DNA of 55,667 nt, taken from assembly GCA_003818505.1 (NCBI GenBank), contig RPRI01000027.1:1-55667 (forward strand). The letters run 5' to 3'. This document shows positions 1 to 55,667 of the stretch, one piece after another. Each line of letters begins with the position of its first letter. Position 1 is the stretch's first letter. The translations under genes were made by a program, and so were the position numbers. A model generated the notes under the pieces. That model was not told the DNA's origin, did not search any database, and saw only the letters and a program-made list of their open reading frames with translations. The stretch comes from Desulfobacteraceae bacterium. GTDB taxonomy: Bacteria > Desulfobacterota > Desulfobacteria > Desulfobacterales > RPRI01.

Positions 1-140
1 TCATTTCAAAACCTCGGATCAGGTTTGAGAGCAAGGCGCAAGCCGATGAAAAAGCGCAGCATACACGGTAGTATGTGAGCATTTTGAAGAGGTTTGCAAC
101 ACAGCTATCAGACCTCAGGCGGGGTTTTGAAACGACTTCT
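1..140. repeat. Dispersed inverted-repeat element, family 2, copy 1
   Basis: This stretch matches, in reverse complement, the element at 14528-14672. The shared interior describes a conserved order of short blocks (GAGCAAGGCGCAAGC, AGCATACACG, AGCATTTTGAAGAGG, GTTGCAACACAGC-like). The two ends are related inverted repeats (CATTTCAAAACCTCGG at the left, CGGGGTTTTGAAACG at the right). No protein is encoded, and the size and ends suggest a non-autonomous miniature element. It may be cut by the window edge. A short block after it (TGACGAACTCGTTGGAAGTC) recurs at 33365-33384. Confidence 0.7.
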
Positions 141-289
141 TGACGAACTCGTTGGAAGTCTGAATATGCTCTCTTAGCCCCGATAAACGGGACTCTTTTT
201 ACTACCCCATTGAGGGGTGTAAGCTTTTTGGGAGCGCAATATTTATCACGAAGGCACGGATCCACCTCAGGCCCGAAGGACAAAAAAAT

Positions 290-1213
290 ATGCCAGTTAT
301 AAAAATCGACCCGGTTTTTCCATATTTTAAAAGACTCTCTTTTATTCTCCTGATTCTCGTCATCAGCTCCTGCTCCGAGAAAAAATCCGCTCACATGACC
401 TTCTCGGGAATAATGGATACAGATATAACACGTGTAAGCTCCCAGGCGAACGGCATCATAAAGGAACTCAATTTTGCAGAGGGAATTGAAGTGCAGGAAG
501 GCCAGGTATTGGCGGGCATAGAAACGGAAAGCCTCGGGTACCAGCTCGAGCAGAACCGGTCGACGATTGAAGAGCTGGACAATCAATACAAAGCCACCCA
601 TTCGCAACTTGAAACGGCAAAAATTGAGAAAGAGAATATCGGCATAAAATACGATCGTTTTTTATCCCTTCTTAAGTCAAAAGCGATATCACAGCAGAAT
701 GTCGACGATCTCAAAACCCAGCTCGATGCCGCAAATGAAAGGATCAAGTCCATTCAGGCTTCGCTGGATGTAGTCATAAGCAAAAGAAAACAGGTTGAAT
801 CTGGGGCAAAGCTTATTAAAAAGCAGGTCAAGGACGCTTCAATAACCTCCCCTGTTTCAGGAAGGGTGCTCGTGCGTTATGCGGAAAAGGGAGAGTTACT
901 TGCGGCAGGCAGCCCGGTATGTGATATTGCCGATCTTTCCCTGCTCTGGACAAAGATATATATCGAAGAAAGGAGCCTGCCCTTTATTAAACTAGGTCAG
1001 AATGTAAGTGTAAAGATTGACGGAATTGATGATAAAACACTTGAAGGCCGGGTATCCTGGATTTCCGACAAATCGGAATTTACCCCGAAAACAATACTGA
1101 CCGAAGAGACAAAAGCCTCTCTGGTTTTTTCAGCGAAAATAATTGTACCGAATAATAACGGCATCTTGAAAATCGGTATGCCTGTGTCTGTTATTGTTAA
1201 GCGGCAGATATGA
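290..1213 (+). CDS. HlyD/YbhG-type membrane fusion lipoprotein of an ABC efflux pump
   Basis: Periplasmic adaptor that would link the inner-membrane ABC permeases to an outer-membrane channel. The N-terminus has a hydrophobic signal ending in a lipobox (I25-S-S-C28), so it is probably a lipoprotein. It is followed by a lipoyl/barrel-sandwich half (about 40-65), a long alpha-helical hairpin (about 70-165, rich in K, E and Q), the returning lipoyl half with the typical ITSPVSGRVL stretch, and a beta-barrel domain. The start has an AAGGA site 9 bases upstream. The stop overlaps the next gene by four bases (ATGA), so translation is coupled. Gene order matches the E. coli ybhGFSR type. No TolC-like gene lies nearby. 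The substrate is unknown; drugs or other amphiphiles are usual for the family. Confidence 0.88.
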   Translation: MPVIKIDPVFPYFKRLSFILLILVISSCSEKKSAHMTFSGIMDTDITRVSSQANGIIKELNFAEGIEVQEGQVLAGIETESLGYQLEQNRSTIEELDNQYKATHSQLETAKIEKENIGIKYDRFLSLLKSKAISQQNVDDLKTQLDAANERIKSIQASLDVVISKRKQVESGAKLIKKQVKDASITSPVSGRVLVRYAEKGELLAAGSPVCDIADLSLLWTKIYIEERSLPFIKLGQNVSVKIDGIDDKTLEGRVSWISDKSEFTPKTILTEETKASLVFSAKIIVPNNNGILKIGMPVSVIVKRQI

Positions 1214-2133
1214 TGCTTCCCATAATCAGCATTAAAAACTTTTCAAAATCGTTCGGCGGAACAAAAGCCGTGGAGAACCTTGACCTTGATGTCGAAAGAG
1301 GCGAACTGTTCGGACTGATAGGCCCGGACGGAGCGGGAAAAACTACAACCATAAGAACTCTTGTAACGCTCATTCCCCCTGATTCGGGAGAAATTTCAGT
1401 AAACAATTTTAATGTAAAAAAGGACATCAGGAAAATAAGAAGCATAACCGGCTATATGCCGCAAAGATTCTCTTTGTATCCTGATCTCTCGGTCAATCAG
1501 AACCTTGTCTTTTTCGCCAATCTCTTTGCCGTTCCAAAAAAGGAAATAGCGGAACGGAAAAAAAGGCTCTTTAAGTTCAGCAACCTGGAGCCTTTTGCCG
1601 GCAGGCTTGCGGGGCAGCTCTCCGGTGGAATGAAACAGAAGCTTGCCCTCTCCTGCACTCTCATTCATAATCCCGTTGTTCTTATTCTTGATGAGCCGAC
1701 AACCGGTGTCGACCCCGTTTCCAGAAATGAATTCTGGACCATTCTTAAGGAATTAAAGAAGGAAGGAGTCACTATTCTGGTGTCGACTCCATACATGGAT
1801 GAAGCAATAAAGTGCGATCGCATTGCAATCATGCATGAAGGCGTGGTCCTTGCCGGCGGAAAGCCTGAAACAATGACGGCTTCATTTAAAAAGCATATTT
1901 ACAAGCTCACGGGACGGGATTTGATCGGACACATAAATTCGATAGCCCTGATTCCGGGGATTCTCTCGGTTCAATCGTTTGGCGACAGCCTTCACCTCAC
2001 TCTCGCGGATAGTAAGAATAAGGACGTACTAAGTGAAAAAATAGAAAATATTCTCGGCCGCAGTTTTCAAATGGAACCCGTCGATCCGTCGCTTGAAGAT
2101 TTATTTATCGCTCTTATTGAAGGTAAAAGCTGA
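1210..2133 (+). CDS. ABC transporter ATP-binding protein 1 (YbhF N-half type)
   Basis: First of two separate ATPases that correspond to the two halves of YbhF. Visible motifs are Walker A GPDGAGKT (38-45), Q-loop Q85, a good signature LSGGMKQ (137-143) and Walker B LILDEP (158-163). The H-loop histidine is replaced by proline (P194, in VSTPYMDEA), so its own ATP site should hydrolyse poorly. The C-terminal ~90 residues are the extra domain found in ABC-2 drug/polysaccharide-type ATPases. It overlaps the adaptor gene by four bases and is followed two bases later by the second ATPase, so the two are likely made together as a heterodimer. Length (307 aa) is normal. Confidence 0.9.
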   Translation: MMLPIISIKNFSKSFGGTKAVENLDLDVERGELFGLIGPDGAGKTTTIRTLVTLIPPDSGEISVNNFNVKKDIRKIRSITGYMPQRFSLYPDLSVNQNLVFFANLFAVPKKEIAERKKRLFKFSNLEPFAGRLAGQLSGGMKQKLALSCTLIHNPVVLILDEPTTGVDPVSRNEFWTILKELKKEGVTILVSTPYMDEAIKCDRIAIMHEGVVLAGGKPETMTASFKKHIYKLTGRDLIGHINSIALIPGILSVQSFGDSLHLTLADSKNKDVLSEKIENILGRSFQMEPVDPSLEDLFIALIEGKS

Positions 2134-2135
2134 AA

Positions 2136-2867
2136 ATGGAAACCGGGATAGCAGTCAGCGCGTCAAAATTGAGCCGTCACTTCGGCGCTTTCAAGGCTGT
2201 TGATGAAATATCTTTTGAAGTGAAAAAAGGGGAGATATTCGGCTTCCTCGGAGCAAACGGGGCGGGGAAAACAACAGCCATAAAAATGCTTTGCGGTCTT
2301 TTGAAGCCTACTTCCGGAGAAGCGACAGTCGCAGGTTTCAGTATCAATTCCGAAACTGCCAAAATAAAAGAAAATATCGGCTACATGAGCCAGAAATTTT
2401 CCCTTTATGACGATCTGACCGTTAAAGAAAATATAGAATTTTACGGCGGGATATACGGCCTGTCGAGGGAGGAAATCGCAAACAAAACAAGCCTGCTTCT
2501 TTCCGAGCTCAACCTTGAGGATATGAAGAATTCGCTCACTAAAGCCCTCCCCCTTGGATGGAAACAGCGCCTTGCTTTAAGCGCTTCTCTGCTCCATGAT
2601 CCTCCGATTATTTTTCTCGATGAGCCGACCGGGGGAGTAGATCCGATTTCACGACGCAATTTCTGGAGGATTATATATGAAATAGCGGCTCTGGGAAAAA
2701 CCGTGTTTGTGACGACCCATTACATGGATGAAGCCGAATACTGCAACAGGGTCTCTATCATGCATAAGGGCAAAATAATCGAGCTCGGAAATCCGACAGG
2801 TCTTAAGCAAAAATACAACAAAACAACAATGCAGGATATTTTTATAAAGATTATCGGCCAAAATTGA
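2136..2867 (+). CDS. ABC transporter ATP-binding protein 2 (YbhF C-half type)
   Basis: Second ATPase of the exporter, 243 aa. Walker A is GANGAGKT (39-46), the Q-loop is Q86, Walker B is IIFLDEP (158-164) and the H-loop H195 is present. The signature motif LSGGQ is replaced by LPLGWKQ (138-144), a variant I recall from the C-terminal half of YbhF/RbbA-type proteins. Combined with the missing H-loop of ATPase 1, both defects fall in the same composite nucleotide site. The other site (Walker A/H-loop of this protein with LSGGM of ATPase 1) is intact. It is followed by a repeat element and then the two permease genes. Confidence 0.9.
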   Translation: METGIAVSASKLSRHFGAFKAVDEISFEVKKGEIFGFLGANGAGKTTAIKMLCGLLKPTSGEATVAGFSINSETAKIKENIGYMSQKFSLYDDLTVKENIEFYGGIYGLSREEIANKTSLLLSELNLEDMKNSLTKALPLGWKQRLALSASLLHDPPIIFLDEPTGGVDPISRRNFWRIIYEIAALGKTVFVTTHYMDEAEYCNRVSIMHKGKIIELGNPTGLKQKYNKTTMQDIFIKIIGQN

Positions 2868-2892
2868 TGGCTTATACAAACTTATAAATCAT

Positions 2893-3018
2893 ACGGCAAA
2901 GTAAAAAGCTCATTATGCAAGGCGTCGCGAATCTTGAGGAATGAAGCGTACATGTTAGTACGCTGCAATGACGAAAGATGAAGCGCAACACCGCAGAATG
3001 ACTTTTTACGAAGCCGTC
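2893..3018. repeat. Family 1 inverted-repeat element (126 bp), inside the ABC operon
   Basis: Nearly the same sequence and length as the copies at 35878-36003 and 46474-46599. Ends are ACGGCAAAGTAAAAAGCTC on the left and GACTTTTTACGAAGCCGTC on the right, an imperfect terminal inverted repeat. A central small palindrome surrounds GTACGC. It sits between ATPase 2 and permease 1, so the operon mRNA would carry it as a hairpin. One of its reading frames runs into the permease gene and creates a false N-terminal extension. Confidence 0.85.
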
Positions 3019-3027
3019 GGAATTAAG

Positions 3028-4134
3028 ATGAAGTTAAGAAGAATAATAAGCATAATCATCAAAGAATATACCCACATTTTCCGGGACTGGCGATCACTTC
3101 TTATCATTATCCTGATGCCGGTTCTCATGATAATTCTTTACGGTTATGCCATCACGCTCGATATGAAAAACCTGACCTTCGCCGTAATTGATGATGCCAA
3201 AACTCCGGAAAGCAGGGAACTGATACGAGGTTTTACCGAAAGCCGTTTCTTTATACTCAAATATACGGATATAAAGCGCAATGAGATAGAATCATTGTTT
3301 AAAAAACGTTATATTCAGATGGCGCTTGTTATCCCGGAAGATTTTTCGGAAAGTCTTGCTTCAAAACGCATCACAAAAGTCCAGCTTATAGTCGATGCAG
3401 CCGATTCGAACGTCGGAACATTTATAAACAATTACAGCAACAGAGTAGCACAGCTGTTTAACGAAAAGATGAACCGCCGGTCTCCCGGCATACTGGGACT
3501 TGAACCAAGAATTCTTTACAACCCAGACATGAAGAGCGCAAATTTTTTTGTCCCGGGCCTTGTCGCCCTTATCCTTCTTCTTATATGCTCTCTTCTGACA
3601 TCTATTACCATAACCCGCGAGAAGGAAACAGGAACCCTCGAACAGATACTTGTTTCTCCGGTTCACCCGATAGAAATAGTGGTGGGAAAAGTAATTCCGT
3701 ACATCACCCTTGGTTTTTTCAATGGAGTAGTCATCATTCTTTTTGCCCGGCTCCTTTTCAAAGTGCCCATCAACGGAAGCCTGTCGATGATTGCCGGGCT
3801 TTCGCTGATTTACATATTTGTAGCCTTGAGTTTCGGGCTGATGATTTCGGCGATCGCAAAAACGCAGCAGATAGCAATGCTCGGGACACTCATGGCAACC
3901 GTTCTTCCCACAATAATGCTGAGCGGCTTTATTTTCCCGGTGGCAAGCATGCCCCTGCCGCTTCAATACATATCAAAAGCGGTGCCTGCCACCTATTTTC
4001 TTATAATCATCCGAGGCATAATGCTCAAGGGAATCGGACTTGCCGAGCTGTGGCAGCATGCAGCCGCCTTATCTGGAATAGGGATATTAATGCTCTCAAT
4101 TGCAATTATGCGGTTTAAAGTGACCCTGGAGTAA
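3028..4134 (+). CDS. ABC-2 type permease 1 (YbhS/YbhR-like)
   Basis: Inner-membrane permease, 368 aa from the chosen start (MKLRRIISII). Topology is typical of the family: one N-terminal membrane segment (about 20-45), a large extracytoplasmic loop of about 150 residues, and five to six membrane segments in the C-terminal half. ITREKETGTLEQILVSP is the conserved cytoplasmic motif of ABC-2 exporters. An upstream in-frame ATG at 2968 would add 20 residues, but those are translated from the repeat element and similar residues occur at other copies, so the start at 3028 is preferred. It pairs with permease 2, eight bases downstream. Confidence 0.88.
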   Translation: MKLRRIISIIIKEYTHIFRDWRSLLIIILMPVLMIILYGYAITLDMKNLTFAVIDDAKTPESRELIRGFTESRFFILKYTDIKRNEIESLFKKRYIQMALVIPEDFSESLASKRITKVQLIVDAADSNVGTFINNYSNRVAQLFNEKMNRRSPGILGLEPRILYNPDMKSANFFVPGLVALILLLICSLLTSITITREKETGTLEQILVSPVHPIEIVVGKVIPYITLGFFNGVVIILFARLLFKVPINGSLSMIAGLSLIYIFVALSFGLMISAIAKTQQIAMLGTLMATVLPTIMLSGFIFPVASMPLPLQYISKAVPATYFLIIIRGIMLKGIGLAELWQHAAALSGIGILMLSIAIMRFKVTLE

Positions 4135-4141
4135 CCTAAGG

Positions 4142-5266
4142 ATGCGTCAGATATTTTATCTCGTGCAGAAAGAATTCAGGCAGATTTTCCGGGACTTCTC
4201 CATGGTCAGAATCCTGTTCGTAGTCCCCCTCATTCAAATATTTATTTTAGGCAATGCCATAACGACAGATGTAAAAAATATAAAAGTCATTTTTCAGGAT
4301 CAGGATAAAACTCCGTACAGCAGGGAATTTATCAGCCGGTTTGTTCATTCGCAATATTTCATAATCACAGGCTTTGAAGAGGATTACATTAGGCTTTCAT
4401 CTTACCTTGATTCAGGGAAGGCAAATCTTGCCATAGTGATTCCCATGCATTTCCAGCGTGACATTGTTCTTCAAAAAAAACCGGACATCCAGCTTCTCGT
4501 TGACGGGGTGGACGGAAATTCTGCCGGAGTATCGCTCGGATATATTACTGACATAGTGCAGCAATACCAGGAAAGGCTCATGGAACATTCGCCTGAGTTA
4601 AGCCTTCAGGTTAAAAATATACGCAGGGTTGAAACGGAACCGAGATTCTGGTTCAACCCGAATCTCGAAAGCAAGCTCTACATAGTGCCCGGAATAATCG
4701 CTCTTATTCTTCTAATAATAACCCTTTTTCTTACCAGTATGGGCATCGTGCGTGAAAAGGAAATCGGAACACTGGAACAGCTCATGGTAACTCCGATAAG
4801 GTCATACCAGCTTGTTATAGGAAAGATTATACCTTTCAGTATCCTCGGCATTCTGGAGATAATGATTTCAATGGGATTCGTCTATCTTATTTTCGGGATA
4901 GGAGTAAAAGGCAGCCTGCTTCTTCTCCTTTTTGAATCTTCACTTTTTATCATTTCCACACTCGGACTAGGCATTTTTATTTCAACCATATCGGATACCC
5001 AGCAGCAGGCCCTCTTTGTCGCCTGGTTTTTCATGATATTTGCAATCCTTCTTTCGGGTTTTTTTATCCCCATCGCCAACATGCCTCCTGTAATTCAGAA
5101 TATAACACGCCTTAATCCGCTGCGGTATTTTATCGTCATATTGAGGGAAATATATCTTAAAGGAACCTCGATAAGAGATCTTATCCCCGAAACCCTGGCA
5201 ATGGTTACATTCGGTATCTTCCTTTTCCTTGCCGCAGTAATCCGATTCAAAAAAAAATTAGGGTGA
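4142..5266 (+). CDS. ABC-2 type permease 2 (YbhR/YbhS-like)
   Basis: Second permease, 374 aa, homologous to the preceding one: N-terminal membrane anchor, long periplasmic loop, then the IVREKEIGTLEQLMVTP motif and five hydrophobic segments at the C-terminus. The pair would form the heterodimeric membrane channel driven by the two ATPases. It is the last gene of the five-gene operon. It ends in FKKKLG and is followed by 340 bp without a gene. Confidence 0.88.
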   Translation: MRQIFYLVQKEFRQIFRDFSMVRILFVVPLIQIFILGNAITTDVKNIKVIFQDQDKTPYSREFISRFVHSQYFIITGFEEDYIRLSSYLDSGKANLAIVIPMHFQRDIVLQKKPDIQLLVDGVDGNSAGVSLGYITDIVQQYQERLMEHSPELSLQVKNIRRVETEPRFWFNPNLESKLYIVPGIIALILLIITLFLTSMGIVREKEIGTLEQLMVTPIRSYQLVIGKIIPFSILGILEIMISMGFVYLIFGIGVKGSLLLLLFESSLFIISTLGLGIFISTISDTQQQALFVAWFFMIFAILLSGFFIPIANMPPVIQNITRLNPLRYFIVILREIYLKGTSIRDLIPETLAMVTFGIFLFLAAVIRFKKKLG

Positions 5267-5606
5267 TGAAGGCGCAAGAGGTATTTCTGAATTCGGGGTT
5301 ATTTACCTCTACCCATTTACAATGTAATTGCCTCGCTTGTAAGGCACACAGATATTCCCTGCAAATATATGTGTAATTCCAATTGGTTTAAGTATATAGA
5401 TTGTTACAGCAGAAATTAATAAATAATTGTCAACAGGCTATGAACTCAAACGTGTTATTCGATTTGGCTTAATCCGAAATATCATCATTGCTTGATGTTT
5501 CAAAAAGTGGTGACAAAAGGTACGGATTTGAGTATCGTGAAGTCATGAAACCTTTTTGTTTTGTCGCTCATGTCTTTAAATCGGCCTGAAGGAAAATGCA
5601 CAGGAG
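5267..5606. other. Intergenic stretch before the MFS gene
   Basis: AT-rich region without a convincing gene on either strand. No strong terminator hairpin with a T tract was found. Just before the MFS start lies a tiny open frame (ATG at 5596, five codons with stop) preceded by AAGGA. Its stop overlaps the MFS ATG as ATGA, which could couple translation of the transporter. Confidence 0.5.
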
Positions 5607-6830
5607 ATGAAGAAACAACTATGGCGTGACAGTTGGCTGATGGCAATCTGCATTGGCCGGATATTCATGTATATGAACTACATGGTTTATGCCGCGTGTC
5701 TGCCGATCTTAAAGAGCGAATGGGAGATGTCGGCAACTCAGGCCGGCTCGATTGCGTCCGGATTCATGATAGGTTACTCTGTGTCGCTTGCTGTCGCATC
5801 CTGGCTGTCGGATCATTTCGGCGCCCGTCGGATATTCGTACTGTCGACGATCACCGGCATGGCCACCGCCCTCGTGTTCGGTTTCTTTGCACGCGACTAT
5901 CTCACGACATTGCTTCTCTATTCTTTGCTCGGCATCGCCCAGGGCGGCATCTATACTCCCGGCATAGTTTTAATGGCCGAGAGGTATCCGGTCGCTTGCC
6001 GTGGCGGCGCGGTCGGCTGGTTTATCGCGAGCACATCGCTGGGTTATGCATGCTCCCTGGTCGTTTCGGGAATCCTGGTCGCGGTAGGGGGTCATGTGCT
6101 CGCCTTCATAGGCACCGGTATTCTGCCGTCCGCTGGGGCTTTGATCTTATGGATCGCTCTCAGGAGTACGCCGAATATCATTCACGACCGCAGCAACGGA
6201 TTAAACTTCATGGCCGTTCTTAGGAACGAACGGAATGTCAGGTCCCTGATGGCAGGTTACACCTGTCATTGCTGGGAGCTGCTCGGCATGTGGGCATGGA
6301 CTCCCGCTTTTCTCGCGGCAAGTCTTGCTTTATCCGGTGCAGCCTCGATCCAGTCCGCAGAGATTGCCGCCTATTGCGTGGCCGCCATGCACATTGTCGG
6401 CGCCGTAGCTTCATCCACCATGGGGCATTTGTCGGATCTTCTGGGGCGGCGAGCCGTTTTAACCGGACTCGGCGCAGCCGGAGCAATTCTTTCCCTGATC
6501 TTCGGCTGGCTGGTCGCCGCGCCTCTGCCGATCCTGGTTGGACTGATGCTTATTTACGGATTTGTGGCGATCGGTGATTCCCCGGTGCTTTCGGCTGCAA
6601 TTACCGAAGTTGTTGCGCCCAATCGACTCGGGTCAGTACTGGCGGTACGTTCCCTTCTCGGGTTCGGCGCAGGCGCTATTGCACCGATGGCTTTCGGAGC
6701 AGTGCTTGATTACCTGCGCGTAGGCGATAGTGCTGCGTCGACATGGGGTCCAGCTTTTATGGTTTTCGCAATCGGGGGGTTTGGGGCTACCTGGTTTGCC
6801 TTGCGCTTACGAATGTCAGATAAAAAGTAG
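5607..6830 (+). CDS. Major facilitator superfamily transporter
   Basis: Twelve-segment MFS permease of 407 aa, the usual length. The loop between segments 2 and 3 has the motif A version SDHFGARR (about 64-71), and the second half repeats it as GHLSDLLGRR. The N-terminus (GRIFMYMNYMVYAACLPILK) resembles cyanate/nitrate-like and other CynX/MFS members, but the substrate cannot be told. The gene is richer in G and C than its neighbours, consistent with transfer from another lineage. It stands alone. The region after it carries only short repeats of GCGCACAGA. The start has AGGAG directly adjacent to the ATG, so initiation may rely on coupling to the small upstream frame. Confidence 0.85.
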   Translation: MKKQLWRDSWLMAICIGRIFMYMNYMVYAACLPILKSEWEMSATQAGSIASGFMIGYSVSLAVASWLSDHFGARRIFVLSTITGMATALVFGFFARDYLTTLLLYSLLGIAQGGIYTPGIVLMAERYPVACRGGAVGWFIASTSLGYACSLVVSGILVAVGGHVLAFIGTGILPSAGALILWIALRSTPNIIHDRSNGLNFMAVLRNERNVRSLMAGYTCHCWELLGMWAWTPAFLAASLALSGAASIQSAEIAAYCVAAMHIVGAVASSTMGHLSDLLGRRAVLTGLGAAGAILSLIFGWLVAAPLPILVGLMLIYGFVAIGDSPVLSAAITEVVAPNRLGSVLAVRSLLGFGAGAIAPMAFGAVLDYLRVGDSAASTWGPAFMVFAIGGFGATWFALRLRMSDKK

Positions 6831-6985
6831 ATTTAACTTAATCACACAAAGCGCACAGAGCGCACAGATAAAATCGTAGTGTTATAAATCGGCCGTTCCC
6901 GCCACAACATAAAGTACCTGCTAAAACTTGACATGCAAGTTAATTAATGCGATACACAAAGACGTGAAAAGCAAATCCTTATTAT

Positions 6986-6994
6986 CTTATATAA
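6986..6994 (+). promoter_or_regulatory. Possible archaeal-type TATA box
   Basis: CTTATATAA lies centred about 25 bases upstream of the ATG at 7015, the spacing expected for an archaeal TATA box with a leaderless transcript. No ribosome binding site precedes that ATG. The same bases could also be chance AT-rich sequence, since a bacterial -10 is not excluded. Confidence 0.35.
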
Positions 6995-7014
6995 TTACAT
7001 TATCTAGTAGTAAC

Positions 7015-7695
7015 ATGGAAAACAAATACAACTCACAATTATATGACGAGATAGCACCGCAAGGAATGGGCGACATTTACAAGACAGCGATAACCACTTA
7101 TATCCCTAAAACTATAAGGACAGCAACTGCGGTCGGACTTGTTGCATTACTACCAACAATGCTTCTGGCATCAGGATGCAAACACGTCGGCGTCAAACCG
7201 GGCGAAATCAGCCAGGAAGAAGCTTTAAAGAACCTATCCGGTGAAAGCCAAGGCGGAGGCGGAGGGGGCGGCGGTGGCGGTTGCTTCACACCAAACACAC
7301 CAGTCCTAATGTCAGACGACAAAACCAAACCAATCAAGCAAATTCAAATAGGCGACGAAGTCAAGTCTTTCGATTTTGAGAAGAACAAGGCAACAACCAG
7401 CAAAGTCATCGCACTTTTCAAATTCAAAAAGACCGAACACCTAATCATCAACGGACTCGAAGTAACGAAAACTCACCCATTCTGTATAGGCAAAGGACTC
7501 TGGAAAGAAGCGGGAATGCTGAAAGTCGGGGATGTCCTAATCGGAGAAGGCAACTCTGAAATAAAAATAGAGAGAATAGAAAAAGTCCAAAAGGATGTAG
7601 CAGTCCATAACTTCACAGTAGACGGAACACATAACTACTTCGTCTCAAACGGAGAAAAGAATTTTCTGGTTCATAATAAGGGCGGAAGTAGCTAA
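7015..7695 (+). CDS. Lipoprotein-like protein with a C-terminal Hint (intein-like) domain
   Basis: 226 aa from the chosen start. A hydrophobic segment (about 38-54) ends in a lipobox-like LASGC55. A short linker and ten glycines (80-89) follow, and the Hint domain begins at C90. Splicing-type motifs are visible: block A CFTPNTPVLM with IGDEV, block B T151-K-T-H154, and block G ending in V-H-N221. The residue after N221 is lysine, not C, S or T, so cleavage rather than protein splicing is expected, as in bacterial-intein-like or hedgehog-type Hint domains. Only five residues (KGGSS) follow. An in-frame start at 6928 would add 29 residues but has no better signal. It converges with the next gene, 12 bp away. 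Similar Hint tails are common in DPANN archaea and CPR bacteria, so the origin may be foreign. Confidence 0.75.
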   Translation: MENKYNSQLYDEIAPQGMGDIYKTAITTYIPKTIRTATAVGLVALLPTMLLASGCKHVGVKPGEISQEEALKNLSGESQGGGGGGGGGGCFTPNTPVLMSDDKTKPIKQIQIGDEVKSFDFEKNKATTSKVIALFKFKKTEHLIINGLEVTKTHPFCIGKGLWKEAGMLKVGDVLIGEGNSEIKIERIEKVQKDVAVHNFTVDGTHNYFVSNGEKNFLVHNKGGSS

Positions 7696-7707
7696 TTATT
7701 TATTGCT

Positions 7708-9351
7708 TTAATTAACCGTAAAACTATAGCTGTCTGAAACCGCATTACTATTGCCATCCACTCCAAAATAAGTTTCTGACTTAGTCCAAGAAGCTTCGTC
7801 TGTCCATAGCCACTCATTATTCGCAACGAGACTTCCTCCAGCGGGAATATAATTACTTCCAAACTTAGCCACTATATCTGTTTGAGTAGAGCAAAACAGA
7901 GGAGTAATACTTCCAGAATCACACTTCTGCCTACTATTAACCGTCACCCCGACATCTCCTCCAGTCTCACTCAGCGTCACATCGTAATACCACCAGTTCC
8001 CTCCTGTAAATCCAGGCGGCGGACTTCCGCAATTCTTACATAGGTTACTATAACTCGCACTCAGCACAGCCACCGCAGGCTCACAACTATTAGTCGCACT
8101 ATCACATATATACCCAGTCGGACAAATCTTCGTCCCCATCGCATTCTGTGTCGTCCCGCAATTACTTTCCTGAACAAACGAACTTCCTAAGCAGACGCTA
8201 TCCGTAGATGGCAACCATTCTGTTTCCACACATCCGCCACAATTCTTAGTCCCCACCGCGTCTCTCGTCGTCCCGCAATTACTTGTCTGGACAAATAGAG
8301 TTCCCGAACAAAAGTCATCCACAGAAGGCAACCAAATTGTCGGCACGCAAGCGCAAGGCACAATCGTGCTCACAGCGGTATCATATAATATGAAATTATC
8401 ACAAGACGACAATGTATCAGGACAATCGGGTAAATCTGCAGGAAGGGCACACGCGCTCTCCCAACTGCCAGCAAAGTTCCAACAACTATACTCATCGTCA
8501 TCCCCACCATTACAATCTCCGGATTCAAACCCGCCATCATAACCCGAACATAGAGCAGGATAATAATCAGTCTCAGCACATACATCACAAACCACATACG
8601 ACCTCTCCCGACAAACTCTCTTACTCAACACGTTAGGCACGCACACCCCACCAGCACACGACTCACTTACACCACAAACCTCCTCAACAACCGGGCTCGC
8701 TCCATATTCCAAACACGGGTCCGAATCAAAATTTCCACACTCGCTCCTCAAAACCTTAAGAAAATCACTCGAACAGAACAGAGGCGACCCGCCCGCTATA
8801 CAATCGTCCCTACAATAACCCTCAGGAAATCCGCCCTCCCAAAAAAACAACCTTACCTTCTTAGGAGAATACGTCGCATCTCCCCCCTCTCCAATCTCCG
8901 CAGAAACCACAACCTCTTCTACAAAAACATCCTTATCCAAAGTAGCATAAAAAATAATCGGGTCCATCTTACAATAATCATTCACATCCCCAAGATTACA
9001 AACCCTCAGCAGATACCCAAAACCCTCCGGAATCTTTCCCGCAACATAGTCATCCAAGGAATCATAAGCGGGGTCCCCCGGCAAATCGACATCGACACTC
9101 AACGCATCCAATCTCAAATCTCTCGAAATGGCAATCCCCTCCAAAATCTCATTCTGCACACTATAAGAATAATCGGAAACACTCAAAATCTCTCTCGCCG
9201 ACTGGTCGGAATAAACACTCATCATAACTCCCGCAACAATTAAAACTGAAATAGTCGCCTCCAGAATGTGAATCCAACCACCTTTGTTTCTATATAAATG
9301 TTGGTAGTCGAGGAATACATATTTCTTGACAATCTTTGGCCTTTCAGTCAC
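7708..9351 (-). CDS. Cysteine-rich membrane-anchored surface protein, DPANN archaea-like
   Basis: 547 aa, GTG start. The N-terminal part has KGGWIHILEATISVLIVAGV, a single membrane anchor (about 27-48) that resembles pseudopilin-like or surface proteins I recall from Woesearchaeota/Nanoarchaeota-type genomes. The rest is extracytoplasmic, poor in lysine and very rich in cysteine and aspartate. Around residues 335-410 are two tandem repeats of about 38 residues sharing WLPS-D-C-G-FVQ-SNCGTT-VGTK spacing. The C-terminal ~120 residues look like a beta-sandwich. No function is recognised. The start lies 31 bases from the next gene on the other strand, so the 5' end may be at a recombination junction and the N-terminus could be truncated or fused. 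Confidence 0.65.
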   Translation of the reverse strand: MTERPKIVKKYVFLDYQHLYRNKGGWIHILEATISVLIVAGVMMSVYSDQSAREILSVSDYSYSVQNEILEGIAISRDLRLDALSVDVDLPGDPAYDSLDDYVAGKIPEGFGYLLRVCNLGDVNDYCKMDPIIFYATLDKDVFVEEVVVSAEIGEGGDATYSPKKVRLFFWEGGFPEGYCRDDCIAGGSPLFCSSDFLKVLRSECGNFDSDPCLEYGASPVVEEVCGVSESCAGGVCVPNVLSKRVCRERSYVVCDVCAETDYYPALCSGYDGGFESGDCNGGDDDEYSCWNFAGSWESACALPADLPDCPDTLSSCDNFILYDTAVSTIVPCACVPTIWLPSVDDFCSGTLFVQTSNCGTTRDAVGTKNCGGCVETEWLPSTDSVCLGSSFVQESNCGTTQNAMGTKICPTGYICDSATNSCEPAVAVLSASYSNLCKNCGSPPPGFTGGNWWYYDVTLSETGGDVGVTVNSRQKCDSGSITPLFCSTQTDIVAKFGSNYIPAGGSLVANNEWLWTDEASWTKSETYFGVDGNSNAVSDSYSFTVN

Positions 9352-9382
9352 TATCTAGACAGACTAGACAGGAGGTATCGCT

Positions 9383-9637
9383 ATGAAGCACGTTTGGCAA
9401 CTACAGGAAGCAAAAAACAAGTTCAGTGAAGTAGTGGAAAGTGCGCTTTCCCACGGACCGCAACTCGTAACAAAACGGGGTGTTGAAGCCGTCGTCGTAT
9501 TGTCCTACAAAGACTATCGCAAATTGCTGGCTTCCCCAAAACCCCTCTCTGAATTCTTCCGCCAATCCCCATTGGCAGGTATTGACCTTGACCTGAAGCG
9601 CAATATGGACTCCGTACGTTCGGACATTGACCTATGA
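9383..9637 (+). CDS. Phd/YefM family antitoxin
   Basis: 84 aa. The N-terminus VWQLQEAKNKFSEVVESA with VTKRGVEAVVVLSYKDYRKL is the classic Phd/YefM dimerisation and DNA-binding fold. The C-terminal part (from about residue 55) is the toxin-binding tail. A strong AGGAGG lies seven bases before the ATG. It overlaps the toxin gene by four bases (ATGA). It neutralises the downstream PIN RNase and likely represses its own promoter. Direct repeats CTAGACAG at 9355-9370 just upstream could be an operator. Confidence 0.92.
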   Translation: MKHVWQLQEAKNKFSEVVESALSHGPQLVTKRGVEAVVVLSYKDYRKLLASPKPLSEFFRQSPLAGIDLDLKRNMDSVRSDIDL

Positions 9638-10053
9638 AATACCTTCTGGATACCTGCGTGATTTCCGAACTGGTCGCCCGGAACCCCCTGGGCAAAGTTG
9701 TTGAATGGATCGACAGGATCGATCCGGAGCAAGTTTACCTGAGCGTTGTCACCATCGGCGAGATCCGAAAGGGCATTCAAAAGCTTCCCGACTCGCAGCG
9801 AAAGGAAACTCTTCAAGAATGGCTTGCTTACGACCTGCTGGATCGATTTCAGGGGCGAATCCTCCCCATCGACACAGAGGTCATGTTGACATGGGGACGG
9901 CTTGTCGGCAATCTGGAGTTACAGGGCAAGAAGATGGCGGCTATGGATTCACTGATCGCGGCTATCGTACTGCACGGAGGACTGACGCTTGCAACGCGAA
10001 ACGAAGAAGATTTTAAGCATGCAGAGATCCAGCTGGCGAATCCCTGGACTTAA
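9634..10053 (+). CDS. vapC: VapC/FitB-type PIN-domain toxin (RNase)
   Basis: 139 aa PIN nuclease. The acidic metal-binding residues are visible at D6 (YLLDTCVISE), E43 (TIGEIRKGI) and D105 (AMDSLIAA), with the ATRNEEDF end of the active site near D126. FitB/VapC members typically cleave tRNA or rRNA and are held inactive by the cognate Phd-type antitoxin encoded just upstream with a four-base overlap. The gene is complete and probably functional. The pair is somewhat richer in GC than nearby genes, as expected of a mobile stability module. Confidence 0.92.
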   Translation: MKYLLDTCVISELVARNPLGKVVEWIDRIDPEQVYLSVVTIGEIRKGIQKLPDSQRKETLQEWLAYDLLDRFQGRILPIDTEVMLTWGRLVGNLELQGKKMAAMDSLIAAIVLHGGLTLATRNEEDFKHAEIQLANPWT

Positions 10054-10213
10054 CCGGTTATCAATCGGGATGGGCGTCAACATAAATACCCCCCGGGATA
10101 ATTGATTTTATAGTTTCTGTCATCGGCTTGTTTCTGGGCACAAATGTTGCCGGCTTGAACCGAGGTTTCAGCAAAGCTTCTTAAAATCTTTTTATTACGA
10201 AGTCTATAAAGTT

Positions 10214-10338
10214 GACAGCAAAGTAAAAAGTACATTATGAAAGGCGCGCGAATCTTGAGGAATGAGGCGTACACAGAAGTACGCTGCAATGACGAAAGAT
10301 GAAGTGCAACACAGCAGAATGACTTTTTACGAAGCTGT
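10214..10338. repeat. Family 1 inverted-repeat element at the epmA stop codon
   Basis: Ends GACAGCAAAGTAAAAAGTAC and GACTTTTTACGAAGCTGT form the imperfect terminal inverted repeat of family 1. Read on the minus strand, the element starts directly at the TAA stop of epmA (10338-10340), in the same orientation to the gene as the other stop-linked copies. The 150 bp between the PIN toxin and the element hold no gene. Confidence 0.85.
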
Positions 10339-11237
10339 TAAAGCTCTTCGGGAGTAAATGCCACCACATCATCAATTCTTTCCGCGTTGGCAAAGAGCAT
10401 GATCAGCCTGTCGAGACCGAGAGCGTTGCCGGATGCACCCGGCATTTGAGAAATAGATTCAAGAAATTTTTCGGGCATGGGATATTCTTTTTTACCGGTA
10501 TTTTTGCGGAAGGCGAGCTCTTTTTCAAAGCGAGCTCGCTGCTCTTCGGGGTCGGTCAGTTCAGTAAAGCCGTTGCACAGTTCAACTCCTGAGATATAGA
10601 GTTCAAAACGCTCGGCAACCGAACTCTCTCCGGTTTTAAGTTTTGCAAGCGCTCCACAGGAGGCAGGATAATCATAAAGGAAAAGAGGCGCGCTTTGTCC
10701 GAGGGCAGGTTCTATTTCAGCCATTGTTTCATCGAAGCGGTTTTCTGAAAGAGCTTTATCAACCGATATCGAAGCGTATTTATCAAAAGCTTCGGCTACA
10801 GTCATTCTTTCCCATGGACCGGCAAGATCGATTCTGCTGCCAAGATAATTTATCGAATTGCCTGAGACTGACTTTAAGGCAACATCTTTAATCAGGTCTT
10901 CGGTTTCTTCCATCATGCCAAAATAATCCGAATCCGCGCGGTACCATTCCAGCATTGTAAATTCGGGAATATGCCTTGAGCCTCTTTCATTTTGTCTGAA
11001 ACACCTGCATATCTGGAATATCCGTGGATAACCCGCGGCAAGAAGTCTTTTCATGCACAACTCCGGGGAAGTGTGAAGGAACAGGTCTTCAGATTCTATC
11101 GCATCTACATTGGCTTCAGGGGCCGGAGCCGGAATCCTTACCGGAGTTTCCACCTCAAGATAATCATGTCCGGCAAAAAACATCCGGACAGCTTGAATAA
11201 TTCCTGCGCGCAGAACGAGATTGTTTTTTCTTTTCAC
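10338..11237 (-). CDS. epmA: EpmA-type elongation factor P (R)-beta-lysine ligase
   Basis: 299 aa protein related to the catalytic core of class II lysyl-tRNA synthetase but without the anticodon-binding domain, the hallmark of EpmA (GenX/PoxA/YjeA). Motif 2 is visible as RCFRQNERGSRHIPEFTMLEW and motif 3 as GNALGLDRLIMLF. It would attach beta-lysine to EF-P so that ribosomes pass polyproline stretches. The start is GTG, preceded by AGGGG five bases upstream. The usual partner genes (EF-P itself and the lysine 2,3-aminomutase EpmB) are not in the window, so they must lie elsewhere or be absent. Confidence 0.9.
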   Translation of the reverse strand: MKRKNNLVLRAGIIQAVRMFFAGHDYLEVETPVRIPAPAPEANVDAIESEDLFLHTSPELCMKRLLAAGYPRIFQICRCFRQNERGSRHIPEFTMLEWYRADSDYFGMMEETEDLIKDVALKSVSGNSINYLGSRIDLAGPWERMTVAEAFDKYASISVDKALSENRFDETMAEIEPALGQSAPLFLYDYPASCGALAKLKTGESSVAERFELYISGVELCNGFTELTDPEEQRARFEKELAFRKNTGKKEYPMPEKFLESISQMPGASGNALGLDRLIMLFANAERIDDVVAFTPEEL

Positions 11238-11287
11238 TTGAACCCCTGAACCATCGGCCCCTTGAACCCTTATACAAACACTTTTTC

Positions 11288-12607
11288 TTAACTTGTTCGT
11301 TCTATATATTTGTCTTCCGTTCTGTCCTGCAAGAACACCATATCATAGCAGTTCGATTCGGCGGAATGATACCAGATATATCCGAGATCACGGCATTTTG
11401 CGCAGGCTCTTAAGGGGATATGAACCGCAAGCAGGCGGGTGCCTCTGTCTGAAGTTGAATCAATTTTGAGTGTTCCGGCGCAGTCAGGACATACTTTTAC
11501 GGTTTCTTTCTGCTCTTCCCGTATATTATCCGTGTCGTAATATATGTTGCGTTTTCTTTCATCAAAATTTTTTTTATCTCTCATGCGTTCCGCTATCTTA
11601 TCCCTGTTCTGCCAGTAGCTTAATACGGTTTCGCCGGTCTTTTCTATGTTTAAAGTAACCTCCCTGGTTTGCCTGTACTTCTCCGGATCATACAGAGGCT
11701 CTTTCACCTTGCTGTAGTCAACGCCGGACATCGCGAGAATTATTCCGAGGTTAACATAAGGGAGAGCTCCTTCAATCGAATACCCGCCTTCAAGCACGGC
11801 AATATCCGGTTTTAAAATGGATGTGAGAGCGGCGTAGCCCTGCGCGGAAAAATTCATGTTGGTTATAGGATCGGTAAAATGATTGTCCTGTCCGGCTGAA
11901 TTTATGATGATTTCCGGCTTGAAATCATCAAGGATCGGCATGACGACATTTTTTGTTACATAGAGAAATCCTTCATCGGATGTATGAGGCGGAAGAGGAA
12001 TATTAATGGTCGTTCCGGCGGCATTAGGTCCTCCAAGCTCATACGGAAACCCTGAACCCGGATAAAGGGTTCTTCCGTCCTGATGGAGGGAGATAAAAAG
12101 GGTGTCAGGGTCGTGCCAGTAAATATCCTGAGTGCCGTCGCCGTGATGACAGTCGGTGTCAACGATGGCGACTTTCCTGATATTATACTCCTTTCGCAGG
12201 TATTCGATCATAATTGCTTCTACATTGACATTACAGAAACCCCTTGCTCCGTGCACTACACGCATCGCATGATGGCCGGGAGGACGGGCAAGAGAGAATC
12301 CTCTTTTTACTTTTTTATCGCAAACGGCCTTTCCTATCGTCTTGGCGCAGCCCGCGCTTATAAAATGCGATTCCGTCATAACATGTTCAACATCAGGAAC
12401 ACAGAAATGGACCCTTCTCACATCCTGTTCCATAACAAGCTCAGGCTTCAACTCCACTATACCTTCAATATCAAAGAGCCCTTCTTCAAGCACCTGGTCC
12501 TGAGTGTAAAGAAGCCGCTCCTCCCTTTCGGGATGAGTTGGGCTTATCGCCCAGTCGAAGGCAGGGAAGAAAACCAATCCTGTTTTGTTATTTGCAGCAA
12601 GTTTCAT
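11288..12607 (-). CDS. Histone deacetylase family hydrolase with C-terminal zinc-ribbon-like extension
   Basis: 439 aa. Residues 1-300 are a class II-type HDAC/acetoin-utilisation fold, a zinc-dependent amidohydrolase acting on acetyl-lysine or acetylpolyamines. Visible sites are RPPGHH (108-113), the D150-x-D152-x-H154-H155 zinc motif, D241 in SAGQDNH as third zinc ligand, and the catalytic tyrosine Y276 in EGGYS. About 130 residues follow that are not part of the usual enzyme: a charged helical stretch (about 315-370) and a CPDC (373-376) plus CAKC (402-405) pair that could bind zinc. The substrate is unknown. The gene is followed downstream (50 bp) by epmA on the same strand. Confidence 0.88.
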   Translation of the reverse strand: MKLAANNKTGLVFFPAFDWAISPTHPEREERLLYTQDQVLEEGLFDIEGIVELKPELVMEQDVRRVHFCVPDVEHVMTESHFISAGCAKTIGKAVCDKKVKRGFSLARPPGHHAMRVVHGARGFCNVNVEAIMIEYLRKEYNIRKVAIVDTDCHHGDGTQDIYWHDPDTLFISLHQDGRTLYPGSGFPYELGGPNAAGTTINIPLPPHTSDEGFLYVTKNVVMPILDDFKPEIIINSAGQDNHFTDPITNMNFSAQGYAALTSILKPDIAVLEGGYSIEGALPYVNLGIILAMSGVDYSKVKEPLYDPEKYRQTREVTLNIEKTGETVLSYWQNRDKIAERMRDKKNFDERKRNIYYDTDNIREEQKETVKVCPDCAGTLKIDSTSDRGTRLLAVHIPLRACAKCRDLGYIWYHSAESNCYDMVFLQDRTEDKYIERTS

Positions 12608-12667
12608 ATAAATTTCTCACAGACCTCTTTCCGCCTCAGGTGGTTTTTCGCTCGAATCCTTGAACCC

Positions 12668-12785
12668 TTGAACCGAAACAGCGAGCGAATTCCTCGCTGC
12701 TTGCAGCGGGGTTAGCGAGCGAATTAAAAATAGACCCAATTCCCTACGGTCGGAGATTCCCCGTAGCTTGCTGCGGGGAGCTTCA
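12668..12785. repeat. Family 3 twin-hairpin element, copy 1
   Basis: Two perfect or G-U-paired hairpins with CTTG loops, at 12692-12711 (CCTCGCTG/CAGCGGGG) and 12759-12778 (CCCCGTAG/CTGCGGGG). They are separated by about 47 bases of conserved sequence, and the same arrangement occurs at 49900-50016. It lies in the gap between the HyuA-like gene and the deacetylase gene. Confidence 0.75.
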
Positions 12786-12817
12786 ATCCTCGAATCCTCT
12801 TATAAATGTCATACCGT

Positions 12818-14494
12818 CTATCTGTCGGCGATAGAATCATATCCCTGTATAAGTCCGGGCTTGATCTGCGCTCTTACACGAATATTTTTCCCTGATGTAT
12901 AAAAGCCTTTTACCATGTTAAATTGAAGTGATTCTATTACTTCCATATCAAGATCACTCTCATCCGCCCCTCTTTTCCTGGCTTTTTCCGTTAAAAGCTG
13001 GAAAGATATTTTTACTGCGTCAATCATTGAGAAGTCTGCCGCAATTTTTTCCCTGAAGCCTTCTTCCGCGGATAATGCAAAGCCAAGTTCGGTATCGGCG
13101 ATGAGCGCTACCTCGCATGTGGTTCTTGCTATTGCCGCGCCTATCGCATTGGCGACATTCCATCTTGGCACTACGGTGACCGTGCATCCGGAAAGCTCCT
13201 CTATTCTGCCTGCAAAATACGGGGCCGGACCTCCTATCAGCAGAATCTTTCCGGGGTTTATCCTGTATTCCTCCATAACCTCATGGATAGTATAAACGGG
13301 TTTGCTGTTGATTCTTGAAATCAGCTCTCTTGTTTCGAGGAGAATTGCTTCACAGGCATTATCAAAAATATTCGACGCTGCATCTTCAACCGGAATGCCT
13401 AGCGCAAGAGCAATCGATTCAACGCCCTTGAAAGCATTATCCCTGTCACAGTCGCATATTTTACCAAGCACAACCAGAGCGTCGGTTACTGTCGGAACCG
13501 AGCCTCCGTAAGCCATTGCGGGACCGGCTCTTAGCGGGCCGATCCTGATCTTTCCGGTTGCATCCACACTTACGGAGCTGTCCCCGCCTGTTGCGATAGA
13601 ACTTGTCTCAAGCGAGCGGATAAGTGTTTTATAGGAGCCCAGGTTTATTCCTACCGGGTTTAATACCGGAACATGATTGATCAGGACCGCTATGTCGGTA
13701 GTTGTTCCGCCTATATCAAGAACTATACACTCCTCTTTGTCCGGAGAAAAAGGCATTGCTCCCATGACGCTTGCCGCGGGACCGGAAAATATGGCCTGAC
13801 CCGGAAAATCAGTCGAAGCATCAAGACTGGTTGTGCCTCCATCGGCTTTAAGAATATAGATAGGGATATCAAGCTTTTTTTCTCTGAGGGATTTTTTGAC
13901 CGCGTCGAAAAAATTTTTATGGATGGGGTAAGTGGCGGCATTAAGATAAGTGGTTGCAACGCGTCTGGGAAAATTAAGGCTTCCTGAAATCCTGTGTCCT
14001 GTAAAAACCTTATCAAAAAAATTTCCGAGAATCCTTGCAATATTCTGCTCATGTGACGGGTTCCGGACTGAAAACTTGCCGACTACTCCAACGTACCTGA
14101 TTCCTTCCTTTTTAAGGTTCCATGCAATTTTTTCAATTTCATTCCTGTCAATCGGCTCAACCTCCCTTCCTCTGTGATCAATTGAACCCGAAACAGGATA
14201 GTAGAAACGGTTAGTCCGGTAATATTCCGGATCAATACCGGGTCCTGAAGATACTATCATTCCAACTTCAGGCGTTTTATTCTGAACTACGGCATTTGTG
14301 ATCAGGGTTGTGCTGAGGACAATACGGTCGATAGTTGACGGGTCGATATTTTCTGTAATTTTATCAAGGCCGGTAAGGACGGAATTGAAGAGATCGGATT
14401 CATCTGTAAGAACTTTGACATCCCTTACGATCCCGTTCTTTCCGAGAAGAACGACGTCAGTGTGCGTTCCTCCGACATCCAGACCGATTATCAT
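12818..14494 (-). CDS. Hydantoinase/oxoprolinase (HyuA) family ATPase
   Basis: 558 aa, ASKHA (actin/Hsp70-like) fold. Phosphate-binding motifs are LDVGGTHTDVVL at the N-terminus (about 5-16) and LDIGGTTTDIAVL (about 265), and an adenosine motif LLIGGPAPYF lies near 420. Family members couple ATP to ring opening of 5-oxoproline or hydantoins, or to acetone/acetophenone carboxylation. This one is shorter than full-length HyuA (about 690) and lacks a HyuB partner. It lies upstream of the deacetylase gene and about 560 bp downstream of two 2-hydroxyacyl-CoA dehydratase-type genes on the same strand, which suggests a role with them, for example as an ATP-driven activator. The family assignment is firm, the function inferred. 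Confidence 0.85.
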   Translation of the reverse strand: MIIGLDVGGTHTDVVLLGKNGIVRDVKVLTDESDLFNSVLTGLDKITENIDPSTIDRIVLSTTLITNAVVQNKTPEVGMIVSSGPGIDPEYYRTNRFYYPVSGSIDHRGREVEPIDRNEIEKIAWNLKKEGIRYVGVVGKFSVRNPSHEQNIARILGNFFDKVFTGHRISGSLNFPRRVATTYLNAATYPIHKNFFDAVKKSLREKKLDIPIYILKADGGTTSLDASTDFPGQAIFSGPAASVMGAMPFSPDKEECIVLDIGGTTTDIAVLINHVPVLNPVGINLGSYKTLIRSLETSSIATGGDSSVSVDATGKIRIGPLRAGPAMAYGGSVPTVTDALVVLGKICDCDRDNAFKGVESIALALGIPVEDAASNIFDNACEAILLETRELISRINSKPVYTIHEVMEEYRINPGKILLIGGPAPYFAGRIEELSGCTVTVVPRWNVANAIGAAIARTTCEVALIADTELGFALSAEEGFREKIAADFSMIDAVKISFQLLTEKARKRGADESDLDMEVIESLQFNMVKGFYTSGKNIRVRAQIKPGLIQGYDSIADR

Positions 14495-14527
14495 TGCATT
14501 ATCCTGGCAGATCCGCTAATTTTCATT

Positions 14528-14672
14528 AGAAGCCATTCCAAAACCCCGTCTGAGGCCTGACAGCTGTGTTGCAAGCCTCTTCAAAATGCTCACATACTCC
14601 CGTGTATGCTGCGTTTTTTCATCAGCTTGCGCCTTGCTCTCAGACCTGATCCGAGATTTTGAAATGGCTTCT
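14528..14672. repeat. Family 2 inverted-repeat element, copy 2
   Basis: 145 bp. Ends AGAAGCCATTCCAAAACCCC and, on the other strand, AGAAGCCATTTCAAAATC are terminal inverted repeats. The interior matches the reverse complement of 1-140. It lies just upstream of the HyuA-like gene start, so it may affect that promoter. Confidence 0.8.
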
Positions 14673-14736
14673 ATAGAGAGTCATCGATTATGGATATAAG
14701 CTAACGGAAATAATAATAATTGTCAACAATGACGAT

Positions 14737-14914
14737 CTCGTAAAAAGTCATATGCGAACGGATTTGAGATTTTTGGGGAATAGATTTTTATGGAACTGAG
14801 CGTTAAAAATCACAAGCTGTTTGAGGGCGTTGGCCCGAGTTCTTGTGATTTAGCGAAGTGACTTAAAAATCCCCAAAAAGCTCATTAAGTGAGCATATTT
14901 CGACTTTTTACGAG
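14737..14914. repeat. Long imperfect palindrome with family 1-like ends
   Basis: Ends CTCGTAAAAAGTC and GACTTTTTACGAG are exact 13-base inverted repeats. Nested inside are TTTTTGGGGA with TCCCCAAAAA and AAATCACAAG with CTTGTGATTT, so the whole element can fold into one long hairpin. No open frame is present. Confidence 0.75.
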
Positions 14915-14926
14915 TACATCAATAAT

Positions 14927-15059
14927 GACGGTTTCGTAAAATGTTATTCTAACACAAAGATCTCAAAGGGCTCAAAGAAAAACCTGAATATTTTCAATAG
15001 GCCTTTCTTCGTGACTTTGTGCCTTCGTGGCGAAAAAATGACTTTTTATTAAGCCGTCA
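14927..15059. repeat. Degenerate family 1-like element at the dehydratase stop codon
   Basis: Left end GACGGTTTCGTAAAATG and right end (minus strand) TGACGGCTTAATAAAAAGTC are diverged family 1 ends. The TGA at the right end is the stop codon of the dehydratase-type gene (15057-15059 on the minus strand). The interior (ACACAAAGATCTCAAAGG, then GTGACTTTGTGCCTTCGTGG) differs from the standard family 1 interior. Confidence 0.65.
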
Positions 15060-16277
15060 GATTCTTGCTCCGAGCATTTCCGTAAAAGCTTCTATCCGTG
15101 TTGAAAGCTGCCCTTCTGCAAAATCTCTCGGGTCAACAACATCGACCTCTAAGTTTAAAACCGGAATTCCGATCTCCCTGAGGCCTTCGCTGATCAGACC
15201 CCTTGCTCCCGCGCCCTGCCTGCAGCCCCTGTGGCAGGGATTTATCGCCCCGTCGATTTTGTATGATAATGCGAGTTTCTGCAAGTAATTCACTCTTCGT
15301 CTTATAGTTCCGTTGAAGGGAATTGAAATCGCCCTTCGGGCAAGACCCGTATAAGGATCATCAGGATCAATCGGCTCCCATGTTATGCTGTTAAGTTCGT
15401 CAACAACAATATTGGCCCTGTACTGCTCCCTTAAAAGCGCATCAAGCGGATTTCTGAACTGGATCCTGTTCTGAATCCACATAAACCGGTGTTTTTCACC
15501 GGGCATACCGGGTTTCATCTCCCGGTTTCTTGCCGCAAATTCATCCCTGTAAGCCTTTGAGATTTCGACCGCCGCCTCAGTTCCGAGAAGAAGGGCCATC
15601 ACAATTCCGAAATTGGAGAGATCGTGGCCGTTTGTCGGGGAAGGAACATGGGTCGCCAGCTCAAAGACTTCTTTCATCAGTTCCCGCGCCGAGTTTGTAT
15701 TTTCGATTGCCCTGCGAAGAGCCTCGTCATCTAACGGCCTGCCCGTATGGGCAGATACGAACCCGGTCATTTCCCTGATCTGGTCGGCAAGGTATTTTAT
15801 GCTCTTTTCCGATTCGTCCTGCGGAATGTGTAAAACAAAGAGATCTTTTTTGAATATTCCGGCAAGGTTTTCCATTACGGCTATCCCACCGGTGCACGGG
15901 CAGCTTGTGGCGATCAGAAAATCGGGAACAGGCATAAGCCCCTGTTTTGCCGATCCCAGCACCGAACGGTGATACCCGCAGATATCCGATGCATATCCCG
16001 AATGTTCGGCATGATCAAGGAAACTCCCTATGGCGCCTGTTGAAGCGAGCATTGCCCCTATAAATTCAACAAAACAAGAGGTTACACCCATGGCCGAAAG
16101 CAGGTCGAAAGGCGCCGTAACCCCGCACCATGCCACACTGTTTTCGCCCGAATAGAGCCTGGTTCCGAGCCGCGCGACTTCGATCGCGTATCTCTTTCTT
16201 GCATTCGGGCTGTCAGGATTCTCTTTGATTTTTGCAGCGATTCCCGATGCCAGATCTTTAAAATACTGAAGCATCAT
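15057..16277 (-). CDS. 2-hydroxyacyl-CoA dehydratase/benzoyl-CoA reductase-type subunit A
   Basis: 406 aa member of the HgdB/HgdC-BcrB/BcrC (2-hydroxyacyl-CoA dehydratase D-component) family. Such subunits hold a [4Fe-4S] cluster and use one-electron ketyl chemistry. Candidate cluster cysteines are C51 (AWCGVTAPFDLL), C100 (SDICGYHRS), C126/C128 (TSCPCTGG) and the NPCHRGCRQ motif near 345. The tail ends QLSTRIEAFTEMLG, shared with the next subunit. It is 20 bp downstream of subunit B, so the two form one operon and likely a heterodimer. The stop codon is part of the adjoining repeat end. The substrate cannot be told from sequence. Confidence 0.85.
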   Translation of the reverse strand: MMLQYFKDLASGIAAKIKENPDSPNARKRYAIEVARLGTRLYSGENSVAWCGVTAPFDLLSAMGVTSCFVEFIGAMLASTGAIGSFLDHAEHSGYASDICGYHRSVLGSAKQGLMPVPDFLIATSCPCTGGIAVMENLAGIFKKDLFVLHIPQDESEKSIKYLADQIREMTGFVSAHTGRPLDDEALRRAIENTNSARELMKEVFELATHVPSPTNGHDLSNFGIVMALLLGTEAAVEISKAYRDEFAARNREMKPGMPGEKHRFMWIQNRIQFRNPLDALLREQYRANIVVDELNSITWEPIDPDDPYTGLARRAISIPFNGTIRRRVNYLQKLALSYKIDGAINPCHRGCRQGAGARGLISEGLREIGIPVLNLEVDVVDPRDFAEGQLSTRIEAFTEMLGARI

Positions 16278-16297
16278 GTTTAATACCTATCCCCTTT

Positions 16298-17350
16298 TCA
16301 CTTTAGCATTTCAATGAAAGCCTCTATTCTGGTCTGTTGCTGGCCTATCGACCTCAGGGTGCAGTCTCCTTCCAGAACAAGCAAGGGCATCCCGGCTTTC
16401 TGGAATTCTTCACGTATTGAAGGCAGGCGGGAAAGATACGGATCACAGAATTTTACGACATGAGCTATGGCTCCGCGTGCGCCGGACTCTTTTGCTTTTG
16501 AAATCATAATTTTACCGATTTTGCCCGGGATCGCGCTGTCAATGGTTCTTGCGCATGGCGGGCGAAGAAGAAGGCTTTTCGCGAGGCTTTCCGCAAATCC
16601 CTTTTTATCGTCCGTTGCAACGGGGTTGAACATGCGCGAACCAGTGCAAAGATCATCCCCGATTATTTTTGCGCCGCATGATTGAAAGAGCATGAATGCC
16701 TCCGGATCCGGAAGTACATGCCCGAAAAGAAATACAGGAACTCCTTCCTCTGTTTTATCTCGTCGGTTTTCAGAAAGAAGATTTCTCGCTTCTTCTATGA
16801 AAGTATCGGGAAGGCCGGTCACGGACCTGTTGAACAAATCCTGCATGAGAGAACATTCCACATTCGTTTTTCCGGCATAAATTTTTCCGGCCAGTTCATT
16901 CATATAATCGGCAATCTGATTATAAAGGAGAATCCCGTATTCGATTTTAGCCGTTTTGATCTTTTTCCCGCTCCATTTGGAAACAGTTTCAATCAGCCTT
17001 AATATTTCACCTGTAAAATACGATATGGAAAATACATCCGCCGAGGCAGGAAGATCTAGAAGGATCATATTATCATCAGGCCTGACACGATGCCATGCAT
17101 CTGCGAGACGCCGCATTGCGTCACAACTGTTCATAAAGACAACTCCGGCCAGATCCGGCAGGTCGTTGTTTATAGCCCGGTCAAGAATCCTTTTTATATG
17201 GGGGCAAAGATTATCATGCAGAATATGGCCTGCCTGGTCCGGTGAATCACCCATCGGCAGAATGCGGTACGGCGTGTATCCGGCGGCGTATATTACCGGA
17301 AGAGGTGTATATGCGCAGGCAAAACCTATATATTCTTTCTGGTCGGACAT
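16298..17350 (-). CDS. 2-hydroxyacyl-CoA dehydratase-type subunit B
   Basis: 350 aa, the smaller partner. The N-terminus FACAYTPLPVIYAAGYTPYRI is typical of the family. The conserved cysteine triad is C12, C49 (DNLCPH) and C75 (MNSCDAMR), with further cysteines in DDLCTGSR, VKFCDPY and EGDCTLR. It ends in QQQTRIEAFIEMLK like subunit A. GGAGAG lies six bases before the ATG. It is the first gene of the pair. No canonical activator ATPase with a bridging cluster (HgdC/BadF type with CGRG-like motif) is nearby. The HyuA-type ATPase downstream may take that role. Confidence 0.85.
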   Translation of the reverse strand: MSDQKEYIGFACAYTPLPVIYAAGYTPYRILPMGDSPDQAGHILHDNLCPHIKRILDRAINNDLPDLAGVVFMNSCDAMRRLADAWHRVRPDDNMILLDLPASADVFSISYFTGEILRLIETVSKWSGKKIKTAKIEYGILLYNQIADYMNELAGKIYAGKTNVECSLMQDLFNRSVTGLPDTFIEEARNLLSENRRDKTEEGVPVFLFGHVLPDPEAFMLFQSCGAKIIGDDLCTGSRMFNPVATDDKKGFAESLAKSLLLRPPCARTIDSAIPGKIGKIMISKAKESGARGAIAHVVKFCDPYLSRLPSIREEFQKAGMPLLVLEGDCTLRSIGQQQTRIEAFIEMLK

Positions 17351-17640
17351 TAAATTCTCTCCTTAATGTTATGCCAAAAAATCATTTTTTTAAATCTTTG
17401 AAATTCAATATTGCAGTAATGTAAAATCAGTTCAAGAAGAAAATAACATTTTTTTCGCAATATCTTTAATATCCGAATACATCTTCTCCATGGCACCTTA
17501 AGTGAAACAGTCTGTGCTTGCTTCCCGACGGGGCTTTGAAGAGAGCCTTGATATTTCGTTTTAAATCTTATAGATGTTGAACAAATAGATTTCCGAATCC
17601 ACCTGAAATAAAATACCCGATATCATGCGGAGAGATGATA

Positions 17641-18231
17641 ATGAGAAGTAAAATTATAACCTTCATATACACGGTATTCATCCTTTTCTTTGCGTCGGTT
17701 GTGATACATTCCTTAAGCCTTCATCAGAGACACTATGTTTTTGACAGCATCCTGTCCGCTTTTTTTCTGACCCTATTCTACATATATTATTCCGATCTGA
17801 ATTTTGATGCCGCTTCATTCGTTTTTATGGGGATAGGAATGAGCATGCATAATCTCGGAAGATTCGGGTTCTACGGTAAGCAGGTTTTTGGGTTAAACTG
17901 GGATATTTACACACATACAGTAATTTCGTTTGCAATGGCTGTTGTGCTTTATAATGCACTGCTCAGAAGAATAAATCTTAACAAAAAGTGGATTTACCTC
18001 ATCATTTTCCTGGTGACCATAGGTATTGCCCTGATCGGGGAATTTATAGAGTTTTCCGGAACGATATTCTTAAAAGACGGACAGGGATTGCTGGGGCTGG
18101 AAAGCGAGGCCGGTCCTTTCAGTCATGTGAGCATAGATTACTGGGATACCATGAGCGATTTGGCAATGAATGCTCTTGGTGGCATTCTCGGAATACTCTA
18201 TTCAGCGATTTTAAACCGAAAGTTTCGATAA
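17641..18231 (+). CDS. DUF2238/YjdF-type integral membrane protein
   Basis: 196 aa with five to six membrane segments. The DIYTHTVISFAMAVVL, GEFIEFSG and DYWDTMSDLAMNALGG stretches resemble the DUF2238 (YjdF) family, whose conserved acidic and histidine residues lie at membrane ends. Biochemical function is unknown. An ATG six bases earlier (17635) is in frame, but GGAGAG fits best with the ATG at 17641. The gene stands alone. The remains of a group II intron follow on the opposite strand. Confidence 0.7.
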   Translation: MRSKIITFIYTVFILFFASVVIHSLSLHQRHYVFDSILSAFFLTLFYIYYSDLNFDAASFVFMGIGMSMHNLGRFGFYGKQVFGLNWDIYTHTVISFAMAVVLYNALLRRINLNKKWIYLIIFLVTIGIALIGEFIEFSGTIFLKDGQGLLGLESEAGPFSHVSIDYWDTMSDLAMNALGGILGILYSAILNRKFR

Positions 18232-18354
18232 ACGCTGTGAAGCATCAGGGGCTGATTATCCCTTGACATCAGCAAGTTGATTGTAGATAATTCATGATGC
18301 AGAGCTTCTTCCGACTGTGCGGCAAGGTACCGGCAATACCGTGATTAAGGCTTG

Positions 18355-18392
18355 AAAGGACCGTACGTGCCGTTCGTCATAAGGCGGTTCAT
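18355..18392 (-). ncRNA. Candidate intron domain V
   Basis: On the minus strand, TGAACCGCC at the 5' side and GGCACGTACGGTCC at the 3' side resemble the catalytic domain V of class C introns (GAACCGCC to TACGGTGG type). The position just after the end of the intron-encoded protein is as expected. Pairing was judged by eye only. Confidence 0.5.
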
Positions 18393-19187
18393 GTAAGATT
18401 ATGTAATCGTCTCTGCTCATCAAGAAGGCTCACGAGCCCCTGTTGAGCTAACCACTTAACCGGAATTGCTGAATTCATATGGGATGCACCGGCATTCCAC
18501 CATGGCCCTCTGCCATTATAGGCGGAGGCAAAGGCTCTTGCTTTCAAAATCCCTCGTTCCATCAGCTTCCGGACTCTGGTCCACGGCTTCTTCCACTGAC
18601 GCCACAGAATACAGCGCAGTTTCCGACGCAACCACTCATCCAATTCCTCAAAAGCTCTTTTCACGGTGGATAAATGAAAGTAGTTTACCCATCCCTGCAA
18701 ATAGGGTGTCAGTTCCACAATCACCCTCCGCAAAGATCGCCTGCTGTATGAACCGATCCAGAACTGTGGGGGGTATGCCAAGTGCCCGTGTTCCCTTCCC
18801 ATCCGGCTTCGGTATCTCTATCCGCCTGACAGGCTGTGGAACGTATCTCCCACTGGTCAGCTCTTCCCGTATCCGCGGCCAACTCTCCTTAAGGTAAGGG
18901 GTCAGAAATTCTACGGTCATCCCGTCTATTCCCGGCGCCCCCTTATTGGTAATAACCCGCCTTAAGGCCTTTCTCAGGTTCTCACGATGCAGCACCTTCT
19001 CCATCAACATCGTCTCTTCCGGTCGGGTGTCCTCCTTCGCAGCTGCAGACGTTTGACGCTCACTCTCCTTGCTCTCGCGGGTTCCGCCCGCTACCATCCG
19101 GGAGTCATCAGGCATCTCAGCCTTCCTGCATCTCCTCCGTCCATCAAGGCTCCAGCACCCCTCATCCGAGTGCCAGAGGGACTTCAA
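18389..19187 (-). pseudogene. ltrA: Intron-encoded reverse transcriptase/maturase, palm deleted and frameshifted
   Basis: Two overlapping frames encode the ends of one protein. The first frame (stop at 18648) has the RT start (NKGAPGIDGMTVEFL, then GRYVPQPVRRIEIPKP and TVLDRFIQQA). The second (18389-18802) has the C-terminal maturase/thumb part (SLRRVIVELTPYLQGW, then FEELDEWLRRKLRC). They join near 18735. The catalytic palm with the YADD motif and about 200 residues in total are missing, and the join is out of frame. It therefore cannot have RT activity and would need a helper intron protein in trans. The RNA part may still fold. Confidence 0.85.
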
Positions 19188-19569
19188 CCCTCCTGATCAG
19201 TGCGCTGCCCAGCGCACACTATGCCCTCGGCTGACTTGCCCGCCCTTCCCCTTATCTCGCGATAACGGTAGCACATATGGCAAGCCGGCAGATCTCCCCG
19301 GGTATTGCGCACACACCTTCACCCCAGATACCTGTCGCATCTACTCCCACGCTTTCCGGATGACTATCGGGCTTTGAATCTTATTGCCCTCTCGCTCAAA
19401 CGCGGTTGCCTCCTATGCGCTTCGTGTTCCTCAGGCCGGGGCTTTGCCTTCCGCTTCCTTCAGACCCCGCCTCGCGGCGATAGCCCTTGCGGTTCAGCTA
19501 ACGGTTCCCGTCATCAGGGTCCGTAGAGAACTTACACCTCCAAATACGTGCGCCCTGCCGGGCGTACAA

Positions 19570-19601
19570 TAAAAAAGGCAGAGCCGATTTGACCCTGCCT
19601 T
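19570..19601 (-). terminator. Rho-independent terminator of the PEP-CTERM gene
   Basis: On the minus strand AAGGCAG pairs with CTGCCTT across a 13-base loop and runs into TTTTTTATT. It follows the stop codon of the PEP-CTERM gene by 26 bases, and the group II intron is inserted immediately behind it. Confidence 0.8.
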
Positions 19602-19627
19602 CCTGCTGAAAGATCTATGTGATAAAT

Positions 19628-20353
19628 TTACCCTTTGAGTTTTCTCCTAACTCCAGCCAATCCCACAAGACCAAGCCCAAGAAGCAGCATGGTAGCGGGC
19701 TCGGGAACGCTATTGACTGTAAATGTCCAGTCTTCAACTTCACCCTGCCAAAAATCACCTGTGGGTGTAAAATTACTTGGCTTGCTACCAATATCAGCAT
19801 TACAAACCACTCGCGCTCGCAGCCAGTAATCACCGGGATCAACAGCAATATCATTTATGGTGTAATAAAAAGTTTTGTAGATCTGAGCTAAACCATCACC
19901 ATAAGCATACGATGTAGTTGGTGTTTGTCCGGCGTCTCCCGGATCCGACTTAAAATACCAAGCATTCTCATAAGAAACGCCATCATCAAAGCTTTTATCC
20001 TGATCCCAGTCGATCCACACCTTTAAGTAGTCGTAATTATGTCTACCCCACATATACTTGTACATGACAAATTCAAATGTAACATTATCTCCTTCTGTAA
20101 TATCACTATGACCATAGGCACCGCCATTGACTGACCAAGAGACACCATCATCATAATCACCGTTAGCAGCATATGGGGCATTTTCTGAAGTCCAACCGCT
20201 GCCTAATCTTTGCCAGCTTGGGTTGGAATGGTATGTACTATTATTAGCATAATCCGTTGCGTCGCTATAATCGTAATTTATTGCCAGAACGTTGCTGGTA
20301 TAAACCACAAGCGTCAGACACACAAAAGTTACAAGACTAAGCAATTTTCTCAT
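19628..20353 (-). CDS. PEP-CTERM sorting-signal protein with GEVED-type domain
   Basis: 241 aa secreted protein. A signal peptide (1 to about 24) is followed by a beta-rich extracellular domain with a FID(W)-type calcium-like loop (WIDWDQDKSFDDG) and the GEVEDWTFTV motif near 205-214. The C-terminal sorting signal is VPEPATMLLLGLGLVGLAG followed by RRKLKG. Such proteins are processed by exosortase and are usually tied to exopolysaccharide production. No exosortase gene is in the window. GGGAGG precedes the ATG. A -24/-12 promoter lies 42-57 bases upstream and paired repeats lie further up, so sigma54 control is likely. Confidence 0.92.
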   Translation of the reverse strand: MRKLLSLVTFVCLTLVVYTSNVLAINYDYSDATDYANNSTYHSNPSWQRLGSGWTSENAPYAANGDYDDGVSWSVNGGAYGHSDITEGDNVTFEFVMYKYMWGRHNYDYLKVWIDWDQDKSFDDGVSYENAWYFKSDPGDAGQTPTTSYAYGDGLAQIYKTFYYTINDIAVDPGDYWLRARVVCNADIGSKPSNFTPTGDFWQGEVEDWTFTVNSVPEPATMLLLGLGLVGLAGVRRKLKG

Positions 20354-20394
20354 TTGTATACCTCCCTTAAATATTTTTCCATTGATGAATTATT

Positions 20395-20410
20395 AGCACA
20401 ATGTGTGCCA
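20395..20410 (-). promoter_or_regulatory. Sigma54 (-24/-12) promoter of the PEP-CTERM gene
   Basis: Minus-strand TGGCACACATTGTGCT fits TGGCACRNNNNTTGCW with one mismatch (G for the first T of TTGC). The conserved GG and GC are at the required ten-base spacing. It predicts a start site about 30 bases before the ATG. Confidence 0.8.
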
Positions 20411-20527
20411 TATTTTTTTACACAACACAAACAATTAACAACTATATGTATTTATTTATAATTAATCAATCAATCATAAGAATCCTTGCCGAACAGGACA
20501 TTTATTGAAAATAAAATTGTAAATAAA

Positions 20528-20547
20528 TCCGTCACTTTTGATGGTTA
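20528..20547. promoter_or_regulatory. Upstream repeat 1, candidate enhancer-binding site
   Basis: TCCGTCACTTTTGATGGTTA, about 120-150 bp upstream of the sigma54 promoter, shares TCCGTCACTTTT and GGTTA with the site 91 bases further up. CCGT and ATGG are near-palindromic half-sites. This is the usual position for an activator of sigma54 promoters. Confidence 0.55.
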
Positions 20548-20587
20548 GAATTGAGGCTTTTAGTGATTAAATGATAATTATCAATAA

Positions 20588-20608
20588 GTTTCAGTATGTT
20601 TCTGAAAC
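20588..20608. promoter_or_regulatory. Perfect inverted repeat between the upstream sites
   Basis: GTTTCAG and CTGAAAC are separated by seven bases, a perfect 7-bp inverted repeat. It could be an operator or a small hairpin. It lies midway between the two TCCGTCACTTTT repeats. Confidence 0.4.
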
Positions 20609-20618
20609 TGTAAAAAAT

Positions 20619-20637
20619 TCCGTCACTTTTACGGTTA
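20619..20637. promoter_or_regulatory. Upstream repeat 2, candidate enhancer-binding site
   Basis: TCCGTCACTTTTACGGTTA contains the perfect dyad CCGT-N7-ACGG and matches repeat 1 at 20528 in the same orientation. Confidence 0.55.
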
Positions 20638-20639
20638 TT

Positions 20640-21157
20640 TTCAAAATAGGTGTGTGGAGGAAGATATTGAGAAAATTTTTTATTAAATATTTTCACTAAC
20701 GATTTCGAATAAACGTGCAATATTTTGATCCTTGATAACGCCTCATGGCATGGTGGTAAATATAAGATGAGCCAGTGTTTGACCTGCTATGAAGCCTGAA
20801 AACCTCTGATGACCCACCAAACGTCGAGCTACAGCACCGTTTTTCTATTTCACTCATGCTCGGATTGGGTCATTCTAGTAATAGGACCGGCAACGTGTGA
20901 ACTCCAGCTTTTGAATCTTACAGACTCCAACAGTGTGTCGTTTACGAAGGCAGTGTCATTGTCAGAGTCGATACCCAGAACCGTAAAGGAAATTTGTCGA
21001 AGGATTGAGGTTTTGGACTCTCATTCAAAAAAATACGGATGTGAGTTATTAAAGAGGTAGGCCGGGGATATTTCAATGCGTCTCATCAGGTCGCCTCCGT
21101 CTGTCAATGTGTGTAAGGATTGTAACAGACGGAATTTGACCCGTTTTGGGAGGATAC
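20640..21157. other. Intergenic stretch without a convincing gene
   Basis: An 83-residue open frame at 20809-21060 has no ribosome binding site, no recognisable family and an unlikely composition, so it is not called. Nothing else is seen apart from the AT-rich part that continues the PEP-CTERM regulatory region. Confidence 0.5.
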
Positions 21158-21189
21158 TTAATAAAAACCCTCTGTAAATACAGAGGGTT
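21158..21189 (-). terminator. Rho-independent terminator behind tRNA-Met
   Basis: AACCCTCTGT and ACAGAGGGTT form a perfect 10-bp stem with a four-base loop. On the minus strand it is followed by a T-rich tract (TTTTTATT). It begins 11 bases after the CCA end of the tRNA. Confidence 0.85.
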
Positions 21190-21199
21190 ATATTTTGAA

Positions 21200-21276
21200 T
21201 GGTGGCGATGCAGGGATTTGAACCCCGGACACTGCGGATATGAGCCGCATGCTCTGACCAACTGAGCTACATCGCC
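21200..21276 (-). tRNA. tRNA-Met (anticodon CAT), CCA encoded
   Basis: 77 bases on the minus strand. Acceptor stem GGCGATG/CATCGCC, D-arm AGCTCAGTTGGTCAGAGC, anticodon stem TGCGG/CCGCA with loop CTCATAT (anticodon CAT), T-arm CCGGGGTTCAAATCCCTG and an encoded CCA. The paired first position argues for the elongator rather than the initiator tRNA. A tRNA-Ile with a lysidine-modified CAT anticodon cannot be fully excluded. Confidence 0.93.
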
Positions 21277-21344
21277 AAAAAATCAGAAGAGAGTCTTTAC
21301 CAGCCCATATTTCTTTAGTCAAGCTGAAATCGATTCCTTTTGAC

Positions 21345-23870
21345 CTATTCTTTCATTGAACTTTCGGCTTCAACAATAAACTCATCAAGGTCCAGGGCAG
21401 GATTTTCATATATGATCATAAACGGGATTGAACCCCCCGGTTTAACTTTCATATTCGATTTTTTATCGCCGACTCTGTTCTGCAGATGTTTTTTCAAAAC
21501 AGCCGGCTCACGGTTTGATAGATCCTTTTCGGAGACAATGTTTCCGCAGAAAACCGCCTCGGTCTTGGAAAGCTTTTTCCCTTTTGTATAGAGTTTCCCG
21601 ATCACTCTGATATAACTTCTCGGATGCTTGTAATCATTTCTGACATTACCACTGATTATAAAAAGAGTTCCGGATTTCGAATCAACATAATCTCCCTTAA
21701 TAGAAGCGTCTACAGGAGTTATTTTGAGATTTCCTTTTTCATCAGCCTTTGAGCCAAGGAAGTCACTTACGAAAGGAATTTCAATATCGAACGGGTTATA
21801 AACAACAAAGGCTCCTGCTCCAAGCAGTAAAGCCGCAATAATACCGAGAATAATTATAAATATGCCGGAGGGTTTTGTACTCTTGAGAGGCTTCTTCGCC
21901 TTTTTGATCTCTTTTTTATCCTTATTCTCTTCTTCTGCAACAGAAACCGGGACCGTCTTATCTCCAATCACTTTTGTTCCCTGGAACTTGTCTATCTCAA
22001 ACCCCTCGAGATGCTTAAGCACATCCTCCTGTTCGGAATCTTCGGAAGAAATTTGAAGCCCCATCTCATCCGATACCAGTGTCCCCGTAAATTTATCGTC
22101 CTGCTGCCCGCCTGAAGAGTCATCTGCGCCAAACTGCAATTCGAAACCTTCGCTGTCAGACTCCTTCTCCTGTTCCCTGATAGTTCCCTCCATTTCAAGC
22201 ATTTTGTCTATATCTGAAAAATCGAGCTCGGCAACCTCATCCGCATGGCCTTCGGCTTTCTCATCCTGTTTTTCTCCTTCCAGAATATTTTCCAGATCCG
22301 AAAAATCAAGCTCCTGCGTCTCCTGGTAAGCTTGTCCGGGCTCTTCTCCGGCCGGAGTTTCGCCGGAAGCGGCTTCCAGGTCAAGGTTCAATTCAAGTTC
22401 TTCCGCCTCTTTTTTCAAAGAAATTTCTTCTTCAGGCTCATCTGCGGCGCTTATGATCTTATCCAGATCCGAAAGATCAAGATCGACAGTCTCTTCAGAT
22501 TCACCCTGCTTACCGACAGACTCCGTTTCAGGCTCAAAATCAAAAACAAGCTCTTCGGCTTCCATTTCCTGCTTTTCAGACGGTTGTGCAGCTTCTCCGG
22601 AAACAGCCGTATCTTCCAGATCAGAAAAATCTAGTTCTTCCACATCTTCTATTTTCGAAAGGATCTCATCCTGTTCAGGCTCAAAATCAAGATTCAATTC
22701 TTCAGGCTCTTCCTCTAACTCCTCAATGCCGTCATCACCGGATTTATCAATGGCGGTTTCCAGATCTGCAAGGTCAAACGCTTCATCGTCACCGGGACCT
22801 GTTTTGAAGTTTTTCTTCTCCAAACCCATCTCATCAAGTTTTATCTCACCAGTTTCAAGCATCTTTTCAAGATCTGAAAAATCGATATCCTCTGTATCGA
22901 AAAATCCGGGCTCTTTATCCGCTTTCACCAAAACAGCCTCTGCCGGCGGTTCTTTATCCGTGTCAAGAAGCTTGCCCATATCCGAAAAGTCAAGATCTTC
23001 TCCACCGGGTAGATCTCCTCCCCCGGCCTTCCGAGGAGCATCCATCTTCCCAGCCTGTTCGTCATCTGAGCCGAACATCTTATCCAATTCATTAAATACA
23101 AGCTCTTCCGTCTCCTGTGCCTTCTTTCCCTGCGGGGGCTCATCCGTGTCATGCGCTTTCTCAGGCCCAAAAAGGGCTGTATCTTCCAAAACCGGCTCTT
23201 CTTCCATTAATTCAGCAACTTCTTCCGGTTCCGTTTTTTCATCAATTTCGAGCTCCTTTTCCAGTTCGGCGAAGTCAAAATCTTCTTTTCCGGATTCGGG
23301 AGATTCGTCCAGATCAAGTGTTTTCTCGCTCTCGGACAATCCAAGATCTTCTGTTTCCTTAGAAGCAGATTTTTCTTCCATAAATCTGGGAGCATCTTTC
23401 AGTTCCAGGTCTTCATCCATTCCCAATGCCATGTCCAATTCGTTGAGGTCAAGCACTTCTTCTTCAGGCTTATTCTCTTTTTCTCTGGATTCCCCGGTTT
23501 TAAAAGCTTTCAGAGATTCATCCATATCAAGCGCTTTCTCAAGCTCGGAAAAATCGATATCTCCAACCCCGGCCAGTGTATGTTCTTCTTCCGCGACTTC
23601 CGGCACTTCTTCCAGCTCAAGTTCGTCACCTGCTTCGAGCATCTTGTCAAGTTCATCATAATCAATCTCTTCCTCTTTACCTGATCCGGATTCCAAAGCA
23701 TCAGACTCTTGATCAAAATCTTCAGAACTTACCGGCGTTGAATCGGGCTCAGGAGGATACACCAAGAAAATATTTTTGCAGCGGGAACACCGTACTTTTG
23801 AACCCGACTTTTTTATTCCGCTATCCTCCAGCGTGAAACTGGTATTACATTCTGTACAGGTAACTAACAT
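21345..23870 (-). CDS. Zinc-finger/DUF3426 membrane protein with acidic repeats
   Basis: 841 aa. Residues 1-36 are an MJ0042-type zinc finger with two CxxC pairs (VTCTEC and VRCSRC). About 630 very acidic residues follow, containing some 13 spaced copies of a short motif resembling LDFSDLEKML. A single membrane segment (about 668-690) is followed by a 150-residue C-terminal domain of the DUF3426 type (NVRNDYKHPRSYIRVIGKLY). The protein would sit in the inner membrane with the finger and acidic tail in the cytoplasm. Function is unknown in the family. The repeats look like linear docking motifs. It lies 15 bp downstream of hpt, the last gene of a minus-strand run starting at mnmG. Confidence 0.85.
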   Translation of the reverse strand: MLVTCTECNTSFTLEDSGIKKSGSKVRCSRCKNIFLVYPPEPDSTPVSSEDFDQESDALESGSGKEEEIDYDELDKMLEAGDELELEEVPEVAEEEHTLAGVGDIDFSELEKALDMDESLKAFKTGESREKENKPEEEVLDLNELDMALGMDEDLELKDAPRFMEEKSASKETEDLGLSESEKTLDLDESPESGKEDFDFAELEKELEIDEKTEPEEVAELMEEEPVLEDTALFGPEKAHDTDEPPQGKKAQETEELVFNELDKMFGSDDEQAGKMDAPRKAGGGDLPGGEDLDFSDMGKLLDTDKEPPAEAVLVKADKEPGFFDTEDIDFSDLEKMLETGEIKLDEMGLEKKNFKTGPGDDEAFDLADLETAIDKSGDDGIEELEEEPEELNLDFEPEQDEILSKIEDVEELDFSDLEDTAVSGEAAQPSEKQEMEAEELVFDFEPETESVGKQGESEETVDLDLSDLDKIISAADEPEEEISLKKEAEELELNLDLEAASGETPAGEEPGQAYQETQELDFSDLENILEGEKQDEKAEGHADEVAELDFSDIDKMLEMEGTIREQEKESDSEGFELQFGADDSSGGQQDDKFTGTLVSDEMGLQISSEDSEQEDVLKHLEGFEIDKFQGTKVIGDKTVPVSVAEEENKDKKEIKKAKKPLKSTKPSGIFIIILGIIAALLLGAGAFVVYNPFDIEIPFVSDFLGSKADEKGNLKITPVDASIKGDYVDSKSGTLFIISGNVRNDYKHPRSYIRVIGKLYTKGKKLSKTEAVFCGNIVSEKDLSNREPAVLKKHLQNRVGDKKSNMKVKPGGSIPFMIIYENPALDLDEFIVEAESSMKE

Positions 23871-23884
23871 GGCATACCCCCTGC

Positions 23885-24403
23885 TTAAAGTTTGAGGTGG
23901 TAGATTTCCGGCAAATTCCTATAGTTTTCCGCATAATCAAGGCCATAGCCGACTAGAAAACCGTCTTCAACAACATGGCACGAATAGTCTATCTTGATAT
24001 CGGTCCCGCGCCGTTCACGTTTATCAAGCATAGCACAGACGCTTATGCTCTTCGGGCCGAAAGACTTTAAATATTCAATAAGATACAAGAGAGTGCTGCC
24101 GGTATCTATTATATCTTCAACGATAAGAACGTCCTTGTTACATATATCAATACCAAGCTCTTTGGTCAATTTTATATCGCCTGAATTGGAAGTTCCCGAT
24201 CCATAGCTGGAGGCGCAGATAAAATCGATCTGAACCGGAATCGTAAGGCGCCTCATCAGATCTGACATGAATACAAAAGCGCCTTTTAGTATACCCACCA
24301 GAATCAGTTCGGAATCTTTATAATCATTTGAAATTCTGCGTGCAATATCAACGATTTTCGATTCAATCTCATCTTTTTTTATAACGGGAATCAGTTCAGG
24401 CAT
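23885..24403 (-). CDS. hpt: Hypoxanthine phosphoribosyltransferase
   Basis: 172 aa from the chosen ATG (MPELIPVIKK), the normal length. The PRPP-binding loop is VLIVEDIIDTGST, the flexible-loop region is ICASSYGSGT and the C-terminal base-binding segment is DGFLVGYGLDY. It salvages hypoxanthine and guanine to IMP and GMP in the cytoplasm. An in-frame TTG at 24481 would add 26 residues without similarity to the family, and neither start has a clear ribosome binding site, so the shorter form is preferred. It lies between the dnaJ-like gene and the DUF3426 gene. Confidence 0.92.
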   Translation of the reverse strand: MPELIPVIKKDEIESKIVDIARRISNDYKDSELILVGILKGAFVFMSDLMRRLTIPVQIDFICASSYGSGTSNSGDIKLTKELGIDICNKDVLIVEDIIDTGSTLLYLIEYLKSFGPKSISVCAMLDKRERRGTDIKIDYSCHVVEDGFLVGYGLDYAENYRNLPEIYHLKL

Positions 24404-24494
24404 ATTCAGAGTTTTTGTTTTTAGATATTTCTTAAAGCTTTCTATGCTGTTCAGAGTACATTTAACAGGGCTTCTTGTCAATTAATTTAATTTG

Positions 24495-25406
24495 TTATAA
24501 ACCGGATGCAGCCAGTTTTTCCATAAGCAGCTTCTGCTCTGAATTCAAATTACGCGGTATATCGATGTGAACAGAAACATAAAGGTCTCCTTTTTTCTTC
24601 CCCTGCATCTGGGGAAGACCGTGACCGGGAAGGCGCAGCTTGGTTCCCTGCCTCGTTCCCGGAGGGATTTTCAGGCTCAACTCCCTGCCTTCAGGAGTCG
24701 GTATGGATATTCTTGTGCCTAAGACAGCCTCGGTAAGTTTGATATCTCTTTCCATATACAAATCATGCTCTCTTGCAGCATAGACAGTATCATCTATCAC
24801 TTTCGACTGGATGTAAAGATCACCGGGGGGGCCGCCGTAAGGGCTTGGTTCACCTTTCCCTGCAAGACGCAGTTTTTTTCCGGTTATCATTCCCTTTGGA
24901 ATTTTAACAGTAATTTTTTCGGAACGCCTGTCATGCCTGAAACTTATAACTTTTGTTGTGCCGGTGGTAACCTCTTCTACTGTCAGGGAAAGTTCGTAAA
25001 TCAAGTCCTGACCTTTAACCTGCTCTCTTTGCCCGGAATAGCCTCCGAAAGGAGATCCGCCGAATGAAAAATGTGTGCCGCCTCTCCTACCTGTAAAGGC
25101 TCCGCCGCCGAAACCGAATTCCCTAAGGATATCGCCCAGATCAAAATCTCTGAAAATATCCTCCTGTGAATATTTCTGGTGGAATCCGGCCGAACCGAAT
25201 TCATCATATTGCTTCCGCTTCTCCTTGTCGCTCAAAACTGCGTATGCTTCACTGATCTTTTTAAATTTTTCCTCGGCGCTCTTATCATCCTTGGCGTGAT
25301 CGGGATGGTATTTCATCGCAAGCTTTCTGTACGCCTTTTTTATCTCGTCTTCAGAGGCGTTCTTGCTCACGCCAAGCAACTTGTAGTAATCTGCAGTATC
25401 TGCCAT
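24495..25406 (-). CDS. CbpA-like DnaJ co-chaperone (no zinc-finger domain)
   Basis: 303 aa. J-domain at 1-70 with the HPD motif ([10 protein letters not shown]), a G/F-rich linker (about 90-130), then two beta-barrel substrate-binding domains and a C-terminal dimerisation segment. The four CxxCxGxG repeats of true DnaJ are missing, as in CbpA. It stimulates DnaK ATP hydrolysis and may bind DNA. A GAGG site lies eight bases before the ATG. It is placed between mnmG and hpt. Confidence 0.92.
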
Positions 25407-25482
25407 ATCAATACCTCACCATATTTATTATTAAACATGCCGGCTTTGTAATATAACCAGTCCCCATGCCTCAGGCCTTTTA

Positions 25483-27363
25483 TTAATCTCCTCTCCCTGA
25501 TGCCTTAATGGCTATCATAAGAACAGAGACGGCAGCAGGAGTCATGCCGTCGATCCGTGAAGCCTGGCCGAGAGATGCAGGCCTGACCGTGGAGAGCTTC
25601 TCCTTCAGCTCGTTGGACAGACCGTGTACCTTTGAAAAATCGAAGATCTCCGGGATCTTTATTTTTTCAAGATTCCGGAATTTTTCAATTTCTTTAAGTT
25701 GTCTATCAATATATCCTTCATATTTGACGCCGATTTCAACCTGTTTTGCGACCCGTTTTACTATACTATCACAACCGCCGGCAAGAGCTGAAACAGCGCT
25801 GTAATCGAGCTCGTTTCTTTTCAAAAGCTGATCCAGATGAATTCCATTATTTATCAGGCTTGTTCCGCGGCTTGCAAGATAATCGTTTACTTCTTTTGAC
25901 GGTTTTATAACGATGCTTCTGATCCTGTCAATTTCGCTGTTTATCTCTTTTTTCCTTTCACGCAGATCCTTAATTGTGTCGTCATTAATAAGCCCCAGTT
26001 CATGCCCCGCCTCCATCAGCCTGAGATCGGCATTATCTTCACGCAGCATAAGCCGGTATTCCGCCCTTGATGTAAATATCCGGTACGGCTCACGCGTTCC
26101 CCTCGTGACAAGATCGTCGACCATGACAGCCATGTAGGCCTGGGACCTGTCCGGAATAAAAGGAGGCCTTTTCTGAATCATGCATGCGGCATTTATGCCT
26201 GCCCACATTCCCTGGGCTGCCGCCTCCTCGTAACCGGAAGTGCCGTTGATCTGACCTGCCAGATAGAGTCCTGAAATCAGTTTTGTCTCGAGTGTCTGCT
26301 TAAGCTGGACCGGATTGACATAATCATATTCAATGGCATAGGCCGGGCGCATTATTTCAGCTTCTTCAAGTCCTTCAACCGATCTTACAAGCTGAATCTG
26401 CACCTCGATCGGGAGGCTGTTTCCGAGGCCGCTTGCATATATCTCCTCCGTTTCAAGCCCTTCTGGTTCAAGAATTACATGGTGGGTTTCCCTTTGCGGA
26501 AATTTAACAACCTTGTCTTCAAACGAAGGACAGTACCTTGCTGAAACTCCTTTTACAACACCGCCGTACAGGGCGGAACGTTCAAGATTCTCAAGGACTA
26601 TTTTACGGCTTTTCTCACTGGTATGGCCCATGTAGCTAGGCAATTGCGGCAGGGAGGCGCTCTTTGTGAAAAGCGAAAAAGGTGTAGGGTCGCATTCCGA
26701 GTCCTGCCTTGAGAACGCTGCGAAATTGATGCTCGTTTTTTTTAATCTCGGAGGAGTACCGGTCTTCATTCTTCCGAGACTCAAGCCCAGTTCCTTCAGA
26801 TGAAGAGGAAGCCCGTAGGATGCAAATTCACCGGCTCGCCCGGCTTTTAATGAATGAAAACCGATATGGATAATTCCGCTTAAAAAGGTTCCGGTGGCGA
26901 GCACAACAGCCTTTGCCTGATATCCGAAACCGGTGTAATCTTCAACGCCTGCGATTCTGCCGCCTTCTACGATAAGACGCTCAACAAAGACCTGCTTCAG
27001 TGTGAGGTTCGGCTGTTTTTCAACAATCGCCTTCATGGCGGTATGGTAAAGGGATTTATCGTTCTGGGTTCTTGACGAGTGAACGGCAGGTCCTTTCTTG
27101 GTGTTGAGGGTCCGATACTGGATGGCTGTCTTATCTGCGACTTTTGCCATCTCGCCGCCCAGAGCATCAATCTCCTTTACCAGCTGCCCTTTTGCCATCC
27201 CTCCTATGGAAGGACTGCATGGCATTGCAGCAAGTTTGTCGAGGTCTATGGCGACGAGAAGGACGCTGCATCCCATTCTTGCTGCAGCAAGAGCGGCTTC
27301 GCAGCCTGCATGGCCTGCGCCCACGACTATGATATCATAATCCTTCCGATAAATAATACCCAC
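25483..27363 (-). CDS. mnmG: tRNA uridine-5-carboxymethylaminomethyl(34) synthesis enzyme MnmG
   Basis: 626 aa FAD protein that works with MnmE to modify the wobble uridine of several tRNAs. Signatures are the N-terminal dinucleotide motif [57 protein letters not shown] and the C-terminal tRNA-binding helical domain. The start is GTG (27361-27363). MnmE and RsmG, often adjacent, are not here, and ParAB lies 21 kb away. It divides from the radical SAM gene on the plus strand. Confidence 0.97.
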
Positions 27364-27504
27364 GTATCTTTAATTCCGAATCAAATCCTACGATTAAATA
27401 TTCAACTTCCTTTTTTTATTAACACTATATATAATTAGAATCCATCCGTAAACAAATTTTGAACGCAGGCGGGTTTGCAGTTATATCTATCCAGGAGATA
27501 TGTC

Positions 27505-28416
27505 TTGAAAAACAGGTACTATGACTTGAATACCTATTTCAGAAATATTTTTGGATGCAGGGTGCAGAAAATATCCGTTGATGCCGGATTTACATGCCCG
27601 AACAGGGATGGCTCAATTTCAACAGGGGGATGCATTTACTGCAATTCCAGGGGTTCGGGTACCGGAGCTCGCGCCGCAGGTCTTTCGGTTTCACAGCAGC
27701 TTATTGCCGGGAAAGCGGCTCTTTCACGAAGATACAAGGCAGAAAAATTCATTGCCTATTTTCAATCCTATTCAAACACTTACGCTCCTGTTGAAAAACT
27801 GAAAATACTTTATGAGGAAGCCCTTTCGGTTGAAAATATCGCAGGCCTTTCGATAGGGACAAGGCCCGATTGCATAAATCAACCTGTGCTTGCGCTTCTT
27901 GAAAACTTTGCGCAAGATCATCTTGTCTGGGTCGAATACGGATTGCAGTCCGCCAGCGATGAAACCCTCCTGTTTATAAACAGAGGACACGATTATGAAT
28001 GTTTTATAGACGCGGTTGAAGCGACAAAGGGACGGGGCATAAAAATCTGCGCTCATGTCATTCTCGGTTTGCCCGGAGAAGAAAAAGAACAGATGCTTGA
28101 AACGGCTGAAGCGATAGCCGGTCTCGGGATAGACGGCGTTAAAATCCATCTTCTTTATGTGGTTAAAGGCACTAAAATGGAAAGTCTCTATTTAAGCGAA
28201 AAATACAGATGCCTCGAACAGGATGAGTATGCAGAGCTTGTCTGCGATTTTCTGGAGCTTATTCCTGAAGAGATGGTAATCCAGCGTTTAACCGGAGATC
28301 CTCATCGGGATGAACTTGTCGCTCCCATATGGTCTCTTGAAAAAGCAAAGACAATAGCCCTCATAAAAAACATCCTGGAAAAAAGGGATTCATGGCAGGG
28401 AAAATTCGCATCCTGA
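27505..28416 (+). CDS. TIGR01212/YhcC-family radical SAM protein
   Basis: 303 aa from the chosen start. The iron-sulfur motif is CPNRDGSISTGGCIYC (C-x11-C-x2-C), preceded by the KISVDAGFTCP stretch typical of YhcC. The radical SAM barrel continues with YFQSYSNTYAP and GTRPDC. Function in the family is not settled. The start is TTG at 27505, chosen because AGGAG lies eight bases before it; a TTG at 27475 in the same frame has no such site. The gene is divergent from mnmG with about 140 bp between them. Confidence 0.88.
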   Translation: MKNRYYDLNTYFRNIFGCRVQKISVDAGFTCPNRDGSISTGGCIYCNSRGSGTGARAAGLSVSQQLIAGKAALSRRYKAEKFIAYFQSYSNTYAPVEKLKILYEEALSVENIAGLSIGTRPDCINQPVLALLENFAQDHLVWVEYGLQSASDETLLFINRGHDYECFIDAVEATKGRGIKICAHVILGLPGEEKEQMLETAEAIAGLGIDGVKIHLLYVVKGTKMESLYLSEKYRCLEQDEYAELVCDFLELIPEEMVIQRLTGDPHRDELVAPIWSLEKAKTIALIKNILEKRDSWQGKFAS

Positions 28417-28566
28417 CCAAACGTCTTTATCCCGTGCAAGCCCAAAAGGGTATGTCACGCAAAGATCTTATATCAGGGAAGCATGCCGGGCAATCTTTGT
28501 TAATCCGGAATCTGAGAAGAACAACAATTTCAATCCATCTGTGTGAATCGATAAAAGGAGTGAATC

Positions 28567-28731
28567 ATGCCTACATATGAATTCATTTGTGAAAAATGTA
28601 AAAAACCTTTTATCCTGATTCTATCCATTATGGAACATGCGAAAGGAAAATTCCAGTGTCCGAAATGCGAAAACGGCGAAGTAAAACAGCAGATAAGTTC
28701 CTTTCAGACCAAAACCTCGAAAAAGAGCTGA
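28567..28731 (+). CDS. FmdB-type small zinc-ribbon protein
   Basis: 54 aa with the family start MPTYEFICEKCKKPF and the second metal pair CPKC (31-34), so four cysteines in a zinc ribbon. AAGGAG lies six bases before the ATG. The tail QQISSFQTKTSKKS is typical of the short deltaproteobacterial members. Function is unknown; a regulatory or metal-binding role has been suggested for FmdB. It lies 150 bp behind the radical SAM gene. Confidence 0.85.
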   Translation: MPTYEFICEKCKKPFILILSIMEHAKGKFQCPKCENGEVKQQISSFQTKTSKKS

Positions 28732-28941
28732 TTAAAGCTCCCTCTTGCCTCTTTTTAATAATCCTGGCCTGCTTTCTGCTGTATCGGTTCTCGCTCTGTT
28801 TGTCCAGGCATCGGTTGCAGCGGCGGTAATATTCTGTTTATTATCATGCGTGTTATTGTTTAATATTGCTACGACAAAACCGAATCTCCGAAGGCGGTGC
28901 ATTAATTATTTTCCCGATTATTCATAGCAGAGCATAACCGG

Positions 28942-31089
28942 TTAAGGCGAATCCAGGGTTTCCCTTATCTTACGGGCAAGTATCTCAAGTTGAAAGGGTT
29001 TCTGGAGGAAGTAAACGCCTTCGTCAAGAATGCCGTGGTGGGCGATAACATTTGCAGTATAGCCGGACATGAAAAGGTATTTCATATCAGGCCTGATGGC
29101 GGTGAGACGTTTTTGAAGGTCGCGTCCGCTCATCTCCGGCATGACAACATCCGTCACCACAAGATGGAGGTTGCCCATATATTGTCCGACCAGTATTATT
29201 GCCTCGCTTGGAGTGCCTGCAGCCAACACATCATAACCCAGTTCTTCCAGCATCATTTTGCCCATTTTCAGGAGCGCTTCGTTGTCTTCGACTATAAGAA
29301 CTGTCTCCGTGCCGGTTAAGGGCAAGGCCTGCAGGCTATTGCATTGGAACTCCATTCCCTCTTTTTCGAACCGTGGAAGATATATCTTGAAGGTAGTGCC
29401 TTTTCCGGGCTCGCTGTACACATTGATGAAACCGTTGTTCTGCCGGACTATACCGTAGACAGTGGCAAGACCCATGCCGGTTCCCTTGCCAATTTCCTTG
29501 GTAGTGAAAAAGGGTTCAAAGATCTTTTCCATAGTGGCTTTGTCCATGCCGGATCCGTTATCGCTGATCGCAAGCATGACGTATTGCCCGACAACAAAAC
29601 CGGTATATTGGGAACAATACACCTCATCAAATTCCGCACAGCCGGTCTCGATTGTAATTTTGCCAATTCCGGAGATTGAATCACGGGCATTAACTGCAAG
29701 GTTTGCAAGAATCTGGTCAATCTGTGCCGGGTCCATTTTGACCGGCCACAGTTTTGCTGCCGGCTTCCAGAGAAGATCGATATCTTCGCCGATCAGCCTT
29801 CGAAGCATACTAAGCATATCCGCGACGGTATCATTCAGGTCCAGGGGTTTAGGGGCTATTGTTTGCTTACGGGCAAATGCCAGAAGTTGTGCTACAAGGT
29901 CCGCTGAACGTTGTGCAGCGCTCATGATTTCCTGGAAGTTTTTCCTGATCTGGCCGGATAGTTCGGTCTTTAACAATGACATCTGGGCATAGCCGAGTAT
30001 AATGTTCAGCATATTGTTGAAATCATGTGCAACGCCTCCGGCGAGCTGGCCGATGGCTTCCATCTTCTGTGCCTGGCTCAACTGATCTCTCAGTTTCTCG
30101 CGCTCTTCCTCAGCCCTTTTTAGCTCGGTAATATCCACTATGGAGCCTTCAATAAACCCTTGTTCGGGGAAGATCCTTGCCGAAAACAATATACTGATAT
30201 GAGTTCCGTTCCTGCGAATGATCTCAGTCTCGAAGTCGCTGACAGATCCTTTTTCGCGCAGAGCTCTCAGCAGGTCGTCGCGCCTTTCGGGATCGGCCCA
30301 TGCGTCGGCAGGGCTGAACTCTGCCATGCAATCCTCAATGTTTGAATACCCGGCCATTTGCGCATATCGTTTATTGATCGCAACCGGTTTGCTGCCGGAA
30401 ATTTCTGTTCTGAATAGCGCTACCTGGGCAGTATTAAAAAGTGATTGGTATTTTTCTTCACTTGCACGCAATAATTCCTCTGTGCGCTTGCGAGCTATTA
30501 TGTCTGCCGATAGAGCCTCGTTGGCCCCCCTCAACTCTTCCGTCCTTTCGGCCACGCGCTGTTCCAGCTTGTCATGTGCCTGCCGCAGTTCCTCCTCAGC
30601 CTTTTTGAGCTCGGTAATATCGATGAAACTGATTAATATTTCGGATATATCATTATTATTATCCAAAACAGGGAAGCCTCTGACCATGAGCCAGACAATA
30701 TCATTTTTTTCAGGGCGAAAAACACCGGTTATGGGCATTTTAATTGCTTTCCTGCCTGCAATAATCTGGTTTACCGGATATTCTTTAAGCGGCAATGTTT
30801 CCAATTTTGCATTAAGAAACTTCCACCGTGGATCAAAAGCCTTCTTACCTTTCATTTGCTCTTCACTTAATCCCAATAATTCCGAAGCTCTGGGATTGTT
30901 CATTATTATCGAAGTGTCCGGTGCATGGAGAACAATGCCGGTATCTGAATTCATTAATAAACCGAGATATCTTTGTTCGCTATCCCGCAGCTCTTTTTCC
31001 GATTTTTTGAGCTCTGATTCCGAATGTTCCAGTTCCTGAATTCTCTTCTTCAAGAAGCTATTCTCATTGACAAGTTCTTGTTTTGTCAT
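28942..31089 (-). CDS. PAS-domain hybrid histidine kinase with C-terminal receiver
   Basis: 715 aa from the chosen ATG (MTKQELVNEN). There is no membrane segment after this start, so it is soluble. Order: N-terminal coiled coil, PAS 1 (about 40-160), coiled coil, PAS 2 (about 210-325), histidine phosphotransfer domain with GGVAHDFNNMLN (H355), ATPase with N-box LANLAVNARD, DNGSGM and GTGMGLATV, then a receiver with E601-D602, phospho-acceptor D647 and K697. This resembles FixL-type hybrid kinases. The output partner is not encoded nearby. An upstream in-frame start (31173) would add 28 residues with a hydrophobic stretch and is less likely. Confidence 0.88.
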   Translation of the reverse strand: MTKQELVNENSFLKKRIQELEHSESELKKSEKELRDSEQRYLGLLMNSDTGIVLHAPDTSIIMNNPRASELLGLSEEQMKGKKAFDPRWKFLNAKLETLPLKEYPVNQIIAGRKAIKMPITGVFRPEKNDIVWLMVRGFPVLDNNNDISEILISFIDITELKKAEEELRQAHDKLEQRVAERTEELRGANEALSADIIARKRTEELLRASEEKYQSLFNTAQVALFRTEISGSKPVAINKRYAQMAGYSNIEDCMAEFSPADAWADPERRDDLLRALREKGSVSDFETEIIRRNGTHISILFSARIFPEQGFIEGSIVDITELKRAEEEREKLRDQLSQAQKMEAIGQLAGGVAHDFNNMLNIILGYAQMSLLKTELSGQIRKNFQEIMSAAQRSADLVAQLLAFARKQTIAPKPLDLNDTVADMLSMLRRLIGEDIDLLWKPAAKLWPVKMDPAQIDQILANLAVNARDSISGIGKITIETGCAEFDEVYCSQYTGFVVGQYVMLAISDNGSGMDKATMEKIFEPFFTTKEIGKGTGMGLATVYGIVRQNNGFINVYSEPGKGTTFKIYLPRFEKEGMEFQCNSLQALPLTGTETVLIVEDNEALLKMGKMMLEELGYDVLAAGTPSEAIILVGQYMGNLHLVVTDVVMPEMSGRDLQKRLTAIRPDMKYLFMSGYTANVIAHHGILDEGVYFLQKPFQLEILARKIRETLDSP

Positions 31090-31497
31090 GCTTTTATCTT
31101 TCACCTGATACTCTCTGTCATGATTAACGATGATAACATGAACAAAAATGGGCGATATTATTGCGCAGATCAACTTTTATAAAATTACCGGATGCTTATT
31201 GATATGTCAAATGCAATATGGTCAACGTCGGTGATCTTTGCCGCTATAAGGCTGTCCGCAAGTCTGACAGAAAGTCCTGCGTTCATTCGTATAAAGCGGG
31301 TTCACGACTGGTCGGAGGATTTACCGTATAAAGATAGAAATATTATTATAATACAATCTGTCTGTGGTAAAATACGAAGAGCTGTAGTATAGGCAAAAAT
31401 ATGATAAAAAGGCATCCGTATTGAGAAAAATGAAGAAGGTCTCATCAGAAGCGAAACGATGAGATATGCAGATCAATCTCATAAGCATTGAACTGAG
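31090..31497. other. Intergenic stretch between kinase and nucleotidyltransferase remnant
   Basis: No convincing gene is seen. A 66-residue frame at 31192-31392 lacks a ribosome binding site and family resemblance. The region probably holds divergent promoters for the kinase (minus) and the nucleotidyltransferase unit (plus), but no clear -35/-10 pair was identified. Confidence 0.4.
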
Positions 31498-32160
31498 ATG
31501 TGGAAGGAAAGGTTTGATTTCGGCTCCCTTTCCCCCTCAAACCTATGGGAAGACAATGATGTGGTGCGGGCGCCCATTGTTTTTAAGTTCAATGGAAATG
31601 TATGCTATATGGACTACAAACTCGCTTTCGAACAATTACTGAAAAGCTTCCATGAAAGGCATGTCCGTTACTAGCTCATCGGAGGCTTTGCTCTCGGCGT
31701 ACAGGGCGTTTCAAGGGCTACAACCGATATCGATTTTCTAGTCCACCGCGATGATATGCCTAAAGTTGATATCATTCTGCGGGAACTTGGCTATGAGCTG
31801 CTGTATCGGTCTGAAAACGTATCGCAGTATAAATCGCCGCTGAAGATTTTAGGTTCGGTTGATTTTTTGCATGCTTTCCGGGAAATTTCGGTAGACATAC
31901 TCAAAAGGACTCAGGAAAAAATGATTTTCAATCAGACAACAGTCCTTAAGGTGGCAACCGTCGAAGACCTGATAGGGTTAAAGGTGCAAGCCATGGCAAA
32001 CGATATATCGAGAAAAAGTTCGGACCTTGCAGATATCGAATCGCTTCTTGCAGCGCACAGGCACTCGGTTGACTGGACTCTTCTGGAAAGCTTCTTTTCC
32101 TTGTTCGGGCTTGAAGAGCTTTTCGGACAACTCAAAAACAGGTATGGACATGCTGAGTGA
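31498..32160 (+). pseudogene. Nucleotidyltransferase (AbiEii/MNT-like) interrupted by an in-frame amber stop
   Basis: One frame runs from ATG 31498 to TGA 32160, broken by TAG at 31672-31674. After the stop comes LIGGFALGVQGVSRATTDIDFLVHRDD, the catalytic GG-x(n)-DxD signature of minimal nucleotidyltransferases found in toxin-antitoxin systems. The rest (DLIGLKVQAMANDISRKSSDLADIESLL) is typical of this protein type. Because the stop lies just before the catalytic motif, the full enzyme is made only with readthrough. A shorter product could start at M31756, but it lacks the active site. It overlaps a small downstream gene by 17 bases. Confidence 0.7.
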
Positions 32161-32371
32161 AAAAGAAAAGCAGGAGAGGCTGGAAATGGCCGGATCCGAG
32201 TCTCTTCTTTACGATATGCGCCGGTTGAAGGCTGTGTCGAAAAATGCCTTTGTCAGGGACGGGAAAACGGATATCGACTTATATATTGAGTTTTTAAACG
32301 CATACAACGATTTCATAAATCACCGGCAAAAGCCTTTCAAACGTATAAAGGAAAGCAAAATGATATTATAA
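32144..32371 (+). CDS. Small hypothetical protein, putative partner of the nucleotidyltransferase
   Basis: 75 aa, charged and helical (MDMLSEKEKQERLEMAGSES at the start). It overlaps the end of the nucleotidyltransferase gene, the arrangement expected of a two-gene toxin-antitoxin-like unit. A second in-frame ATG lies at 32150. No domain is recognised. A function as partner or antitoxin is inferred only from position. Confidence 0.6.
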   Translation: MDMLSEKEKQERLEMAGSESLLYDMRRLKAVSKNAFVRDGKTDIDLYIEFLNAYNDFINHRQKPFKRIKESKMIL

Positions 32372-32380
32372 AATATCATT
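32359..32380 (+). terminator. AT-rich hairpin at the end of the small gene
   Basis: AATGATATT and AATATCATT form a perfect 9-bp stem around the stop codon and are followed by TATTGT. It may terminate transcription between the convergent genes, but the stem is weak. Confidence 0.4.
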
Positions 32381-32425
32381 TATTGTCATGGTTTGTGCAT
32401 TTGCGTTTACGACCGGTTATTCTGT

Positions 32426-32722
32426 TTAATCGAATTTTTCTTTGCAAAGCGGGCAGTTTTCAGAAATCTTCAGCATCCAGATCGATGAGTTGCTTATCAG
32501 GTTTTTGTAAATAGATTTACCGCATTTCGGGCATTTCACGAATGTATAACCGAGCCTTGATGAAATAAGAATAAGAAGTACTCCGGTTCCAAGAACCATA
32601 ATGGAATTAAATACCCATATTCCCGCAAGCCCTGTTCCCATCCCGGCAGATAAGCCCGTTAAAATGCCGAGCATCTTTATTTTCAGGTTTTTGTGCGTGG
32701 ATATTTTATCAGATCTTTTCAT
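32426..32722 (-). CDS. Small membrane protein with C-terminal zinc ribbon
   Basis: 98 aa. Two hydrophobic segments (about 17-37 and 40-56) are followed by CPKCGK (64-69) and CPLCKE near the end, four cysteines that could hold zinc. It begins inside the end of the TudS gene (14-base overlap), so the two are translationally linked. The family is not recognised. Confidence 0.7.
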   Translation of the reverse strand: MKRSDKISTHKNLKIKMLGILTGLSAGMGTGLAGIWVFNSIMVLGTGVLLILISSRLGYTFVKCPKCGKSIYKNLISNSSIWMLKISENCPLCKEKFD

Positions 32723-33203
32723 AGGATTCTAAAAATTCAACAGCCTTTTCAATCTCTTTTTCGTTAAAAACATGAATTCCGTTTCTCTCAAACAATGCTG
32801 CTGTAACTCCTTTGCCAGCTTTCAGTCTCTTTGTAAAGTTTCCGTCATATATCAGAGAATTTCCGCAAGAAGGGCTCTTTTCTTTGAGAACAGCTATCCC
32901 GATATTGTTCTTTATCGCTGTTTCAAGGGCTCTTGCCGCACCGTTTAAATAAAAAAGCGTGACATCATCCCCGATTCTGTTTCTGACGATTGATTTTCTA
33001 TCGAGTACAGCAAACCCGTCTTTGCCTGCAATTTCCGCGTGATTCCTCGGTACGGGTAATCCGCCCGCAATTTCCGGGCAGAAAGGAATCATAACCGCTT
33101 TTGATCTTAATAAATTGGTCATAATTTCTGAAAGAGGAACAATCAGTGCGTCATAGCGGACTCTTTCTCCCATAAGGCATGCGCTGACCAGTACGTTTTG
33201 CAT
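32709..33203 (-). CDS. DUF523/TudS-type 2-thiouracil desulfurase
   Basis: 164 aa, full length for DUF523. Conserved features: SACLMGERVRYDA (C9), PFCPEIAGGLPVPR and KEKSPSCGN, the three cysteines that bind the [4Fe-4S] cluster in TudS. The family removes sulfur from thiouracil-type compounds. The substrate of this one is inferred. It is followed by the small zinc-ribbon membrane protein with overlap. Confidence 0.85.
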   Translation of the reverse strand: MQNVLVSACLMGERVRYDALIVPLSEIMTNLLRSKAVMIPFCPEIAGGLPVPRNHAEIAGKDGFAVLDRKSIVRNRIGDDVTLFYLNGAARALETAIKNNIGIAVLKEKSPSCGNSLIYDGNFTKRLKAGKGVTAALFERNGIHVFNEKEIEKAVEFLESYEKI

Positions 33204-33311
33204 TTAGTTATAGCCTCTTTATATTATGCCGGATATTATGCCGGCGGTTTTCATGGCAACTTGTATTGTTTTTATAAATGGTATATTAGCCTACCAATAA
33301 AGTAACCGCAA

Positions 33312-33386
33312 TGACGACTTCGTAAAAAGCAATTTTATGCCGCTTTGCGGCAATCTACATTCGACGAACTCGTTGGAAGTCATTAA
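33312..33386. repeat. Short family 1/family 2-related inverted repeat
   Basis: Left end ATGACGACTTCGTAAAAAGC resembles the family 1 end. The right part TTCGACGAACTCGTTGGAAG recurs at 133-155. A GCCGC/GCGGC hairpin lies inside. It creates a false 27-residue extension of the next gene. Confidence 0.55.
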
Positions 33387-33417
33387 TTATAAACGGATAG
33401 TCAACTTATGGAGAAAA

Positions 33418-33747
33418 ATGACTGCTGAAGGCGATATCGTACTTATATATTTTGAAGATAAACCACTTGTATTCGCAAGAATTGAAGAGATTCTTCCGGA
33501 CTCGAAGCCGGCCTGGTATCATGTCAAACTGATGATGCTTCAGGTTCCTGTTCACACAATAACCTGGATATTGAGAGAGTCATACATTGACGGCGCCGAA
33601 TTTACCATGAACGAAAAGAAGGTAAGACTGGAGCGTGTCGTTTGTCCCAAAGATCCAGAAGAGCCCAAAAAAGATACAAATAATCCGGAAGCAAAAACTC
33701 CGGGCGGCGCAAGGGTCATTTCTTTTCCGGATCTTAAGAAGAAATAA
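33418..33747 (+). CDS. Conserved hypothetical protein
   Basis: 109 aa from the chosen start (MTAEGDIVLIYFEDKP), with GGAG four to five bases before the ATG. The N-terminal 85 residues look like a small beta-barrel (VLIYFEDKPLVFARIEEI, WYHVKLMML, TWILRESYIDG). The C-terminal tail is lysine- and proline-rich and disordered. I do not recognise the family; the compact barrel-like core suggests a regulatory or nucleic-acid-associated role but this is not shown. An ATG at 33337 would add residues translated from the repeat element, so it is not used. Confidence 0.7.
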   Translation: MTAEGDIVLIYFEDKPLVFARIEEILPDSKPAWYHVKLMMLQVPVHTITWILRESYIDGAEFTMNEKKVRLERVVCPKDPEEPKKDTNNPEAKTPGGARVISFPDLKKK

Positions 33748-33897
33748 AATAAATCGGAATTCAGTAGTCAGAAGTCAGGAATCAGAAACAGGTTAACTGA
33801 CATCTCATATTTGGTGTTTCGAGATTCTATTTTAAAATTCTGCCGTAAAACGCTAAAATTTGAGAAATATTGTATTAACCACCATATAAGTATATCC

Positions 33898-34887
33898 ATG
33901 AAAATCGGTTCCCTTGTCATCGATAATAACACGGTGCTGGCTCCCGTTGCAGGCATTACAAACCTTCCTTTCAGGCTTATGGTGAAAAAGGCGGGATGCG
34001 GGCTTGTGTGCTCCGAGATGATCAGCGCAAACGGGATAATATTCGGTTCTGATAAAACACTGCGGATGATAGATTCTTATCCTGAAGAAAAACCGGTCTC
34101 TTTCCAGATATTCGGCTCCGAGCCTTCAATAATAGCGGATGCGGCGGTAATAGTGGAGTCACGTGGGGCTGATATCATCGATATCAATTTCGGCTGTGCG
34201 GTCAAAAAGGTAGTAAAAACAGGCGCCGGGGTTGCTCTTATGAAAGACAGAAGGAGAGCCGAAGATGTTTTGAAAGCCGTCAGAAAGGCCGTCGGGATCC
34301 CTCTTACAATAAAAATCAGGACCGGCTGGGAAAAATCCGGAGAGGATGCTCTCAAAATAGCGGAAATTGCGGCAGGCTGCGGAGTGGATGCGATTGCCGT
34401 GCACCCGAGGACAGCAGGCCAGGGTTTCAGGGGAAAGGCGGACTGGTCCGTGATATCGGGAGTTAAGGGGAAAGTCTCGATTCCGGTCATAGGCAACGGC
34501 GATATAGTTGAGGCAAAAGACGCAGTCCAAATGCTGAACCAGACTGGATGTGATGCCGTCATGATCGGAAGAGCCGCCATCGGAAATCCCTGGATATTTT
34601 CTCAGGTGACCGCACTTCTTTCCGGAGATCGTCTGCCGCCTGCGGGCATTGCAGAGCGGTTTTCTGCCATGAAGGAATACCTGGAGGCGAACATAAACTA
34701 TTTCGGGGAAAAGCATGCATGCTATATGATGCGAAGCCGCCTCGGCTGGTTCGTAAAGGGGCTACCTTCAAGCGCAAATTTTCGTGAATCTATAAAGCAT
34801 ATAATCTCTGAAAATCAGGCAAAAGAAATAATTGACTCGTACTTTAACGGACATGTAAAAAGTTCATCCATTGAGGAGGCGATATGA
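33898..34887 (+). CDS. dusB: tRNA-dihydrouridine synthase DusB
   Basis: 329 aa from the chosen ATG (MKIGSLVIDN). FMN-binding TIM barrel starting LAPVAGITNLPFRLM, catalytic cysteine C100 in INFGCAVKKVVKTGAG, HPRTAGQGF and GNGDI phosphate-binding motifs, and a C-terminal helical domain. It reduces specific uridines in the tRNA D-loop. An in-frame ATG at 33811 would add 29 residues unlike the family. It overlaps the next gene by four bases (ATGA). Confidence 0.93.
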   Translation: MKIGSLVIDNNTVLAPVAGITNLPFRLMVKKAGCGLVCSEMISANGIIFGSDKTLRMIDSYPEEKPVSFQIFGSEPSIIADAAVIVESRGADIIDINFGCAVKKVVKTGAGVALMKDRRRAEDVLKAVRKAVGIPLTIKIRTGWEKSGEDALKIAEIAAGCGVDAIAVHPRTAGQGFRGKADWSVISGVKGKVSIPVIGNGDIVEAKDAVQMLNQTGCDAVMIGRAAIGNPWIFSQVTALLSGDRLPPAGIAERFSAMKEYLEANINYFGEKHACYMMRSRLGWFVKGLPSSANFRESIKHIISENQAKEIIDSYFNGHVKSSSIEEAI

Positions 34888-35879
34888 ACGGACTGCTTTT
34901 CATAGATGACGAGGAGGGGGTGCGCCGTTCCGTTGTCAGGGCTCTCAAAAATGAGCCTTATGAGTTATTCACCTCGGCTGACGGGGAGGAGGGCATAGAA
35001 TTTATAAAGAAAAACCTCTCTCTTTTGTCGACGGTTATTTCGGATTACAGGATGCCGGGGTTAAACGGCCTTGATACGCTCGCCGCCGTTGGAATGATCA
35101 ATCCGGAGGTGACGAGGATAATTCTGACCGGATATGCGACAATGGAAGCCGCAATACTTGCGACAAACGAAGGAATCGATGGTTTCCTCACCAAGCCTTT
35201 CGACAATATCGAGTTAAGAGCCAAAATCCGGGAGATAAATGTGCGGAAAAGGCTGCGGCAGTTTGTTTCCCAGCAGATATACAGGGAGATAGAGAATTCA
35301 ACCGGGTATCTCAAGCCTACATTTCATGAGGTTTCAATTCTCTTTTCGGACATCCGCGGGTTTACCAATATGTCCCAGAATATTTCTCCGGATACTCTGG
35401 CCGAATTTCTGAATAATTATTATTTTTCGCCTCTGGGAGAGATAGCGTACAACTTCAACGGGACTGTTGATAAACATATAGGAGACAGCATAATGGTCGC
35501 TTACGGTTCTCCTGTTTTGTTTCCCGATGATGCCGACAGGGCGGTGAAATCGGCAATAGAAATGCAGGAGAAGGCGAGACAGATAGATGATATGCTTGGA
35601 GGGAGAAACGGCCTCAGGCTCAGGATAGGTATCGGAATCGCAACAGGCAAGGTCTTTTCAGGCGTGCTCGGATCTTTACGAAAGAAGGAATATTCTTCGG
35701 TGGGAATGGCGGTAAATATGGCGGCAAGATTGCAGAGCCGGGCAAAGGAAAGAGAAATCTTAATCAGTGAATCGACTTTTGCGAGGCTTTCAAAGGATAT
35801 AGAAGCCGAAGCTCTTCCCCCGGTAAACGTAAAAGGAATCAGCAAACCCGTCAATATATATAAAGTCAGATATCCTTGA
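34884..35879 (+). CDS. Response regulator fused to class III adenylate cyclase
   Basis: 331 aa. Receiver domain 1-120 with D8-D9, phospho-acceptor D54, T82 and K104. A helical linker follows, then the cyclase domain from about 145. Metal-binding aspartates are D156 (FSDIRGFT) and D201 (KHIGDSIM). K197 is the adenine-specifying lysine and S271 sits at the partner position. N278 and R282 (MAVNMAARL) are the transition-state residues. The Asp usual four before the Asn (IGDxVN) is Met. It should therefore make cAMP upon phosphorylation by an unidentified kinase. It is translationally coupled to dusB. Its TGA stop is the first part of a family 1 repeat. Confidence 0.9.
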   Translation: MNGLLFIDDEEGVRRSVVRALKNEPYELFTSADGEEGIEFIKKNLSLLSTVISDYRMPGLNGLDTLAAVGMINPEVTRIILTGYATMEAAILATNEGIDGFLTKPFDNIELRAKIREINVRKRLRQFVSQQIYREIENSTGYLKPTFHEVSILFSDIRGFTNMSQNISPDTLAEFLNNYYFSPLGEIAYNFNGTVDKHIGDSIMVAYGSPVLFPDDADRAVKSAIEMQEKARQIDDMLGGRNGLRLRIGIGIATGKVFSGVLGSLRKKEYSSVGMAVNMAARLQSRAKEREILISESTFARLSKDIEAEALPPVNVKGISKPVNIYKVRYP

Positions 35880-36003
35880 CGGCTTCGTAAAAAGTCACTC
35901 TGCTGTGTTGCGCTTCATCTTTCGTCATTGCAGCGTACTTATATGTACGCTTCATTCCTCAAGATTTGCGCGCCTTGCATATTGAGCTTTTTCCTTTGCC
36001 GTC
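35878..36003. repeat. Family 1 inverted-repeat element at the cyclase stop codon
   Basis: 126 bp, near-identical to 46474-46599 and, in reverse, 2893-3018. Starts GACGGCTTCGTAAAAAGTC, with the TGA stop of the cyclase gene overlapping its first bases, and ends GAGCTTTTTCCTTTGCCGTC. It contains a central GCGTAC/GTACGC palindrome. The 230 bp that follow up to the lipoprotein gene stop hold no gene. Confidence 0.88.
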
Positions 36004-36233
36004 AATTACTTCGAAAAAAGGTCTGAGGCGCAAGTCGTAAGGTATAAGTCGTAAAAGATGAAGAGTGGAGAGTTGCGGCTTTTTTTCGATACCACCATAT
36101 TGCTGTGAGAATTAAAATGAGACCCTTGAAGAAAGCTCAATTTTGGCCAAGTACAAGGAAGGCGATAATTTTAACCGCAAGAATACTTTGAGGTATTTCG
36201 AGGATGAAAATTAGAGACTGACACAGTAATCGG

Positions 36234-37190
36234 TCAAAAGAGGGTGTTATGCAAAGGTCTCAAAACACTTCTGGCGTTTATGTTGCTTCCGGTCAAAACC
36301 ACTGCTTCGGCCTTATCCCGGGAAACAGCTGTTACTTTAACTGTTCCTGCTTTTTGTCCCGGCATGACAAATTTCTGCCCGTCTGCGCCTGAAATAATCT
36401 TCCCGGCATCATAAGCATCAAAAACCATTCCGGTTTTGAGGCCTGCATTTTCACCTGATGATATGGTCAACCGGCCCTTCTCATCTGAAACGACAAATCC
36501 CTGCCAGGGCTGTTGTTTTATCTTGCCGCAGACCGATTTTCCTATCAGGGGAAAAGCGTCCGTTATCTTATCTTTAAATTCAAGGACATATTTGGGAGTT
36601 TTACCCATAAGAGCGTCATATTCATGTTCCTCTATTTCAATTTGATGTTTTATGCTCTCTTCATAGATTTTGGTTCCGGTTGCGGAATCATAGACATTGA
36701 TTATCATATCCACCCGGGCAAAAGACTTGGATCTTCCAAACAACAAAAAGCCCCTTTTTTCTTCTACTCCGGCAATATCGATCAGGGCGCCGGTTATTAC
36801 CATATTCATGCCGGCTTCTCTGCCGGCCTCGGCGATTTTAAAACCATCTATCCGCCCTGAAGCGGTTCTCGGGAGTTTTCCTGACAGGATGTTATTCCCG
36901 GTATCTTCCGGTTTTATTAATGAGATACCGGCGCAGGCTTTTTCAAATTTCGTAAAAAGGTTTTTTTGAAATATCTCTTCAAATTCACTCTCGCCTATGA
37001 AGGATTTATTTTCGAACTTTGTCATGGCGATTCTTTTTATAAGGTTATTTCCGGAAGGTTTTAATGCATCCTTTGCGCCGGATTTAGCTCCCGCCGTAAA
37101 AAGCGAGCATCCGGAAACAAGGAATGAAAGATAAAGTATTATAAGAAAAACTGCCTTATTAACGCCGGAAACCCTTTTGTCTGAAATCAT
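36234..37190 (-). CDS. Lipoprotein with CsgG/FlgT-like domains
   Basis: 318 aa. Signal peptide with lipobox (LVSGC at about 24-28). Residues about 50-215 resemble the CsgG/curli-secretion-type fold ([42 protein letters not shown]). The C-terminal ~90 residues ([25 protein letters not shown], then [15 protein letters not shown]) look like the FlgT C-terminal domain. It is probably an outer-membrane periplasmic-side lipoprotein. It overlaps queF by four bases (ATGA), so both are in one transcript although functionally unrelated. Confidence 0.75.
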
Positions 37191-37594
37191 ATGCCGTCAC
37201 CTAATGTCGCGGTTACCGTTGTTGTTATACCGCCTCTCGCAGTAAATTCCCCTGTTACCTCCATGCGTTTAGGCTTTAATACTGCTGCAAGATCATCCAA
37301 TATGCGGTTTACGACATGCTCGTAAAAAATGCCCACAGTCCTGTATTGAAGCAGATAATATTTTAAAGATTTGAGTTCGATTATTTTTTTATCGGGAGTA
37401 TACCTTATTATTATACACCCGAAATCGGGAAGCCCGGTCATGGGACATACAGAGGTAAATTCAGGTTGCTCTATTTCAATATCTATATCCCTTTTTTGCC
37501 GGTATTTGTAATCCATGGGTTTCAGAACGCTCTTTTTGACTGTATCCGGACTTTCAGCTTTATAGCCTGTTTTCAATTTTTTTGATTTGATCAT
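37187..37594 (-). CDS. queF: NADPH-dependent 7-cyano-7-deazaguanine reductase (preQ1 synthase)
   Basis: 135 aa, the short QueF form. The active site cysteine C50 lies in [15 protein letters not shown] with D57, and the QueF motif [13 protein letters not shown] follows. It reduces preQ0 to preQ1 in queuosine synthesis. GGAG lies seven bases before the ATG. No preQ1 riboswitch was seen upstream. Other queuosine genes are not in the window. Confidence 0.95.
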
Positions 37595-37790
37595 ATTTAT
37601 TCTCCGTGTTGGATTTTATTATCGCTCTTAATAAAAGATAAATGAGTCTGTGTCAAACAAAAGGCGTAAGATGTCTCAATAACATGTAATGTTATTGATC
37701 AGGATAAATAATCATTGCCATTTGAGACCTGAATCGGTATGATAATCCAGAATCCGGCATTCCGGATAAAATATTTCCTGGAGAAACAAG

Positions 37791-38036
37791 ATGCAACTGG
37801 TCAAATTAGGGAAAAAAGGGCAGGTATCGTTACCAAAAGCAATTTTACAGCGAGCAGGTATAAGTGGAGAAACGCCTCTTTTGGTGGATACCACCGAAGA
37901 CGGGGCGATTATTTTAAGGCAGGCAGGAGTTTATCCTATCGAAATCTATAGCGATGAACGGATCACTTCCTTCCTGGAAGAAGACAGGATGGCGCCGGTG
38001 CAGGCGGAAAAACTTGGTCGCGCCCTTAAAAAATGA
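37791..38036 (+). CDS. AbrB/SpoVT-type antitoxin
   Basis: 81 aa. The N-terminal swapped-hairpin DNA-binding fold is visible as VKLGKKGQVSLPKAILQRAGI with TEDGAIIL. The C-terminal part would bind the toxin. It overlaps the PIN toxin gene by four bases (ATGA). Likely autoregulatory. Confidence 0.88.
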   Translation: MQLVKLGKKGQVSLPKAILQRAGISGETPLLVDTTEDGAIILRQAGVYPIEIYSDERITSFLEEDRMAPVQAEKLGRALKK

Positions 38037-38452
38037 AACTTTTTCTTGATGCCAATATAATTTTCACTGCCGCATACAGCGAGGATGGTTTGTCACGGGG
38101 ATTGTTCCGTCTGGCTGCAGCAGGTAGATGTGTCCTGATCACATCCGCCTTTGCTCATGAAGAGGCTGTCAGGAATATAGAGAAAAAAGTGCCGGACAGA
38201 CTTACTGATCTGATTATGCTGATGGAACAGGTCGATATCGTGCCAGAGCCTCACCCGCAATGGGTCCTCCGGGCTGAACGGCTTCCACTGGTAAGCAAGG
38301 ATGCGCCGGTTCTTGCCGCAGCCTTCCAGGGGAAAGCCGATATTTTTGTCACAGGGGATCGTCGCGATTTCGGCCATCTGTTCGGCAAGACATTTGAAAG
38401 TGTGAAGATACTGACACCGGCAGATGCTTTCGATGCGGTGACACTTTTTTAA
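38033..38452 (+). CDS. PIN-domain toxin
   Basis: 139 aa PIN nuclease: D6 in LFLDANIIF, E43/E44 in AFAHEEAVRN, the SKDAPVLAAA aspartate and VTGDRRDF near the end. It is predicted to be an RNase held in check by the AbrB-type antitoxin encoded upstream. Complete. It lies at the left edge of the GHKL operon region. Confidence 0.9.
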   Translation: MKLFLDANIIFTAAYSEDGLSRGLFRLAAAGRCVLITSAFAHEEAVRNIEKKVPDRLTDLIMLMEQVDIVPEPHPQWVLRAERLPLVSKDAPVLAAAFQGKADIFVTGDRRDFGHLFGKTFESVKILTPADAFDAVTLF

Positions 38453-38634
38453 TCAAAAGAGATTTTTCAGGTTTTGTCAGGTTGTTTCCCGCCGAAATTG
38501 ATTCCAATTGTCCGAAAACCAATTTAATTGACAGCTATTATCAATCATGGTTTATAAAACAGGAGCATCTCCGTATCAGACATAAATACGGATAGAGAAC
38601 AAGGAATGATGGACTCGTAAAAAGTCACATTTTA

Positions 38635-38782
38635 GACGGCAAAGTAAAAAGTTCAAGTTCAAGGCGCCGCAAATCCCGTGTGATGAGGCGTACTTATCGT
38701 ACGCCGCAATCGCAACGGGATGAAGCGCAACGCAGACACGAAGTGAAGCTTCAGCGCTAATCGGACTTTTTACGAAGCCCTC
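38635..38782. repeat. Family 1 element, extended copy, before the GHKL operon
   Basis: 148 bp, diverged from the 126-bp copies. Left end GACGGCAAAGTAAAAAGTTC, right end CGGACTTTTTACGAAGCCC, central GTACGCCGC. A lone half-end (ACTCGTAAAAAGTCAC, 38613-38628) lies just before it. With the spacer it fills most of the 387 bp between the PIN toxin and the GHKL gene. A role as boundary or terminator is possible. Confidence 0.7.
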
Positions 38783-38839
38783 AGGAATGCGCGGCTCAAG
38801 GAATACAGTTATCCCTAAAATTAGAGCAGAGGTATAGTT

Positions 38840-40780
38840 GTGTCATTGCTTCCTGAATGGCGATTTCGCAAAATGCAGCCCGGTGAGATCAACATCGATC
38901 CTATCGAGGGGGAATTTTTCACAACCGAGGCTCTCGGCAGCATCACCGATGCCGTAGTGCGGGAGGCGATTCAGAACAGCCTTGATGCCCGCAACGGAAA
39001 CGATCCTGTCACCATCCATTTTGAGCTTAAAAAAATATCGCTTTCAAACAATCCGGAAATCAAAGAACAGTACTTTAACGGCATAGAAACCCATTTAAAG
39101 TCGAAACAGAGCGGCCTGCTGAATATACCCGATTTAAATCAGGAGATGGACTGCCTTCTTATAGAAGATTTCGGGACCAGAGGGTTGCAGGGTGATGAAA
39201 CTCAGTATGATGATCTTGATGATAACGGAAAGCGGAATGATTTCTATTATTTCTGGCGTAATATCGGACGCACAAGAAAAGAAAGCACCGACATTGGGAG
39301 ATGGGGTCTTGGAAAGACGGTCTTTCAGGCTGCTTCCCGGATAAATACTTTTTTCGGACTTACTGTCCGGTACGAAGACAGGAAGCCTCTCCTTATGGGT
39401 CAGTCGGCGCTTCGCATTCACCGTATAGGAAACCAGAGATACGCGCCTTACGGCTATTTCGGGTCTTTTAAAGGAGATCTGGCTCTTCCGGTAGAAGAGA
39501 TGGCTATTGTCGGTCGTTTTGATTCCGATTTCACGCTTGCCCGCAAAAACCTGTCTGGGCTCAGCATTGTGATTCCTTTCGCGGATAATGATCTTAGAAT
39601 TTTTCCGGAAAAAGGTAAAAATGACCGTGACAAGAAAAATATGGTGTCTTGTTATTTTTCAGTCATACGCCATTATTTTTTTCCGATAATTGCGGGCAAA
39701 CTGATTGTCGTGCTAAAAGCAACGGATCGCGAATTGAAGATAGACTCAGGCTTTCTAAACGCGTTTCTCGATAAATCAAAGAAAAAATCCCGCCGGAATT
39801 TGCGCGGTGTTCTGGAACTTGCGCGCTGGGCAATATGTCAGCCGGCTGATTCGATGATAACTCTATCGGAACCCCAGGCCGGAAAAGCTCCGAAGCTGCG
39901 AGATAATCTTTTCGATAAGGAAAAACTTGAAGATGCGCGGAGAATGTTTTTTGAAGGTTCACGACTTGTTTTCAGAGTGCCTGTGAGCATATACAGATAC
40001 GAAGACACATCTTTGCAGCACTCATGGTTTGCGGTCTATCTTGAACGCGACGAAACAATAGATCGACCGGAAGATTATTTTATACGGCAGGGCATCACCA
40101 TTCCTGAGGTGTCATCTCTTAAATTCAAAGGCGTGCGCGCAATCGTTTCCATAACCGATCCGGCGCTTACATCTTTTCTGGGAGATTCCGAGAATCCGGC
40201 TCATACCGACTGGGAGCGCAACTCAAAAAAATTCAAAGCAAAATACCGGCTCGGACCGACTACGCTTGATTTCGTTAAAACAAGCCCCCGTGAGCTTGTA
40301 AGGATTTTGACGCAGCCGGGACGCGGCACGGATCGTAATCTTCTCAAGCATATCTTTTCTCTCCCATCTTCAGAGACAGAAGCGGAGGAGTCACAGCAGC
40401 CGGCGAAGGGTTCGGACTGGAAAGAAAACGCGAAAGGCCGTTTCATCGGATCGGGCAGTCCGCCAAACATCCAAATCTCATCGATCAAGGGTGGATTCAG
40501 TCTGTCCGGGCATTTCAAGGATGCCGAAATTCCGGAGCAGATATCGGTGAGAGTCGCCTATGAAGTGCGAAGCGGTAATCCTTTTAAAAAATATACGCCG
40601 CTTGATTTTGAACTGGACAAAGATCCGATAATCATCCGCCCGAACGGGCTTGAAATTATAAGCTGCCGCGATAATCATTTGCATCTTGGAGTCATGACAG
40701 CGGATTTTCATCTGGCTGTCACCGGTTTCGACAGACACAGGGATCTGCGGATAAAAATAAGCGCCCGGAGGCGGCAATGA
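38840..40780 (+). CDS. GHKL (Hsp90/MutL-type) ATPase, first gene of an undescribed three-gene operon
   Basis: 646 aa, GTG start with AGAGG seven bases upstream. Residues about 25-270 form a GHKL ATPase: N-box E42-AIQN46-SLD49-A, G1 box D110-F-G112-T-R-G115, and G2 box G153-R-W-G156-L-G158-K159. The following ~270 residues have a MutL/Hsp90-like middle-domain appearance, and about 520-646 looks beta-rich. The N-terminal phrase WRFRKMQPGEINIDPIEGEF precedes the fold and is unusual. Family members in restriction-like or MORC-type islands are known (Iyer and colleagues linked such ATPases to DNA-modification systems), but I cannot name a characterised relative. The gene overlaps the next by four bases (ATGA), so the products are probably made in fixed ratio. 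Flanked by toxin-antitoxin genes and repeats, it looks like accessory, possibly defensive, DNA. Confidence 0.75.
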   Translation: MSLLPEWRFRKMQPGEINIDPIEGEFFTTEALGSITDAVVREAIQNSLDARNGNDPVTIHFELKKISLSNNPEIKEQYFNGIETHLKSKQSGLLNIPDLNQEMDCLLIEDFGTRGLQGDETQYDDLDDNGKRNDFYYFWRNIGRTRKESTDIGRWGLGKTVFQAASRINTFFGLTVRYEDRKPLLMGQSALRIHRIGNQRYAPYGYFGSFKGDLALPVEEMAIVGRFDSDFTLARKNLSGLSIVIPFADNDLRIFPEKGKNDRDKKNMVSCYFSVIRHYFFPIIAGKLIVVLKATDRELKIDSGFLNAFLDKSKKKSRRNLRGVLELARWAICQPADSMITLSEPQAGKAPKLRDNLFDKEKLEDARRMFFEGSRLVFRVPVSIYRYEDTSLQHSWFAVYLERDETIDRPEDYFIRQGITIPEVSSLKFKGVRAIVSITDPALTSFLGDSENPAHTDWERNSKKFKAKYRLGPTTLDFVKTSPRELVRILTQPGRGTDRNLLKHIFSLPSSETEAEESQQPAKGSDWKENAKGRFIGSGSPPNIQISSIKGGFSLSGHFKDAEIPEQISVRVAYEVRSGNPFKKYTPLDFELDKDPIIIRPNGLEIISCRDNHLHLGVMTADFHLAVTGFDRHRDLRIKISARRRQ

Positions 40781-41538
40781 TAAGAAAATTCAACTATACA
40801 GGGAGAAAGAAGATAAAGCGCGGGAACGTGCATGTTGATATTCTGCGGGATACCGAAGGCATACGATTTTTCAACGCCTCTGTTTCTCTGGATGATATAA
40901 ACCTTCCCTCCGGGGCATCAGTTTATTTTGAGGCCTATCATCGCGTGGCTTACCGAAGGTTTGACTTCGGGACTGTGGGCGAAAGGCGGGTGCCTGAAGA
41001 CAGATATCTGAAAAATATTCCTGAATCTGTTGTCCCGTTGTTCAGGGTCAAGGTGGTTGACCGGACAGCGGCTCACGGCCGCATACTCGCGGCGGTCGAT
41101 AAAATACGACCGGAAAGTATAGACAGGCAGCCTTCCGGAAGTCAGTCGCTGCTTTATGTTGAATACGGGGATCTCGGGCAGCGTATATGGGAGCTTGATC
41201 TTGACGGCGACTGGCCGGTCTTAAGGTTGAACAGACAGGCTGCCGATATCGGTCTTGTGGCAAGCGGGGATGACCGTTTCATGGCGCTTGTCTATCCTGA
41301 AATTCTCAGGCAAATCCTGTTTAGAATAATCGTGACCGATGAACATACTGATCCTGATTGCGATGATGACTGGCCGAGCCTCTGGCTTAAACATGCATGC
41401 AATCTTACGGGTTCGCCCGAACCGCCGTCCGGGGATGAAGAGGACCGGAAAGAATGGATTGAAAAAGCGGTAAACGCATTTTGTGAAAGCAATATGATCA
41501 TGGAACGTTTCAACAAAGCATTTCAGGGCTCACGATGA
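40777..41538 (+). CDS. Hypothetical protein, second gene of the GHKL operon
   Basis: 253 aa of unknown family. The N-terminal part is beta-rich with basic residues (MIRKFNYTGRKKIKRGNVHVD, RDTEGIRFFNASVSLDD). The middle includes LLYVEYGDLGQRIWELDLDGDW and an acidic, proline-rich stretch (PEPPSGDEEDRKEWIEK) near the C-terminus. No catalytic motif is evident. It overlaps both neighbours by four bases and is probably a structural partner or adaptor of the ATPase. Confidence 0.65.
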   Translation: MIRKFNYTGRKKIKRGNVHVDILRDTEGIRFFNASVSLDDINLPSGASVYFEAYHRVAYRRFDFGTVGERRVPEDRYLKNIPESVVPLFRVKVVDRTAAHGRILAAVDKIRPESIDRQPSGSQSLLYVEYGDLGQRIWELDLDGDWPVLRLNRQAADIGLVASGDDRFMALVYPEILRQILFRIIVTDEHTDPDCDDDWPSLWLKHACNLTGSPEPPSGDEEDRKEWIEKAVNAFCESNMIMERFNKAFQGSR

Positions 41539-42263
41539 ACAGAGTTGTCTATCTCAGACGGTTGACCGATTCAGGCATTGAAGCCTTCAGGGTCTATCTG
41601 GCGAAGTTGCGTTCCGGCTCTCAGGATCAGCCACCGTACCATCTGCTGGAAGAGGATAGATATGCTGTTCCGGCTTATGAAGGAATTGCCGTGGAGCAGA
41701 AGCTTTTCTCTTCACGGCTAGAGTTTGCGAAGTATGCAAACAGTATTTTTTCAAAAGTCGTACCCGACGACCTTTTCAATGATACAGGAGTGTGGAGCTG
41801 GCTTTCTCTTTATTACTTTGAGCAGGTATGCCCTCTCAGGAGTGATGGGCTTCGCAGTCCGGGCAGGGATTACCGCCATATACCGGATCAGGGTTTCAGG
41901 ATCAGACACAGGCATCTCTTAAGCGGCGCTTACCTTGTTTATACCATATACTGCCTCAGAGAACTTCTGGCTGGGTTCCTGCTTTATTCGGATCTTCAGA
42001 CAGAATCGCAGATTTATCACCAGATCGTTTCGCGGCAGAATCTTGTGACCAATCCCGTTGTTGTCGAGGCGGCAGGACTGCTTTATTTCAATAAAAAAAC
42101 GAAAAGACCGAAAAAAGGCGCCTTTCAGACAAACAAAGCCGGAACATTAAACCGTTTTGTGATGGTGATGCAGCAGCTTGATCTTAATTACGATCTATAC
42201 AGCATGGAGTCTTTCGAACTTCTTGACCTGCTTCCGCCAGAATTCGACAGGTGGAAGAACTGA
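41535..42263 (+). CDS. Hypothetical protein, third gene of the GHKL operon (DUF6339-like at best)
   Basis: 242 aa, mostly helical. It starts MNRVVYLRRLTDSGIEAFRVYL and carries YEGIAVEQKLFSSRLEFAKY, GVWSWLSLYYFEQVCP and RHLLSGAYLVYTIYCLRELL. The WLSLYYF segment and overall form recall DUF6339-type proteins, but this is from memory and weak. No nuclease motif was found. It overlaps the previous gene by four bases; the next ATG is two bases after its stop. Confidence 0.65.
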   Translation: MNRVVYLRRLTDSGIEAFRVYLAKLRSGSQDQPPYHLLEEDRYAVPAYEGIAVEQKLFSSRLEFAKYANSIFSKVVPDDLFNDTGVWSWLSLYYFEQVCPLRSDGLRSPGRDYRHIPDQGFRIRHRHLLSGAYLVYTIYCLRELLAGFLLYSDLQTESQIYHQIVSRQNLVTNPVVVEAAGLLYFNKKTKRPKKGAFQTNKAGTLNRFVMVMQQLDLNYDLYSMESFELLDLLPPEFDRWKN

Positions 42264-42265
42264 TT

Positions 42266-42538
42266 ATGACTTACAAAGGATTAATAAAGATAGTGACTTA
42301 CAACGATGAGGTCGATGCTGTTTATATTAAATTGGGAAATCAAAAACCGGATGGGGTTATTGAGATTTCTGAAGGAGTCAATTTAGATACATCCTCCGAT
42401 AACAAGATAGTAGGTATAGAAATTCTTAATGCTTCAAAAAAGATGAATATTAAAACAATCCTTTCTTATGAACTTGCTCTTGACAAAAAACTGCCCCATA
42501 GACGTATATCAAGGGCCGATCGTTTTGCAGCGCTATAG
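42266..42538 (+). CDS. DUF2283 family protein
   Basis: 90 aa from the chosen ATG (MTYKGLIKIVTYNDEVDAVYIKL). The pattern VTYNDEVDAVYIKLGNQ, ISEGVNLDTSSDNKIVGIEIL matches DUF2283, small beta-rich proteins often paired with toxin-like partners (DUF4258). No DUF4258 partner is present. It starts two bases after the third GHKL-operon gene, so it may be co-transcribed with it. The stop codon is the first base of a strong hairpin. Confidence 0.75.
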   Translation: MTYKGLIKIVTYNDEVDAVYIKLGNQKPDGVIEISEGVNLDTSSDNKIVGIEILNASKKMNIKTILSYELALDKKLPHRRISRADRFAAL

Positions 42539-42572
42539 TTAACTACCACCCCTTTTAGGGGTGGTAGTTAAC
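42538..42572. terminator. Perfect 15-bp hairpin behind the DUF2283 gene
   Basis: GTTAACTACCACCCC pairs perfectly with GGGGTGGTAGTTAAC across a TTTTA loop. The first G is the last base of the TAG stop. There is no clear T tract after it, so it may act as an mRNA-protecting or bidirectional terminator-like structure closing the GHKL operon. Confidence 0.65.
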
Positions 42573-42631
42573 TCATAACTTACATTTGTTGGTATTGCTC
42601 TGTAAAATAAAACATATAGGGAGGGTTTATA

Positions 42632-42868
42632 ATGACGCTAGCAAGCGAGTACGAGATAATGTCTAAAGACAGAAAAAAAATTATTTTACCTGATGATGTG
42701 CTGAATTGGATTAAAGATGCAGATAAATTTGTTGTTGTTATGGAAAATGACGGACTTATCTTAAAAAAGGCTTATTCTCGCAGGACTTTAGAAGAGCTGG
42801 TGACGAAAAGAAAAGCGCCTTTATCCGGGAAAAAACTAAATGAGCTTATCCATGAGAGCCGAAAATGA
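42632..42868 (+). CDS. Antitoxin-like protein of a PIN pair
   Basis: 78 aa, mixed alpha/beta (KKIILPDDVLNWIKDADKFVVVM, then a basic C-terminal tail with RTLEELVTKRKAPLSGKK). It overlaps the decayed PIN gene by four bases (ATGA), so it is probably its antitoxin. The AbrB-like character of the N-terminus is only suggestive. AGGGAGG lies 8 bases upstream of the ATG. Confidence 0.7.
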   Translation: MTLASEYEIMSKDRKKIILPDDVLNWIKDADKFVVVMENDGLILKKAYSRRTLEELVTKRKAPLSGKKLNELIHESRK

Positions 42869-43267
42869 AGCTCAAGGTAGTGATTGATATAAATGTACTG
42901 ATCTCCGGCATTATTTGGCGAGGCATACCGTTTGAGTTGCTGAGATGGGCTGAGAAAGAATACTTGATAATTTATACAAGCATTGAGATTCTGGCTGAAG
43001 TAAACCGTGTTCTGAATTACTCGAAGTTTCAGAAATACATCGATAGAGAGAAATCTACACCCGGGGAGCTTTTTGAAAAAATTGCGTCATTATGCACCAT
43101 TATTCATCCGAAGCAGGAAGAAAAAAAATATGTTCCGACAAAGATGACCAAATATTTCTATCCTGTGCCTTGGCAGCAAAAGCCGGGGTTCTGATTTCTG
43201 GCGACAAACATCTCCTATATGGAAACAATACAAATCTGTCCGAATTTTGACTGCCCGGGAGTTTTAA
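42865..43267 (+). pseudogene. PIN-domain toxin (COG1569 type) with two frameshifts
   Basis: The first 80-90 residues (VVIDINVLISGIIWRG, TSIEILAEVNRVL) are a normal COG1569-type PIN start. After the A-rich run near 43120 the frame is lost. In another frame the expected C-terminus continues as SDKDDQIFLSCALAAKAG with VLISGDKHLLYG, and a third frame gives VRILTAREF before a stop at 43267. Two small indels (one in the A run, one near 43224) are needed, so the toxin is decayed unless the assembly is wrong. Its antitoxin gene is intact. Confidence 0.8.
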
Positions 43268-43389
43268 ATCGAGAACGTCCGGAATATTTCATGAGCCATT
43301 AAATACAACAGTTCTTACGTTATTCCGAAGCTTCCGATCACCTAAAGAAACCCTCCACAACAGCATTATTCCAGCAATAACCTTAGCCC

Positions 43390-43419
43390 TTGACTCAATA
43401 TGTATTATTTTGGTAATAT
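43390..43419 (+). promoter_or_regulatory. Sigma70-type promoter for the small gene at 43459
   Basis: TTGACT (43390-43395) and TAATAT (43414-43419) are spaced by 18 bases and lie about 40 bases before the start codon. Confidence 0.5.
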
Positions 43420-43458
43420 CCTATAATCATTAAAAATATGATATCAAAGGAGAATATG

Positions 43459-43635
43459 ATGGTATCGACAGATGAACATATATTAAGAACCGCCAAGGAG
43501 ATAGTTGTAAAATTCATTGAAACCGGAAGGGTTTCTCCCACGGGTTTCAATGAAACATTCAAATCTATTTACAAGGCAGTTGAAGAAGCTGTAAAAAATT
43601 CCGACTCTGCAGTGGATGAAAAAGAGAAGAAATAG
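43459..43635 (+). CDS. Small conserved hypothetical protein
   Basis: 58 aa (MVSTDEHILRTAKEIVVKFI). Helical and charged, resembling small proteins common in deltaproteobacteria next to housekeeping genes; I cannot name the family. AAAGGAGA fits the ATG at 43459 with six bases spacing; an ATG directly before it (43456) is also possible. Its TAG stop is followed one base later by a family 1 end (GATGGCTTCGTAAA). Confidence 0.7.
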   Translation: MVSTDEHILRTAKEIVVKFIETGRVSPTGFNETFKSIYKAVEEAVKNSDSAVDEKEKK

Positions 43636-43636
43636 C

Positions 43637-43851
43637 GATGGCTTCGTAAACAGTTGCCTGACTTATCTTGACAGAACCGGCATATTGACATAGAAATCAA
43701 CCTTCTTTTTTCTGGCAAGGTGAAGTTGACGGACTTGTAAAAATTCCGGATTCCCCTTTTTCGTCATTCCCGCGAAAGCGGGAATCCAGTCTTTTCAAAA
43801 ACTTCTGGACTCCCGTTTTCACGGGAGTGACATGTTTTTTACGAAACCATC
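43637..43851. repeat. Composite repeat: family 1 ends enclosing two GAAA/TTTC-loop hairpins
   Basis: Outer ends GATGGCTTCGTAAAC and (reverse) GATGGTTTCGTAAAAAAC form a TIR. Inside are two REP-type hairpins: ATTCCCGC-GAAA-GCGGGAAT (43767-43786) and ACTCCCGT-TTTC-ACGGGAGT (43809-43828). This CATTCCCGCGAAAGCGGGAAT type repeat is common in proteobacteria. GACGGACTTGTAAAAA at 43731-43746 looks like another internal end, so elements seem nested. Confidence 0.7.
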
Positions 43852-43871
43852 AAAGTTTACGGAAAAAATAT

Positions 43872-44441
43872 ATGAGCAGGAAGCGCATCATTATAATTTC
43901 GGTTCTGATACTGATTGCCGCAGGTGCTGCCTATCTGCTTGCTGCTTATATCTCAGGAAAATTCCCATTTTCAGGACGTTACGGGAAAAAAGCCGGGAGC
44001 GCTGAGGTAAACTACCCTGAAAAAGCCCAGGTTAACCTCTATTTTGCGGATGACCAGAATGTACATTTACGAGCTGAGCCAAGAAGCGTTTCTCGTCCTC
44101 CCGATCCTGCCGAATTCGGCAGAATTATAATAGAATCCCTGATAAAGGGGCCGATGGGAGAGCTTGTAAGGACAATACCTGAAGAGTCTTCGCTTAGAGC
44201 TTTCTACATCGCAAAGGATGGAACAGCCTATGTTGATTTTGCAGAGGCGATAAGAGAGAAACATCCGGGCGGAAGTTCTTCCGAGCTTATGACTATTTAT
44301 TCGATTGTCAATTCGCTGGTTATGAATATTCCTGAGATTACGACGGTAAAGATATTAATAGACGGGCAGGAATCGATGACGCTTGCGGGACATGTTGATT
44401 TGCGGTTCCCTTTCAAGGTTAATACGGCTCTGGTGAGATGA
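43872..44441 (+). CDS. GerMN domain-containing protein
   Basis: 189 aa from the chosen ATG ([10 protein letters not shown]). A signal-anchor segment (about 5-25) is followed by a basic linker and a GerMN domain ([59 protein letters not shown]). The domain is named for sporulation GerM but is widespread as an extracytoplasmic module. An ATG at 43827 would add residues derived from the repeat element, so it is not used. The stop overlaps the EF-G start (ATGA). Confidence 0.8.
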
Positions 44442-46471
44442 AAAAAAAAGACAGGATAAGCAAAATTCGAAATATCGGCATTATGGCTCACATCGATGCC
44501 GGCAAGACAACCGTGACCGAGCGGATACTCTATTATACGGGCCGCTCCCATAAGATGGGAGAAGTGCATGACGGCGAAGCTGTTATGGACTGGATGCCGG
44601 ATGAGCAGGAGCGGGGCATAACTATCACTTCCGCCGTAACTACCTGCCAGTGGAAGGGCAGCGATGTACAGTTAATCGATACTCCGGGGCATGTGGATTT
44701 TACCATTGAAGTCGAACGGTCGCTCAGAGTGCTTGACGGCGCCATCGGCGTCTTCTGCGCCGTTGGGGGTGTTGAGCCGCAGTCCGAGACCGTATGGCGG
44801 CAGGCCGACAAGTACCATGTTCCCAAAATCGCTTTTATCAATAAGATGGACAGGATCGGCGCCGGATTTTTCGCCACTGTTGAGATGATGAAGGAGAGAC
44901 TGCATGCAAAACCGCTTATTCTTCAGCTTCCTGTCGGTTCCGAAGAGAATTTTGCCGGAGTAATCGACCTTATCGGCATGAAGCAGATTGTATGGGATGA
45001 TGAAACACTCGGCGCGACATTTTCCATGGACGAAATATCTCCCGATCTCCTCGATGAAGCATTGCAATACCGTGAAAAACTAATTGAAAGTCTTTCCGAG
45101 GAAGATGACATTATCATGGAAGCCTATCTGTCGGAGACGCCGGTTTCTGCCGATAAGATTGTTTCAGCCATACGAAAGGCCACGGTCGGCTTAAAGCTTG
45201 TTCCGGTTCTTTGCGGCTCTGCGCTTAAGAATAAAGGGATTCAACTCCTTCTTGACGCCATCATAAATTATCTTCCAAGCCCCCTTGATGTACCGCCGGT
45301 TAAAGGCACTCATCCCGAAACCGGAGAGGCGCTCTTTTTCGAGGCAAAAGATAACGGCCCGCTTGCGGCGCTGATATTCAAAGTCTCGATGATTGAAGGG
45401 CGCAAGCTTTCATTTGTGAGAGTTTACAGCGGAAGCCTGAAATCAGGGGGGGAGGTATATAATCCTTCGCGTAAAATAAGGGAAAAGCTTTCCAGGATAA
45501 TGAGTATGCACGCCAATAAGAGAGACCGGATTGAAGAAGCCGGAGCCGGAAGCATAGTTGGGGTGGTCGGATTAAAAATATCTTCCACCGGGGAAACCCT
45601 CTGCTCTTCCGAGAAGCCTGTGCTTCTCGAAAAAATAGAATTTTATGAGCCGGTAATATCAATAGCCGTTGAACCCAAAACACATTCCGACCAGGAGAAG
45701 CTGGACGAGGTTCTTACAAAATTCATGGATGAAGATCCGACCCTGAAGGTCCGCAGGGATGAAGACACCGGTCAGACAATACTGTCGGGAATGGGAGAGC
45801 TGCATCTTGAAATCATAATCAGCCGCATGATGAGGGAATTCAACACAACAGTCAATGTCGGGAAACCCCAGGTAATGTACAGGGAAGCCATTGCCCTGGA
45901 AGCGGAAGGATCAGCAGTTTTTGACAGGGAGATAGCCGGCCAGCGGCATTTCGGAGAAGTGAGCTTAAGGCTCAAACCGCTGCGCAGGGGAAGCGGGAAC
46001 AGAATCAGGTTTGCAATAAAAGATGAAGCAATACCGGCTGCTTTCATGCCGTTTATAGAAAAGGGCATTACGGAAGCATTTGAAAGCGGAACACTGATGG
46101 GTTATCCTGTAGTCGATGTTGAAGCTGTTGTCACCGGAGGCTCTTTCCGGGAATCGCTTGGAACAGAGGTCTCTTTTACTGTAAGCGCTGCAATGGCCTG
46201 CAAGGAGGCCCTCGGCAAGAGCGGGCCTTTTCTCCTTGAGCCGATAATGGATACGGAAGTATTTGTGCCCGAGGCTTTCATGGGAGATGTTATCGGAGAC
46301 CTGAGTTCCCGGAGCGGGAAAATCGAATCTATCAATGCCAAGTCGGGAATACAGATAATAAAGGCTATTGTTCCCCTTTCGCGCATGTTCGGGTATTCTA
46401 CTTCACTGAGATCGGCGACGCAGGGGCGGGGTACTTTTACGATGCAATTTTCGCATTTCGATAAAAATTGA
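44438..46471 (+). CDS. fusA: Elongation factor G (second-type EF-G)
   Basis: 677 aa translational GTPase. G-domain motifs: [16 protein letters not shown] (switch I), [12 protein letters not shown] and the CGSALKN region; domains II to V follow with GMGELHLEI and the C-terminal [12 protein letters not shown]. The sequence resembles the shorter EF-G2-type of deltaproteobacteria and spirochaetes, so it may serve translocation or ribosome recycling. A ribosomal-protein operon is not nearby. It is coupled by four bases to the GerMN gene. Confidence 0.93.
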
Positions 46472-46473
46472 GA

Positions 46474-46599
46474 GACGGCTTTGTAAAAAGTCATTCTGCT
46501 GTGTTGCGCCGCATCTTTCGTCATTGTAGCGTACTACCATGTACGCTTCATTCCTCAGGATTTGCGCGCCTTGCATAATGAGCTTTTTACTTTGCCGTC
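46474..46599. repeat. Family 1 inverted-repeat element behind fusA
   Basis: 126 bp, near-identical to 35878-36003. It starts GACGGCTTTGTAAAAAGTC, two bases after the fusA TGA, and ends AGCTTTTTACTTTGCCGTC. One frame of it encodes a peptide similar to the false N-terminal extension at 2968, which shows that it is repeat-derived. Confidence 0.88.
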
Positions 46600-46651
46600 T
46601 TGATTGGGAAGCCTTTCGAAATCATAATTCAAAAAAGGTCTCTAAACAAGT

Positions 46652-48121
46652 TTATGGTCTTATGAATTGCGGGCGATTGGGCTTCGGCGCCTTTTCGGAC
46701 TCCTCTTTGGCTTCCTTTGATTTCTTCTTTTTGATTGCATTCAGCATTTCTTCTATTTTAATCTTTCTATCCTGATCAACTGTCTCCTGTAATGCCTTTT
46801 CAAGATGGAAAAGGGCATTCCTGATATCTTCTTTACCGGAGTAATAGAGGCCAAGATAATAATGAGCATCCGCCATGTTGCCCATTTTTCCGCATGTTTC
46901 ACCAAGAAAATATAATGCCTGTTTATAATATGGATATTTTTCGGTGATTGTTAAAAATAACTCTTTCGCAACTTCAAGTTTGCCGGTTTCCGCGCCGATG
47001 CGTCCGAGGACAAAAAGGGCTTCCGGTTCATCCGGGGAAAGGCTTATTGAGCCTTCAAGGATTTTTTGCGCTTCACTGTAGCGCCCATCCTGGAAATATG
47101 TTTTTCCGAGATCTCTTAATATATCAGGATCGAAGGCTTTTTGCTCCAGAGCTTTTTTGAAATGGTTTATGGCTTCCATCCTGTTGCCGCTTTTTGAAAG
47201 GATGAGTCCATATCTGTAATGCGCCATGGGATCATCTGGGTGGTTTGTCACATCCTGTTCTAAAATTCTTAATATATTCTCTTCGTTGCCGTACATTACC
47301 CGGAGTCTTGTGTGCGCCTTTTTAAAATTATCAGGATTATATGAAAGTTTTTTTACCGTTTGAGCGGATTTTTTTTCTACCATGGCGTCTAAATAACCTA
47401 TACGTTCTTCAACAGCAGGGTGTGTTGTAAGGTAGGCGGGGACTTCAGCCGAACCAAACCATCGCCTGTCCCGGATTTTTTTCAGGACGGTAACGATTCC
47501 TTCTCCTGTGTATCCCGATTTATTAAGGTAATCGAGACCTATCTGGTCTGCCTGCATTTCGTCATCGCGGCTGTACGCAAGTGATAGTGACTGGCCGGCA
47601 GCCGCAGAGCCTATCGTTATAGCTTGCGAAACGGCTTCAGCTCCTCCTGTTGCTCCGAGGAGTATACCTGCGGCCATTCCCGCAAGAGTCGCCATTTCAA
47701 TTTTTTTTGACCTTTCATACCTGTCCGAGATATGCCGGCATATGACATGGGAAATTTCATGTGCAAGTATTCCTGCGAGTTCCTCTTCGCTATCCATTGC
47801 CTCAAAAAGGCCGCTGTGGATGAATATGTGCCCTCCGGGACCCGCAAACGCATTGTAGCTTTCATTGTTTACAATATGAAAACGATAGACAAAAGGCTGG
47901 GGTGGAGCCGCAGCTAGTATTTTGGCGCCGATATCCCCGACATATTTTACAAGTAAAGGATCATCTATAAGTTCATAATGTTTTAAAACCGCTTTCATGA
48001 ATTCGCGGGAGAGATCTTCCTCCTCTTTTACGGATATGCAAAAAGCTTTACCCGGAGTAAAAAGGCTTAAAAATGAGGCTATTATAACGTAAGTAAGGAT
48101 AAATCTGATTATTGTTTTCAT
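46652..48121 (-). CDS. M48-family metalloprotease with TPR repeats (BepA-like)
   Basis: 489 aa. Signal sequence (1-28), M48 protease domain with H121-E-x-x-H125 (HEISH) and third zinc ligand E187 (EMQAD), then about four to five TPR repeats (about 290-450) and a basic tail. The arrangement is that of BepA, a periplasmic protease/chaperone for outer-membrane protein assembly (LptD). It is divergent from parA. About 180 bp of repeat-derived sequence separates its end from fusA. Confidence 0.92.
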   Translation of the reverse strand: MKTIIRFILTYVIIASFLSLFTPGKAFCISVKEEEDLSREFMKAVLKHYELIDDPLLVKYVGDIGAKILAAAPPQPFVYRFHIVNNESYNAFAGPGGHIFIHSGLFEAMDSEEELAGILAHEISHVICRHISDRYERSKKIEMATLAGMAAGILLGATGGAEAVSQAITIGSAAAGQSLSLAYSRDDEMQADQIGLDYLNKSGYTGEGIVTVLKKIRDRRWFGSAEVPAYLTTHPAVEERIGYLDAMVEKKSAQTVKKLSYNPDNFKKAHTRLRVMYGNEENILRILEQDVTNHPDDPMAHYRYGLILSKSGNRMEAINHFKKALEQKAFDPDILRDLGKTYFQDGRYSEAQKILEGSISLSPDEPEALFVLGRIGAETGKLEVAKELFLTITEKYPYYKQALYFLGETCGKMGNMADAHYYLGLYYSGKEDIRNALFHLEKALQETVDQDRKIKIEEMLNAIKKKKSKEAKEESEKAPKPNRPQFIRP

Positions 48122-48185
48122 GGATTCCGTTTTTTATCTATATATTCTTTCCAAGCATAAAGATTTGTGTTAGATGTTTTCTATT

Positions 48186-48953
48186 ATGGCACATATTATA
48201 TGCATAGCCAACCAAAAAGGCGGGGTTGGAAAAACGACATCTGCAATAAATCTGGCGGCTTCTCTTGCAATTTCGGAGAAAAGGACGCTTATTGTCGATT
48301 GCGATCCGCAGGCAAATGCCACAACCGGCCTGGGCATCGACAAAACGGCGATAGAGAAAACCCTTTATCACGCGATGATAGGGGAATCAGGCGCCGAAGA
48401 CATTATTGTAGGCACGGAAATTGATTTTTTAAAACTGATACCTTCAAATATCGAACTTATAGGTTTCGAGGTTGAGATGATGTCTCACCCGGAACGCGAG
48501 TTAGTGCTTAAGAATTTTCTTGCCGGAGTTTCAGGCCGGTTTGAATATATTATTCTGGATTGCCCTCCTTCATTAAGTCTTTTGACTGTAAATGCGCTCA
48601 CGGCTGCGGATTCGCTTCTGATACCTCTCCAATGTGAGTTTTATGCGCTGGAAGGGCTCGGACAGCTTTTGCAGACAGTTAAGCATATAAGGCAAAGTTT
48701 GAATCCGGGTCTTAAAATATCCGGCATACTTCTTACGATGTATGATAAAAGGACCAATCTGTCCGTCCAGGTTGCCGAAGACGCCGGAAAACATTTTAAA
48801 AATCTGGTTTTTAAAACAATTGTTCCCAGAAGTGTGCGGCTTGGGGAAGCGCCCAGTTTTGGAAAACCCATCATACTTTATGATGCCGGTTCCGTCGGGG
48901 CAAAGAGCTATATATGCCTTGCAAAAGAGATAATGGGTGCGACGATTTTCTAA
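48186..48953 (+). CDS. parA: Chromosome partitioning ATPase ParA/Soj
   Basis: 255 aa from the chosen ATG (MAHIICIANQKGG). Deviant Walker A KGGVGKTT (about 11-18), switch DCDPQANATTGLG and Walker B YIILDCPPS. The full length is normal for chromosomal ParA. An in-frame ATG four codons earlier lies at 48174. It works with ParB, whose gene begins 23 bases downstream, in chromosome segregation. Confidence 0.95.
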   Translation: MAHIICIANQKGGVGKTTSAINLAASLAISEKRTLIVDCDPQANATTGLGIDKTAIEKTLYHAMIGESGAEDIIVGTEIDFLKLIPSNIELIGFEVEMMSHPERELVLKNFLAGVSGRFEYIILDCPPSLSLLTVNALTAADSLLIPLQCEFYALEGLGQLLQTVKHIRQSLNPGLKISGILLTMYDKRTNLSVQVAEDAGKHFKNLVFKTIVPRSVRLGEAPSFGKPIILYDAGSVGAKSYICLAKEIMGATIF

Positions 48954-48976
48954 AAAATTAATATCAGAGGATTTAG

Positions 48977-49861
48977 ATGAATAAAGATCCGGATTCAAAA
49001 ACAAAGAAAAAAATCGCCCTTGGCAAAGGACTTGGAGCCCTGATTCCGGGCATCGATTCCGGCATAAAAGAGCAGGAGAAGAATTCAGACTGTGATATTG
49101 ACCTGATAAGGCCCAATCAGTTCCAGCCGAGAGTGCATTTTTCCGGGACTGAACTCGAAGAACTTGCGCTTTCCATCAGGGAAAAGGGGATTCTTCAGCC
49201 GCTTCTTGTCAGAAAAAACGCAGCCGGTTTTGAACTGATAGCAGGAGAAAGAAGGTTAAGGGCCGCTAAAATGGCTGGTCTGAAGCGGGTTCCCGTGATA
49301 ATCAGGGAAGTGAATGACGCCGAAATGCTCGAAATGTCTATTATCGAGAATATACAGCGGGAAAACCTTAATCCCATAGAAGAGGCAGAAGCTTATCACC
49401 GCCTCATGACCGAATTTAAATTAACCCAGGATGAGGCCTCAAAACGGGTGGGAAAAAGCAGGCCGGCTGTTGCCAACCTCCTGCGGCTGCGCCAGCTTCC
49501 AAATCAGATAAAGGAGAGCATTTCGGAGGGAAGCTTGAGCATGGGGCATGCAAGGGCTCTGCTAGGCGCAGAAACAGCGGCGCAGCAAAACGCGGCATGG
49601 AGGGCAATAATATCAAAAGGCCTTTCGGTCAGAGAGACTGAGAACCTGGTAAAGCGCCTGAAGTTCGAAAAGAGTGAAAGCGGAAAAAGTAAAGAGAACA
49701 CGGATGGAATATATTTTTCAAGCCTTGCCGAGGAACTATCCCGTAATTTCGGAACAAAAGTTGAAATCATCAGGCATGGGAAAAGAGGGAAAATAGCCAT
49801 TGAATTCTACAGCAATGATGACCTGGACAATCTGATCGGACGCTTAAAGCGTGCGCGATAA
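48977..49861 (+). CDS. parB: Chromosome partitioning protein ParB/Spo0J
   Basis: 294 aa. N-terminal LGKGLGALIP, CTP-binding/ParB N-domain with LRPNQFQPR-like (IRPNQFQPRVHFSG) and AGERRLRAA, ENIQRENLNPIEEA, an HTH with LTQDEASKRVGKSRPAVANLLRL, and a C-terminal dimerisation domain. No parS-like 16-bp palindrome was found in the window by eye. The parAB position often marks the origin region, but no oriC is visible. Confidence 0.95.
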   Translation: MNKDPDSKTKKKIALGKGLGALIPGIDSGIKEQEKNSDCDIDLIRPNQFQPRVHFSGTELEELALSIREKGILQPLLVRKNAAGFELIAGERRLRAAKMAGLKRVPVIIREVNDAEMLEMSIIENIQRENLNPIEEAEAYHRLMTEFKLTQDEASKRVGKSRPAVANLLRLRQLPNQIKESISEGSLSMGHARALLGAETAAQQNAAWRAIISKGLSVRETENLVKRLKFEKSESGKSKENTDGIYFSSLAEELSRNFGTKVEIIRHGKRGKIAIEFYSNDDLDNLIGRLKRAR

Positions 49862-49899
49862 TAGTGATATGCCTTTAACTGCATTACTGCTCCAGGAAT

Positions 49900-50016
49900 T
49901 TTGAACCGAAATAGCGAGCGCATCCCTCGGTGCTTGCAGCTGGGTTAGCGGGCAAATTAAAAATAGATGCTATTCCCTGCGGTCGAAGATTCCCCGTAGC
50001 TTGCTGCGGGGAATCT
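49900..50016. repeat. Family 3 twin-hairpin element, copy 2
   Basis: It corresponds base for base in layout to 12668-12785: shared TTGAACCGAAAYAGCGAGCG start, first CTTG hairpin (CCTCGGTG/CAGCTGGG), second hairpin (CCCCGTAG-CTTG-CTGCGGGG) and AATC(T)CAAC end. It lies between parB and the NYN gene. Confidence 0.75.
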
Positions 50017-50082
50017 CAACAACTTATGCTGGCCATGTCCGGCTATGGTTCTCAAGCAGGCATTATTTAAAGGGATCATCAG

Positions 50083-50607
50083 ATGCCTCTTCATATAATA
50101 ATAGACGGATATAATCTGATCCGCCAGTCCCCTTCATTAAGCTCTCTCGACCGGAGAGATATCCAGCTCGGGAGAAGAGCTTTGCTCGACCTGCTTGCTT
50201 CCTATAAAAAAATAAGACCGCACAGAATCACCGTTGTATTCGACGGTATAAGCGATTCCGTCTATTCATCGGACAAAGAGAAGATAAAAGGGATTGAGGT
50301 GCGTTTTTCGAGGCGTCCCGACTCGGCGGATACGGTGATAAAAGAGCTGGCGTCAGGTTACAGAGAGAAGGCTTTGGTAGTAAGTTCAGATATGGATGTG
50401 GTCAGATTTGCTGAAGCAAAAGGCTCCGCAACAATCAGCTCCGTCTCATTCGAAAATAAAATAAGGATGGCAGCCTCATACTTTAACGGCGCCGGGATGG
50501 AGAGCGAGGAGGAGGAAGAAAGGCGGACGGATACAAGGAAGAAGGGACCGGACAGACGGCTGTCTAAAAAAAAGCGGCATAATATCTCAAGAGCGGGGAT
50601 ACTCTGA
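50083..50607 (+). CDS. YacP-like NYN-domain ribonuclease
   Basis: 174 aa. It starts IIIDGYNLIRQSP and has the acidic active-site residues VVFDGISDSV and SSDMDVVRFA with the PDSADTVIKELA helix, as in YacP/Rae1 NYN nucleases that act on mRNA in translating ribosomes. The C-terminal ~35 residues are a basic, glutamate-rich tail (EEEEERRTDTRKKGPDRR). Its TGA stop forms the start of a family 1 end (TGATGGCTTCG). Confidence 0.85.
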   Translation: MPLHIIIDGYNLIRQSPSLSSLDRRDIQLGRRALLDLLASYKKIRPHRITVVFDGISDSVYSSDKEKIKGIEVRFSRRPDSADTVIKELASGYREKALVVSSDMDVVRFAEAKGSATISSVSFENKIRMAASYFNGAGMESEEEEERRTDTRKKGPDRRLSKKKRHNISRAGIL

Positions 50608-50630
50608 TGGCTTCGTAAAAAGTCATTTTT
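50605..50630. repeat. Solo family 1 end at the NYN stop codon
   Basis: TGATGGCTTCGTAAAAAGTC begins with the TGA stop of the NYN gene and is followed by ATTTTTTC. No second end is seen nearby, so it is a truncated copy or the trace of an element. Confidence 0.6.
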
Positions 50631-50652
50631 TCTTTTTTGAAGGTATCGAGAA

Positions 50653-51924
50653 ATGGATAATACTGATTCAAAAAAGCGCGTCACGGAGCTTTTCCGGGAC
50701 CATGTCTCATCAGGCAAGGCGGAATTCTTCAAAAAATACGGAATGGATTTCGTCATGGGCCGCAGGGAAGGCCCGTTCCTGTGGGATATGGACGGCAGGA
50801 AGCGCCTTTTCAACCTCCACTGTAACGGGGGAGTATTCAACCTGGGGCACCGGAGCAGTGAACTGATAAAGGTCCTGAAAGAGAGCCTTGAAGATGTTGA
50901 CATAGGCAATCATCATCTGCTCAGCAAAGAGAGAGCCGAACTTGCTTTTCATATTTCACAGTTGATGCCGGGAGATCTTGATTACACCATTTTCGGAGTT
51001 GGAGGCGGAGAGGCTGTTGATCTTGCGTTTAAAATTGCAAGAGCCTATACGGGCAAAACCAATATCATATCCGCCCGGGGAGGATACCACGGACATACCG
51101 GTCTTGCAATGGCTGCTGGCGATGAAAAATACAGGTCTCCTTTCGGGCCCGCTGCTTCAGGCTTTTACCAGGTCCCATTCGGTGATTCTGATGCGCTTTT
51201 TTCGGCGGCCGGAAAGGATACGGCAGCCGTAATACTTGAGACCGTTCCTGCTACCCTCGGTATCGTTATTCCTCCTGACGGTTATCTTGAATCGGTACGG
51301 GACTTTTGCACCGGGAAGAATATTATCCTCATCATGGATGAAGTTCAGACAGGATTGGGGCGCACAGGCAGGTTGTGGGGGTTTGAGCATTATGGTATTA
51401 TTCCGGATATAGTTGTTCTCGGAAAAGGCCTGTCAGGCGGGATTTATCCCATCAGCGCAACGGTTGTGAGAAAACCTCTGGAATCGGTTTTTCATGCAGA
51501 TCCTTTCATACATATTTCGACTTTCGGAGGATCGGAGATAGGATGCAGGGTTGCCCGCCGGGTTCTTCAAATTTCTTCCGCACCCGATTTTCTTAACCAT
51601 GTAAACCTCTTGAGCAAACAGTTTAAAGCCGGGGTGGCAATGCTTGGGGAAAAACATCCTGAATATCTCACAGGTTTCCGGCAGCTTGGTCTTATGATGG
51701 GTTTAAAGCTGGCGGATGAAATATCCGGTCCTGTTTTGACGAAAGCGGCATATGATAATGACCTGCTTATGCTCTATGCAAATAATGACACCTCGGTCTG
51801 CCAGTTCCTTCCTCCGCTTATCGTCGAAGAGGAGCAGGCGGACTGGGTGATTGAAAATCTTGACAAGGCGCTTTATGCGGCTGAATCAATGAGATCCTTT
51901 TTGATGCAAGGTGCAAAATCATGA
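50653..51924 (+). CDS. Class III (acetylornithine/GABA-type) aminotransferase
   Basis: 423 aa fold type I PLP enzyme. The G-rich cofactor segment is FGVGGGEAVDLAFKIARAYTGK, then MDEVQTGLGRTGRLWG (D229-E230) and the Schiff-base lysine K258 in VLGKGLSGGIYP. The substrate cannot be predicted. It overlaps the next gene by four bases, suggesting a common pathway with the unknown partner. Downstream lies an iron-type ABC transporter. Confidence 0.88.
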   Translation: MDNTDSKKRVTELFRDHVSSGKAEFFKKYGMDFVMGRREGPFLWDMDGRKRLFNLHCNGGVFNLGHRSSELIKVLKESLEDVDIGNHHLLSKERAELAFHISQLMPGDLDYTIFGVGGGEAVDLAFKIARAYTGKTNIISARGGYHGHTGLAMAAGDEKYRSPFGPAASGFYQVPFGDSDALFSAAGKDTAAVILETVPATLGIVIPPDGYLESVRDFCTGKNIILIMDEVQTGLGRTGRLWGFEHYGIIPDIVVLGKGLSGGIYPISATVVRKPLESVFHADPFIHISTFGGSEIGCRVARRVLQISSAPDFLNHVNLLSKQFKAGVAMLGEKHPEYLTGFRQLGLMMGLKLADEISGPVLTKAAYDNDLLMLYANNDTSVCQFLPPLIVEEEQADWVIENLDKALYAAESMRSFLMQGAKS

Positions 51925-52841
51925 ACGTCAATTATGATCTTCTGAACAAATTCGAAGCTGGATTGGATCCGCAAAATCTTAAAAATTCGTCTATTCCGGC
52001 AGTAATTCTTGGATTCGGTGAGATATCGACCGTTTTTCAGATAGGAGAATGTGCCGATATTGCATATAAAAGGATGCCCCTGTTTAATGATGTGGCCTCT
52101 GCCGAAAGATATTCGGGACAATTCCTTGAATATTGTAACCTGCTTTCCGAATCAGGACTGAAGCTTCCTGAAAGTGAAACAGGAATAGTTGCTCTTCCCG
52201 GAAGACCGGTTGTTCTTTATATCGCCCAGAAGATTCTTCCTCCCGATTGTTTTGCCCATAAGCTTATCCATATTTTAAATCCAGGGGAAACAGGTAAGAT
52301 GATCGGAAAGATTCTTTCGAAAATCGAGCTTGTGTGGGGCTTCAACAGCGACAGGGGTCCCCTCTTTGAGCTCGCGCTGGATGGACAGCTTTCGAACTGG
52401 GTTCTTCCTGAAAATCTGTCGGGCGAAATATATTTTGTCGATACCAGCACACCCCTATATAGAAAAAAAGGGATTGAGCAGCTAGATCCGGAATTGCTGC
52501 TTCAAAGCGCTCCCGGTTTCCTGCGCTGGGTGTTGCGCCTCTTTTTTCTGAAAGACGTCATGAACCGTTATTATGAAAAACGCCAGGTCTGCATTGATCT
52601 TGCAGCAAATCTGTTCAAGGAGCAGAAACCGGAAATGGTCGGGCAGACAGTTGAAATAATGAACGGTATGTTTTTCGGCAAAGATAATCCCCTTACCGTG
52701 GGAGAGGTTGAAAAATATTACAGTACGGACAGAAAAATCTGGGCTCTTTTTCTGGCTTTCAGACGAATTGACCGGTTTCTTACAACAAAAATAATGAAAA
52801 GAAGATACGAATTCATTCTTCCCGGAAATATAGAAAGATAA
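51921..52841 (+). CDS. DUF6206-like protein, partner of the aminotransferase
   Basis: 306 aa. The start MNVNYDLLNKFEAGLDPQNL, ILGFGEISTVFQIGE, AYKRMPLF and LYIAQKILPPDCFAHKLI resemble DUF6206 proteins, which I recall beside class III aminotransferases. The protein-kinase-like or aminoglycoside-phosphotransferase-like layout (GEISTVF then AYKRMP) is a possibility, but no DFG/HxD motif is clear. Function unknown. It overlaps the aminotransferase gene by four bases (ATGA). Confidence 0.7.
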   Translation: MNVNYDLLNKFEAGLDPQNLKNSSIPAVILGFGEISTVFQIGECADIAYKRMPLFNDVASAERYSGQFLEYCNLLSESGLKLPESETGIVALPGRPVVLYIAQKILPPDCFAHKLIHILNPGETGKMIGKILSKIELVWGFNSDRGPLFELALDGQLSNWVLPENLSGEIYFVDTSTPLYRKKGIEQLDPELLLQSAPGFLRWVLRLFFLKDVMNRYYEKRQVCIDLAANLFKEQKPEMVGQTVEIMNGMFFGKDNPLTVGEVEKYYSTDRKIWALFLAFRRIDRFLTTKIMKRRYEFILPGNIER

Positions 52842-53139
52842 GCGTCTTAAATGCTGAATATGTTCCAACATTATGATATTGTATTGTAATATTTGTTCTT
52901 GACGAAGGTTTTTAATGGAACTACAAAGTGGACATGATTTCCAGGAAAAACACCGGAATAGGGAATCCGGATCTATTATTGTATCATCATAGATAAAAAA
53001 GAAAGGAGGTTATGACAGGAAGAAATTGACTGAAAGTAAGTGAATTGTTACCTGAAAAGGGATCATTGTCAGGGTAGAGGTGATTGAAGCTTCGGAATTA
53101 GCAGATTTATTATGATAATATCACCATAAGGAGGTCGAA
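52842..53139 (+). other. Leader region of the iron-type ABC operon
   Basis: No gene apart from a five-codon frame (MTGRN) at 53012-53029 preceded by AAAGGAGG, which could be a leader peptide. A possible promoter is TTGACG (52899-52904) with TACAAA (52922-52927), 17 bases apart. The region could hold a regulated leader, but no named riboswitch was recognised. Confidence 0.35.
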
Positions 53140-54438
53140 ATGAACAAGAGAATTCTGATTGTAACTTTCTTAGCTGTGTTTTCAATTACGTTCATTATTC
53201 CGGCTTTTGCGACAAACGCGCAGGCGGCAGATAAACTTGGATGGATCGGTCCTGTTTATAAGGAGTTATCCGACAGCCTGATGAAAGGTTTCAAGGAATA
53301 CTATAAAAAAACCTATGGCAAAGATGTGGAGATCACATTTATTCATCCGGGCGGTTGGCCTGTATGCGTTGACAAATTGAGGGCATGGGGAGATAAACCT
53401 GATGCTGACATCTTTTTGGGCGCAGGCGCTCCGGCGCACGAGGTTCTTAAAAAAGAAGGACGAGTCATTCCTTACAAGCCGAAGGATTGGAATATGGTGC
53501 CTGCCGAGTGGAACGGCATGAAGGTTAAGGATGACACCGGCGCCTGGACATGTTTTTCTCCATGGATCGTCACCAATCTTTACAATGAGAAAGTCCTGAA
53601 AGCCCTGAAACTCCCACCCCCGAAGACGTGGAGAGAACTTCTTAACCCGATTTACAGAGGCAACATCGTTATGACGCTGCCGTATGCCTCCGGTACAGTG
53701 CATGAGGTCGTGGAGATCCTCTTGCAGGGTTTCGGTGAGAAAGAGGGTTGGGCGATAACCAGATTGCTTGCGGCGCAATTGGCCCGTTTTTCAACAGGCA
53801 GCACGGATACGACCCATCTTACAAGCCGGGGAGAAGCGCCCATAGGAATCGCTCAGCCGCAGATGAATGCAATGGTTGCCCGCAAAGACGGTTATCCGGT
53901 GCGTGACCTGCTCCCGGATAAAACAATCCTTGTTCCCGAAGCTGTTGCGCTGCTCAAAAACTCGCCGAACGAAGCCGTCGGGAAGATCTTCCTGGACTGG
54001 CTGTTCAGCATGGAAGGGCAAAAATATGTTCTGGAAGGCGGTTATTTCGTTGCAAGGAAGGATATTAATTTCACGCAGTGGGAAAAAGAAGGGGTTGTCA
54101 TGGCCAAGCACGCCAAGGCCGCTCTCGGAGTCGATAACTTCTGGGATCTTAAGGTCGGGTTCATAAATTACGACCTTGATCTTGCGGCAAAGAGATGGGA
54201 TGAAGTCAACCGCTACTATGAGAACGAGATTTACAGAAAATGGGGCGAATTGAAAAGCAGCCTGTTCCTGATTGAAGAAGTTGAGGGAGAAATTGCCGCC
54301 GCGAAAACGGCCAAGATGAAAGTAAAGAAGGCCGAGGATAAAATCAAGGAAGCCCGGAAACTATTCGAATATGACGGGAAGTACGCTGAAGCACGACTGG
54401 CTGCGACAAAAGCACGCACCCTGATTGGTGCAAAATAG
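53140..54438 (+). CDS. ABC transporter substrate-binding protein (iron/AfuA-FbpA type)
   Basis: 432 aa. Signal peptide 1-30 (hydrophobic IVTFLAVFSITFIIPAFA, AQAA cleavage). The binding fold has EITFIHPGGWPVCVDKL, PDADIFLGAGAPAHEVLKKEG, PWIVTNLYNEKVLKALKLP, GNIVMTLPYASGTVHE and SGTTDT-like ligand loops (STGSTDTTHL). The C-terminal ~70 residues, after about 365, are helical and charged (a likely coiled coil). AAGGAGG lies 7 bases before the ATG. The paired permease follows. Ligand could be ferric iron or a small anion/carbohydrate; not determined. Confidence 0.88.
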   Translation: MNKRILIVTFLAVFSITFIIPAFATNAQAADKLGWIGPVYKELSDSLMKGFKEYYKKTYGKDVEITFIHPGGWPVCVDKLRAWGDKPDADIFLGAGAPAHEVLKKEGRVIPYKPKDWNMVPAEWNGMKVKDDTGAWTCFSPWIVTNLYNEKVLKALKLPPPKTWRELLNPIYRGNIVMTLPYASGTVHEVVEILLQGFGEKEGWAITRLLAAQLARFSTGSTDTTHLTSRGEAPIGIAQPQMNAMVARKDGYPVRDLLPDKTILVPEAVALLKNSPNEAVGKIFLDWLFSMEGQKYVLEGGYFVARKDINFTQWEKEGVVMAKHAKAALGVDNFWDLKVGFINYDLDLAAKRWDEVNRYYENEIYRKWGELKSSLFLIEEVEGEIAAAKTAKMKVKKAEDKIKEARKLFEYDGKYAEARLAATKARTLIGAK

Positions 54439-54461
54439 TTTCCATACACAAGTGTTTCTTT

Positions 54462-54485
54462 ACGGGCGGGCAGTAGCCCGCCCGT
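54462..54485 (+). terminator. Intercistronic hairpin between binding protein and permease
   Basis: ACGGGCGGGC pairs perfectly with GCCCGCCCGT over an AGTA loop, 24 bases after the binding-protein stop. No T tract follows, so it is likely an mRNA-stabilising or attenuating hairpin that keeps the binding protein more abundant than the permease. Confidence 0.75.
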
Positions 54486-54516
54486 ATATTACAGAGTTAT
54501 AAAATAAGGACTTTAC

Positions 54517-55667
54517 ATGTCACGCGGCAATAATTTTCTGTCAGCGCTCCTCTGGTCAGTAATAGCTTTACTTGTGATTTATCCGCTTTCAATTTTGATA
54601 GTAGAAAGCTTAAAAATTTCAGGAACCGGCGGTTCAGGCATCCAAAACTACCTGGAATTTTTCCAGGATACCTATTATCTTAAAACCTTCTGGAATACCA
54701 TTGTGCTCAGCACCATGGTGCTTATTGCAACAACAATTTTCGGAATACCCCTGGCATACATCCTGGCGAGATACAGGCAGCGGGGAAAGACAATTTTCAC
54801 CGCTCTTATCCTTATGCCCATTGTTTTGCCGGCCTATGCCGGAGTATTTGCATTCGTAATCTTTTTCGGAAAATTCGGCACCATGAACCTGCTTCTCATG
54901 GATGCCGGGTTGATCGAGAAACCCTTGAATTTCATTTACGGATTCCACGGGCTGGTATTCATAGAAGCCCTGCATATGCTCCCCTTCATTGTGCTCAGTC
55001 TTTCAGCGGGCTTGACCAGCATAGATCCTTCTTTTGAAGAGGCTGCCGAAGTAGAAGGCGCCAGCGGTTTCCGGAGATTCATAACCGTAACATTGCCTCT
55101 CTGCACCCCGAGTTATCTGGCTGGCGCTGTTATGGTCTTCCTGTGGCCGTTTACTGACTGGCTTACTCCGATGATTCTGGGGCAGGTTGATTTTCTTCCT
55201 TCGGTAGCCTACATAAACATCGCTTATCACTTTACGGATGTGCATCGGAAATATATGGGGATCGTGGCGGTAGTTGTTTCTTCTCTGGTTTGTATAACTC
55301 TCTTCCTGTTTGCAAGATGGTGGGTGGAAAAAAGGAAATATACCGGCCTCTCGAAAGGAACTACTGCTGAAGGAAGGGTGATCGAACCCAGTTCATTCAT
55401 AAAAACCGGCTCTTATCTGTATATGTTCTTTATTGCCGCCCTTGTCCTGCTGATTCCGATCGTCCTGGGCTTGTCCGCTTTTTCCAGGAGATGGGTTTTT
55501 GAACCGTTTCCAACATACTGGACTCTCGACAACTTCAGGGTTATTCTGCTGGAAAGCCCCGGCCTGATAAAAAATTCATTTTTTTTCAGCGGTATAGCCC
55601 TTATTCTGGGGGTCATTTTCGGGTTGCCGGCTGCGTATATAATCGTCCGCACGCGTGTTCCGGGAAA
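54517..55667 (+). CDS. ABC transporter permease, FbpB-type (partial, runs off the window)
   Basis: At least 383 aa. Start MSRGNNFLSALLWSVIALLV, AAGGA six bases before the ATG. Six membrane segments of the first BPD-type domain with the EAA loop EEAAEVEGASGFRRFITVTLPL, a cytoplasmic linker (EKRKYTGLSKGTTAEGR), then the beginning of a second domain (SYLYMFFIAALVLLIPIVLG). Two fused domains in one chain are typical of the Fe3+ FbpB/SfuB-type permeases. The ATPase should lie beyond the window. The last codon is cut by the edge. Confidence 0.9.
   Translation, partial: MSRGNNFLSALLWSVIALLVIYPLSILIVESLKISGTGGSGIQNYLEFFQDTYYLKTFWNTIVLSTMVLIATTIFGIPLAYILARYRQRGKTIFTALILMPIVLPAYAGVFAFVIFFGKFGTMNLLLMDAGLIEKPLNFIYGFHGLVFIEALHMLPFIVLSLSAGLTSIDPSFEEAAEVEGASGFRRFITVTLPLCTPSYLAGAVMVFLWPFTDWLTPMILGQVDFLPSVAYINIAYHFTDVHRKYMGIVAVVVSSLVCITLFLFARWWVEKRKYTGLSKGTTAEGRVIEPSSFIKTGSYLYMFFIAALVLLIPIVLGLSAFSRRWVFEPFPTYWTLDNFRVILLESPGLIKNSFFFSGIALILGVIFGLPAAYIIVRTRVPG

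Follow-up and report, generated by a model that had tools for sequence, protein, structure and literature searches.

Positions 6986-9300 of the 55,667-bp stretch of DNA that was analyzed (the window) are chromosomal DNA of a DPANN archaeon, a tiny organism of the parasitic type, and are present within a contig of a bacterium. The window corresponds to the full length of contig C81 in G000, a metagenome-assembled bacterial genome of 352 contigs (4.43 Mb) with a completeness of 98.2% and a contamination of 5.7%. Genes for TRAP/TAXI transporters and for radical SAM proteins of the haem pathway suggest that these bacteria may be anaerobes resembling Desulfobacterota. Parts of this archaeal locus recur in G000 as well as in two further bacteria from the same order, from which it follows that archaeal DNA entered these bacteria more than once. 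The observations are very probably explained jointly by the integration of a DPANN chromosomal fragment in the bacterial chromosome, through separate transfers and end joining, and by its retention behind a bacterial promoter. The genomes searched comprised 291 bacterial genomes from the genus and order of G000, and ten DPANN genomes that were entered via a tRNA-Ser pattern.

The insert is flanked by an MFS transporter gene on the left (5607-6830) and by a phd-vapC pair on the right (9383-10053), and the bacterial nature that the initial annotation had ascribed to both flanks is borne out by the domain matches, which comprise MFS at E=5e-33 as well as Phd and PIN. That annotation had placed a foreign stretch at 6928-9360 and had proposed a comparison of its k-mer composition with the rest. 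The insert indeed is the most deviant part of the window, as its tetranucleotide deviation was exceeded by none of 195 comparison stretches of equal length (2.3 kb), but the limits had to be corrected to those given in Table 1.

Table 1. Coordinates of the archaeal insert, its genes and its bacterial surroundings in the window
Feature	Position	Strand	Basis
MFS transporter, left bacterial neighbour	5607..6830	+	Orthologues 88-90% identical in same-genus G001 and G007
Dispersed bacterial promoter-like repeat, one copy	6905..6985	+	Around 27 copies in the genus, before unrelated genes
Insert, DPANN archaeal chromosome, 2315 bp	6986..9300	.	No insert at the corresponding site of G005; strongest tetranucleotide deviation in the window
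Archaeal TATA box CTTATATAA of the lipoprotein gene	6986..6994	+	Position conserved in DPANN G531 and G532
Archaeal lipoprotein (lipobox Cys55), Gly10 tract, then C-terminal Hint/BIL domain (residues 90-221)	7015..7695	+	Short Gly-rich lipoprotein in the same place in G531 and G532
DPANN pilin-like Cys-rich protein gene, without start codon and promoter	7708..9288	-	DPANN orthologues, comparison with C177, tree
Right junction, ambiguous 12 nt	9289..9300	.	Junction comparison
Bacterial phd-vapC toxin-antitoxin module with its own promoter	9301..10053	+	89% identical in G005, there directly 3' of the promoter-like repeat

The first gene of the insert encodes a lipoprotein of 226 amino acids with a Hint domain (PT-HINT, E=4e-13), as had been suggested before. 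Its start, however, is the ATG at 7015 and not the TTG at 6928, which is spurious considering that 6905-6985 is a bacterial promoter-like repeat. The TATA-like sequence reported upstream of the gene is not there by chance, as the spacing between the TATA box and the ATG is equal in the window and in the DPANN genomes G531 and G532; in addition, TTATCTAGTAGTAACATGGAA in the upstream region is identical letter for letter in G531 and the window. The ATG in the window is not preceded by a Shine-Dalgarno sequence, again in agreement with the earlier reading. The closest solved relative of the Hint domain by sequence is the bacterial intein-like (BIL) domain 2LWY (E=4e-10). Like other BIL/PT-HINT domains it starts with a Cys, contains a TxxH motif (TKTH) and ends in HN, but it is positioned at the C-terminus of a lipoprotein, following a Gly10 tract. 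Given that a Lys follows the HN, the domain is predicted to cleave rather than to splice.

The convergent gene encodes an acidic protein with 34 Cys in 526 residues, an N-terminal hydrophobic segment and an WIHILEATISVLIV anchor, which agrees with the anchored Cys-rich protein described initially. The reading frame extends from 7708 to 9351, yet it is archaeal only up to around 9288, and the comparison with the copy on contig C177 (see below) and the DPANN orthologues made clear that the start codon is absent. No family within Pfam and NCBIfam matched the protein, and its single-sequence structure prediction (pLDDT 35) gave an unusable model. The N-terminal 160 residues have exactly one homolog in nine of the ten DPANN genomes. 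The best orthologues that include the Cys-rich part were found in G531 (E=1.6e-89), G433 (7e-82), G532 (9e-69) and G533 (3e-64), and the long Cys-rich forms are limited to one order among the DPANN genomes examined. The closest relatives of the protein thus are DPANN genes, and for this protein the best-hit taxonomy that the initial annotation had asked for confirms the DPANN-like character it had proposed. The Cys-rich gene also has a small Gly-rich lipoprotein gene convergent to it in both G531 and G532, as is the case in the window. In G531 the Cys-rich gene also adjoins the genes for the F and E proteins of type II/IV secretion (T2SSF, T2SSE), and on that basis its product is best interpreted as a pilin-like surface protein. 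The protein shares with the archaeal type IV pilins of DPANN the short N-terminal segment and the hydrophobic helix, and differs from them in its long Cys-rich C-terminal extension.

The same gene pair is found on C177 of G000, again with bacterial DNA on both sides. Its Cys-rich protein is 84% identical to that of C81 over 350 residues. Past the Cys-rich gene, C177 contains an archaeal SRP RNA (E=2.6e-11, which is under the Rfam gathering score) and then a tRNA-Ser, in the same order as in G532, to which the DNA is 79% identical over 500 bp. DPANN origin is therefore apparent not only from the closest relatives, but also from an archaeal promoter in the window and from archaeal RNA genes in conserved order on C177. 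The archaeal ends of the two copies differ: on C81 they lie at the lipoprotein TATA box and within the first codons of the Cys-rich gene, on C177 inside the lipoprotein signal peptide and just past the tRNA-Ser. Beyond the shared bacterial repeat the two lipoproteins cannot be aligned, their middle parts included. A 55-bp stretch common to C81 and C177 was considered as an archaeal 5' gene end and rejected, as the comparison with G005, a genome of the same genus, identified it as bacterial repeat.

Among the 291 bacterial genomes two other carriers were found, namely G078, a closed genome of one 3.94-Mb contig with one copy, and G700, with two copies on contigs of 1.25 and 1.33 Mb. This brings the total to five copies in three bacterial genomes; the other nine genomes of the genus lack the locus, and G691, which gave a marginal match only (E=0.007), was left out of the count. 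The copies of G078 and G700 have ordinary bacterial neighbours, with dnaK, grpE and tilS near the former as read from the sequences. In G078 the Cys-rich gene is interrupted, and in G700 one copy has a truncated Cys-rich gene and the other a frameshifted lipoprotein gene. Beside the truncated one (locus L195) a gene for a protein of 157 amino acids without Pfam match was observed at 8798-9271, which probably is part of the same DPANN insert. In a maximum-likelihood tree all bacterial copies nest within DPANN, and the Cys-rich gene nests inside one DPANN order.

The left end of the insert directly follows a bacterial repeat with a 64-bp core (6924-6985) that contains a Sigma-70-like promoter, TTGACA - 17 nt - GATACA ... 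GAAAAGCAAAT. Around 27 copies are dispersed before unrelated genes in the genus (loci L200-L229), and the element possibly is a mobile promoter. Two copies flank phd-vapC in G005, and the repeat was therefore also considered as an integron attC site; this was rejected because of its dispersal before unrelated genes, and at the insert it is present on the left only instead of at both ends. G000 contains five good copies of the repeat, and at two of these a DPANN insert begins no more than 10 bp further on. Simple arithmetic (around 100 bp of 4.4 Mb, twice) indicates that these starts are not due to chance, so that there is either a preference for the site or a retention of such inserts. In C81, C177 and G078 the lipoprotein end carries a bacterial promoter-like sequence, and in the last of these the gene has both a TTGACA promoter and a Shine-Dalgarno sequence. 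As judged from this arrangement, the lipoprotein may sometimes be used by the bacteria, with the Cys-rich gene as a passenger. The frameshifted lipoprotein gene of G700 does not fit this and argues against selection for the lipoprotein there.

As a control, four other DPANN proteins (a pilus F protein, an ERCC4-type nuclease, a tRNA methyltransferase-like protein and the neighbouring pilin-like protein), taken from two DPANN genomes, were joined into one query and searched against the same 291 genomes. Within the best two candidates per genome no match of DPANN-like identity was recovered; the matches were to widespread bacterial ERCC4-type nucleases at 26-40% identity and the rest were few and weak. 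Five copies against none for the other genes suggest that transfer is biased to this locus and are hard to square with random uptake, with the limitation to this comparison that the Cys-rich gene itself had served as the query that uncovered the bacterial copies. The bias, like the fact that both G000 inserts start at the same kind of repeat, could be taken to mean that the gene pair is a small element that moves in DPANN and bacteria by its own mobility. We consider this unlikely, given that the ends of the copies differ, that C177 carries SRP RNA and tRNA-Ser and one of the G700 copies another gene, and that no transposase, integrase/recombinase or terminal inverted repeats were found in the insert. 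Moreover, a target duplication at the C81 junctions was not significant (the best direct repeat was reached by 58 of 500 shuffles) and the insert proteins had no relatives among plasmids, phages and viral contigs. A search of the genome contigs collection with these proteins also gave no match. The simplest explanation is end-joining of DNA that had been taken up.

With respect to the number of transfers, C81, C177 and G078 group together in the tree (98/99), for which it should be taken into account that the bootstrap was incompletely settled and that G078 forms a long branch. This grouping would be expected from one ancient transfer into the order, followed by duplication and loss. Such a history is nevertheless decidedly improbable: the well-supported branches place the G700 copies apart and force at least two origins, the nine other genomes of the genus lack the locus, and C81 and C177 differ in their archaeal ends and lipoprotein middles, with the SRP-tRNA order of G532 present only in the latter. 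The tree thus establishes two transfers, and the differing end points and dN/dS values make four or more likely. Between C81 and C177 dS is 0.32 and dN 0.08, and between both G700 copies 0.18 and 0.04, respectively, which corresponds to a dN/dS of around 0.25 and indicates that much of the divergence arose under constraint. Considering that the copies in each pair are partly broken, the constraint was probably exerted while the genes still resided in the archaeal donors, which favors separate transfers, with donors that were related. These values may also be compatible with a period during which the genes functioned in the bacteria, and for C177 constraint before transfer and function after transfer are indistinguishable.

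The initial annotation had left the choice between gene transfer from a DPANN-like genome and a chimeric join. Since the MAG consists of 352 contigs with 5.7% contamination, a DPANN contig of the same sample could in principle have been joined into bacterial contigs during assembly or binning. This would require four false joins in two contigs, with end points that differ, whereas C81 and C177 contain no ambiguous N bases and no archaeal TBP gene was found in the bin. In addition, the equivalent site is unoccupied in G005, where the repeat (window 6919-6985) directly precedes the phd-vapC promoter (window 9301 onward) and the two matches lie immediately next to each other (positions 5645 and 5644 in locus L198). 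This empty site is good but not perfect evidence, as the left match covers 67 bp at 76% identity and the wider left neighbourhood is non-syntenic. Finally, the locus is present in a one-contig genome and on contigs of more than 1.2 Mb elsewhere, with some copies decayed. Together with the bacterial flanks of both copies in the bin this speaks for transfer, the former of the two proposals, and renders a chimera very unlikely. For the reverse direction, in which DPANN would have acquired a bacterial gene pair, no supporting point was found, and it is hardly conceivable in view of the archaeal promoters, SRP RNA and tRNA, the single occurrence of the N-terminal domain in most sampled DPANN genomes, its position beside type IV pilus genes in G531 and the absence of the locus from 287-288 of the 291 bacterial relatives.

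For the preferred reading, transfer from DPANN, the following course of events can be envisaged. DNA of related DPANN donors would have been taken up or delivered by contact in separate events, and joined end to end with no specialized recombinase involved. The pieces would have been kept mainly where a bacterial promoter came to lie ahead of the lipoprotein gene and allowed its expression. The Cys-rich gene would then be a decaying passenger, having lost its start in the window and having been interrupted in G078 and truncated in one G700 copy. Gene exchange of DPANN has been documented and served to infer their partners (PMC8407114), while in 2022 it was described as not yet known whether DPANN can have bacterial hosts (PMC9123182). 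The present case resembles reported interdomain transfer involving DPANN (PMC8407114, PMC7414124) in that DNA is exchanged between DPANN and other microbes. It differs in that DPANN DNA resides in bacteria, that one locus recurs, and that non-coding neighbours (SRP RNA, tRNA) and archaeal promoters are still recognisable. None of the titles and abstracts retrieved from a collection of open-licence papers described fragments of DPANN chromosomes within those of bacteria. It is conceivable, though rather doubtful, that the bacteria are contact partners of DPANN, or are regularly visited by such partners, so that one surface-protein locus arrives repeatedly and its lipoprotein is adopted behind a bacterial promoter. 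In any case, the repeated integration of DPANN DNA in one bacterial order, a closed genome included, is a lasting record of DNA passage. Bacteria and DPANN lineages that can be sought together are thereby indicated, and the DPANN-bacteria question becomes accessible to tests by imaging and co-sorting as well as by broader scans of genomes.

Some further features of the surroundings were observed. The DPANN inserts tend to adjoin defence-type or plastic genes: phd-vapC in the window, an AbiE-like pair in L194, a nucleotidyltransferase and a DUF4143-like ATPase in L195, and a DUF4143 ATPase in L005. In L195 a shared short repeat flanks both sides in opposite orientation (8215-8280 and 10298-10353). 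The MFS gene has a G+C content of around 54%, above that of its surroundings, and its neighbourhoods differ in G001 and G007, which suggests that it may itself have moved. Furthermore, the window contains a repeat of around 125 bp at 10214-10342, also found near 2893-3017 and 35876-36005, copies of which (86-94% identical) occur on very many contigs in most genomes of the genus, and a match to group II intron D1-D4-3 on the minus strand at 19307-19481 (E=5e-26).
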